A DNA stretch of 37,941 nt. It comes from Vulcanimicrobiota bacterium. GTDB lineage: Bacteria > Vulcanimicrobiota > Vulcanimicrobiia > Vulcanimicrobiales > Vulcanimicrobiaceae. The notes beneath the pieces were generated by a model. It did not search any database, was not told where the DNA came from, and worked only from the letters and a program-made list of their open reading frames with translations. A program made the translations under genes and the position numbers. This document shows, piece by piece, positions 1 through 37,941 of this stretch; position 1 is the stretch's first letter, and every line of letters starts with the position of its first letter. The stretch is from contig JAQBPK010000242.1 in NCBI GenBank assembly GCA_028287565.1, positions 1 through 37,941 on the forward strand, read 5' to 3'.

Positions 1-860
1 CTCATGATCTTCACCAGCTCGTCGACGGTCAGCTTCTCCTTGGTGTCCTTGAGGTAGAGCTCCGCGGCGTGGCGCTTGTCGTTCTTGATGATGTCCTCGG
101 CCTGCCCCATCGCGGCGATGAACGCGCCGATCAGCTTCGGGTTCGCGTCGTGGAATTTCGTGGTGGCGAACGACACGCCGTTCGAGGCCGGTCCGCCGGT
201 CACGTCGATCGAGTTGAGCACCATGTGCACGCCGGGGATCTTCAGCTCTTGGTACTGGTACGGCGGGAGCGAGAAGTGCCCGTTCACGTCCTTGCCCGTC
301 TCCAGCGCCAGCAGCGCGTCGGGGTGCCCCATCGCGACCGTGTACTGGTCGAGCTTGTGCGCTTCGCCGTCGCCCCAGAGCTTCGACGCCGCCATCTGCA
401 TGACGATCGCCTGCGTCGACACGCGCACCGTCGGCACCGCGATCTTGTCGGCGGAGCTGAAGTCCTTGAACGTCTTGACGTTTGGGTCGCGCGAGAGCAG
501 GAACATCGGCAACGCGCCGTTCCCCGCGACGCCGCGGATCTCCATCGGCGTGCCTTTCGTCGCGGACCACGCCGTCAGCAAGTTGGTCGCGCCGCTGGTG
601 ACGATGTCGGCGTTGCTGGAGAGCAGCGCGTCGACCGCGGCGCCGCCGCTGTTGAAGACCAGAAAGGTGACCTTGACGTCGCCCAGGCCGCGCTTCCTCG
701 CTTCTTTTTCGAGCAAGTGCTCTTGCTCCAGGATCATGATCGGCAAGTACACGAGACCGGGCTGCCGCGCGACCCGTATCTCGGTGACCTCGGCGTACGC
801 CGGCGCCGTGACGACGATGCTCAGGACGAGCGCGACGATGATGCGGATGAGCGTTCGCAA
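1..860 (-). CDS. ABC transporter substrate-binding protein, NitT/TauT (NMT1/SsuA-like) family, 3' end missing
   Basis: Extracellular or periplasmic solute-binding component of a nitrate/sulfonate/taurine-type importer. About 286 codons are visible; the C-terminus lies beyond the left edge. The start is a TTG at 860-858 with GAGGAG just upstream (868-873). It encodes a Sec signal peptide: two basic residues, a hydrophobic run, then APAYA before EVTEIRVARQPG. The mature start and the following LPIMILEQEHLLEKEA and GGAAVDALLSSNADIVTSGA segments are the usual NMT1-family pattern: ligand-binding strand, first helix, then the GA-D gating segment. The permease stop lies 11 bases upstream, so it is the last visible gene of the operon. 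The ligand cannot be read from sequence; sulfonates, nitrate and thiamine-precursor pyrimidines are all known for this family. Confidence 0.88.
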   Translation of the reverse strand, partial: MRTLIRIIVALVLSIVVTAPAYAEVTEIRVARQPGLVYLPIMILEQEHLLEKEARKRGLGDVKVTFLVFNSGGAAVDALLSSNADIVTSGATNLLTAWSATKGTPMEIRGVAGNGALPMFLLSRDPNVKTFKDFSSADKIAVPTVRVSTQAIVMQMAASKLWGDGEAHKLDQYTVAMGHPDALLALETGKDVNGHFSLPPYQYQELKIPGVHMVLNSIDVTGGPASNGVSFATTKFHDANPKLIGAFIAAMGQAEDIIKNDKRHAAELYLKDTKEKLTVDELVKIM

Positions 861-871
861 GATAGATCTCC

Positions 872-1759
872 TCAAGACGTGGCCATGCCCCAGCGGCGAA
901 TCGTGCGGGTTTCGATGGTGCGGAAGATGACGTTCTCGACGAGCAGCCCGATGATGATGACGGTGAGCAGCCCCGCGAAGACGTTCGGGATGTCGAGGAT
1001 GTTCTTGTTGTTCACGATGAACCACCCCAGGCCGCCGCTGCCGGACTGCACGCCGAAGATCAGCTCGGCGGCGATCAGCGTGCGCCATGCGAACGCCCAC
1101 CCGATCTTCAGGCCGGTGAGAATGCTCGGGAACGCGGCGGGGATGAGGATGAGCGCGACGTAGCGCAGGCCGCGCAGGCCGCAGTTCTTGCCGACCATGC
1201 GCAGCGTCGGCGAGACGGAGACGAAGCCGGAGTGCGTGTTGAGCGCGACCGGCCACAGCACGGAATGGATCAGCACGAACGACAGGCTCAGCGGCGTGAG
1301 CCCGAACCAGATCAGCGCGAGCGGAAGCAGCGCGATCGCGGGAAGCGGGTTGAACATCGCGGTCAGCGTCTCGAGCAGCTCGGCGCCCAGGCGCGTCGTC
1401 GTCGCGAACATCGTCAAGATCGCCGCGATCGTGACGCCCGCGGCGTAGCCGACGAGCAGCACCTTGATCGAGACCCACACTTTGAGCAGCAGACCGCCGG
1501 TGAGCACCGAATTGACGAACGCCGCGACCGTCGCGCTGAACGTCGGGACGAGGAGCTGGTTGTTGAGCCAGCGCCCGTAGATCTCCCAGATCGCCGCGAG
1601 GACGATCAGGATTCCGATCTTCCACAGCACGGTGTTGTTCGCGATCTTCGCCGCCGTCGAAAGCGGTTTGGACGCGATCGCGAAGTCGCGCGCGTCCACC
1701 GCCGTGGACAAACGTTCCGGCCGCTGCGCGACCGGCGCGCTGCGCTCAGGCGCGCGCAA
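872..1759 (-). CDS. ABC transporter permease, SsuC/TauC-like
   Basis: Inner-membrane channel subunit of the NitT/TauT-type importer, 295 residues. Residues 1-40 are a hydrophilic leader, followed by about six hydrophobic segments beginning at VLWKIGILIVLAAIWEIYG. The region GLRGLRYVALILIPAAFPSILTGLKIGWAFAWRTLIAAEL contains the EAA-type cytoplasmic loop that docks on the ATPase. It is homologous in kind to SsuC/TauC permeases and of usual length. The TTG start at 1759 overlaps the end of the ATPase gene by 14 bases, suggesting translational coupling. A later start is possible because the first 40 residues are not typical of the family. Confidence 0.9.
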   Translation of the reverse strand: MRAPERSAPVAQRPERLSTAVDARDFAIASKPLSTAAKIANNTVLWKIGILIVLAAIWEIYGRWLNNQLLVPTFSATVAAFVNSVLTGGLLLKVWVSIKVLLVGYAAGVTIAAILTMFATTTRLGAELLETLTAMFNPLPAIALLPLALIWFGLTPLSLSFVLIHSVLWPVALNTHSGFVSVSPTLRMVGKNCGLRGLRYVALILIPAAFPSILTGLKIGWAFAWRTLIAAELIFGVQSGSGGLGWFIVNNKNILDIPNVFAGLLTVIIIGLLVENVIFRTIETRTIRRWGMATS

Positions 1760-2528
1760 GCTGTGCCTCGACGGGCTGCGCGAACAGCATCTCGTGAATC
1801 CGTACTTCGAGCAGCCGCGCTTCGTCCGGCCCGGCGCCGGTGCGCGGCACGCTGTTGAGCTCCGCGATCACTTGTCCCGGGTGCGGCGAGAGCAGCAGGA
1901 TGCGGCTGCCCACCTTGATCGCTTCGGCGATCGAGTGCGTCACGAAGATCATCGTGAAGCGAATCTCGTCCCAGAGCTCGAGCAGCTCGTCCTGCATCTT
2001 GCGGCGCGTCAGCGCGTCGAGCGCGGCGAACGGCTCGTCCATCAGCAGGATGTCGGGCTCCATCGCCATCGCGCGCGCGATCGCGACGCGCTGCTTCATC
2101 CCGCCGGAAAGCGTGTGCGGGTACTGGTCGGCACAGTTCGTCAGGTTGACCTTGCCGATGTAGCTGCGCGCTCGCTCGGCGGCCTCGCGCGGCGACAAAT
2201 TTCCGGTCACGAGCATCGGGAACATCACGTTCTGGCGCACGGTCTTCCACGGCAGCAGCTGGTCGAATTCCTGGAACACCATCATGCGGTCGGGGCCCGG
2301 CTGGCGGATCGTCTCGCCCTTGAGGCGGATCGTGCCCTCGGTGGGGGTCATGTAGCCGCCGACCGCCTTGAGCAGCGTCGACTTGCCGCACCCCGACGGT
2401 CCGAGCACCACGTACCGCTCGGACGTGTGGACCTGGAAGCCGACGCGGTACGTCGCGGTCACGAGGTGATCGCGCGTCTTGTACTGCAGCGTGACGTCTT
2501 CGACGTCCAGTAACGGCCGGTCCACCAA
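1746..2528 (-). CDS. ABC transporter ATP-binding protein, SsuB/TauB-like
   Basis: Energising ATPase of the importer, 260 residues. It shows Walker A GPSGCGKST near residues 43-51, a Q-loop (VFQEFDQ), the ABC signature LSGGMKQR, Walker B ILLMDEPFAALDALT and the switch histidine in FVTHSIAEA. This order and length match SsuB/TauB/NrtD proteins. The start could be TTG at 2528 or GTG at 2525; neither has a strong ribosome-binding site. The ThDP enzyme ends 27 bases upstream and the permease overlaps downstream, so all four genes are probably one transcript read leftward. Confidence 0.93.
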   Translation of the reverse strand: MVDRPLLDVEDVTLQYKTRDHLVTATYRVGFQVHTSERYVVLGPSGCGKSTLLKAVGGYMTPTEGTIRLKGETIRQPGPDRMMVFQEFDQLLPWKTVRQNVMFPMLVTGNLSPREAAERARSYIGKVNLTNCADQYPHTLSGGMKQRVAIARAMAMEPDILLMDEPFAALDALTRRKMQDELLELWDEIRFTMIFVTHSIAEAIKVGSRILLLSPHPGQVIAELNSVPRTGAGPDEARLLEVRIHEMLFAQPVEAQLARA

Positions 2529-2555
2529 GGCGGAAGATTATTCCACCCCGGCGAT

Positions 2556-4232
2556 TCACCTTTGGGCGGCGGAACCGTGCGCTTGCGAACGAATCGCGCG
2601 CAGCGTCGTGCGGGGCGTGATGAGGTCGGGGTCGGTCCGCAGCTCGATCAGCGCGGGCTTTTCCGCCGCAAGCGCGGCTTCGAACGCGGGAGCGAACTCG
2701 CCGGTCCGCGTTACGAGCGAGCCGTGCGCGCCGAACGCGCGCGCGTACGCGACGAAGTCGGGATTGACGAGATCCGTCCCCACGACACGGCCCGGATAAT
2801 GCCGCTCCTGGTGCATGCGGATCGTGCCGTACATGCCGTTGTTCACCACGAGCGTGACGACGTTCGCGCCGTACTGCACCGCCGTCGCGAGCTCCGAGCC
2901 GCTCATCAGAAAGCAGCCGTCGCCCGCGAACGCGACCACGATGCGCTCGGGATGGTGGAGCTTCGCCGCGATGGCGGCCGGGAAGCCGTAGCCCATCGCG
3001 CCAGCGGTCGGCCCGAGCTGCGTGCCAAAGCGCTTGTAGCGGAAGAAGCGGTGCAGCCACGTCGTGTAGTTGCCGGCGCCGTTGCACAGGATCGCGTCGT
3101 CCGGCAGGCGTTCGTCGAGATAGCGGACGACGTGCGCGAGATCGAGCTCCGCCCGCGGAGTACCCGGCTCGCGCGCGGCTTCGTAATCGCGATGCGCGTC
3201 CGCCGTCCACGCCGCCCATGGCGGCGACGCGATCGGTTCGAGTGCGTCGAGCGCGCGCGCAAATTCCGCCGGACCGGCGTTGATCGCGAGATCGGGCTCG
3301 AACACGCGGCCCAGCTCGTCCGGATCGGCGTGCACGTGGATCAAACGCTGGCGCGGGCGCGGCGCTTCGATCAGCGTGTAGCCGCCGGTGGGCACCTCGC
3401 TCAAACGGCCGCCGATGGCGAGGATCAGATCGGCGTCGTGCACGCGGTCGGCGAGCGCGGGATTCGGCCCGAGCCCGAGATCGCCGGCGTAGTGCGAATC
3501 GCGGTTGTCGAACAGCGCTTGCCGTCGGAATGAGCACGCCACCGGGAGCACGTTGCGCGTCGCGAACCGCTGCATCGCGGCGCACGCGTCCTCGTCCCAG
3601 CCGCTTCCTCCCACGATCACCAGCGGTCGCTGCGCCTGCGCGAGCATCGCGCGCATGCGAGCGAGATCGTCCGCGCCGGGATGCGCGGCGATGCGTTCCG
3701 CGCGCGCGAGATCCGCGACGTCGACCTCGTCGCGCAGCACGTCTTCGGGCAGCGCGATCACCACCGGCCCGGGCCGTCCCGACATCGCGACGCGCAGCGC
3801 GCGCGTGACGAGCTCGGGGATGCGCCGCGCGTCGTCGATCTCGGCCGCCCACTTCGCGAGCCCGCCGAACACCTGCGCGTAGTCGATCTCCTGAAACGCT
3901 TCGCGCAGCTGCACGCCGCGCGCGACTTGCCCGACGAAGACGATCATCGGCGTCGAGCCCTGGCGCGCGATGTGCACGCCGATGCTCGCGTGCGTCGCGC
4001 CGGGCGCGCGCGTCACGAAGCAGATCCCGGGCCGCCCGTCGAGCTTGCCGTACGCCTCCGCCATGTGCGCCGCGGCGGCTTCGTGGCGGCACGCGATGAC
4101 GCGCAGCCCGGGCGTGTCGTGCATCGCGTCGAGCGCGGCGATGTAGCTTTCGCCCGGGACGCAGAAGATGGTGTCGACGCCGTTCGCGGCGAGCGCGTCG
4201 ATGAGGACCTTGCCGCCGGATCGCAGGGGCAT
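2556..4232 (-). CDS. ThDP-dependent enzyme, acetolactate synthase-like
   Basis: A 558-residue protein with the three-domain layout of the acetolactate synthase/benzoylformate decarboxylase/glyoxylate carboligase superfamily. The N-terminal pyrimidine-binding domain carries the activating glutamate in ACRHEAAAAHMAEAYGK (about residue 50). The central domain holds GRPGPVVIALPEDVL. The C-terminal domain has the ThDP motif starting at GDGCFLMSG and ending in VVNNGMYGT about 30 residues on, which binds diphosphate and Mg2+. The ATG start at 4232 gives the expected MPLRSGGKVLIDALAANGVD opening; a longer reading frame upstream is spurious. It is first gene of the operon with the ABC importer, so the imported compound may feed this enzyme, or the enzyme may act on a 2-oxo acid derived from it. 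No catalytic-subunit markers distinguish true acetolactate synthase, and no small regulatory subunit is nearby. Confidence 0.88.
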   Translation of the reverse strand: MPLRSGGKVLIDALAANGVDTIFCVPGESYIAALDAMHDTPGLRVIACRHEAAAAHMAEAYGKLDGRPGICFVTRAPGATHASIGVHIARQGSTPMIVFVGQVARGVQLREAFQEIDYAQVFGGLAKWAAEIDDARRIPELVTRALRVAMSGRPGPVVIALPEDVLRDEVDVADLARAERIAAHPGADDLARMRAMLAQAQRPLVIVGGSGWDEDACAAMQRFATRNVLPVACSFRRQALFDNRDSHYAGDLGLGPNPALADRVHDADLILAIGGRLSEVPTGGYTLIEAPRPRQRLIHVHADPDELGRVFEPDLAINAGPAEFARALDALEPIASPPWAAWTADAHRDYEAAREPGTPRAELDLAHVVRYLDERLPDDAILCNGAGNYTTWLHRFFRYKRFGTQLGPTAGAMGYGFPAAIAAKLHHPERIVVAFAGDGCFLMSGSELATAVQYGANVVTLVVNNGMYGTIRMHQERHYPGRVVGTDLVNPDFVAYARAFGAHGSLVTRTGEFAPAFEAALAAEKPALIELRTDPDLITPRTTLRAIRSQAHGSAAQR

Positions 4233-4289
4233 GAGCGGTGGTGGTCCGCCGCAGGCGTCGCCGCGTCCTCCGGCGGGAACAAGGCCCCA

Positions 4290-4397
4290 ATGTTCCTGTT
4301 CTTCAGCAACCGGACGGGCTGCTTGGGGTCGCTGGCGATCTCGGCGCTGCTGACCCTGGTGATCGTCGCGCTCATGCGAAGCTGCAACCACGCGTAG
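4290..4397 (+). CDS. 35-residue small membrane protein (MFLFFSNR type)
   Basis: A 35-codon gene starting MFLFFSNRTGCLGSLAIS, continuing as one hydrophobic helix (about residues 11-29) and ending RSCNHA. An AAGG ribosome-binding site lies 6 bases before the ATG. I recall very similar short proteins (F/L-rich start, SNR-x-GCLGSL, one helix) in actinobacteria and related GC-rich phyla; they have no known function. It stands between the divergent ThDP operon and the peroxidase gene, 22 bases before the latter. The recall of homologues is unverified. Confidence 0.65.
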   Translation: MFLFFSNRTGCLGSLAISALLTLVIVALMRSCNHA

Positions 4398-4419
4398 CGC
4401 GCTCGCGTTCAGACCGGCG

Positions 4420-5334
4420 ATGGTCACGGGACAGACGGGAATCTTCGCGCTGGGCGACGCCGCGCACGGCTTCTTCGAGTTCGTGCTGCGCGAGGGCGCG
4501 CCGGCGGACGCGTTCGTGAAAGCGGTCGCCGATCTGCGGCCGCCGCACACGACCGTCGGCGGCGTCAACCTCGTGGTCGGGTTCCGGCCCGAGCTCTGGC
4601 GCTCCGTCGCGCCGGACGACGCGCCGGAAGGCGTCCACGGCTTCGATGCGGAGCTGCGCGGCGCGGACGGCTTCTCGATGCCCGCGACGCAGGCAGATCT
4701 GTGGGTGTGGTACGCCGCGGCCGCGTACGACATCGTGTTCGATCTCGGCAAAGCGACGATCGAGGCGCTCGCGCCGTTCGCGATCCTCGTCCGCGAGACG
4801 ACCGGCTGGTCGTACAAGCACACGCGCGATCTCACCGGCTTCGAGGACGGCACCGAGAACCCGACGCTCTACGAGGCGCCCGAGATCGCGCTGATCGAGA
4901 ACGGCGCGCCCGGCGCGGGTGGCAGCGTGCTGCTGTTCCAGCAGTGGCGCCACCACCAGGACGCATGGACCGCGCTTGCGCAAGAGACGCAAGAGCACGT
5001 GATCGGGCGAACGAAGCCCGACAGCATCGAGCTCGAAGGCGACGACATGCCGCACGACTCGCACGTGTCGCGCACGAAGGTCGTCGAGCACGGCGACGAG
5101 CTCCCGATCTTCCGGCGCAACGTCCCGTACGGCACGGTGACCGATCACGGCACGCTGTTCATCGGCTTCTCCGCCGACCAGAACCGCATGCACAAGATGC
5201 TCGAGCAGATGGCGGGTGCGGACGGCGGCCCGCGCGACGCGCTCACGCGCTACAGCACGCCGCTCACCGGCGCGTACTATTTCGTGCCGTCGGTGCAGTC
5301 GCTGAAGCGGTTCACCACTCCGGAAGAAGACTGA
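4420..5334 (+). CDS. DyP-type haem peroxidase, YfeX-like
   Basis: A 304-residue dye-decolourising peroxidase of the short YfeX (P-type) class, which binds haem b and reduces H2O2 while oxidising a donor. The family signature GFEDGTENP supplies the distal aspartate at residue 143. The proximal haem ligand is His215 in DSHVSRT and the distal arginine is Arg232 in IFRRNVPYG. These numbers coincide with those I recall for Escherichia coli YfeX (D143, H215, R232). There is no signal peptide, so it is cytosolic unless loaded into an encapsulin; no encapsulin gene or obvious C-terminal targeting peptide is seen here. The SDR gene follows 17 bases after the stop. Confidence 0.93.
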   Translation: MVTGQTGIFALGDAAHGFFEFVLREGAPADAFVKAVADLRPPHTTVGGVNLVVGFRPELWRSVAPDDAPEGVHGFDAELRGADGFSMPATQADLWVWYAAAAYDIVFDLGKATIEALAPFAILVRETTGWSYKHTRDLTGFEDGTENPTLYEAPEIALIENGAPGAGGSVLLFQQWRHHQDAWTALAQETQEHVIGRTKPDSIELEGDDMPHDSHVSRTKVVEHGDELPIFRRNVPYGTVTDHGTLFIGFSADQNRMHKMLEQMAGADGGPRDALTRYSTPLTGAYYFVPSVQSLKRFTTPEED

Positions 5335-5351
5335 AAGCAGGAACGAACGAC

Positions 5352-6116
5352 GTGGCAAACATTCTCGACGGCACCGTGGCGCTCGTCACCGGCGCGAGCT
5401 CCGGGATCGGTGAAGCGACCGCGCTTGCGCTCGCGGGCGAAGGTGCGAAGGTCGCCGTGGCGGCGCGCCGCCGCGACCGGCTCGAAGCGCTGGCGGAGAA
5501 GATTCGCAGCGCGGGCGGCGAGGCGCTGGCGATCGAGGCCGACATCACCGACGAAGATCAGGCGAAACGCGCGGTGGAAGAAACCGTTGCGCGCTTCGGG
5601 CGGCTCGACACGCTCGTGAACAACGCGGGCGTGATGCTGCTGGGCCCGATCGCGAACGCTGATGTGAACGAATGGCGGCGCATGCTCGACCTCAACGTGA
5701 GCGCGCTGATGTACTGCACGAACGCCGCGCTGCCGCACTTGCTGCGGGCGGCGGAGAGCGAGCCCCGCCGCGTCGCCGACCTCGTGAACGTCAGCTCGGT
5801 CGCCGGGCGCGCGGCGCGCTTGGGCGCCGGCGTGTACAACGCGTCGAAGTTCGCGGTCGGCGCGTTCAGCGAATCGCTGCGCCAGGAAGTGACGCGCAAG
5901 CACGTGCGCGTCGCGCTGATCGAGCCCGGCATGGTGGCGACGGAGCTGCAGAGCCACAACCGCCCCGAGATCCTCGATCAGTTACGCAAAGGCAATCCGG
6001 TCGAGAATCCGCTGCAGCCTTCGGACATCGCGGACGCGATCGTGTACGTTGTGACGCGACCGCGGCACGTCGGGATCAACGAAGTGCTGATCCGTCCGAC
6101 GGAGCAGGAGCGCTGA
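5352..6116 (+). CDS. SDR-family NAD(P)-dependent oxidoreductase
   Basis: A 254-residue classical short-chain dehydrogenase. The Rossmann motif is TGASSGIG (about residues 13-20), followed by the VNNAGV strand end, the catalytic Ser in VNVSSVAG and Tyr/Lys in YNASKFAVGAF. VAARRRDRL after beta-2 suggests NADP(H) preference because of the basic residues. The end of the protein (HVGINEVLIRPTEQ) matches the YdfG/serine-3-dehydrogenase-like group. The GTG start at 5352 has AGGA at 5339-5342. It lies 17 bases after the peroxidase gene and overlaps the GNAT gene by 4 bases. Substrate unknown. Confidence 0.9.
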   Translation: MANILDGTVALVTGASSGIGEATALALAGEGAKVAVAARRRDRLEALAEKIRSAGGEALAIEADITDEDQAKRAVEETVARFGRLDTLVNNAGVMLLGPIANADVNEWRRMLDLNVSALMYCTNAALPHLLRAAESEPRRVADLVNVSSVAGRAARLGAGVYNASKFAVGAFSESLRQEVTRKHVRVALIEPGMVATELQSHNRPEILDQLRKGNPVENPLQPSDIADAIVYVVTRPRHVGINEVLIRPTEQER

Positions 6117-6652
6117 GCGAGATTCAGCTCGCGGGATCGCTTTGCCGGCTGCGCCCGTACCGGCGCGGCGACGTCGACGCGCTGCAGACGCTCGCCCACG
6201 ATCCAGCCGTGTCGCGCTGGATGACCGCGCAATTTCCGTATCCGTACACGCGCGCGGACGCGGAGGCGTGGGTCGCGAGCGTCGTGCAGGACGCGCCGCC
6301 GAAGAGCTACGCGATCGAGGTCGGCGGCGCGTTCGCAGGCTCCGTCGGCGCCTATCCGCAAACCGGCGAACACCGCGGCTCGGCGATCTTCGGATACTGG
6401 CTCGGCCGCCCGTTCTGGGGCCGTGGCATTGCGACGGACGCCGCGCTAACGCTCGCGCGCTACGCATTGACTGAAGGCGGGCTGCGGCGCCTCGAAGCGA
6501 CCGTGTTCGCGCCCAACGCCGTCTCCGCGCGGGTGCTGGAAAAGGCGGGCTTCACGTTCGAGGCGCGCTTGCGCGAGTCGTACGTGGAACGCGACGGCTC
6601 GGTGTGCGACGGGCTGCTCTATTCCCGTCTCGCGAGCGATCCCGAGCCGTAG
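6113..6652 (+). CDS. GNAT N-acetyltransferase, RimJ/RimL-like
   Basis: About 179 residues of GNAT fold. The N-terminal strand is CRLRPYRRGDVDAL. The acetyl-CoA pyrophosphate loop is in YWLGRPFWGRGIATDAALTL (G-R-G-I-A), and the RimL-type C-terminal half is LEATVFAPNAVSARVLEKAGF with ARLRESYVERDG. No ATG, GTG or TTG fits the protein start. The best candidate is CTG at 6113, which overlaps the upstream stop in a CTGA junction and follows GGAGCAGGAG; ATT at 6122 is an alternative. The gene is probably co-translated with the preceding SDR. The acceptor could be a ribosomal-protein N-terminus or a small amine. Confidence 0.8.
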   Translation: MSEIQLAGSLCRLRPYRRGDVDALQTLAHDPAVSRWMTAQFPYPYTRADAEAWVASVVQDAPPKSYAIEVGGAFAGSVGAYPQTGEHRGSAIFGYWLGRPFWGRGIATDAALTLARYALTEGGLRRLEATVFAPNAVSARVLEKAGFTFEARLRESYVERDGSVCDGLLYSRLASDPEP

Positions 6653-6698
6653 GTACGGCGAACGGGAGGCGGCGCACGTCGCCGGGAACGCCGCGTCG

Positions 6699-7460
6699 AT
6701 GACGGACGGACGACTCGCCGGAAAGACGATCTTGATCAGCGGCGGCGCGAGCGGGATCGGCCTGGTGACCGCGCAGCGCGCGCTCGCGCAGGGCGCGCAC
6801 GTCGCGATCGGCGACATCGACGCCGCGGCCGGCGAGCGCGCGGCGCGCGAGACGCCCGGACTGCACTTCGTGCGCCTCGACGTGACCAGCGATGCGAGCT
6901 GGGCCGCGGCGGTGGAAGACGTGCGCCAGCGCTTTCGCGGCCTGGACGGCGTGGTCAACAGCGCGGGCATCTTTCTCATCGGCGACATCGAGTCGATCTC
7001 CGACGAGGCCTGGCACCGAACGCACGCCGTGAATCTGGACGGCGTGTTCTACGGGTGCCGGCACGCGGTGCGCGCGCTCAAAGAGCGCGGCGGCTCGATC
7101 GTCAACATGTCGTCGGTCAGCGGCATCGTGGGCGGCCACAACGTCATCGCGTACAACTCGTCCAAGGGCGCCGTCCGGATGCTCACCAAGTCCGTCGCGC
7201 TGCACTGCGCGAAGAAGAAGTACGGGATCCGCTGCAACTCGGTACACCCGACGTTCGTCGACACGCCGATGTTCCGCGACACGGTGGAGCACGCGCGCGA
7301 GCCGGAACGCATCCGCGCCGCGCTGCTCGCGCAAGTCCCACTCGGCCGGCCGGCGCAGCCCGAGGAGATCGCCGACCTCATCATCTACCTGCTATCGGAC
7401 GAGTCGAAGTTCGTCACCGGCGCGGAGCTGGTGATCGACGGCGGCCTGACCGCGCAGTAA
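6699..7460 (+). CDS. SDR-family oxidoreductase (cyclopentanol/3-hydroxysteroid dehydrogenase-like)
   Basis: A 253-residue short-chain dehydrogenase. Motifs are SGGASGIG near residues 14-21, GDIDAAAG after beta-2 (an acidic residue there predicts NAD+ preference), VNSAGIF, the catalytic Ser in VNMSSVSG and YNSSKGAVRMLTKS with Tyr and Lys. The SVHPTFVDTPMF segment and the GAELVIDGG C-terminal end are usual for the 250-residue subgroup acting on secondary alcohols. It lies 46 bases after the GNAT gene. Differences in cofactor-determining residues from the SDR at 5352 suggest the two enzymes have separate roles. Confidence 0.9.
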   Translation: MTDGRLAGKTILISGGASGIGLVTAQRALAQGAHVAIGDIDAAAGERAARETPGLHFVRLDVTSDASWAAAVEDVRQRFRGLDGVVNSAGIFLIGDIESISDEAWHRTHAVNLDGVFYGCRHAVRALKERGGSIVNMSSVSGIVGGHNVIAYNSSKGAVRMLTKSVALHCAKKKYGIRCNSVHPTFVDTPMFRDTVEHAREPERIRAALLAQVPLGRPAQPEEIADLIIYLLSDESKFVTGAELVIDGGLTAQ

Positions 7461-7469
7461 CTCGCGCGC

Positions 7470-7703
7470 TCAGCGCGCGGCGTAGGTGTGCCTGCCCGGC
7501 GCCCATTCGCAGACGGTGCCGTCGCGCATCACGAACGACTCGCAGCCGTCGACGTCCGGGTTGAAATCTTCGTTGAGGGCTTTGGTGCGCGGCCAGTCGA
7601 CGTTGCCGTCCTGGCGCGCGGCGGCGCGCGCCTTGACGTACGAGAACTGCGGCATCTTGACGAGCGCGTTGAGCGCGCGCGCCAGCGTCTGCGCGTGCGT
7701 CAT
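7470..7703 (-). CDS. small protein of unknown function (77 aa)
   Basis: A 77-residue soluble protein, not recognised. It begins MTHAQTLARALNALVK and carries an acidic middle (ALNEDFNPDVDGCESFVM) and a C-terminal TVCEWAPGRHTYAAR with two cysteines overall. It starts 4 bases after the stop of the OPT transporter gene on the same strand, so it is likely translated from the same message. Its 3' end lies 9 bases from the convergent SDR stop. Coding is supported by spacing and a closed frame only. Confidence 0.55.
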   Translation of the reverse strand: MTHAQTLARALNALVKMPQFSYVKARAAARQDGNVDWPRTKALNEDFNPDVDGCESFVMRDGTVCEWAPGRHTYAAR

Positions 7704-7707
7704 CGGG

Positions 7708-9795
7708 TCAAATGCGCTGCGCGGTGCGCGCGGCCCAGCGGTACATCAGATAGACGATGACGGGAAAGGCGATGATGCTCGCGATGTCGGCGATCGACGT
7801 CCCGAACGCGATCGGGTTCACGAGCATGTCGCGGACCGGAGCGATCGGCGACTCTTGGCCGGTTTTCGCGATGATGCCGGACTTCACGACGCCGAGCAGA
7901 CCTTCGCCGACGATGAATCCGGACGCGAGCAGGATGCCGAAGCGCTTGGCAACGTCCGGATTGCGTCCGCGCGCCACCCAGTTGTTATACGCCTTGCCCG
8001 CGAACGCGCCGATGACGACCATGGCCGTCACCGCCATTGGCAGATAGATTCCGAGCGCGACCGCGAGCGGCGGGAACTGGCGCCGGGACGTGCGGCGCAG
8101 GAACTCGTCGATCGCAACGATGACCAGGCCGATCAGCGCGCCGACCCCGATCAGCTTCCAGTTGAGATTTCCCGCGATGACGCCGTTGGCTAGTGCGGAG
8201 ATGAGCGTCGCCTGCGGGGCAGCCAGCGGCTGTTTGGAGATGCCGGCCATCGGGGAGCCCGCGAAGCCGTAGGAGTGGTTGAGCAGGTCGAGCACCGGCG
8301 GGATCACGAGCGCGCCGAAGATCACGCCGAAGATGAGCGCGACCTGCTGCCGCCAGGGTGTCGCGCCGACGAGCTGACCCGTCTTGAGATCTTGCAGGTT
8401 GTCGTTCGAGATCGTCGCGACGTTGATGATGACCGCGGTGACGAACAGCGCGTACGCAACGAGCGCCTTCGCCGCGTTCGGATCGCCCGGATGCGCGACG
8501 GCGACCAAGAGCAGCGACGCGCCCAGCACGGTCAAGATCGCGAGGCCTGAGACGGGCGAGTTCGACGAGCCGATGAGTCCCGCCATGTAGCCGCACACCG
8601 CGGCAACGATGAGTCCCGCGACGACGGTGTACGCGAGCGCGCCGACCACGAGCGGGACCGCTTGGCCCGCGATCGCGCCGCCGCTCAGGAACGCGGCGAG
8701 CAGCACGGCGAGGGGGATGAGACAGAGCACGCTGACGATGAGCACGAGGTTGAACGGGATATCGCGCTCGGTGATCGGCAGGTCGTCCCCCGCTTTGCGC
8801 GCGCGCGACGCCGCCAGCGATGAGATCACGCCGCCCACGACCGGGCCCGCGAGCCGTCCCAGCGACCACAGCGCGGCGACCCCGATCGCGCCCGCGCCGA
8901 TGAGGCGCACCTCGCGCCGCCACACGCCGGTCGCGAACGCCGCGATGTCCCCGGTGACGGGGTGCTGCGCCGTCATGATGGGGACGAGAATGCCCCACGA
9001 CAGCACGATGCCGGCAAGCATCGCAACGCCGACCGTCACGCCGACCAGATGGCCGACACCGATCAGGGCGAACTGCAGGCCGAGATCGAAGCCGGTTGCC
9101 GAGGAGGCGCCGACGCGCGCATAACGCGCGACCTCGTCGACCAGCATCTTGACGAACACCAGCGTCGCGAACGCGGCGCTCACGACGGCGCTCCAGACCA
9201 CGACGCCGAGGCCGGCCTGGTTCTCAGCCACGGCCGCCGCGCGCTCCTCGGACGTGCCGCTCACGCCCGCGCCGACCTTGAGCACCTCGGCGGCCGCAAC
9301 GCCCTCGGGATACGGCAGGTCGCTGCCGGTCACCATCGCGCGGCGCAGCGGCACGCTGTACATGACGCCCAGGATGCCGCCGACCACGCAGATCCCGAAC
9401 GACTGCCAGAACGGAAAGCCCGTCCACCACCCGACCATCACCAAGCCCGGGAGCACGAAGATGATCGAGGAGAGCGTCCCTGCGGCCGAGGCGACGGTCT
9501 GGACGATGTTGTTCTCCCAGATCGTCGATCTGCGGAAGTAGCGCAGGATCGCCATCGAGATGACGGCGGCCGGAATCGACGAGGCGAACGTGAGGCCCAC
9601 CTTGAGCCCCACGTAGACGTTCGCGGCAGTGAAGGCCAGCGTGATGAGGCCGCCGAGGATCACTCCCCGGACGGTGAGCTCCACCCGGCGGTCACCGGTC
9701 GCGGCTCGGGAGACGTCGTCGGTCGAAGAAGCCAAAGTGGCGCCCCTCTTGCTCGCCGCCCGGGACGGCGCCTTCCGGGAGGCCGTCCGTGACAT
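7708..9795 (-). CDS. OPT-family oligopeptide transporter
   Basis: A 695-residue polytopic inner-membrane protein of the OPT superfamily, probably taking up oligopeptides or metal-chelate compounds with protons. After a basic N-terminal stretch (residues 1-37) the first helices read LTVRGVILGGLITLAFTAANVYVGLKVGLTFASSIPAAV, the hallmark of the bacterial OPT group. PYPEGVAAAEVLKVG and SNDNLQDLKTGQLVGATPWRQQ are also family-typical. About 14-16 hydrophobic segments follow. The ATG at 9795 has GGAG about 9 bases upstream. The gene is divergent from the glutamine synthetase gene with only 66 bases between starts, so the two promoters must overlap or abut. This may link peptide uptake with nitrogen status. 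Confidence 0.93.
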   Translation of the reverse strand: MSRTASRKAPSRAASKRGATLASSTDDVSRAATGDRRVELTVRGVILGGLITLAFTAANVYVGLKVGLTFASSIPAAVISMAILRYFRRSTIWENNIVQTVASAAGTLSSIIFVLPGLVMVGWWTGFPFWQSFGICVVGGILGVMYSVPLRRAMVTGSDLPYPEGVAAAEVLKVGAGVSGTSEERAAAVAENQAGLGVVVWSAVVSAAFATLVFVKMLVDEVARYARVGASSATGFDLGLQFALIGVGHLVGVTVGVAMLAGIVLSWGILVPIMTAQHPVTGDIAAFATGVWRREVRLIGAGAIGVAALWSLGRLAGPVVGGVISSLAASRARKAGDDLPITERDIPFNLVLIVSVLCLIPLAVLLAAFLSGGAIAGQAVPLVVGALAYTVVAGLIVAAVCGYMAGLIGSSNSPVSGLAILTVLGASLLLVAVAHPGDPNAAKALVAYALFVTAVIINVATISNDNLQDLKTGQLVGATPWRQQVALIFGVIFGALVIPPVLDLLNHSYGFAGSPMAGISKQPLAAPQATLISALANGVIAGNLNWKLIGVGALIGLVIVAIDEFLRRTSRRQFPPLAVALGIYLPMAVTAMVVIGAFAGKAYNNWVARGRNPDVAKRFGILLASGFIVGEGLLGVVKSGIIAKTGQESPIAPVRDMLVNPIAFGTSIADIASIIAFPVIVYLMYRWAARTAQRI

Positions 9796-9861
9796 CGCCG
9801 GCGCTCCGGATCGTCTAAATGTCGAAAGCGGGGCTGGACGCCCGCATGGTAACCAGACGCG

Positions 9862-11292
9862 ATGCCTAACGATCTGCGTGATTTCCTCATGCTCCCGTAC
9901 GGGGAGCTCGAAGAGCTGAACCTGGAGGCCAAGAAGCAGCGCACCGACCGCGTCGCCGCCGACAAGATCCAAGAGCAGCGCATCAAGTACCTGGCCGGCG
10001 AAAGCCGGATCAAAGCGGTGACGGTGCTATTCTCCGACCTCGAAGGCCGGCTGCACATGCTCGACTACGACAAGAAGTTTCTCGTCAAGTCGGCCGACAA
10101 CCTGACCTTCGACGGCTCGTCGATCCGCGGCTTCACGCCGCAGCGCGAGAGCGACCTGCGCTTGGCTCTGGACTGGAGCGCGTTCTACTGGGCACCGGCC
10201 GACATCTTCGGCGCGGGCAAAGTGCTCGTGTTCGGCGAGGTGCTCGACCGCGACGGCACGCCGTTCACCGCCGACATCCGCGGCGTGCTCAAGAAGTTCT
10301 CGAGCGATCAGTTCACGCAGAACGGCTACACGCTCAACGCCGCCAACGAGATCGAAGGCTTCGTGTTCGCCGGCATCGACGCCGAGCAGCGCTTTCACGA
10401 GACCGGCAAGTTCGAGTACGTCAACACCGGCGGGTACTATCACTCGCTGCCCGGCGACCCGCTGCGCGAGTTCATCGATACCGTGGCCGAAGTGCAGCGC
10501 GCGATGGGCTTCGAGAACGAGAAGGACCATCCCGAGGTCGCTCCGTCGCAGTTCGAGATCAACTACAGCTATGGCGAAGTGACGGCCGCCGCGGACACGA
10601 TCCAGCTCTACAAGCTGATCTGCCGCCAAGTCGCGACGCGCCTGGGCATGACGGCGAGCTTCTTGCCCAAGCCCGTGGTCGGCGTGAACGGCAACGGCAT
10701 GCACACCAACGTATCGGTGAGCAAAGGCGGCAAGAACCTGTTCTGGGAGCAGGGCGGCAAAGAGAACCTCAGCCAGTTCGCCCACGACTTCTCCGACCGC
10801 ATCCTCACGTACGGCAACGATATCTGCCTGCTGCTGAACTCCAGCGTCAACGCATATCGCCGCCTCGACCCGCACTTCGAAGCGCCCAACCAGATCAAAG
10901 CGTCGGCGGTCGACCGCGGCTCGATGGTGCGTTTCCCGATCGGCAACGAGCGCAGCGCACGCGTCGAGGTGCGCTCGGTCGCGCCGGACGCGAACCCGTA
11001 CATGGTGATGCTGTCGGTGTTCAAGACGGGGCTCGACGGCACGCCGGGAACCCAGGCCGACATCCACGGCACGGATCGTTATCTGCCCGACAACATCTAC
11101 GACGCGCTGACGAACTTCAGCAACTCGAGCTGGACGGCGTCACTGCTCACGCCCGAGGTCAAGGAGCGCTACTCCGAGCTCAAGCTCGGCAGCGCCGACC
11201 GCTGCCCGCGCCAGCTCGGCACGTTCGTGAAGGCACAGGAAGTGCAGTACCACCACGAAGTCTACAACCAGTACCTCTGGAACTTGTTTTAA
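9862..11292 (+). CDS. glnA: glutamine synthetase, type I (glutamate-ammonia ligase)
   Basis: A 476-residue GSI enzyme: glutamate + NH3 + ATP to glutamine, a dodecamer in the cytosol. Visible motifs are FDGSSIRGF in the N-terminal beta-grasp, the metal-site strand NEIEGFVF, APSQFEINYSYGEV, NGNGMHTNVSVSKGGKNLF, FEAPNQIKAS (catalytic flap Glu region) and GNERSARVEVR followed by ANPYMVMLSVFKTGLDG. The C-terminal stretch corresponding to the GlnE adenylylation site reads DNIYDALTNFSNSSW instead of NLYDLPPEE. Covalent control as in enteric bacteria is therefore doubtful. The first 45 residues, including EELNLEAKKQRTDR, form a charged helical extension. Divergent from the OPT gene; convergent with the cupin gene. 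Confidence 0.95.
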   Translation: MPNDLRDFLMLPYGELEELNLEAKKQRTDRVAADKIQEQRIKYLAGESRIKAVTVLFSDLEGRLHMLDYDKKFLVKSADNLTFDGSSIRGFTPQRESDLRLALDWSAFYWAPADIFGAGKVLVFGEVLDRDGTPFTADIRGVLKKFSSDQFTQNGYTLNAANEIEGFVFAGIDAEQRFHETGKFEYVNTGGYYHSLPGDPLREFIDTVAEVQRAMGFENEKDHPEVAPSQFEINYSYGEVTAAADTIQLYKLICRQVATRLGMTASFLPKPVVGVNGNGMHTNVSVSKGGKNLFWEQGGKENLSQFAHDFSDRILTYGNDICLLLNSSVNAYRRLDPHFEAPNQIKASAVDRGSMVRFPIGNERSARVEVRSVAPDANPYMVMLSVFKTGLDGTPGTQADIHGTDRYLPDNIYDALTNFSNSSWTASLLTPEVKERYSELKLGSADRCPRQLGTFVKAQEVQYHHEVYNQYLWNLF

Positions 11293-11304
11293 ACGCGGGT
11301 TCTG

Positions 11305-11682
11305 TCAGCCGCCGCGGAGGTAGGCGTCGGTGCCGTTGAGCCAGTCTTCGCGCGGGGGTGAGAAGACGTCGATGTCCATCGTGTCTTCCAGCGCGACGGC
11401 GGAGTGCGGCTCGTGCGGCGGGATCACGAGCACCTCGCCCGCGCGGACCGTGACCTCGCGGTCTTGCGCTTCGCCCAGCGTGAAGTGCAGCGCGCCTGCG
11501 GTGATGTAGGTGATCTGCTCGTTGTGGTGCGCGTGCAGCGGGACGACGTCGCCTTTGGCGAGGCGCACCTCGGCGATCATCACCGACGTGCCCGTGATCA
11601 TGCGGCGCGTGATCCGGCCCTTCATCGGTTCCGCCGTCATGTCGTCCCAGCGGTAGTGTTGCGGCGCGTTCGTCTCGATCAT
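11305..11682 (-). CDS. cupin-domain protein
   Basis: A 125-residue single-domain cupin. Cupin motif 1 is VPLHAHHNEQITYITAG, with the H-x-H and E metal ligands, and motif 2 is VIPPHEPHSAVAL with the final histidine. Proteins of this size are metal-binding isomerases, dioxygenase-like enzymes or sensors; the sequence does not choose between them. The ATG at 11682 has CGGAG about 9 bases upstream. It lies 83 bases downstream of the alpha/beta-hydrolase stop on the same strand and is convergent with glnA (12 bases between stops). Confidence 0.85.
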   Translation of the reverse strand: MIETNAPQHYRWDDMTAEPMKGRITRRMITGTSVMIAEVRLAKGDVVPLHAHHNEQITYITAGALHFTLGEAQDREVTVRAGEVLVIPPHEPHSAVALEDTMDIDVFSPPREDWLNGTDAYLRGG

Positions 11683-11765
11683 CGCATGTCTCCGGGCTCG
11701 GTGAGGTCGAACGCGGTTCATTCGGCGCTCGGCGCCCGATGACTGCACGGCGCTGCGGCGCGTGG

Positions 11766-12752
11766 CTATCCGAGCACGAGCGCTTCGAGCTTGGGGTAGA
11801 CGAGCGTGCGGCCTTGGGGGAACGTCGTGGGGTCGATCACGTCGTGGCGCCGGCCGATTCCATCGAGCACGAGCTCGCGGTAGCCGGCGCCGTGGCTGTT
11901 CCAAAGCGCGAGCAGATCGCGCGAGACGGCGTTGACCACCGCGTTGTCCTGTTCGTTGAGCACGAGCACGCATTGCCGCCCCAGCGGTTTGCGCTCGCGG
12001 GCTTCCTTTACGATGGCGTCGCCGAAAAACACCAGCTCCGCGAGCGCGTGCGTGGGGTAGCCGGGATACGCGTAGTCGGGCTTGCAACGTTCTTTGACGC
12101 GCACGTCCCACCAAAAGTACATGTTCGGCAGCGTGTGAAGGATGCGCATGCCGGGCTCGCCCACGAACGACGGGATCGGCGCGCCGTTCGGGAGCGCGGG
12201 CATGAGAAACGGCGCGACCGAGACGGCCATGTCGATTGGCTGCGTCTGCGCGAGCCACAGCACCATCGACGCGCCGAGCGACAAGCCGACCGCGCTCACG
12301 TGCGCGCCGAGCCCGCGCGCAAGATCGAACGCGTCCTTCGCGCACGTCTCGAGCTCGGGGACCGAGAGGTCCGTGAGCGCGCGCGTCAGCCGGTCCTTGA
12401 GACCGTGGCGCGGGATGCGCGGCACGTACACGTTGCAGCCGCGCGCGTGATAGGCGCGCGCGAGCGCGTCGAACTGCTGCGGGCAGTTGGTGAAGCCGTG
12501 AAACAGCACGACGGCGTGCGCGGCGGGCTTTCCGTGCTCGTACAAGCGCGGCAGCGCGGCGCGCAGGATCGCCGGGTCGGCGGCATCGCGTGCGATCGTG
12601 TCGCGAATTGACGCCACCGCGTCGGCGAACGCCGGAATGCGTCCGGGCGGCGGCGTTGCGGCTACATGCGGTTCGCATCCCGGGAGCGCCCCGGCGGCGA
12701 GCGACGCGCCCAGGAACGCGGCGAAATCCCGGCGCCCGATCACGTGCGGCAT
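11766..12752 (-). CDS. alpha/beta-hydrolase, predicted exported lipoprotein
   Basis: A 328-residue alpha/beta-fold hydrolase. The N-terminus has a twin-arginine signal (GRRDFAAFLG) followed by a lipobox-like LPGC ending at Cys26, so the protein is probably exported folded and lipid-anchored. The catalytic core starts at HAVVLFHGFTNCPQQFDALA (oxyanion hole HG). The nucleophile elbow is GLSLGAS, the acid is probably in VLVLNEQDNAVVN and the catalytic histidine is in RRHDVIDP. It resembles carboxylesterase/monoglyceride-lipase-like serine hydrolases. Substrate unknown. It is upstream of the cupin on the same strand. Confidence 0.87.
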   Translation of the reverse strand: MPHVIGRRDFAAFLGASLAAGALPGCEPHVAATPPPGRIPAFADAVASIRDTIARDAADPAILRAALPRLYEHGKPAAHAVVLFHGFTNCPQQFDALARAYHARGCNVYVPRIPRHGLKDRLTRALTDLSVPELETCAKDAFDLARGLGAHVSAVGLSLGASMVLWLAQTQPIDMAVSVAPFLMPALPNGAPIPSFVGEPGMRILHTLPNMYFWWDVRVKERCKPDYAYPGYPTHALAELVFFGDAIVKEARERKPLGRQCVLVLNEQDNAVVNAVSRDLLALWNSHGAGYRELVLDGIGRRHDVIDPTTFPQGRTLVYPKLEALVLG

Positions 12753-12841
12753 CCGTTCACGCGGGCTTGGTTCGGCGCCGGTGCGGCGATTGCTGCCGAA
12801 GGGGATTTTCCCCTCGCCGCTCGCGAAGTCGAGCCGCGACG

Positions 12842-13054
12842 ATGTGGAAGCTGTTCGACCGGCTGTTCGGCGGTTCTGGGAAGTCGGGGCGCTCCGGCGG
12901 CGACGCGATCGACGCGGCGGTCAAGGCGCTCGACGACAGCGCCGCGCAGCGCGCGTTGCCGACCCTGGTGTGCCGCACCTGTGGGCTCAAGTACGAGAAC
13001 ACCGGCACGTACCTGCAGGGCGCGAAGTGCCCCAGCTGCTTCCCGAACGGCTGA
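12842..13054 (+). CDS. small zinc-ribbon protein (70 aa)
   Basis: A 70-residue protein with an N-terminal amphipathic helix (MWKLFDRLFGGSGKSG), a linker, and a C-terminal zinc ribbon: LVCRTCGLKYENTG then AKCPSCFPNG. The four cysteines in CxxC...CxxC spacing should bind one Zn2+. No enzyme domain is present. It probably acts as a nucleic-acid or protein adaptor. It is divergent from the hydrolase (89 bases) and immediately upstream of the winged-helix-like gene, with which it nearly overlaps. Confidence 0.7.
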   Translation: MWKLFDRLFGGSGKSGRSGGDAIDAAVKALDDSAAQRALPTLVCRTCGLKYENTGTYLQGAKCPSCFPNG

Positions 13055-13062
13055 CGCGCGGC

Positions 13063-13305
13063 GTGCCGAACGACGCGACGGAATCGAGCTGGGACGAACG
13101 CCTGTTGCCGATCCTCACCAATGAGTGGCAAAGCGTCGACGCGCTCGCGGCGCGTCTGAACGCGAAGCCGTTCACGGTGCTCGCGCGCCTCAAGGACATG
13201 ATGCGCCGCAACCTCGTCGAGCGCAGGATCGTGAAGAACACCGCCGGCAAGATGTACGCCGGGCGCCCGCAGCAGCAGGCCGAGTTCCGCCGCACCCCGC
13301 TCTAG
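13063..13305 (+). CDS. small winged-helix-like protein (80 aa)
   Basis: About 80 residues with a helix-turn-helix pattern: EWQSVDALAARLNAKPFTVLARLKDMMRRNLVERRIVKN, then KMYAGRPQQQAEFRR as a possible wing. This is the pattern of MarR/ArsR-type DNA-recognition domains and of the winged-helix halves of small regulators. The start is uncertain: GTG at 13063 is preferred, but CTG at 13051 would overlap the zinc-ribbon stop in a CTGA junction. Probably co-transcribed with the zinc-ribbon gene, which suggests a small two-protein regulatory unit. Confidence 0.65.
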   Translation: MPNDATESSWDERLLPILTNEWQSVDALAARLNAKPFTVLARLKDMMRRNLVERRIVKNTAGKMYAGRPQQQAEFRRTPL

Positions 13306-13459
13306 TCCCGAACGAACGCTAGCGTACCGACGCCGTGCCGGGCGGCCGGAATTGTTCGTAACCGTTACAATCGCCGGCCGTTCGCTGCTAACGCTGCGAC
13401 GGCTTTCGCCGATGAACTATGAGCCGGGCGTTCTCTTATCGAAGAGGAGAGGTTTCATC

Positions 13460-14122
13460 TTGCCTAGCTCGTTATCGCTCGGACATATCCGGGCGACGGC
13501 TACCAAAATTTTCGTCTGGGTCGTCTGGGCGCACGTTCTTCTGGCGGCCGCCGTCGCGGGGATCGCGCGAAACTCGTGGCTCGAACCGGCGGCCATCGCA
13601 CTCGTGGTCGCGCTCGTCGCGACGCTCGCGGCGTGGAAGCTGCGCGACGGTCTTGCGCTGCGCTCGGTCATCGCGGTCTGCGTCACGTTCGGACCGATTC
13701 TGTTCGTGTACGCGGCACGCGGTCACATGAGCGGCATCGCCGGCAACGGCGATTGGCAGATCGACTACCACATGTACTTCTTCGGCGTGTTCGCGATGCT
13801 CGCCGCGTACGTCGACTGGCGCGTCATCGCGATATCCGCCGCGCTGACGGCAGGCCATCACCTGCTGCTCGATCTCGTCGTGCCGGCGAACGTCTTTCCC
13901 GAGGAAGGGATCGACCGCGTTGCGCTGCACGCGATCGCCGTCGTTATCGAGTGCAGCGTGCTCTTCTGGCTGACGGTGGCGATCGGCTCGCTGGCGCAGC
14001 GGCTGGAAGATCTCGTCGACTTCACCTCGCGCGAGACGGCGGAGGCGCTGACGCGCGAGATGGAAGAGAACGCAGCGCTGCGCGCGCAGCTCAATCGCCA
14101 GCTCAGCACGACGCAAGCGTAG
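13460..14122 (+). CDS. membrane protein resembling the sensor half of a methyl-accepting chemotaxis protein
   Basis: About 220 residues with six hydrophobic segments. The stretch beginning WQIDYHMYFFGVFAMLAAY and continuing VDWRVIAISAALTAGHHLL, LDLVVPANVFPEEG and VALHAIAVVIECSVLFWLT is the membrane-embedded domain that I recall at the N-terminus of alphaproteobacterial chemoreceptors. The histidine pair in GHHLLLDL and the YHMYFF histidine are conserved there and may bind metal or haem. In this protein no HAMP or MCP signalling domain follows. It ends after a 40-residue coiled coil (TAEALTREMEENAALRAQLNRQ). The TTG at 13460 has GGAGAGG at the proper distance. The DUF3343 gene starts 2 bases after the stop. 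Confidence 0.72.
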   Translation: MPSSLSLGHIRATATKIFVWVVWAHVLLAAAVAGIARNSWLEPAAIALVVALVATLAAWKLRDGLALRSVIAVCVTFGPILFVYAARGHMSGIAGNGDWQIDYHMYFFGVFAMLAAYVDWRVIAISAALTAGHHLLLDLVVPANVFPEEGIDRVALHAIAVVIECSVLFWLTVAIGSLAQRLEDLVDFTSRETAEALTREMEENAALRAQLNRQLSTTQA

Positions 14123-14124
14123 CG

Positions 14125-14340
14125 ATGGCAGACGTCATCCTGCTGTTCCCGTCGAATGCAGGGACGATGATCGCGACGAAAGCGCTACGTGATTCCGGCG
14201 TGCGGGCGAAGATGATCCCGACGCCCGCGAGCGCGAAGTCGGCGTCGAACTTGTGCCTAAGCGTCGACAACGCGGCCGAAGCACAGGCGCTGTCAGCGCT
14301 CAAGGTCGCGAACATCGGCATCAGCAGTGTTCTGCGGTAG
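14125..14340 (+). CDS. DUF3343 (putative Se/S carrier-like) protein, 71 aa
   Basis: A 71-residue protein starting MADVILLFPSNAGTMIATKAL with IPTPASAKSASNLCLSVD following. The F-P-S start, the P-x-P loop and the following S-x-x-x-C segment are the layout of DUF3343, small proteins often beside sulfur or selenium metabolism genes. In the family the loop usually reads SSCG; here the only cysteine is displaced three residues later (SNLCLSV). It begins 2 bases after the chemoreceptor-like gene, indicating one transcript. Biochemical role unknown. Confidence 0.68.
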   Translation: MADVILLFPSNAGTMIATKALRDSGVRAKMIPTPASAKSASNLCLSVDNAAEAQALSALKVANIGISSVLR

Positions 14341-14399
14341 AACCGGGCAAGCGGAGCTGTAAGAGGCCTGGTTGCCGGGCGGATCAAACTCGTGGCGTG

Positions 14400-14948
14400 A
14401 TGCAGACGTTCATCGCGCTGCTGCGCGGCATCAACGTCGGGGGCAAGGCGTTGGTGTCGATGGCGGACTTGCGCCGCATGCTCGACGACCTCGGATTCGG
14501 CGACGTGCGAACGTTGCTTCAGAGCGGCAACGCAGTCTTCACGAGCGATGCGCGGGCGAGCGCGAAGCTGGAGGACCGGCTCGAAGAACAAGCGGCAGAG
14601 CGCCTGGGTCTTCGGCCGGCCTTTTTCGTCCGCAGCGCGGACGAGTGGGCCGACATCGTCGCAAAGAATCCGTTCGCGGACGAGGCGCGGCGCGATCCGG
14701 CCCATCTCGTCGTCGTCGCGCTCAAAACCAAGCCGGACGCCTCCGCGGTAGCAGCGCTGCAGGCAGCGGTAAGCGGACCGGAACTGGTTCGCGCGCACGG
14801 ACGCGAGCTCTATGTGACGTATCCCGCCGGGCAAGGCCGCTCGAAGCTGACGAACGCGGTGATCGAGAAGAAGCTCGCCACGCGCGGGACCGCGCGCAAC
14901 TGGAACACGGTGCTCAAATTGGGTGCAATCGCGCAAGCGCAAACGTGA
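14400..14948 (+). CDS. DUF1697 family protein
   Basis: A 182-residue cytosolic protein. It has the hallmarks of DUF1697: the start TFIALLRGINVGGKALVSM, then LRRMLDDLGFGDVRTLLQSGNAVF, a middle FFVRSADEWADIVAKNPF and the C-terminal KKLATRGTARNWNTVLKL. The family is widespread and monomeric with a ferredoxin-like fold, and no function is established. It starts 59 bases after the DUF3343 gene; the intervening sequence shows no clear terminator. Confidence 0.9.
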   Translation: MQTFIALLRGINVGGKALVSMADLRRMLDDLGFGDVRTLLQSGNAVFTSDARASAKLEDRLEEQAAERLGLRPAFFVRSADEWADIVAKNPFADEARRDPAHLVVVALKTKPDASAVAALQAAVSGPELVRAHGRELYVTYPAGQGRSKLTNAVIEKKLATRGTARNWNTVLKLGAIAQAQT

Positions 14949-14952
14949 CCGG

Positions 14953-15408
14953 CTACATTCGGCCGGCCGCGGCCCTTCCGAGGGGGACGATCGCCGCGTC
15001 CATCTTCTCCATGCTCGCGGCGTTCAGGTACAGCGCGACTTGCGCGACCTTGCCGCCCTTCTGAACGAAAAGCGATCCGCCGGCCCAGACGGCCTTGTCG
15101 CCGACGCCCGGAACGGTCTTGCCGCCGAGTTGCGTAGCGCCGATCATGTCCCCGGCGCTCACCGTCTGGACGAACACGTTCATCTGGTGATTGGGCGAAT
15201 AGTACCGGCACGAGGAACCGCGGCGCGTGGGTCGCGCCTTGCCGGGAAGGGAGGTCACGCCCATCGCCGTCGATGCCTCGGCCGCCGTTACGAGGCCGCA
15301 CGCGTTTGCGGCAGGGCCGGCATTCGCTGCGGCGAGCGTCGTGACGATGCCTGAAACGACCGTCGCTAGAGCGATGAGCACAGCGACTGGCGCGCGATGA
15401 AGACGCAT
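14953..15408 (-). CDS. secreted protein of unknown function (DUF3558-like pattern)
   Basis: About 151 residues with a Sec signal peptide (MRLHRAPVAVLIALATVV, probable cleavage after ANA). The mature start NACGLVTAAEASTAMGV and a second cysteine in GSSCRYYSPN give the C-x-L-x-x-x-E-A...C-x-Y layout seen in actinobacterial DUF3558-type secreted proteins. A GVGDKAVWAGGSLFVQKGGKV segment, also typical, follows. An upstream ATG at 15429 adds seven residues and cannot be excluded; neither start has a convincing ribosome-binding site. The 3' end is 4 bases from the convergent DUF1697 stop. Confidence 0.7.
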   Translation of the reverse strand: MRLHRAPVAVLIALATVVSGIVTTLAAANAGPAANACGLVTAAEASTAMGVTSLPGKARPTRRGSSCRYYSPNHQMNVFVQTVSAGDMIGATQLGGKTVPGVGDKAVWAGGSLFVQKGGKVAQVALYLNAASMEKMDAAIVPLGRAAAGRM

Positions 15409-15512
15409 GGTGGTAGAAGGGCCTTTCATTGGCGACAAGAGTCCCGCCGCGCGCTTTTTTGAGCTGCTAGCCGCAATCCCTTGGACTGCACGTGCGGCGT
15501 GACCGGGCTCTG

Positions 15513-15920
15513 CTATCGGGTGCGCGGCCTCGCGTCGTAGGCGCGGCGCGCGCCGGCGAGGTCGCGCACGTGCGTCTCGATCCAGCGGACGAGCGCGCCG
15601 ACGTGGAACGCGCATTCCTGGCCGAGCGGTGTGAGGGCGTACACGACGTGCGGCGGCACGACGGGAAAGCTCGTGCGCGAGATGAGGCCGTCACGCTCGA
15701 GCTCGCGCAGCGTTTGCGCGAGCATCTTCTCGGAGATTCCCCCGATCGCGCTGCGGAGCTCCGAGTAGCGGCGCTCGCCGCGCATCAGCTGCCGCAGGAC
15801 CAGGGAGCCCCAGCGGCTCGCCAGATGGTCGAGGACGGCCCGCGACACGCACGCGGCCACGTCGGCGTTGCCGACGACCGGGCTGCTTGGGGCCGCGGTG
15901 CTCGGGGCGGGTGAGCTCAT
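15513..15920 (-). CDS. HxlR-family transcriptional regulator
   Basis: A 135-residue winged-helix regulator. The helix-turn-helix region is VLDHLASRWGSLVLRQLMRGERRYSELRSAIGGISEKMLAQTLRELERDGLI. The wing is TSFPVVPPHVVYALTPLGQ; these are the hallmark HxlR residues (W-L-R-F...L-x-x-I-x-G-I-S-x-K-M-L). A GGAGG site 6 bases upstream fixes the ATG at 15920 instead of the longer frame. HxlR proteins bind operators as dimers and often answer to aldehydes, quinones or disulfide stress. The cysteines VAACVSRAVL and GQECAFHVG could sense redox changes. The divergent neighbour is a small unknown gene. Confidence 0.93.
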   Translation of the reverse strand: MSSPAPSTAAPSSPVVGNADVAACVSRAVLDHLASRWGSLVLRQLMRGERRYSELRSAIGGISEKMLAQTLRELERDGLISRTSFPVVPPHVVYALTPLGQECAFHVGALVRWIETHVRDLAGARRAYDARPRTR

Positions 15921-15952
15921 GCTAACCTCCAGGTGCGTACTTCCCATGAGTT

Positions 15953-15981
15953 AGTATAGACGTTATGCTGTGGTTATGCAA
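15953..15981 (-). promoter_or_regulatory. sigma70-like promoter of the HxlR gene with direct repeat
   Basis: Read on the minus strand: TTGCAT (15976-15981), 17-base spacer, TATACT (15953-15958). The spacer and -35 contain the direct repeat GCATAAC twice, 10 bases apart (plus-strand GTTATGC at 15963-15969 and 15973-15979). This is a plausible operator for autoregulation. The hexamers are seen directly; promoter activity is inferred. Confidence 0.55.
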
Positions 15982-16167
15982 ATATCCGTCCCTCGCGCCG
16001 CCCGTGGCGAGCGACCCCGCGACGGGGCTTCGAGCATCCTCGATCGCGTGATGCGCGCAATCGCGCGGCCGTTCAAGCGCGATCCGGATCGCAGCCTCGT
16101 CAACGCGAAGTTCACCGACGCGCTCGAGCGTGAATTGGCCGACCGCGCTTTTCGCCGCGTCGCATAG
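15976..16167 (+). CDS. hypothetical small basic protein (63 aa)
   Basis: A 63-residue arginine-rich soluble protein, not recognised: MQISVPRAARGERPRDG, a helical SILDRVMRAIARPFKRDPD and a C-terminal LERELADRAFRRVA. It is divergent from the HxlR regulator and would share its regulatory DNA, as HxlR target genes often do. There is no ribosome-binding site, and the ATG overlaps the regulator's -35 element. If expressed it may be leaderless or the start may be later (ATG at 16048). Third-position GC is high, as in neighbouring genes. Confidence 0.4.
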   Translation: MQISVPRAARGERPRDGASSILDRVMRAIARPFKRDPDRSLVNAKFTDALERELADRAFRRVA

Positions 16168-16230
16168 TCTCGAAACCTTTGCCCGGGGGGTTGATAGGGA
16201 CACGCGAAGCCGCAAACGAGGAGATCCGTC

Positions 16231-16386
16231 ATGTCGCCCACCTTCGTGATCATCGGATCGTTGATGCTTGCCGGAGCACTGCTCGTGTTCGCCTGGACGA
16301 TGCAGCACCGGCAATGGCGCAACGGCCGCGTAAACAACGAATGCGACGACGAGGCGATCGTGGCCACGTTCCACGTCGTCTCGTAG
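16231..16386 (+). CDS. 51-residue single-pass membrane protein
   Basis: A 51-codon frame: MSPTFVIIGSLMLAGALLVFA forms one membrane helix (residues 4-22), followed by a polar tail WTMQHRQWRNGRVNNECDDEAIVATFHVVS. A strong GAGGAG site at 18-23 of that line (16218-16223) lies 7 bases before the ATG, which supports real translation. No relative is recognised. It sits alone between the small basic protein and the secreted repeat protein. Confidence 0.6.
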   Translation: MSPTFVIIGSLMLAGALLVFAWTMQHRQWRNGRVNNECDDEAIVATFHVVS

Positions 16387-16471
16387 CTTCGGGCTATTTC
16401 CCGCGCTTCGCCGGTAAGGAATCGGCAAAACGGCGAGGAGATCACCGCGGCGGAACGGCAGTAACGGCACG

Positions 16472-17557
16472 ATGCCGAACGCCGTGCGTACGCTTTGTGT
16501 CATTCTCGCCGCGGGTGCGGCCGTCGCGGCAGGCGCGACGCCGTCGGCCGCGGCAAGCCCGCCGTTGGTGGCCGCGGATACGAGCCGTCCGAGCGCGATC
16601 GAGATCAGCGGCGGGACGACGTACGTTGCGAATGGTTCCGACGGGCGTCAAAACGTTGCATGTATCGTGTTCGTCAACCACGGCCCGCGGCTCGCAACGA
16701 AGGTCGGGCTGAGCCTGGCAATGCTGGATGCGACCGGCACGGTGCTCGGCGTCGACGTGATGTATCCGACGGGGAAATTTTTCGCCGACCAGCGCTCGGC
16801 GTTTTCCGGCGGCAGGGTGACGACCCAGGTTCCGAACGGCAACTGTCACGGAATCGGCGCCACCGGCAGTGCGGCGCACTCGACGTTTTCGTACAGCCCG
16901 CGCCGAGGCCAACCGGCTAACGAGGTCGCCGCGATCCTGGTGTCGGCGCGCGAGATCGTGTACGACGACGGTACGGCGTGGCGCAGCGATCAGGTGCCGC
17001 AGACGGGTGATCACCTGGCGCTTCCCACCGCGCCGCCGTTCGCCGCCGCCGTGGCGGACGGTCCTCCGCGCGTCACGCCCGGCACGGCGGCGGCTTCTCC
17101 GATCGAGATCACGGATGCGTTCGCGTTCGAGTCGGTCGTTCAAACCGGAGGCGGCGCACCGTCGTTCGGCGGACTGCTCGGGGTGCTGGCGCAGATACCG
17201 CAGACGACGCGATCGCGTTCGATCTGCATGACGTTCGCGAACCGCGATCCGCGCGACGTGAAGAACGTTCGCGTGAACTTGGCAGTGGTCGACCGGACCG
17301 GGATGGTCGCCGCCGTCGAAACGATGGATTCCAAGGGCCCGTTCGCAACGGCTGCGCCGTCCACCGACTCCGGGTCGAACTGCGAAAGCATTCGCGGGAA
17401 GTGGGACGCGGACACGTTCATGTACCAGCCGCGCGAGGGAACGCCGTTCGCCGTCGGACGCGTGGTGGTTACGCCGGGAACCGTCGAGTTCGTCGACGGA
17501 ACGTCATGGACTGCGCCGAATCCGCCGGCGATCGGCTCACCGCTCGCGCTGCCGTAG
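16472..17557 (+). CDS. secreted protein with two copies of a DGTxW-ending repeat domain
   Basis: A 361-residue protein with a signal peptide (VRTLCVILAAGAAVAAG, cleavage near SAAA). The mature part is an internal duplication. Copy 1 (about residues 60-180) runs from ACIVFVNHGPRLATKVGLSL through NCHGIG and FSYSPRRGQP to YDDGTAWRS. Copy 2 (about 245-355) runs from ICMTFANRDPRDVKNVRVNL through NCESIR and FMYQPREGTP to FVDGTSWTA. Each copy has two cysteines in matching positions, probably one disulfide. The fold looks all-beta and export is predicted. No characterised family is recognised. The protein at 20967-21815 has a similar two-copy layout. Confidence 0.75.
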   Translation: MPNAVRTLCVILAAGAAVAAGATPSAAASPPLVAADTSRPSAIEISGGTTYVANGSDGRQNVACIVFVNHGPRLATKVGLSLAMLDATGTVLGVDVMYPTGKFFADQRSAFSGGRVTTQVPNGNCHGIGATGSAAHSTFSYSPRRGQPANEVAAILVSAREIVYDDGTAWRSDQVPQTGDHLALPTAPPFAAAVADGPPRVTPGTAAASPIEITDAFAFESVVQTGGGAPSFGGLLGVLAQIPQTTRSRSICMTFANRDPRDVKNVRVNLAVVDRTGMVAAVETMDSKGPFATAAPSTDSGSNCESIRGKWDADTFMYQPREGTPFAVGRVVVTPGTVEFVDGTSWTAPNPPAIGSPLALP

Positions 17558-17583
17558 GACCTCGTGAACTGACGGAGGCGACG

Positions 17584-18255
17584 TCAGCGTCGGCGTGCGC
17601 TGAAGTCGCCCAGCTTGGCGCCGTTGCGCCAAAAGCTGCCGCTGAACGATGCGCCGTTGCCGGAGATGCTGGTGACGCGCATCTCTCCCGTCGTCGCGAC
17701 GCCCTCGCAGTTCACCTCGCGAAACGGTACGCTCTGCGCCGCCGTGCCGGCCGAAAACTCCGCGTGCAAGGTCGTCTGCCGCTCGCACGGGACCGCGGGA
17801 TGTCCGCCGACGCTCTGCTTGTGGGCATTCAGCACGACGGTGTTACCGGGCGTGGACGCGACGTCCGCCGCCCAAAGGATCGTTCCGACTTGTGTGTTCG
17901 CCTCGTCGAGCTCCCACGAACCGGCCGGCACGCTTTGCACTGCGACCGCAGGGTTTGGTGCGGTACGTGCGGCGGGCGCGACCGTTGCCGCCGCGGGCAC
18001 CGGCTTCGACGTCGAAACGGGGCTCGGCGTCGGCGTAGGGACCGCCTTCGGTGTCGGCACGGGCGTCGATGCTTCCATTGCAGTGGCAATCGGCGAAGGG
18101 GTACGCGCGGTATCGGGCGTGCGGATCGTCCTCGTCGCCATCGTCGTGGTCGCGTGTCCGCTAGGCCGCGAAACGAGCGCCAGCCATCCGCCGATCGCGA
18201 AGCCGACAACCAAGATCGCGGCCACCGCGGCGATCGTAGCGGGACGCGTGTTCAT
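17584..18255 (-). CDS. membrane-anchored protein with Thr/Pro linker and unknown C-terminal domain
   Basis: A 223-residue protein. Residues 8-28 (IAAVAAILVVGFAIGGWLALV) form an uncleaved signal anchor. Residues about 35-100 are a low-complexity Thr/Pro/Ala/Val linker (PTPKAVPTPTPSPVS). The C-terminal part (about 108-223) contains AGSWELDEANTQVGTILWAAD, VPCERQTTLHAEF, REVNCEGVATTG and GSFWRNGAKLGDF, with two cysteines. The layout suggests an exported domain tethered to the cytoplasmic membrane. No family recognised. Convergent with the repeat protein (26 bases between stops). Confidence 0.68.
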   Translation of the reverse strand: MNTRPATIAAVAAILVVGFAIGGWLALVSRPSGHATTTMATRTIRTPDTARTPSPIATAMEASTPVPTPKAVPTPTPSPVSTSKPVPAAATVAPAARTAPNPAVAVQSVPAGSWELDEANTQVGTILWAADVASTPGNTVVLNAHKQSVGGHPAVPCERQTTLHAEFSAGTAAQSVPFREVNCEGVATTGEMRVTSISGNGASFSGSFWRNGAKLGDFSARRR

Positions 18256-18591
18256 CGTGTGGGCACGCTGGCTGAAGGTGGAAGCATGTGCATCGCTTTC
18301 GCGTACCCGGATTGCAAGAAGAGTCGCGCCTGCTTGACCTTGCCGTATGCTGGAGGCTCATTGACGGACTAGTCGCTGTGCAGCTACTTCCAGCGTGGGC
18401 GCGGCTTAAGCTGCCGACTCCAAGGTCGTACGGAAGGTGAACAAGCGAAGGAAAGCTTTGCCGTTATCCCGCTAACCGTTCATAAGACATGGCGCGACGA
18501 AGTGCTTCCATGTCTCGGATGGAAGGCATGCGTCGTACCTCTCTGCAAAACCAGCGTGCGATCGAACAGCTGTTTAAGCTGAGAGTGGGAG
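18256..18591 (+). other. 336-base stretch without a supported gene
   Basis: This lies between the divergent membrane-anchored protein and the histidine kinase and should hold both promoters. TTGACC (near 18336) and TTGACG (near 18363) resemble -35 elements, but no good -10 follows at 16-18 bases. An open frame starting at 18489 runs out of register through the kinase start and is rejected. No tRNA or clear terminator was seen. Confidence 0.5.
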
Positions 18592-20073
18592 ATGAGCGCG
18601 ATGGTAAGCGAGACGCGGGAGACCGCGACGGCAACCGAGGCGCGGAAGATGACCGCGATGGCAAGCGAGACGCGGAAGAGCGGTATCGACGTCGTCGGCG
18701 ACATACCGTGGGGGACGCACTTCTGTATCTTCTACGAGACGAAAGAAGATCTCGTCGATACACTGGTCTCCTACTGCAAGGCCGGATTGGAAAGCGGGGA
18801 GTTCTGCCTGTGGGTGGTTGCTGAGCCTTTAACTATTGAAGAAGCCGTAGCTGCTCTGGCAGACGCGATACCGCACATCTATCGATACCTTGCGGATTCC
18901 AGCATAGAAATCGTGTCGGCGTGCGACTGGTATTTCCAGGGCGGCGCGTTTGATCTCGAGAGAGTGATCGACGGCTGGCACGAGAAAGTCGATCGCGCAT
19001 CGGCCAGAGGCTACGCCGGCGTAAGGGTGACTGGGGATACGGCCTGGCTGGAGAAGAAAGACTGGAAAGACTTCTGCGAATATGAAGAAGGCCTCAACGA
19101 CGCTGTTGCCAATCAGCGCCTGGCCGTACTGTGCACGTACCCGCTTGCCGCATGCGGTGCCGTTGAAATCCTGGATGTGGTGCGTACGCACCAGTTCGCC
19201 CTGGCTCGGCGACACAGCAGTTGGGACGTTATTGAAACCGCCGGGCACAAACAAGCCAAGGCCGAAATCAAGCGGCTCAATGAGGAGCTCGAACAACGTG
19301 TCGCGGAACGGACCAGCCAACTCATGCTGGCCTCCGAAGCGTTACGCGAGGCGCAGACCGAGCTCGCGCACGTCAATCGCGTCACGACGATGGGGCAGCT
19401 GACGGCATCGATCGCGCACGAAATCAACCAGCCTGTCGCGGCGGCAGTCACCAATGCGTATGCCGCATTACGTTGGCTTGACGCACAGCCGCCGGATCTC
19501 GGGGAGACCCGGCAGGCACTTGACGGAATCGTCAAGGACGGCCATCGAGTCGGCGAAATCATCAACCGGATTCGCGGCCTCATCAAAGGGGCGCCTTCCC
19601 GAAGCGATTGGTTGGACATCAACGAACCGATCCTCGAAGTCATCGCCCTGACGCGGAGCGAGGTTGCGAGAAATGATGTCTCGCTGCAGACGCGACTTGC
19701 GAAGAGCTTGCCGCTCGTTCGAGGCGATCGCGTCCAACTGCAACAGGTGATACTGAACTTGATCCTCAACGCCGTCGAAGCGATGAGCGGCGGCGGCGAC
19801 GGAGCGCGAGAGCTGCTGATCACCACCGGAAAAGATGCATCGAACGCCGTGTTCGTCGCCGTGCAAGATTCGGGCATGGGCGTCGATCCGAAGGCGCTGG
19901 ACCGCATCTTCGACGCGTTTTACACGACCAAGCCCAGTGGCATGGGCATGGGGCTATCCATCTGCCGGTCGATCATTGACGCTCACGGGGGACGTGTGTG
20001 GGCTGCTGCAAACATACCCCACGGCTCGGTATTTTCGTTCACCCTCCCCGTCGATGAGAATTGTAGAACGTAA
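18592..20073 (+). CDS. soluble sensor histidine kinase with MEDS domain
   Basis: A 493-residue protein. Residues 1-30 are a repeat-coded leader. Residues about 31-205 are a MEDS (DcmR-type) sensory domain beginning GIDVVGDIPWGTHFCIFYET, with YFQGGAFDLERVIDGW and RVTGDTAWL. A coiled coil (EIKRLNEELEQRVAER, about 220-260) links to the HisKA domain with the phospho-acceptor His276 in SIAHEINQPVAAAV. The HATPase domain follows: N-box NLILNAVEAM, G1 DSGMGVDP and G2 GMGMGLSICRSIIDAHGG. No membrane helix is seen, so the signal is cytosolic; MEDS domains in other proteins sense small organic ligands. No response regulator gene is nearby, so the kinase is an orphan here. The start is ambiguous: ATGs also occur at 18601, 18649 and 18658. 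Confidence 0.9.
   Translation: MSAMVSETRETATATEARKMTAMASETRKSGIDVVGDIPWGTHFCIFYETKEDLVDTLVSYCKAGLESGEFCLWVVAEPLTIEEAVAALADAIPHIYRYLADSSIEIVSACDWYFQGGAFDLERVIDGWHEKVDRASARGYAGVRVTGDTAWLEKKDWKDFCEYEEGLNDAVANQRLAVLCTYPLAACGAVEILDVVRTHQFALARRHSSWDVIETAGHKQAKAEIKRLNEELEQRVAERTSQLMLASEALREAQTELAHVNRVTTMGQLTASIAHEINQPVAAAVTNAYAALRWLDAQPPDLGETRQALDGIVKDGHRVGEIINRIRGLIKGAPSRSDWLDINEPILEVIALTRSEVARNDVSLQTRLAKSLPLVRGDRVQLQQVILNLILNAVEAMSGGGDGARELLITTGKDASNAVFVAVQDSGMGVDPKALDRIFDAFYTTKPSGMGMGLSICRSIIDAHGGRVWAAANIPHGSVFSFTLPVDENCRT
18595..18678 (+). repeat. imperfect 27-bp tandem repeat, three units, in the kinase 5' coding end
   Basis: Units at 18595-18621, 18622-18648 and 18652-18678; an ATG separates units 2 and 3. 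They encode SAMVSETRE, TATATEARK and TAMASETRK, and each begins with a GCG-A-(T/C)-G core. In-frame ATGs within and between units make alternative translation starts possible. Confidence 0.75.
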
Positions 20074-20120
20074 GTCGCAGCAAACGCGCGCGGTATCGAA
20101 CGAAAGCGAAGGCTCCGCCG

Positions 20121-20687
20121 TCAGGCGACCGCTACGCGCTGGCGTTTCCGCACGATTCGGCGTGCGAGCCGCACGAGAGCAATCGTCGTCAGAATCGCGA
20201 AAGCTGCGATCAAAAACGGCGCAATGAACGCAAGGAGGATGCCGATGAAGGCGATCACATCTTCGGCGATGCTGATCACCGGGTTTAGCGCCCCGAATGA
20301 AAACGCGGAGCTTCCGGCGCGGATTATCGTCCGCAGTGCGTGAACGGTGAATGCGATGAATGCTCCCACGAGACCCACCATTGTCATCAGGATGGCATTA
20401 CTCGGATCGACTGTAACGGCCGCGACCAAGCCGGCGACTGGAGCCAACCCCGCGTGTACGAGATGCAACCCGTGATCGATCCCGGGAATCTTGTCGCCGA
20501 AGAAATCGGCAGCGGTGAGGAGGCAAACCAGCAGCAGCGTGACATTCGAGCCGACCCAGGCAAAGGAGTCCGGGGGCTGGAGGAGATGCATATGGATGGC
20601 TACCGATAGCGCCAGGATCGTAAGCGACGCGCGCAGCCCCGCCACCGTGCTCAAGGAATATGCCAGCGCAAGGTTGTGTGGGTCCAT
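20121..20687 (-). CDS. DUF4126 family membrane protein
   Basis: A 188-residue protein with about five hydrophobic segments. The pattern LALAYSLSTVAGLRASLTILALS, then ADFFGDKIPGIDHGLHLVH and a glycine-rich second half (MVGLVGAFIAFTVHALRTIIRAGSSAFSFGALNPVISIAED) is DUF4126. It ends with a basic tail (RLARRIVRKRQR). Function unknown; the D-K-x-P motif is a family hallmark. The ATG at 20687 has GGGAGG upstream, which rules out the longer frame. The 279 bases between it and the next gene hold a small hairpin (CACCG/CGGTG at 20903-20919) and no convincing gene. Confidence 0.87.
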   Translation of the reverse strand: MDPHNLALAYSLSTVAGLRASLTILALSVAIHMHLLQPPDSFAWVGSNVTLLLVCLLTAADFFGDKIPGIDHGLHLVHAGLAPVAGLVAAVTVDPSNAILMTMVGLVGAFIAFTVHALRTIIRAGSSAFSFGALNPVISIAEDVIAFIGILLAFIAPFLIAAFAILTTIALVRLARRIVRKRQRVAVA

Positions 20688-20966
20688 CACGACCTCCCCG
20701 GGATGCTGCGCTTCGCCCGAATTGCGAGTGCTGGGACAACGACCTGCCACCTGCGCCTCGGACGCGATGATCTCTAGTTACGAGTCCACGTTCTGTGCGG
20801 CGTGCACCAAAACGATCCTGCACGGACGCCCGAAATGCGCCCTTATTCTTCGCGACCCAGTCCCGACGGAGAATTTCAGTCTACGATAACGCTAAATCGT
20901 CACACCGCTTCAAACGGTGGCACCGCGCCTGCGTCGTTTGTCTCCGTCACGGAGTTCGGGCATGCG

Positions 20967-21815
20967 TCATGGGACGCCGGCGGGAAACGGCGGCTCCGTT
21001 GGACTCACGCTTGGGTTTTGCCAGACGGTACCATCCACGTAGTGCGCGCTGACCGCAACGCAGCTCGCCGGCGAGTCGAGCGTTTCGTACTCCTGATAAA
21101 CGTTCGCCGGCAGCTCGTGCCGAACCATATCCCCGCTGTTGACGAAGGCGCCCGGCGTGAAAATGCCGTGCTTGACGACGTCGATGCCGGCGTCGCCGAA
21201 CAGACCGCGGAAGGTAATACTGTCGATCGGTCGCGGCGAAAGATTCCGGAAGCGCACCGTTCCGTGGGCGCCGCGGCCCCAGTACAGGCTGAAGCGGCAC
21301 GAAATGATGCCGATCGGATTGTGGTCGGGATTGTCGAAAGTCGCCGGAACCGGTGTCGCCGAATCCGGAGGCGGGGACGGAATGTCGATCGATGCCGCCG
21401 CCGTGATTCCGCTGGCTTTCCAGACCTCGCCGTCGGCGGCTTCGGTTTGCATGACGGTGCACACGCCGGGCCCCATGATTTCAAGAGCGAAGCGCCCGGT
21501 CTTCCACGCCTTCCCTTTGTAGAGAGGGTGCCGATACACGCTTATCCCCGGCGAGAACGTTCCGCTGTCCGCAATGTCGATCGTGCCCGTGGGTGTTTGC
21601 GAGCGCCAGACGATCCTCTTGAGCGTCTGCTCCGACTCATTTACGAAGCGCACCTTCAGCATGGCGGCGATGGAGTCGATGTTGCCTTCGCCCGCTACAA
21701 AAAGGACGCACGACTGGAGCCGTATCTTCGAGGGCGACGTCCCGGCGCTAAGCGGGGTCGCAGCACTGAGAAGAACGGCCGCGAACACCATGAGTATCGC
21801 GCCTATCCGGATCAT
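20967..21815 (-). CDS. secreted protein with two copies of a DGxxW-ending repeat
   Basis: A 282-residue protein with a signal peptide (MIRIGAILMVFAAVLLSAAT, cleavage near SAG). Copy 1 (about residues 30-133) has SCVLFVAGEGN, LKVRFVNESEQTLKRIVW, SGTFSPGIS and EAADGEVWKA. Copy 2 (about 165-272) has SCRFSLYWGRG, GTVRFRNLSPRPIDSITF, HGIFTPGAF and YVDGTVWQNP. A proline-rich linker joins them and another such tail ends the protein. Paired cysteines fall at the start and end of each copy, suggesting a disulfide per domain. Its layout parallels the protein at 16472-17557, so the two are probably distant paralogues. No known family. Confidence 0.72.
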   Translation of the reverse strand: MIRIGAILMVFAAVLLSAATPLSAGTSPSKIRLQSCVLFVAGEGNIDSIAAMLKVRFVNESEQTLKRIVWRSQTPTGTIDIADSGTFSPGISVYRHPLYKGKAWKTGRFALEIMGPGVCTVMQTEAADGEVWKASGITAAASIDIPSPPPDSATPVPATFDNPDHNPIGIISCRFSLYWGRGAHGTVRFRNLSPRPIDSITFRGLFGDAGIDVVKHGIFTPGAFVNSGDMVRHELPANVYQEYETLDSPASCVAVSAHYVDGTVWQNPSVSPTEPPFPAGVP

Positions 21816-21903
21816 GCCCCGCCCTACCGCAGCAACGCGAGTAACACCTGTGCGACGGACGCCCGGCCGGCGCCCTGCGAGTCCATCGCCGTGGGATCGT
21901 CGC

Positions 21904-22809
21904 CTATCTGCCTATTGTTTTTTCCGGACGTGACGCGAGCGCGTGAAGTACGCCATTGATCCGCTCCGCGAGTTCACGGTCGGCGATTCGGGTAGATTCT
22001 AAGACCGCGTCGATTCGAGCATGGACAGCGGGGGACCGCAGCCACGCTTCGAGCACGTCATAGGCAGCGCTGTTGTCTGAGAAGCCGCCTGCTCCGGACA
22101 CGCTGATTGATCCGGAACCGACCTCGAGCAAGTCGAGAAGATCGAGGAGCCGTGAATCCGCCGAGTCGCCGTGTTCAGCATCCCAAATAATGAGCGCGTC
22201 GCCTAGAAAGCCGAGGGAAGCCATGCTATCGAGGATATCGAGCCACGGATCGGTGAGTGCCGAAAGATTACGGCGCGAGCCGGCAATCAATGCGCTCTTC
22301 CAAACGGCGCAAAGAAAGTTGCGCACGGCACGTCGCTCGGCATCCGCCCATTCATCGAAACCGGCACGCCGAAACCGAGCAAACACGGAGTCGATGTCGT
22401 AAAGAGGGACTACAAGCGTGTCGCGGCAGAAGCGCGGAACGAAGTATTTAAAGTCGTTCGCGTCGCCGATCGTGTACAATAAGCTTCCCGCAACCGACGC
22501 GACGTCATCTTCCGATAAGTCGTCGCGAGATACAGACAGTAGACGCCCGATTAACTGTGGGTCCGTGCAGCAGTCGCAATAGGATAGTGAGTCCGGTAGA
22601 CGGCATCCGGCAAACGCCCTGTCGACCTCCGCTAGTGCCGCGATCGTAGCCTGCGCAGCGCCAGCCTGATCGGCCGTGTACGACGCAGTGGGCGCCTCAC
22701 CGAACTGCTCGCGCATCGAGCGCTTGAGGTCGCGTAGCGCGGAGTTTACACGTTCGGCGATTTGCCCGAGGACCGCTTCGTCGAAGTCTTTCACGATCGC
22801 GGCAGTCAT
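21904..22809 (-). CDS. uncharacterised protein with YCDCC motif
   Basis: A 301-residue soluble, mostly helical protein. The N-terminal half has a long helix (EAVLGQIAERVNSALRDLKRSM), then CRLPDSLSYCDCCTDPQLIGRLL, LSEDDVASVAGSLLYTIGDANDFKYFVPRF. I recall a widespread unnamed family with the order P-x...C-x-C-C...L-x-x-L...DL-x-x-Y...T-x-GD-x-x-DF-x-x-FLPR; this looks like a divergent member. The cysteine cluster could bind metal. The C-terminal half (AWLRSPAVHARIDAVLE) is also helical. It stands alone, with 94 bases to the secreted repeat protein's start. Confidence 0.68.
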   Translation of the reverse strand: MTAAIVKDFDEAVLGQIAERVNSALRDLKRSMREQFGEAPTASYTADQAGAAQATIAALAEVDRAFAGCRLPDSLSYCDCCTDPQLIGRLLSVSRDDLSEDDVASVAGSLLYTIGDANDFKYFVPRFCRDTLVVPLYDIDSVFARFRRAGFDEWADAERRAVRNFLCAVWKSALIAGSRRNLSALTDPWLDILDSMASLGFLGDALIIWDAEHGDSADSRLLDLLDLLEVGSGSISVSGAGGFSDNSAAYDVLEAWLRSPAVHARIDAVLESTRIADRELAERINGVLHALASRPEKTIGR

Positions 22810-22911
22810 TCGTCGCGCGCCAGACTGAGCCCTGGATAGCTGCGGCGAACGAGAAGCTCCGTTACGCAGTTTTCGACTGCTGTTACATCGCTGAGCTGCC
22901 TATAAGGAACG

Positions 22912-22946
22912 AAGAGAGGCCATCGGCGTTGCCGACAGTCTCTCTT
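22912..22946. repeat. inverted repeat in the gap between the nrdJ-like gene and the YCDCC gene
   Basis: AAGAGAG (22912-22918) pairs with CTCTCTT (22940-22946), and inside it CGGC (22924-22927) pairs with GCCG (22931-22934). It lies 66 bases past the reductase stop and 103 bases before the next gene, so it could be a terminator without a U-run or an operator. A shorter CGGAT/ATCCG hairpin is at 22992-23005. Confidence 0.4.
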
Positions 22947-23011
22947 GCGCCTGGCAGTTGAGTACGATCAGACGCCAGCGGAATGTAACATCGGATGTAA
23001 ATCCGGCATTC

Positions 23012-26000
23012 TTAGCTGCAGCCGCTCGTCGTGCCGCAGCTGTCGCACTTCAGGCACGTGCCGTTGCGCACGAGCGTGAACTGGCCGCATTGCGTGCACG
23101 CGTCGCCGCTGTAGCCTTTGGCGATCGCTTCGCGGGCTTTCGCGGCGACAATTTGGCCTTTCACCACGGTTCCCGCGGCCGTTGGTGCTGCGGCCACCGC
23201 GCCGACCGGTTCCGAGACGCGCGTCACGACCGCCGTCGCCGACGGGGAGCCGGCTTTCGGTGCGATTGCCGTTGGCGCGAGGTAGTGGACTTCACCGCTG
23301 TCTTCTTCGCCGACGTACTCCGGTTCCGGGCCCATCGCGTCTACGGCTTGTGACGGCTGCACCTGGGCGAGGTCGTAGCGGCCGAGATAGCTCACGGCGA
23401 GCTCGCGGAAGATGTAGTCGAGGATCGACGTCGCCATCTTGATGTTCGCGTGGCCGACAACCGGGCCGTTCGGCTCGAAGCGTGTGAACGTGAACGCGTC
23501 CACGTATTCTTCGAGGGGAACGCCGTGCTGCAGGCCCAGCGACACCGCGATCGCGAAGTTGTTCATCAGGCTGCGGAAGGCCGCGCCTTCCTTGTGCATG
23601 TCGATGAAGATCTCGCCGAGCGACTTGTCGTCGTACTCGCCGGTGCGCAGGTAGACTTTGTGTCCGCCTACGACCGCTTTCTGCGTGTAGCCGCCGCGGC
23701 GGTCCGGCATCCGACGGCGCTTGGCGATGTAGCGGTAGACGAGGCGTTCCGCGATGCGGACCGGGCCTTCGTATGCAACGGTCGGCAGCTCGTCTTCCTC
23801 GGGACCGCCGACGTCATAGCTCGCCGCAAGCGGCTGCGAGAGCTTCGAGCCGTCGCGGTAGAGCGCGACCGCCTTGACCATCTTTTCCCACGAGTAGCGG
23901 TACGCTTCTTTGACGTCCGCGATCGTCGCCGTCTGCGGGAGATTGATCGTCTTGCTGATCGCTCCCGACACGAAAGGCTGCGCGGCGGCCATCATGTCGA
24001 CGTGCGCGAGCGGGCGGATGAACCGCGCGCCGTGTTTGCCGCATGGCGTCGCGCAGTCGAACACCGGGAGATGCTCTTCCTTCAGGAACGGCGCGCCTTC
24101 GAGCGTCATGCGCCCGCAGATCACGTCCGACGCTTCTTCGATCTGCGCCGGCGTGAAGCCGAGCGTGTCCTGCAGAATCGAGTGGTTCCAGTCGTTGAGC
24201 TGCGCGTCGGTCATGCCGAGCTTCTCGCGGCAGAAGTCTTCGCCGAGCACGTGCTTGTTGAATACGAAGCCGATCTCGAACGCGCCGAGCAACTGCGACT
24301 CGATCTTCGCGACGGCCTCGTCGTCAAAACCCTTAGCCTTGAGCGTTGCCTTGTTGATGTGCGGCGTGCCTTCGAGCGTGTTCGTTCCCTTGGCGAACGT
24401 CTCGATTGCGGCAATTTGCTCGTTGTTGTAACCCAGACGCCGCAGCGCCGGCTCGACCGACTGGTTGACGATCTTGAAGTACCCGCCGCCGGCGAGCTTC
24501 TTGAACTTGACCAGCGCGAAGTCCGGCTCGATGCCGGTTGTATCGCAATCCATCACGAGGCCGATCGTGTTGTGCGAGATGAAGCCGTTCGCGATGTACG
24601 TGACGTTCGCGGGAACTGACAGGTCGTAGGTCAGCTGCTCTCCGCCGTCCTCGTTGGTCGCGACGCTGTCGTAGTAGAACTCGAGCGCGGAGGCAATTCG
24701 CGGATGCAGGGTGCGGTCGAGCAGCGCCGTTGCCGTCGCTCGGCTCACCGCGCCGTCATGGCGATACCGATAGAGCTGCGTGCGCGCATAGAGATCGCTG
24801 CTTGTCGGCACGAGGTCGCGAACCAGCGCGTCCGGCAAGAATATCTGGTCGCCCTTGGTTCCCTGCCAAGAATCGCTCGCCTTGACCGCATCATGCTTGC
24901 GCGCCCCGATGAACCCGATACGCTCGGAGAACGACGCGGCGTATGCAGCGTGTTTAACCCGAAGGACGTAGCAATCGCTCTGGCCCCAGCCCGTTGTGTC
25001 GATCTTGGTGCTGGTCGGGATGCCGACCGCCAGCAGCAGCGTCTTGACGTCATCGGAGAACGTGCGGTTGACGGTGGACCAGCAAGCAGCACCATTCGTC
25101 ACGGTGCCGTCCGCCTCGAAGACGCCGCGGATGAATGCGGCATATACGGCGCGATCGTTCGTTGCCAAGATCGAGTCCGGAATACGCGGTACGTAACCCT
25201 TGCCGCGATGGTCGTCCGACGGCGAAAGCTTCGCGAAACCGCACGCTTCCCACCAAAGCGTCAGCGACACGGAGTTAGCGGCGAGCTCGATGTAGCCGTC
25301 CTTCCGAGTCGCGATCGGTTGGATCCCGAATAGCGAGCGGATGGAATCGCTGAGGTGCGCCAGCACGTCGTCGTCTTGTGCGGCGACGCAGAAACGCAGG
25401 CCCTTCGCGTGCAGGGAGCCGTCACCCATGAAGTAGCCGACCAGCTCCGCGAGCTCCGGCGTGACCGTACGCGGAACGCGCGTTGTGTAATCGGCGGTCC
25501 AGTACTCTTCCCCGAGCGGCGGAAGACTGACGACCTGAGGGTCGCCGGCGAGCGCGTCCATCGACAACGCGACGACGTCTTCCGACGTGACGTCCGCGAA
25601 GCGCTTCCAGCGAAGATCGCCCGTTTCGGCGTCGACGACCTTGATGCGATGGGTGGGTGTGCCTTGGATGACATAGCCGCTTGCAGTCGTGATGCGGCGC
25701 GTCTGTTCGATCCCGTTGATGAAGAACTTCGTGGCGCGCTGAACACCGTCATCCGTCAGTACGCCGAAGTCGGCGTCCTGCCACTTCGGGCCGTCGAGGT
25801 TGCCGAGACGGTTGAGCCGCATGAAGCCGCGGTCCGTCGCGATGAGCGAATTACCCACGAGGCAGCCGGTTGGAGCGATGCACGTGACTTGTGCATTGCG
25901 ATAGCCCGCGACCTCACCGATCGCCAGTGCGTTGTCCCACATCTGTCGTGCGAGCGCCCACGTCTCTTGGGTGAAAAGCGTCGGGGCGTGCGTCACCGGC

Positions 26001-29000
26001 GTGATGGTGAGCTCTTCGTAGTCTGTTGGTGCCGCGGCATACGCAGCGCGCCGATGGTTGCGCAGCACGCGGCCCATGTGCTCGGCGTTGCGGTCGTAGC
26101 TCGGGAACGGTCCCAGCTCCCGCGCCATCTCGGCCGATGTCTTGTACGCGACGCCCGTCATGAGCGCCGACACCGCGGCGCACCAGCCCAGACCTTCTTC
26201 CGAATCATAGGGAAGTCCGAGGCGCATAAGCATCGTGCCGAGGTTCGCATAACCGAGACCGAGCGTGCGGAAGTCGTACGACTTCTGCGCGATCACGCGG
26301 CTCGGGAACTGCGCCATCATGACGCTGATCTCGAGCGTGAACGTCCAGATCCGGCACGCTTCGGCATAGCGCCGCGCGTCGAAATGCCCGGCTTCGTCCA
26401 TGAACTTGACGAGGTTGAGCGACGCGAGATTGCAGTTGTGCGCGATCATGCCCTCGGCGATCACGGTGTGCGTGACCGGTTCGGTGATGTCATACACGGT
26501 CGCCTCACCGTCGGGGACGATCGACATGATCTTGGGCGCGCGCGGGTTCTTCAGCGCACCGGCAAAAGGCTGCGCCAGGATCTCACGAGCCTCGGCGTCC
26601 TTTTGCGTCGAGCACGGGAAGCCGACCAAGCTGAGGAACTTGCGCGCCTGCTGGTTGTACATCCGCAGCTGCCCCTGTGGGTTCTTGCGCCCTTCGGGAT
26701 GCGTCCATCCTTGACGCGACGTGATTCCCAGGTCGGACAGCAGCAGCTGGACCGAGCGCAGAAGCGTGGGAGAGGAAGACGCGAGCATCACGTTCTTCTC
26801 AGTTGCGCACGCTTCGCGACGGATCGAGCCGTCAGCGGAGAAGAGGCCCTGAAGATACGCGATCTTCAGATCGTTCGCGACGCCATGAATCGCCGTCGGA
26901 ACGTTCTTCGCCGTCGCTGTGCCCTGCGAAAAGCCGTAACGGTCGACAAGAAGCGAGATCAACGACGTTTGGGAAGTGCTGCTCTGCATCACGTCGTTAC
27001 GCTGCGTCGAGATGCGTGACTGCCGCGTCGCCGGTGGGAACACACCAGTTGCGTGGCCTTCGGCGATCGTTTTGAGCGCGTTGAGCTCGGCGGTCATAGC
27101 TTCCGCGGTCTCGCCTTCGGTCGGGCCGAAGACCAGCGCGGCGGTGTCTTTGTTGAGGACGCCGTCGCCCGTGAGCCAGCCGAGCATCTGCCAGCGCTTC
27201 ACCTCGAGCGGGTCTGACGAGAACGAGACTGCGTCTCCGCTCTCGCGGATGGCGACACGGTCCTTCCCGGCCTGGAGCGTGTCGAGCCGCTTCCAATCGC
27301 CGTCCGACGTGAGGAATTTGTGATCGCCAGTCGTGCGTACGACGCGGCCATCCTTGAGCGTCATGCGGAACACCTGACGCGTGCCGACCTTCGTCACGAA
27401 GGCGCGGCGATACGCCGTCATTCGGCGATCGTCGTTTTCACCGTACACGTCGGTGGTGATCATCACCCGCTCGCCGGCCTCTTGCGACGCGAAGAGATCT
27501 TCGACGGTCCGCAGCCCGTGCGGCGTGCTAATCCGCGTCTCCGGCGCGAAGCAAGCCGTATCGTCGAGGAAGAGGTACTCTGAGCAATTATGTACGACGA
27601 GACCGTTTGCGACGAAGTGCGATGTGTCAGGCTCGGTGAGATCGAACACGGGCTCGATCCCATCGTAGCGGATCAATGCGACTTCATCAGATAGCTGATC
27701 GCGATACGTCCCGACCGATGAGTTCATCGCCGCCAGCGCGGCAGCTTTCGGCGATTCTTGATCGAAGCCGATTTCTTGCTCGAACAGGGCGCGCGATGAA
27801 CGCGTGATCCGAAGCGAGTGCATCTCGCGTACAGGATACGGCGCTTGTCCGCCGCGACCGTCGGGCAGCATGGCAGAGGTGACGCCGGCACGGCGTTCCC
27901 GATAGATCTTCGATTTGACGCCGAACGAAAGCAGAAGGAGCTGAACCTGCTGGATCAGTTCAAGCGACGATGAGTCGAGACCGACATATTGCGACTTGTC
28001 GCCACTGTTCGAGACACAACCGTCGGCGGTGAAGAGTCCGCGCAGCAGCGCCGCAGCGGAAAGACGGTCGAGCTCATTTACGGCTGGACGAAGCCGCTTT
28101 GCGTGGCTGCCTTCGTCCAGAACCGCAAACTCTTCGAAACGTTCGACGATGGATGCCGCGTTCGACGTTACGCGAGCGGTCATCTGAGGAACATGCACCG
28201 CTACACGGCGGGCGGTGCGACCGTCGGCGGCGTCGCGCTTGAGCGCGTTGATAGCAGAGGCAGCACGCTCGACGATGGGTGCCTCCTGGGGTGCCATCGT
28301 GATCGTGAGATACCGCGTGCCGTTCTGGTCACTGCTGACGCAGCCGTCGCCCACGGCGAGTCCGATGGATTCGGCGAGCGCCAAGTCGATGGAGCGGCTA
28401 CCGAAACCGGCCGAGCCGAGCATGACGCGCTCGCCCATGATCAAGTCGTTGACCGCGACATCGCCGCGCTCTTCCGTGAGAATCTTGTGGTCGGCGGTAA
28501 CGCGGAGCTGGTATCCCGCCCGTGTGCGCAGCGTATAGACGGGCTTTGTCCCGGTCGGGAAGATTCGGTTGACGAAGTGCGGTTTTCCGTCGGAACCGAT
28601 GACGAACGCGGCTTTGCCGACCATCTCATCGATCCGTCGCAAACCGTCTGCCGTAGCGATGAGCGCATCGCCGGTTACGCAGGGGTTACTTGCGTTGATC
28701 TTGCCGTCGCTCGGGCACGTGTGCCATTCGTTGATCGTCGTGTCGTACTGCACGCCGGGGTCCGCGCACTGCCACGCGGCCAGCGCGATCTTTTCCCACA
28801 GATCCGCGGCCGGGACGCACTTGGGTTTCGGGTTACCGTCTTTGCGGCGCGGGACGAGGTCCCACGTCTGGCCGGCGTCGAGGCGCGCGAAGAAATCATT
28901 CGGGACGCGAACGGAGTTGTTCGAGTTCTGTCCCGAGACCGTTGCGTACGCCTTTGAATCCCAGTTCGTATCGTACGTCTCGATCGTGAGCTCTTTGTAG

Positions 29001-30580
29001 CCTTGCTTCGCGTAGTCGAGCGCGTACTGGATATTGGCTTGGGGGATACCCGCGCCGAGCGCGGCGCGAATTGACGCCTTCAGACGCGGGTTAAGCGCCG
29101 GGTCGAGACGCGCGGATTCCGGCAGCGTCTCGTCGTTCGCCGCTTTGAGGATCGCGTTGAGGTGCTTTTCGCACGTGATCGAGCCGGTGACGAGGTCGGA
29201 GACTTTCTGCTCCTCCGTCACCTTCCATGTGATGAACTCTTCGATATCGGGATGATCGAGATCCAGCACGACCATCTTGGCGGCACGCCGCGTGGTGCCG
29301 CCGGATTTGATTGCGCCTGCAGCGCGATCGCCGACTTTGAGGAACGACATCAACCCGGACGACGTACCGCCACCGGAGAGCTTCTCGCCCTCACCGCGAA
29401 TCGATGAGAAATTCGACCCCGTCCCCGAGCCGTACTTGAAGATGCGCGCCTCACGAACCCAAAGGTCCATGATCCCGCCTTCATTCACCAGATCGTCGCT
29501 CACACTCTGGATAAAGCAGTTGTGAACGACCACATTGTTCGTGAGGAAGGTATGGCTTTCGGTTTCAATATCATAGACATCGTCAACGCCGACGACTTGG
29601 ACACTGGCAACAGCAACGTCCGTCGTACCGACGGGCTGGTGCTTCGGCGGCGCCTCGAGCGTCTGCGTGCCGTGATACGCTTGTACGACGGCAGCCCGAT
29701 CGATGAATGATGACGTGAAGTCAACGCGTTCGACGATGTGCGAATCCGTTGTGATGTCCCGAACCGCTACCCATCGGTATGGATGCGTCGGAGCTTCGCG
29801 GGCGAGAACAAGGTGATCGTCCGTGGCTTCGAACGACTTGCCATTGGCCAGCTGCACACGCGAGACCAGTTTGCGTCCATTGTGCTTCACTGCCACGACG
29901 CGCGTCGTTCCGGCGATGTCGTAAACCGGAAGACCGATAAGCGAATCTTCGACGATTTTGCCGATCGCTATCGGTCCGTCGGGCGTTGAGACGAGGGCGC
30001 TATACGGAAGACACGCGTGCGGAGCCGGCCGCTCGTACGCAGACGTCGATTCCGCGAGTTCCCCCGTCTTCTCATTGACGTAGTAGTGACCCTGGGCCGG
30101 GCCAGAGATCCCGTACGCCCAATGCAGCCCCGTATTGAACCATTGAGGCGAATTTGCGGCAGCGATCTGGCGCGCCAGCATCGCGCACATCTCGTCGTAA
30201 TACGCGCGTGCTTCGAACTCGCTGTCGAAGTAGCTGTTCTTGAAGCCCCAGTACGTCCAGCAGCCGGCCAGGCGGTTGAAGACTTGGCGTGCGTCCGTCT
30301 CGCCGATGAACTTCGCGTCGTCCGCCGGCTCGGAGCGCCACAGCCACTCCGGCACGCCCTCCTCGGCCACGCGGACCGTCTTGTCGGGCACGCCGGCCCG
30401 GCGGAAGTACTTCTGGGCGAGGATGTCGGTCGCGACCTGGCTCCAGCCGGTCGGGATGGCGACGTCCTTGGCCTCGAAAACGACCTTGCCGTCGGGGTTG
30501 GCGATCCGCGACGTGCGCGGCTCGAAGCTGATTCCGGCGTACGGGTCGCCGGGGGCGGAATAGGTGCGCGCGAACTTCAT
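23012..30580 (-). CDS. nrdJ: adenosylcobalamin-dependent (class II) ribonucleotide reductase precursor with four inteins
   Basis: One open frame of 2522 codons. Removal of four inteins leaves an enzyme of 1187 residues, the normal size of long NrdJ proteins, which reduces ribonucleotides to deoxyribonucleotides with a B12-derived thiyl radical. Extein segments are 1-189, 355-633, 999-1009, 1383-1572 and 2005-2522. Catalytic residues by family alignment are the redox cysteine Cys355 (CFIQS), Asn632 and the thiyl Cys999 with Glu1001 in N-P-C-S-E, and the second redox cysteine Cys1383 (CNLASLNL). The phosphate-binding loop is APTG/TIGL. The C-terminal tail carries a CxxC...CxxC ribbon ([15 protein letters not shown]) for re-reduction. 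No ATP-cone is evident. The ATG has AGAGGA about 12 bases upstream. It is transcribed alone, from the promoter at 30727-30755. Confidence 0.96.
24569..25864 (-). mobile_element. intein 4 of NrdJ with LAGLIDADG endonuclease, 432 residues, Thr at +1
   Basis: Precursor residues 1573-2004, splitting APTG from [15 protein letters not shown], the substrate phosphate-binding loop. It starts [13 protein letters not shown]; block B is [13 protein letters not shown]. Endonuclease blocks are [11 protein letters not shown] (about intein residues 141-151) and [12 protein letters not shown] (about 244-255). It ends [21 protein letters not shown]. The +1 nucleophile is Thr2005, unlike the cysteines used by the other three. 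Confidence 0.95.
26435..27553 (-). mobile_element. intein 3 of NrdJ with LAGLIDADG endonuclease, 373 residues
   Basis: Precursor residues 1010-1382, only 11 residues after intein 2. It starts [13 protein letters not shown]; block B is [11 protein letters not shown]. Endonuclease blocks are [11 protein letters not shown] (about intein residues 123-133) and [12 protein letters not shown] (about 233-244), each with its Asp. It ends [21 protein letters not shown]. The +1 residue is Cys1383, the second redox cysteine. Confidence 0.95.
27587..28681 (-). mobile_element. intein 2 of NrdJ with LAGLIDADG endonuclease, 365 residues
   Basis: Precursor residues 634-998, inserted between P and C of the N-P-C-S-E thiyl-radical motif. 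It starts [13 protein letters not shown]; block B is [12 protein letters not shown]. Two LAGLIDADG blocks follow: [11 protein letters not shown] (about intein residues 106-116) and [13 protein letters not shown] (about 212-224), both with the catalytic Asp. It ends [21 protein letters not shown], and the +1 residue is the catalytic Cys999. Splicing and homing residues all appear intact. Confidence 0.95.
29519..30013 (-). mobile_element. intein 1 of NrdJ: mini-intein, 165 residues
   Basis: Precursor residues 190-354, between PAPHA and CFIQS. It begins [13 protein letters not shown] (Cys1 nucleophile) and has block [12 protein letters not shown] (TxxH). It ends [20 protein letters not shown], with His-Asn before the +1 Cys. 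Length and absence of any LAGLIDADG motif show a splicing-only mini-intein without homing endonuclease. The +1 residue is the redox-active Cys of the reductase N-terminal region. Confidence 0.95.
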
Positions 30581-30717
30581 TCCGGCTGCGTCCTCTCGGT
30601 CGCGAAAGATGCGTGGCGGGGATCACAAAACCTCGAACGTGTGTTCGGTTTCGCTCTTCCTCGCATCTGCCCTGGAGCGGCTCGGGCACAATCTCTTGTG
30701 TCTTCGACCGCCGGGCT

Positions 30718-30765
30718 GTACTAGATATTGTACCCCCTGACCGGTTGCGACACAAGATGTTCTGG
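30718..30765. promoter_or_regulatory. tandem NrdR-like boxes
   Basis: Box 1 (30718-30733) has the core CTAGATATTG and box 2 (30750-30765) the core CAAGATGTTC, compared with the NrdR consensus core CWATATATWG (9 and 7 of 10 matches by my count). They are separated by 16 bases, start to start 32 bp or three helical turns, as in known NrdR operators. They overlap the nrdJ -10 and -35, the usual repressor arrangement. They may also affect the divergent YqeG gene. No nrdR gene is in the window. Confidence 0.6.
30727..30755 (-). promoter_or_regulatory. sigma70-like promoter of nrdJ
   Basis: On the minus strand: TTGTGT (30750-30755), 17-base spacer, TACAAT (30727-30732). The predicted transcription start is near 30720, giving a leader of about 140 bases. 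No cobalamin-riboswitch core was recognised in this leader. The two NrdR-like boxes cover both hexamers. Confidence 0.6.
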
Positions 30766-30877
30766 ATACCTTGTGCATCCCGCGTGGACGAGCGCAATTT
30801 CCGGTGGACGGCGGCAAGCGGCCCGGTGGAGCGCTTGCGAGCGGGGTGAGCGAGCTGTGGACGGAACCGGGGATAGC

Positions 30878-31360
30878 GTGGAGAGGTTCCGAGCCGATCA
30901 TCACGCCGACACGCTGACCGACGTCTCGCTCGACCTGCTAGCCAGCTCCGGCGTGCGTGGGATCGTCGTGGACCTCGACAACACCGTCTGCGCCTACCAT
31001 GAGCCGGAGCTCGCACCGGGCGTTGCCGAGTGGGTCGCGGCGGCGCGCGACCGCGGCTTCGCGCTGGTGCTGGTGTCGAACAACTTCAGCGAGCGCGTCG
31101 CATCGATCGGCGCGAAGCTGGGCATCCCCGTCGTGCCGAACGCGCTCAAGCCGCTGCCGTTCGCGTTCCTGCGCGCGCTGAAGCTGCTCGGCACGCCGCG
31201 CGCCGCTACGATCGTCATCGGGGATCAGCTCTTCACCGACGTGCTCGGCGGCAAGCTCGTCGGCCTGCGCACGCTGCTCACGAAGCCACTGGTCGAGAAA
31301 GATTTTCCGCTCACGCGCGTGCTGCGCTTCCTCGAGCGCACGATTGCTGGCCGCACGTAG
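30878..31360 (+). CDS. YqeG-family HAD phosphatase (IIIA type)
   Basis: A 160-residue HAD-superfamily phosphatase. Motif I is VVDLDNTVCAYH with the nucleophile Asp and general acid Asp in D-x-D-N-T. Motif II is in LVLVSNNFSERV, the motif III lysine in NALKPLPFAF and motif IV in VIGDQLFTDVLGGK. The following TLLTKPLVEKDFPLTRVLRFLER is the YqeG-family C-terminal end. The GTG at 30878 preceded by GGGGA is preferred; GTG at 30857 is an alternative. It is divergent from nrdJ and followed after one base by the haloacid-dehalogenase-like gene. Substrate unknown. Confidence 0.88.
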   Translation: MERFRADHHADTLTDVSLDLLASSGVRGIVVDLDNTVCAYHEPELAPGVAEWVAAARDRGFALVLVSNNFSERVASIGAKLGIPVVPNALKPLPFAFLRALKLLGTPRAATIVIGDQLFTDVLGGKLVGLRTLLTKPLVEKDFPLTRVLRFLERTIAGRT

Positions 31361-31361
31361 C

Positions 31362-32051
31362 ATGGCCGTCGCCGCGGTCGTTTTCGACCTGTACGGCACC
31401 ATCCTCACGATCGAGTCGATGCGCACGCACGTCGCCGCAGCCGGCATCGCAGACGCCGGCACGTTCGTCGCGAACTGGCGCCGCAAGCAGCTCGAATACG
31501 CGTTTCTGACGTCGATGGCGCACGCGTACCGCAATTTCGATGAGCTCACCGCGCTCGCGCTCGAGCACACGTGCACTCAGCACGGCGCCGCGCTCGACGC
31601 CGCCCGCCGCGCGGAGCTCGTCGAGGCGTGGCGCTCGATGCCTGCGTACGACGACGTCGCGCCGGCGCTGCGCGCGCTCGCGGCACGCGGCGTCCAGCTC
31701 GCCGTGCTGACAAACGGCACGCCGGTCTCCGCGAACGCCGCGCTCGAGCACGCCGGCGTGCGCGCGCTCCTTACTGACGTGCTCTCGGTCGAAGCGGTGC
31801 GCGCGTACAAGCCCGATCCGCGCGTCTACGCGCTCGCGACCGAACGCTTCGCATGCGCTCCGCGCGACATCATCTTCGTCTCGTCCAACGCCTGGGACGC
31901 CTGGGGCGCGTCGCACTACGGCTTCCGTGTCGCCTGGTGCAACCGCGCCGGAAGCGCGCCGGAGCCGCTCGTCCCACCGCCGGAGACGACGCTGGCCGGC
32001 CTGCACGAGCTCGATGCGTGGGTACGTTCTGGCGTATGGAAACCGGGATGA
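31362..32051 (+). CDS. L-2-haloacid dehalogenase-like HAD enzyme (type II)
   Basis: A 229-residue HAD protein with the residue set of L-2-haloacid dehalogenases. The nucleophile is Asp9 in VFDLYGT, the halide/carboxylate-binding Arg is in WRRKQLEY, and LTNGTP matches the S/T-N motif. Lys is in YKPDPRVYALA, and SSNAWDAWGA supplies Ser, Asn and Asp. The family hydrolyses (S)-2-haloalkanoates with inversion, though some members act on other substrates. The ATG at 31362 is one base after the YqeG stop, and the stop overlaps the next start (ATGA), so this is a transcription unit. A TTG 18 bases upstream would overlap YqeG. Confidence 0.9.
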   Translation: MAVAAVVFDLYGTILTIESMRTHVAAAGIADAGTFVANWRRKQLEYAFLTSMAHAYRNFDELTALALEHTCTQHGAALDAARRAELVEAWRSMPAYDDVAPALRALAARGVQLAVLTNGTPVSANAALEHAGVRALLTDVLSVEAVRAYKPDPRVYALATERFACAPRDIIFVSSNAWDAWGASHYGFRVAWCNRAGSAPEPLVPPPETTLAGLHELDAWVRSGVWKPG

Positions 32052-32329
32052 CGAACTTGGGCAGCGGTGGGGAGGCGAAGGCGTCGCCTGCGGATCGCGA
32101 GGACACCAACCCGATCGGCGACGCGGATGACGTGGACGTCGATCAGACCGACCGCGGCGGGACGATGGACAGCGCGCTCGCCGCGAACGAAGATCCCTCG
32201 CTGCCTGCCGGCAACGACGACGGGACCGGGACGTCGCTGCCGCGGATCGGCCAAGGCGAGACGGCGGCGTACGGCGAGACGATCGAGAACGCGCCTGCAC
32301 CTACGGCGGGCGAGGGCTCGTCCGCGTAA
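32048..32329 (+). CDS. acidic, probably disordered small protein (93 aa)
   Basis: A 93-residue protein without hydrophobic core: MTNLGSGGEAKASPADRED, then repeated Asp/Gly/Thr-rich segments (DADDVDVDQTDRGG, GNDDGTGTSLP) and PTAGEGSSA at the end. It is translationally linked to the dehalogenase by an ATGA overlap; an ATG 12 bases upstream is also possible. Composition suggests a hydrophilic or desiccation-type protein, but that is only inference. Confidence 0.6.
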   Translation: MTNLGSGGEAKASPADREDTNPIGDADDVDVDQTDRGGTMDSALAANEDPSLPAGNDDGTGTSLPRIGQGETAAYGETIENAPAPTAGEGSSA

Positions 32330-32401
32330 CCGCTCGCTCGGCGTAGCGCGCGCACGGCCGGGTACGAATCCGTGCACGCACTCGACCTGTGAGGTGACCG
32401 C

Positions 32402-32653
32402 ATGACCGACGATCGCACGAACGCGGGCGGCCAAGCCGCGACCGGCGAGCCTGCGCTCACGCAGAAAAACTCCGCGACGGTTCGCGGCGAGGAGATTCTG
32501 GCGGACAGCGGTACGGCGGAGGACCTGAGCGGGGAGACGACCACGCGCACCAAGACCGGCGCCATGCCGCCGTCCTACGGCGCCGCGGGCGGCACGACCG
32601 ACGCCTATGAAGAGAGCGCCGGCGAAGCGGACTCCCATGGCTCAGGGAGCTAG
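32402..32653 (+). CDS. second disordered hydrophilic small protein (83 aa)
   Basis: An 83-residue protein rich in Gly, Thr, Glu, Ala and Ser, with no predicted fold: MTDDRTNAGGQAATGEP, VRGEEILADSGTAEDLSG, PPSYGAAGGTTDAYEESAG. GAGGTGA upstream gives a fair ribosome-binding site. Similar in kind to the preceding 93-residue protein and possibly a diverged copy. It lies 7 bases before the DUF2231 start. Confidence 0.6.
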   Translation: MTDDRTNAGGQAATGEPALTQKNSATVRGEEILADSGTAEDLSGETTTRTKTGAMPPSYGAAGGTTDAYEESAGEADSHGSGS

Positions 32654-32660
32654 CGACGCG

Positions 32661-33236
32661 ATGACGACCAACGCGCCGGTTCGCCCCGACTTGCACCACA
32701 CGCACGCATCACCGGAATCCGAGCTGCAACGGATCAAAGAGCCCGCGACGCCGCTCGCCGGGCCGTACGGGCATCCGTTTCATCCGATCGCCGTGACGAT
32801 CCCGATCGGCGCGTGGGCAGCCAGCCTGCTGTTCGATCTCGCATCGCTGCGCAGCGACGAGCCGCGCGTGTTCGCGCGCGGCTCCGCCGAGCTGCTGAAG
32901 ACGGGGCTGGCGGGCGGCGCCGTCGCGTCGTTCCTCGGCTTTCTCGACTATCTGAAGATTCCGAAGAACAGCAAAGCCGGCGTTACCGCAACGACGCACC
33001 TCGCGCTCAACGTCACGACGATGGGCCTGTATCTGCTCAACCTCACGCAGCGCGAGAAGCGGCTGCACGCGGACGCGTCGCGCAATGACGCCGTGTCGCA
33101 GAACGAGATCGGGCTCTCGCTACTCGCGCTGACGCTGCTGGGCGCGTCCGGCTGGTTGGGCGGAATGCTCGCGTACCATTTCGGCGTTCGCGTCGCCGAC
33201 GAGCGCACGCAAGCTGAGGGCCTGCACCGCGTGTAG
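32661..33236 (+). CDS. DUF2231 membrane protein
   Basis: A 191-residue membrane protein. After a polar N-terminus, GPYGHPFHPIAVTIPIGAWAAS contains the H-P-x-H-P motif of DUF2231, and four hydrophobic segments follow (SLLFDLASL, TGLAGGAVASFLGFLDYL, HLALNVTTMGLYLLNL, LSLLALTLLGASGWLGGMLAYHFG). DUF2231 proteins may bind haem or metal through the histidines, as related families do; function is open. ATG 32661 is chosen; ATG 32637 would add eight residues and overlap the preceding gene. Confidence 0.87.
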   Translation: MTTNAPVRPDLHHTHASPESELQRIKEPATPLAGPYGHPFHPIAVTIPIGAWAASLLFDLASLRSDEPRVFARGSAELLKTGLAGGAVASFLGFLDYLKIPKNSKAGVTATTHLALNVTTMGLYLLNLTQREKRLHADASRNDAVSQNEIGLSLLALTLLGASGWLGGMLAYHFGVRVADERTQAEGLHRV

Positions 33237-33272
33237 CGAGGAGCATCACCGCGGCGCGGCGGACCATGCGCC

Positions 33273-34448
33273 GTGCCACGTCGCAACGACCTCCCGCTGC
33301 TGATCGCCGGCGGCGGAATCGGCGGCCTCGCCGCCGCGCTCGCGGTCGCGCAGACCGGCCGCACCGTCCACGTGCTGGAGAAAGCCGCACAGTTCGGCGA
33401 GATCGGCGCCGGTCTGCAGCTAGCGCCGAACGCGTCGCACGTGCTGGCGCGGCTGGGCGTGCTCGATGCGATCGCGCAGTTTGCCGTGTACCCGCGGCGT
33501 CTGATGTGGCGCGACGCGCGCAGCGGCGAGCGCGTCACCGCGCTGGATCTGGGCGAGAAGTTCCGCGCGCGCTACGGCCACCCGTATGTGGTCATGCACC
33601 GCAGCGATCTGCTCGACGTGCTGCTCGCCGCGGCACGGGCCGATGCGCGCATCGTGCTGGAGCCGTCGCGCCATGTCCTCGACGTCGAAGAGCACGGCGA
33701 CCGCGTGCGCGCGTTGTGCGCGGACGGTTCGTCGTACGACGGATTTGCCGCGGTCGCTGCGGACGGCTTGTGGTCGCGGCTGCGCAAGCTCGTCCACGAC
33801 GACGGCGAGCCGGTCGCCGCGCGCTACGTCGCGTACCGTGGAACGATTCCGGTCGCCGAGCTGTGGGAAGGCGCCGGTCTGGAAGACGTTACGCTGTGGA
33901 CCGCGCCGGGACTGCACTTCGTGCAGTATCCGATCCGCGGCGGGCAGCTCTTCAACCAAGTCGCGGTGTTCACCAGCGCGCGGTACCATCCGGACAACGA
34001 GGACTGGGCAAAACCGGACGAGCTCGACGCGCGCTTCGCCGTCGGCTGCGACGCCGTGCGGGCCGGCATCGCGCGGATCGGCCGCGACCGGTACTGGACG
34101 ATGTACGACCGCGAGCCGATCGCGCAGTGGAGCCGCGGACGGCTCGTGCTGCTCGGGGACGCCGCGCATCCGATGCTGCAGTACATGGCACAGGGCGCTT
34201 GCCAAGCGCTCGAAGACGGCGTCGTGCTGGCTGACGCGCTCGCCGCGCACGACGACCCCGCGCACGCCTTCACCGCCTATCGCGACCGGCGCTCTCTGCG
34301 AACCGCGCGCGTGCAGTACAGCGCGCGGCTGTTCGGCGAGATCTGGCACGCTGGCGACGTCGGCGCGACGCTGCGCGACACGATGCTCGCCGCACGTCCG
34401 GACGACGACTTCTCCCACAGCGACTGGCTGTACGGCTGGCGTCCTTGA
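33273..34448 (+). CDS. FAD-dependent monooxygenase, 3-hydroxybenzoate 6-hydroxylase/salicylate hydroxylase-like
   Basis: A 391-residue group A flavoprotein hydroxylase, NAD(P)H- and O2-dependent on aromatic substrates. The FAD ADP-binding motif is LLIAGGGIGGLAAALAVA with the glutamate in VLEKAAQFGEIGAGLQLAPNA. The DG-like segment is VAADGLWSRLR, and the flavin ribityl-binding motif is VLLGDAAHPMLQYMAQGACQALEDG. The L-Q-Y-x-A-x-G-A-x-x-A-x-E-D run is characteristic of 3-hydroxybenzoate 6-hydroxylases. Start GTG at 33273. No ring-cleavage genes are in the window, so the pathway is unclear. Confidence 0.9.
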   Translation: MPRRNDLPLLIAGGGIGGLAAALAVAQTGRTVHVLEKAAQFGEIGAGLQLAPNASHVLARLGVLDAIAQFAVYPRRLMWRDARSGERVTALDLGEKFRARYGHPYVVMHRSDLLDVLLAAARADARIVLEPSRHVLDVEEHGDRVRALCADGSSYDGFAAVAADGLWSRLRKLVHDDGEPVAARYVAYRGTIPVAELWEGAGLEDVTLWTAPGLHFVQYPIRGGQLFNQVAVFTSARYHPDNEDWAKPDELDARFAVGCDAVRAGIARIGRDRYWTMYDREPIAQWSRGRLVLLGDAAHPMLQYMAQGACQALEDGVVLADALAAHDDPAHAFTAYRDRRSLRTARVQYSARLFGEIWHAGDVGATLRDTMLAARPDDDFSHSDWLYGWRP

Positions 34449-34513
34449 TCGGCCGCCTGCGACCGAAGCGCGCGGAGAACCCCGCGGCGACCGCGTATCG
34501 TTAGCCGGTGACC

Positions 34514-37180
34514 ATGACCGCCCGGCCCGAGCTTCCGAAGACCTACGACCCCGCCGAGGTCGAGCCGCGGCTTTATGAGGCCTGGCTGAAGGCGCGCGTC
34601 TTCCACGAGGACCCCGATCCGGCTCGGCCGCCGTTCATCATCTCCATGCCGCCGCCGAACATCACCGGGCGCGCGCACCTCGGTCATGCCTCCACGTACA
34701 CGACGATGGACCTGGTCACGCGCTACCACCGCATGCTCGGCGAGAACGCGGACTGGATTCCCGGCCAAGACCACGCCGCCATCGCGACCGAGAGCGTGCT
34801 CGTGCGCGAGCTCGCGAAGGAAGGCCGAACGCGCAACGAGCTGGGCCGCGAGAAGTTCATCGAGATCGCGTGGGCGTGGCGCGAGCAGTACGGCGGCGAG
34901 ATCAACGAGGCGTTCCGGCGGCTCGGCTTCGGACCGGACTGGGACCGCGAGCGCTTCACGCTGGACCCGGCTCTGTCGGCGGCGGTCATCAAGGTGTTCG
35001 TCGACCTCTACGACGACGGGTTGATCTACCGCGGCACGCGCCTCGTGTACTGGGATCCGAAGGCGCAGTCGACGCTGTCCGACGCCGAAGTCGAGGACGA
35101 AGAGCGCGACACGTTCCTGTGGCACCTTCGCTATCGCGGCGAGGACGGCGGTGACGGGCTCGTCATCGCGACGACGCGGCCCGAGACGTATCTCGCCGAC
35201 GTCGCGGTCGCGGTGCATCCCGGCGACGAGCGCTACCGGCATCTCATCGGCACGAACGTCGTGCTGCCGATCGTCGACCGCGCGATCCCGGTGATCGCGG
35301 ACGACGCGGTGCTGACCGAGTTCGGTACCGGCGCGGTGAAGGTGACGCCGGCGCACGACCAGACCGACTACGAGATCGGCCAGCGCCACGGCTTGCCGAT
35401 GCCGACCGTGATCGACTTCGACGCGCGCATCGCCGCGCCGCTATGGCGCTACGACGAAACGCCCGAGCGCCGCGCGCCGATCGACGCGCAGGCGCCGAAG
35501 ATGGCGCCGTACGCGGGGCTCGACCGCTTCGACGCCCGCAAGCGCATCGTCGCGGATCTGCGCGCGCTCGGTGCGCTCGTCGAGGAGCGGCCGTACCACA
35601 CGCAGCTGCCGGTGAGCTCGCGTTCCGGCGAGGTGATCGAGCCGCTGCTGTCGCTGCAGTGGTTCGTGCGCATGAAGCCGCTGGCGAAGCCCGCGCTCGC
35701 GGCGTACCGCGGCGGCGCGCCGCATTTCGTGCCGGAGCGCTTCGGGCGCACGTACGCCGCCGGTTTGGAGAACATCCGCGACTGGAACATCTCGCGGCAG
35801 ATTTGGTGGGGCCATCAGCTGCCGGTGTGGTACACGCCGAACGACGACGTGATCGTCGCGCACGACGAAGACGAGGCGAAGCGCATCGCGCGCGAGCGCT
35901 TCGGCATAGACGACGTGCGGCGCGATCCCGACACGCTCGACACGTGGTTCAGCTCGGGGCTGTGGCCGTTCTCGATCCTGGGCTGGCCGGAGAAGACGCC
36001 CGAGCTCGACCACTGGTATCCCAACCAGGTGATGATCACCAGCCGCGACATCATCTTTCTGTGGGTGTCGCGCATGGTGATGCTGGGGCAGCGGTTCGCC
36101 GGCGCGATGCCGTTCCGGACGGTGTTCGTCACGCCGCTGGTGTTCGACGTGCACGGGCGCAAGATGTCGAAATCGCTCGGCAACGCGATCGACCCGATGG
36201 ACGATCTCGTGCCGCGGTACGGCGCGGACGGCACGCGCTTCGGCATCCTGCGCCAGATGCGCCTGGAGTCGCAGGAGCTGCGTTTCGATGAGCGCTATTG
36301 CGATGAGGCCAAACGTTTCGCGACCAAGCTGTGGAACGCGCTGCGCTACACCTGCGCGCTGCCCGAAGAGATCCCGGGCGCAAACGTGCTGCCGCCGCGC
36401 GAGAAGCTCACCGTCGCCGACAAGTGGATTCTCACCGAGCTGCGCGCGTGCGTGGAAGCGGTGACGCGCGCGTACGACCGCTTCGAGCTCGGGGTCGCCG
36501 CCGACACGCTCTTGCAGTTCGGCTGGTACACGTTCTGCGACTGGTACGTCGAGGCGACGAAAGCCCCCGGCCAGCACGCCACGCGCGCGGCGGTCCTGTC
36601 GTTCGTGCTCAACGCGTTCGTGCGCGCGATGCATCCGATCGCGCCGTTCGTCACCGAGGAGATCTGGCAGACGCTGCCGCACGACGGCGCGACGATCGTC
36701 ACGGCGTCGTGGCCCGACGTGGCGGAGATTCCGTCGTTTCCGGACGAAGCCGCCGTGTTCCGCAGCGTCATCGAGAAAGTCGAGCAGCTGCGCAACGCGC
36801 GCTCCGAGTGGGCGATTCAGCCGAAAGACTGGATGCGCGTGGAGATCCCCGCGGCGCTGCAATCCGAGCGCGACGTGGTCGAAGCGATCGCGACGCTGGC
36901 GCGCGCCGAGATCGCGACGTACGACGGCGGCGACGGGAGCGTGCGCGACCGCATCCTCGCGGTACGAGGCGTCGCGGACACCGCCAAGCTGCGCGAGCGC
37001 TACGCGCGCGAGGAGAAGCGGCTCGAAGCCGAGGTCGCGCGGTCGGAGAAGAAGCTCGCGAACGAAAGTTTCGTCGCCAAGGCGTCGCCGGACGTCGTCG
37101 CAGCCGAGCGCGCGAAGCTGGACGAGTACCGGCGTGAGCTCGCGCGCGTTCGCACCGCTCTGGACGCATTGCCCGCCTGA
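34514..37180 (+). CDS. valS: valyl-tRNA synthetase
   Basis: An 888-residue class Ia synthetase charging tRNA-Val. The HIGH motif is NITGRAHLGHAS, so it reads HLGH at about residues 55-58. The CP1 editing domain contains VIATTRPETYLADVAVAVHP and GTGAVKVTPAHDQTDYEIG. WFSSGLWPFSILGWPE and the KMSKS loop GRKMSKSLGNAIDP (about residues 550-554) complete the catalytic core. The anticodon-binding domain has FCDWYVEATK and HPIAPFVTEEIWQ. A C-terminal coiled-coil (EEKRLEAEVARSEKKLANESFVAKA) is present as in ValRS. GTG at 34508 is an alternative start two codons earlier. Confidence 0.97.
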   Translation: MTARPELPKTYDPAEVEPRLYEAWLKARVFHEDPDPARPPFIISMPPPNITGRAHLGHASTYTTMDLVTRYHRMLGENADWIPGQDHAAIATESVLVRELAKEGRTRNELGREKFIEIAWAWREQYGGEINEAFRRLGFGPDWDRERFTLDPALSAAVIKVFVDLYDDGLIYRGTRLVYWDPKAQSTLSDAEVEDEERDTFLWHLRYRGEDGGDGLVIATTRPETYLADVAVAVHPGDERYRHLIGTNVVLPIVDRAIPVIADDAVLTEFGTGAVKVTPAHDQTDYEIGQRHGLPMPTVIDFDARIAAPLWRYDETPERRAPIDAQAPKMAPYAGLDRFDARKRIVADLRALGALVEERPYHTQLPVSSRSGEVIEPLLSLQWFVRMKPLAKPALAAYRGGAPHFVPERFGRTYAAGLENIRDWNISRQIWWGHQLPVWYTPNDDVIVAHDEDEAKRIARERFGIDDVRRDPDTLDTWFSSGLWPFSILGWPEKTPELDHWYPNQVMITSRDIIFLWVSRMVMLGQRFAGAMPFRTVFVTPLVFDVHGRKMSKSLGNAIDPMDDLVPRYGADGTRFGILRQMRLESQELRFDERYCDEAKRFATKLWNALRYTCALPEEIPGANVLPPREKLTVADKWILTELRACVEAVTRAYDRFELGVAADTLLQFGWYTFCDWYVEATKAPGQHATRAAVLSFVLNAFVRAMHPIAPFVTEEIWQTLPHDGATIVTASWPDVAEIPSFPDEAAVFRSVIEKVEQLRNARSEWAIQPKDWMRVEIPAALQSERDVVEAIATLARAEIATYDGGDGSVRDRILAVRGVADTAKLRERYAREEKRLEAEVARSEKKLANESFVAKASPDVVAAERAKLDEYRRELARVRTALDALPA

Positions 37181-37310
37181 CCGGACCCGGGCGCACGTGC
37201 GTGGAGATGTAGGAATCGCCTGACGCCCTGCGAACTATGCTCGTCTAACCGTGCGGCGCAAGCGTATTAGCAGCCGCCGCCCGGCGTGTTGAGCGTGAGA
37301 GGGGTCGGAC

Positions 37311-37941
37311 GTGGACACAGCTCGGATCGCCTACTGCAAGATCCATCCGGGGGTCGGCATCGCGCGGGTGGGCAACAGCCCCGACGCCTATTTCATCGGC
37401 CCCGAGTCGCCCGGGATCGTTCCGGTGCCGCTCGACGGCCGGTACAAGGACGACGTGGGCCGGGTGAAGCGCCAAGCCGCGCGATTCCGCATCTACGCGT
37501 ACGCGGAGAACGGCGAGGTGCTCGGCGAGCTCGGCGTGGGCGACGCCGCGATCGAGTGGACGGTGCACCTCGCGAACACGAAGGCCGACTGGTTCGGCTT
37601 CCAGTCGCGCTTCGACACGAATCCCAAGACGCTTCGCAACGCAAAGATCGGCGAGGACGAGCGCTACAAGCTGCGGATCGATCCGGGGCCGCGCACGATT
37701 GCGGGCCGGAACGCCGGCGGCGACGCGAAGTACCGCTTCGACGGCGGGAGTTTCTTCGACAAGCCGGTGCCGCTGGGCGAGCTGCGCACCGACCGCGACG
37801 GTCATTTGCTCGTTCTCGGCGGCTTCGGCGACTCCGAAGCACCCGCGGGCGAGCCGATCGTGCAGTACGCGAACAACGACGGCTGGCACGACGACACCTC
37901 CGACGGTCCGGTGAGCGCCACGGTCGTGCTGCACGCGGACG
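37311..37941 (+). CDS. LodA/GoxA-like quinoprotein amino-acid oxidase, 3' end missing
   Basis: About 210 N-terminal residues are in the window. The start DTARIAYCKIHPGVGIARVGNS, the ESPGIVP segment, RFRIYAYAENGEVLGEL and LANTKADWFGFQSRFD are the N-terminal pattern of the LodA family (L-lysine 6-oxidase, glycine oxidase), which use a cysteine tryptophylquinone. The PGPRTIAGRNAGGDAKYRFDGG region and GDSEAPAGEPIVQYANNDGWHDD also fit. The GTG at 37311 has GAGAGGGG just upstream. The CTQ-forming Cys and Trp and the LodB-type flavoprotein needed for cofactor formation would lie beyond the right edge. Confidence 0.88.
   Translation, partial: MDTARIAYCKIHPGVGIARVGNSPDAYFIGPESPGIVPVPLDGRYKDDVGRVKRQAARFRIYAYAENGEVLGELGVGDAAIEWTVHLANTKADWFGFQSRFDTNPKTLRNAKIGEDERYKLRIDPGPRTIAGRNAGGDAKYRFDGGSFFDKPVPLGELRTDRDGHLLVLGGFGDSEAPAGEPIVQYANNDGWHDDTSDGPVSATVVLHAD

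Follow-up and report, generated by a model that had tools for sequence, protein, structure and literature searches.

How can one bacterial gene hold four inteins that together outweigh the enzyme they interrupt, and still yield that enzyme? The question is raised by a reading frame in a 37,941-nucleotide stretch of DNA (the window), whose host groups with Candidatus Eremiobacterota and is known from a draft assembly, 83.7% complete. We consider it very probable that the frame encodes one class II NrdJ precursor with four cis-splicing inteins, drawn from a phylum-wide pool of independent, site-specific mobile elements.

A single precursor frame

On translation, positions 23012..30580 of the minus strand are open throughout as a single frame of 2522 codons, in which a mature enzyme of 1187 residues (exteins of 189, 279, 11, 190 and 518 residues) stands against an intein total of 1335 residues. 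The original prediction had given the same frame, a 1187-residue reductase and inteins of 165, 365, 373 and 432 residues, and these numbers were reproduced to the residue. The parts of the frame are as follows.

23012..30580, minus strand: whole precursor (NrdJ and four inteins), 2522 codons plus stop
30014..30580, minus strand: extein 1, mature residues 1-189
29519..30013, minus strand: intein 1, 165 aa, mini-intein without endonuclease, before C190 (motifs; 30.3 bits)
28682..29518, minus strand: extein 2, mature residues 190-468
27587..28681, minus strand: intein 2, 365 aa, LAGLIDADG motifs GDG and ADG intact, before C469
27554..27586, minus strand: extein 3, mature residues 469-479, only 11 residues, separating inteins 2 and 3
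26435..27553, minus strand: intein 3, 373 aa, LAGLIDADG motifs intact, before C480
25865..26434, minus strand: extein 4, mature residues 480-669
24569..25864, minus strand: intein 4, 432 aa, LAGLIDADG motifs intact, before T670
23015..24568, minus strand: extein 5, mature residues 670-1187, including the cysteine-rich C-terminus

By profile, the enzyme is a class II (B12-dependent) ribonucleotide reductase, NrdJ, as had been proposed: it scores 1770.2 bits against NCBIfam PRK07562 (class II NrdJ), above the equivalog cut-off of 1737. Computed masses are 129.7 kDa for the enzyme after splicing and 17.9, 39.3, 40.8 and 47.2 kDa for inteins 1 to 4. No Pfam match was obtained for the four antisense frames scanned across the gene or for one small frame overlapping its start.

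Splice motifs and insertion sites

Class 1 inteins splice by an N-S shift at Cys1, transfer to a +1 Cys or Thr, and cyclisation of the terminal Asn. All four inteins had been said to have intact Cys1, TxxH and His-Asn termini, and these were seen in each. Cys1 is present throughout, block B reads TDDH, TADH, TGDH and TPTH, and the C-terminal junctions are HN-C, HN-C, HN-C and HN-T, with Cys, Cys, Cys and Thr as the +1 residues. All four inserts are inteins whose splice-site residues are in place. Each intein would excise itself by the standard class 1 route, and excision of all four would leave the 1187-residue NrdJ.

On the whole frame, Pfam marks four stretches as intein-splicing and three as LAGLIDADG. 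When each intein is scanned alone against Intein_splicing, inteins 2, 3 and 4 score 51.7, 42.5 and 36.7 bits, whereas intein 1 scores 30.3 bits, below the curated cut-off of 35.8 bits. At the same site (189) the inteins of two other genomes, G009 and G002, exceed that cut-off, and Cys1, TxxH and HN are kept in all 25 inteins aligned there, intein 1 included. At the four window sites taken together, Cys1 and HN are invariant in 88 aligned inteins (25/25, 26/26, 17/17 and 20/20).

The endonuclease motifs GDG and ADG occur in each of inteins 2, 3 and 4, and each exceeds the PF14528 cut-off. These three inteins have both catalytic aspartates of LAGLIDADG and are probably mobile even now, or were until recently, and their endonucleases would be expected to cut. 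Scored without the eight inteins at site 875 and the one at 1005, endonuclease status is mixed: both motifs are present in all 17 inteins at site 479, and 7 of the 25 at site 189 are full length with both. Intein 1, a mini-intein, would belong to a lineage that lost its endonuclease.

Three of the inteins have a common kind of placement. C190, C469 and C480 align with C134, C322 and C333 of 1xje_A (chain positions), and in the N-x-C-x-E motif NPCSE here aligns with NPCGE there. By this alignment, inteins 1 to 3 sit immediately before the three active-site cysteines, which are therefore also the +1 nucleophiles. The chance of three catalytic cysteines among four random conserved Cys, Ser or Thr positions is 0.0003, a value computed after the pattern was seen. 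A preference of inteins for conserved sites is described in an excerpt of PMC2814812. Part of the interest of the locus lies in one protein in which three inteins would use the reductase's three active-site cysteines as splicing nucleophiles.

Distribution in the phylum

For the count of occupancy, the phylum supplied 79 complete NrdJ frames; another 26 of the 105 frames, in which the seven sites are not all covered, were left out, and L243 (35% identity) was excluded as a paralogue. A partial intein at site 189 of G010, whose contig begins inside that intein, was not counted. It is important to note that genome searches with PF14890 were not fully sensitive: two inteins, the window's intein 4 and the one at site 669 in G007, escaped them.

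Seven sites are in use, with at least one intein in 53 of the 79 frames and none in 26. Four inteins are found in four frames, namely that of the window and three others, against about one expected (P 0.012, relatedness ignored). In the Bradyrhizobium class, none of 88 frames is long enough for several inteins. Within one genus, the set of inteins varies among species. Changes of occupancy were counted on an unrooted extein tree, on which gain and loss are not told apart. At four of six sites (221, 468, 479 and 875) inteins are scattered over the tree almost at random, the number of changes being near shuffled values; at 189 and 669 occupancy partly tracks the tree, a count as low being reached in 1 and 5, respectively, of 1000 shuffles.

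The 11-residue spacing between inteins 2 and 3 recurs in four other frames. These closest sites, 468 and 479, lie 33 bp apart and are occupied together in 4 of the 79 frames against 4.1 expected, and interference between them was rejected on this count. Tree-aware pairs lean to opposite states (3.6, against 0.7 with the same state; median p 0.375), so weak exclusion between the two neighbours may exist. Sites 189 and 221 seemed to be occupied together (Fisher p 0.033, one of 21 tests), but this was not upheld on the tree (median p 1). Near the insertion sites there was no sign of low synonymous diversity, flank codon identity falling between the 0th and 64th percentiles.

Relationships and movement of the inteins

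Every intein of the window is nearest to a same-site intein of another genome (62-81% identity), whereas its best matches at other sites reach 22-32% identity in alignments of at least 80 residues; internal duplication was rejected on this comparison. The four inteins would thus be independent site-specific elements rather than copies of one another, and their source would be a pool that circulates in Eremiobacterota and uses seven sites of the NrdJ gene. An intein at site 221 common to two genera looks recently exchanged between them, its pS being 0.15-0.19 against 0.63 for the exteins. At site 669, none of 189 pairs has inteins more alike than their exteins; this, with the partial tracking of the tree at that site, suggests that intein 4 may have come down mostly by inheritance, or have moved over short distances only.

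Searches outside the phylum returned little. In viral contigs, intein 3 and intein 4 each had a single weak match, at 31-33% over some 50 residues; a plasmid search with intein 3 gave one match at 27%, and a search of solved structures with intein 4 only weak matches to Mxe GyrA. None of 209 phage records covers 80% of the whole precursor, and among the 12 listed the best match, to a class II reductase, extends over 48% of it.

Alternative explanations

The inteins might instead serve as a switch, in which conditional splicing (redox, metal or stress) restrains the only reductase until DNA synthesis is allowed. Because the active-site cysteines are the +1 nucleophiles of three inteins, their oxidation could in principle stop both splicing and catalysis. 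In a mycobacterial DnaB intein, oxidation ties the catalytic cysteine into a disulfide and so inhibits the intein reversibly (excerpt of PMC6195587). But 26 of 79 frames do without inteins and the set varies within one genus, unlike a needed switch, and we regard such a role as very improbable. A fuller version is doubtful to the same degree: a redox gate in which the three cysteines would first splice and then catalyse, oxidation of any of them would leave an unspliced, inactive enzyme, and the phylum would re-acquire inteins because delayed activation is sometimes useful.

A reading of the inserts as ordinary domain insertions, or as dead intein remnants that do not splice, with dNTPs supplied by another reductase, is very unlikely. 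In its favour, splicing is predicted from sequence motifs, intein 1 is under the Pfam cut-off, and the genome is incomplete. Against this reading, the splice residues are complete in all four inserts, with Cys1 and HN unchanged at their sites in other genomes, and three of them stand immediately before active-site cysteines. Window inteins paired with same-site inteins of the same genus (12 pairs) gave dN/dS values of 0.08-0.26, well under 1, so the frame is no chance read-through. The genus yielded no second large chain of a reductase: in all 11 genomes searched, including one of a single contig that is 99% complete, PF02867 matches this gene only, and NrdD was not found. The original prediction held that no active enzyme forms unless all four splicing reactions succeed; the three pre-cysteine sites support it, as does the failure to find another large chain in these genomes, and the cell would then depend on this NrdJ.

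That the four-intein frame is an assembly chimera is hardly credible: the assembly is in 399 contigs and the NrdJ of some relatives is split over two frames, but this frame is open from end to end, every intein has same-site relatives in other genomes, three further frames carry four inteins, and G010 (same genus, other assembly) has inteins at 468 and 479 and the end of one at 189.

Comparison with known systems

Four inteins in one bacterial polypeptide had been placed at the high end of what is known, which is right, yet the case is not unique. In addition to the three other frames of the phylum, the reductase gene of Trichodesmium has four inteins (excerpt of PMC1635734), and a 2003 paper on it is cited in an excerpt of PMC4649490. 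Four inteins in one bacterial reductase are therefore no first, and alone repeat a case known since 2003. The window differs in its continuous frame, in having no Rfam RNA family within it, and in its host, a member of Eremiobacterota. The intein of BnrdE in Bacillus phage SPbeta also lies directly before the CSE motif, at the same site as intein 2; however, BnrdE is a reductase of another class, is annotated with an intron and a putative intein interruption, and its intein ends in GN, whereas those of the window end in HN.

The haloarchaeal and other archaeal MCM and PolB genes are similar: a single replication gene holds several inteins at conserved sites, which are occupied sporadically, and the inteins differ in endonuclease status (excerpt of PMC10643990). 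According to the same excerpt, two close MCM inteins co-occur more than expected yet interfere in homing, whereas the closest pair here, 33 bp apart, co-occurs as expected. What is new is the phylum setting, with 79 complete alleles and seven sites. Together with mini- and full-length inteins at one site and near-random occupancy, these alleles form a bacterial data set on the spread, decay and close-neighbour tolerance of inteins, questions that the excerpt of PMC10643990 treats in archaea.

The reductase precursor and its four inteins

The reductase frame is open across all 2522 codons. Cut at the splice motifs, it yields inteins of 165, 365, 373 and 432 residues; the exteins measure 189, 279, 11, 190 and 518 residues and sum to 1187. 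Frame length, intein lengths and extein total are identical to those of the original prediction. The proposed class II identity is confirmed by PRK07562 (vitamin B12-dependent reductase, NCBIfam), which reaches 1770.2 bits against a cut-off of 1737 in four matched stretches, and Pfam places Intein_splicing on four stretches and LAGLIDADG_3 on three.

Features of the reductase region
23012..30580, minus strand: NrdJ precursor with four inteins
25355-27019, plus strand: long antisense frame
23450-24619, plus strand: long antisense frame
27989-28957, plus strand: long antisense frame
30728-37180: upstream neighbours, among them a HAD hydrolase, a DUF2231 membrane protein and valyl-tRNA synthetase

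The antisense frames, none with a Pfam match, are probably a side effect of high G+C, and the upstream neighbours are ordinary chromosomal surroundings.

The intact termini that had been claimed are present in all four inteins (Cys first, TxxH inside, HN last), and the +1 residues are, in order, Cys, Cys, Cys and Thr. Inteins 2, 3 and 4 carry both acidic endonuclease motifs and exceed the Pfam cut-offs for both domain types, splicing and endonuclease. For intein 1 the Pfam scan gives no endonuclease hit, and its splicing domain scores 30.3 bits, below the cut-off of 35.8; Cys1 and HN are invariant in all 25 inteins aligned at its site, and those of genomes G009 and G002 score above the splicing cut-off.

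Insertion at active-site cysteines

In mature numbering, C190, C469 and C480 align with C134, C322 and C333 of the solved class II reductase 1xje_A. Assuming a gap-free stretch before each, the match ranges on human 3hnc_A place C190 at 218 and C469 at 429; according to a passage of PMC5819950, the human enzyme carries its thiyl radical on C429 and has C218 and C444 as its redox pair. C480 would be the counterpart of C444, judging by its position within the fold family. By this matching, the predicted +1 nucleophile of each of inteins 1, 2 and 3 is one of the three active-site cysteines; that of intein 4 is T670, in a PTG|TIG loop. The 79 complete frames of the phylum agree without exception at all four +1 positions. 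Only 11 enzyme residues separate inteins 2 and 3, a pair also found in four further frames.

Distribution in the phylum

The query, an uninterrupted extein piece of 189 residues, matched 93 of 149 genomes from the phylum. From these, 100 stretches were fetched, and 105 frames, the window included, were aligned to the mature enzyme with long inserts permitted. Excluding one paralogue frame, 107 inteins were counted over seven sites, named by the mature residue before the intein (inteins 1 to 4 lie at 189, 468, 479 and 669).

Intein count per site
189: 25
221: 10
468: 26
479: 17
669: 20
875: 8
1005: 1

Among the 79 frames covering all sites, 26 have no intein, 30 one, 13 two, 6 three and 4 four (the window, G069, G087 and G043); no frame reaches five. 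Frames with at least four were thus seen 4 times against about 1 expected (P 0.012, by independent shuffling that ignores relatedness). As a control, 142 genomes were drawn from the class of a Bradyrhizobium locus (L062); the 88 that matched have open frames of 852 to 1364 residues, some incomplete, which leave no room for several inteins, and a few of the longest may hold a single mini-intein.

The lone occupant of site 1005 (L225, from G043) is a 294-residue insert ending in TGN instead of HN, and the +1 Cys there is seen in 11 empty frames too. The contig of L146 (G010) starts within the site-189 intein, so that G010, a member of the window's genus, carries three or more inteins (at 189, 468 and 479); its site 669 is empty. 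At L237, L182, L179 and L236 the reductase is spread over two frames, with the L182 gap covering site 189; these may be assembly errors, frameshifts or genuine split genes.

Turnover, transfer and decay

Every window intein has its nearest relative at its own site in another species (62-81% identity), and the best matches to other sites reach 22-32% over at least 80 residues; these are therefore four separate arrivals or inheritances. Within the genus (11 genomes), dN/dS is 0.08-0.26 in 12 same-site pairs, rough ratios because synonymous sites approach saturation in several pairs. With bounds chosen by us, the endonuclease part had the higher nonsynonymous difference in 10/10 pairs split into parts.

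Occupancy changes were counted on an extein tree built with FastTree and compared with shuffled labels. Sites 221, 468, 479 and 875 gave 8, 18, 12 and 7 changes against 8.6, 20.1, 13.1 and 7.7; sites 189 and 669 gave 12 and 11, fewer than the shuffled 17.1 and 14.8, and some inheritance is therefore visible there. Intein sets differ even among species of the window's genus. The site-221 inteins of G036 and G029/G105, which have a different genus code, differ by 15-19% at synonymous positions against 63% for the exteins, which points to a recent transfer between these lineages. The +1 residue of this site, 222, is Thr in 9/9 occupied frames and Ser, Thr and Val in 44, 25 and 1 of 70 empty ones; the intein either enters Thr alleles only or carries the codon in.

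Mini, shortened and full-length inteins coexist at sites 189 and 468, and at 479 both endonuclease motifs are kept in 17/17. Over five sites and 98 inteins, both acidic motifs are kept in 63, damaged in 12 and absent with the domain in 23 mini-inteins; they are intact in 38/63 inteins of multi-intein genes and 25/35 of single-intein genes. Such a mixture, with scattered occupancy, is what one expects of a homing cycle in which inteins invade, decay and are lost.

Reliance on NrdJ and mechanism

The closest record titled with the phylum name is L036, Candidatus Eremiobacterota (73%); two other near records stand at 74% and 78%. The window is one contig of a 4.8 Mb assembly. In 11/11 genomes of the genus, one of them a single contig of 99% completeness, matches to PF02867 (reductase barrel family) are confined to this gene, and NrdD was found in 0/11. 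On this evidence NrdJ appears to be the sole reductase, with the caveat that the window's own genome is 83.7% complete. The Pfam intein-family search, not fully sensitive since it missed window intein 4, matched only this reductase in that genome; in seven other genomes of the genus, one or more further frames match as well.

Intein-splicing matches in other frames of the genus (frames of 735-1418 aa)
G005:C16:4213-4692
G004:C173:3424-4095
G001:C4:1033484-1033987
G003:C425
G002:C44 and C35
G006:C1:2689542-2690774
G008:C7:438976-440205

Most likely, each intein splices independently by the standard class 1 route. Their persistence would be that of selfish elements: at a conserved and essential site, neither imprecise loss nor failed splicing is tolerated. 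That they regulate the reductase by way of the cysteines they share with it is conceivable but unsupported, and the 26 of 79 frames with no intein at all speak against it.

Comparison with known systems

The SPbeta phage reductase intein occupies the same position as window intein 2, a site thus known earlier to accept an intein. Reductase intein alleles rir1-b, -g, -k, -l and -m, with a single Chloroflexi sequence entered under three of the rir1 alleles, appear in a part of PMC4071816, so that several inteins per bacterial reductase are a known kind. No paper joining 'intein' and 'Eremiobacterota' was found among the open-licence papers searched. Like the window's NrdJ, the Trichodesmium enzyme is, by a passage of PMC1635734, a bacterial reductase with four inteins. 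Given these precedents, the window represents a new case of a known phenomenon: the multi-intein bacterial reductase is already known, and its setting here is unusually rich.
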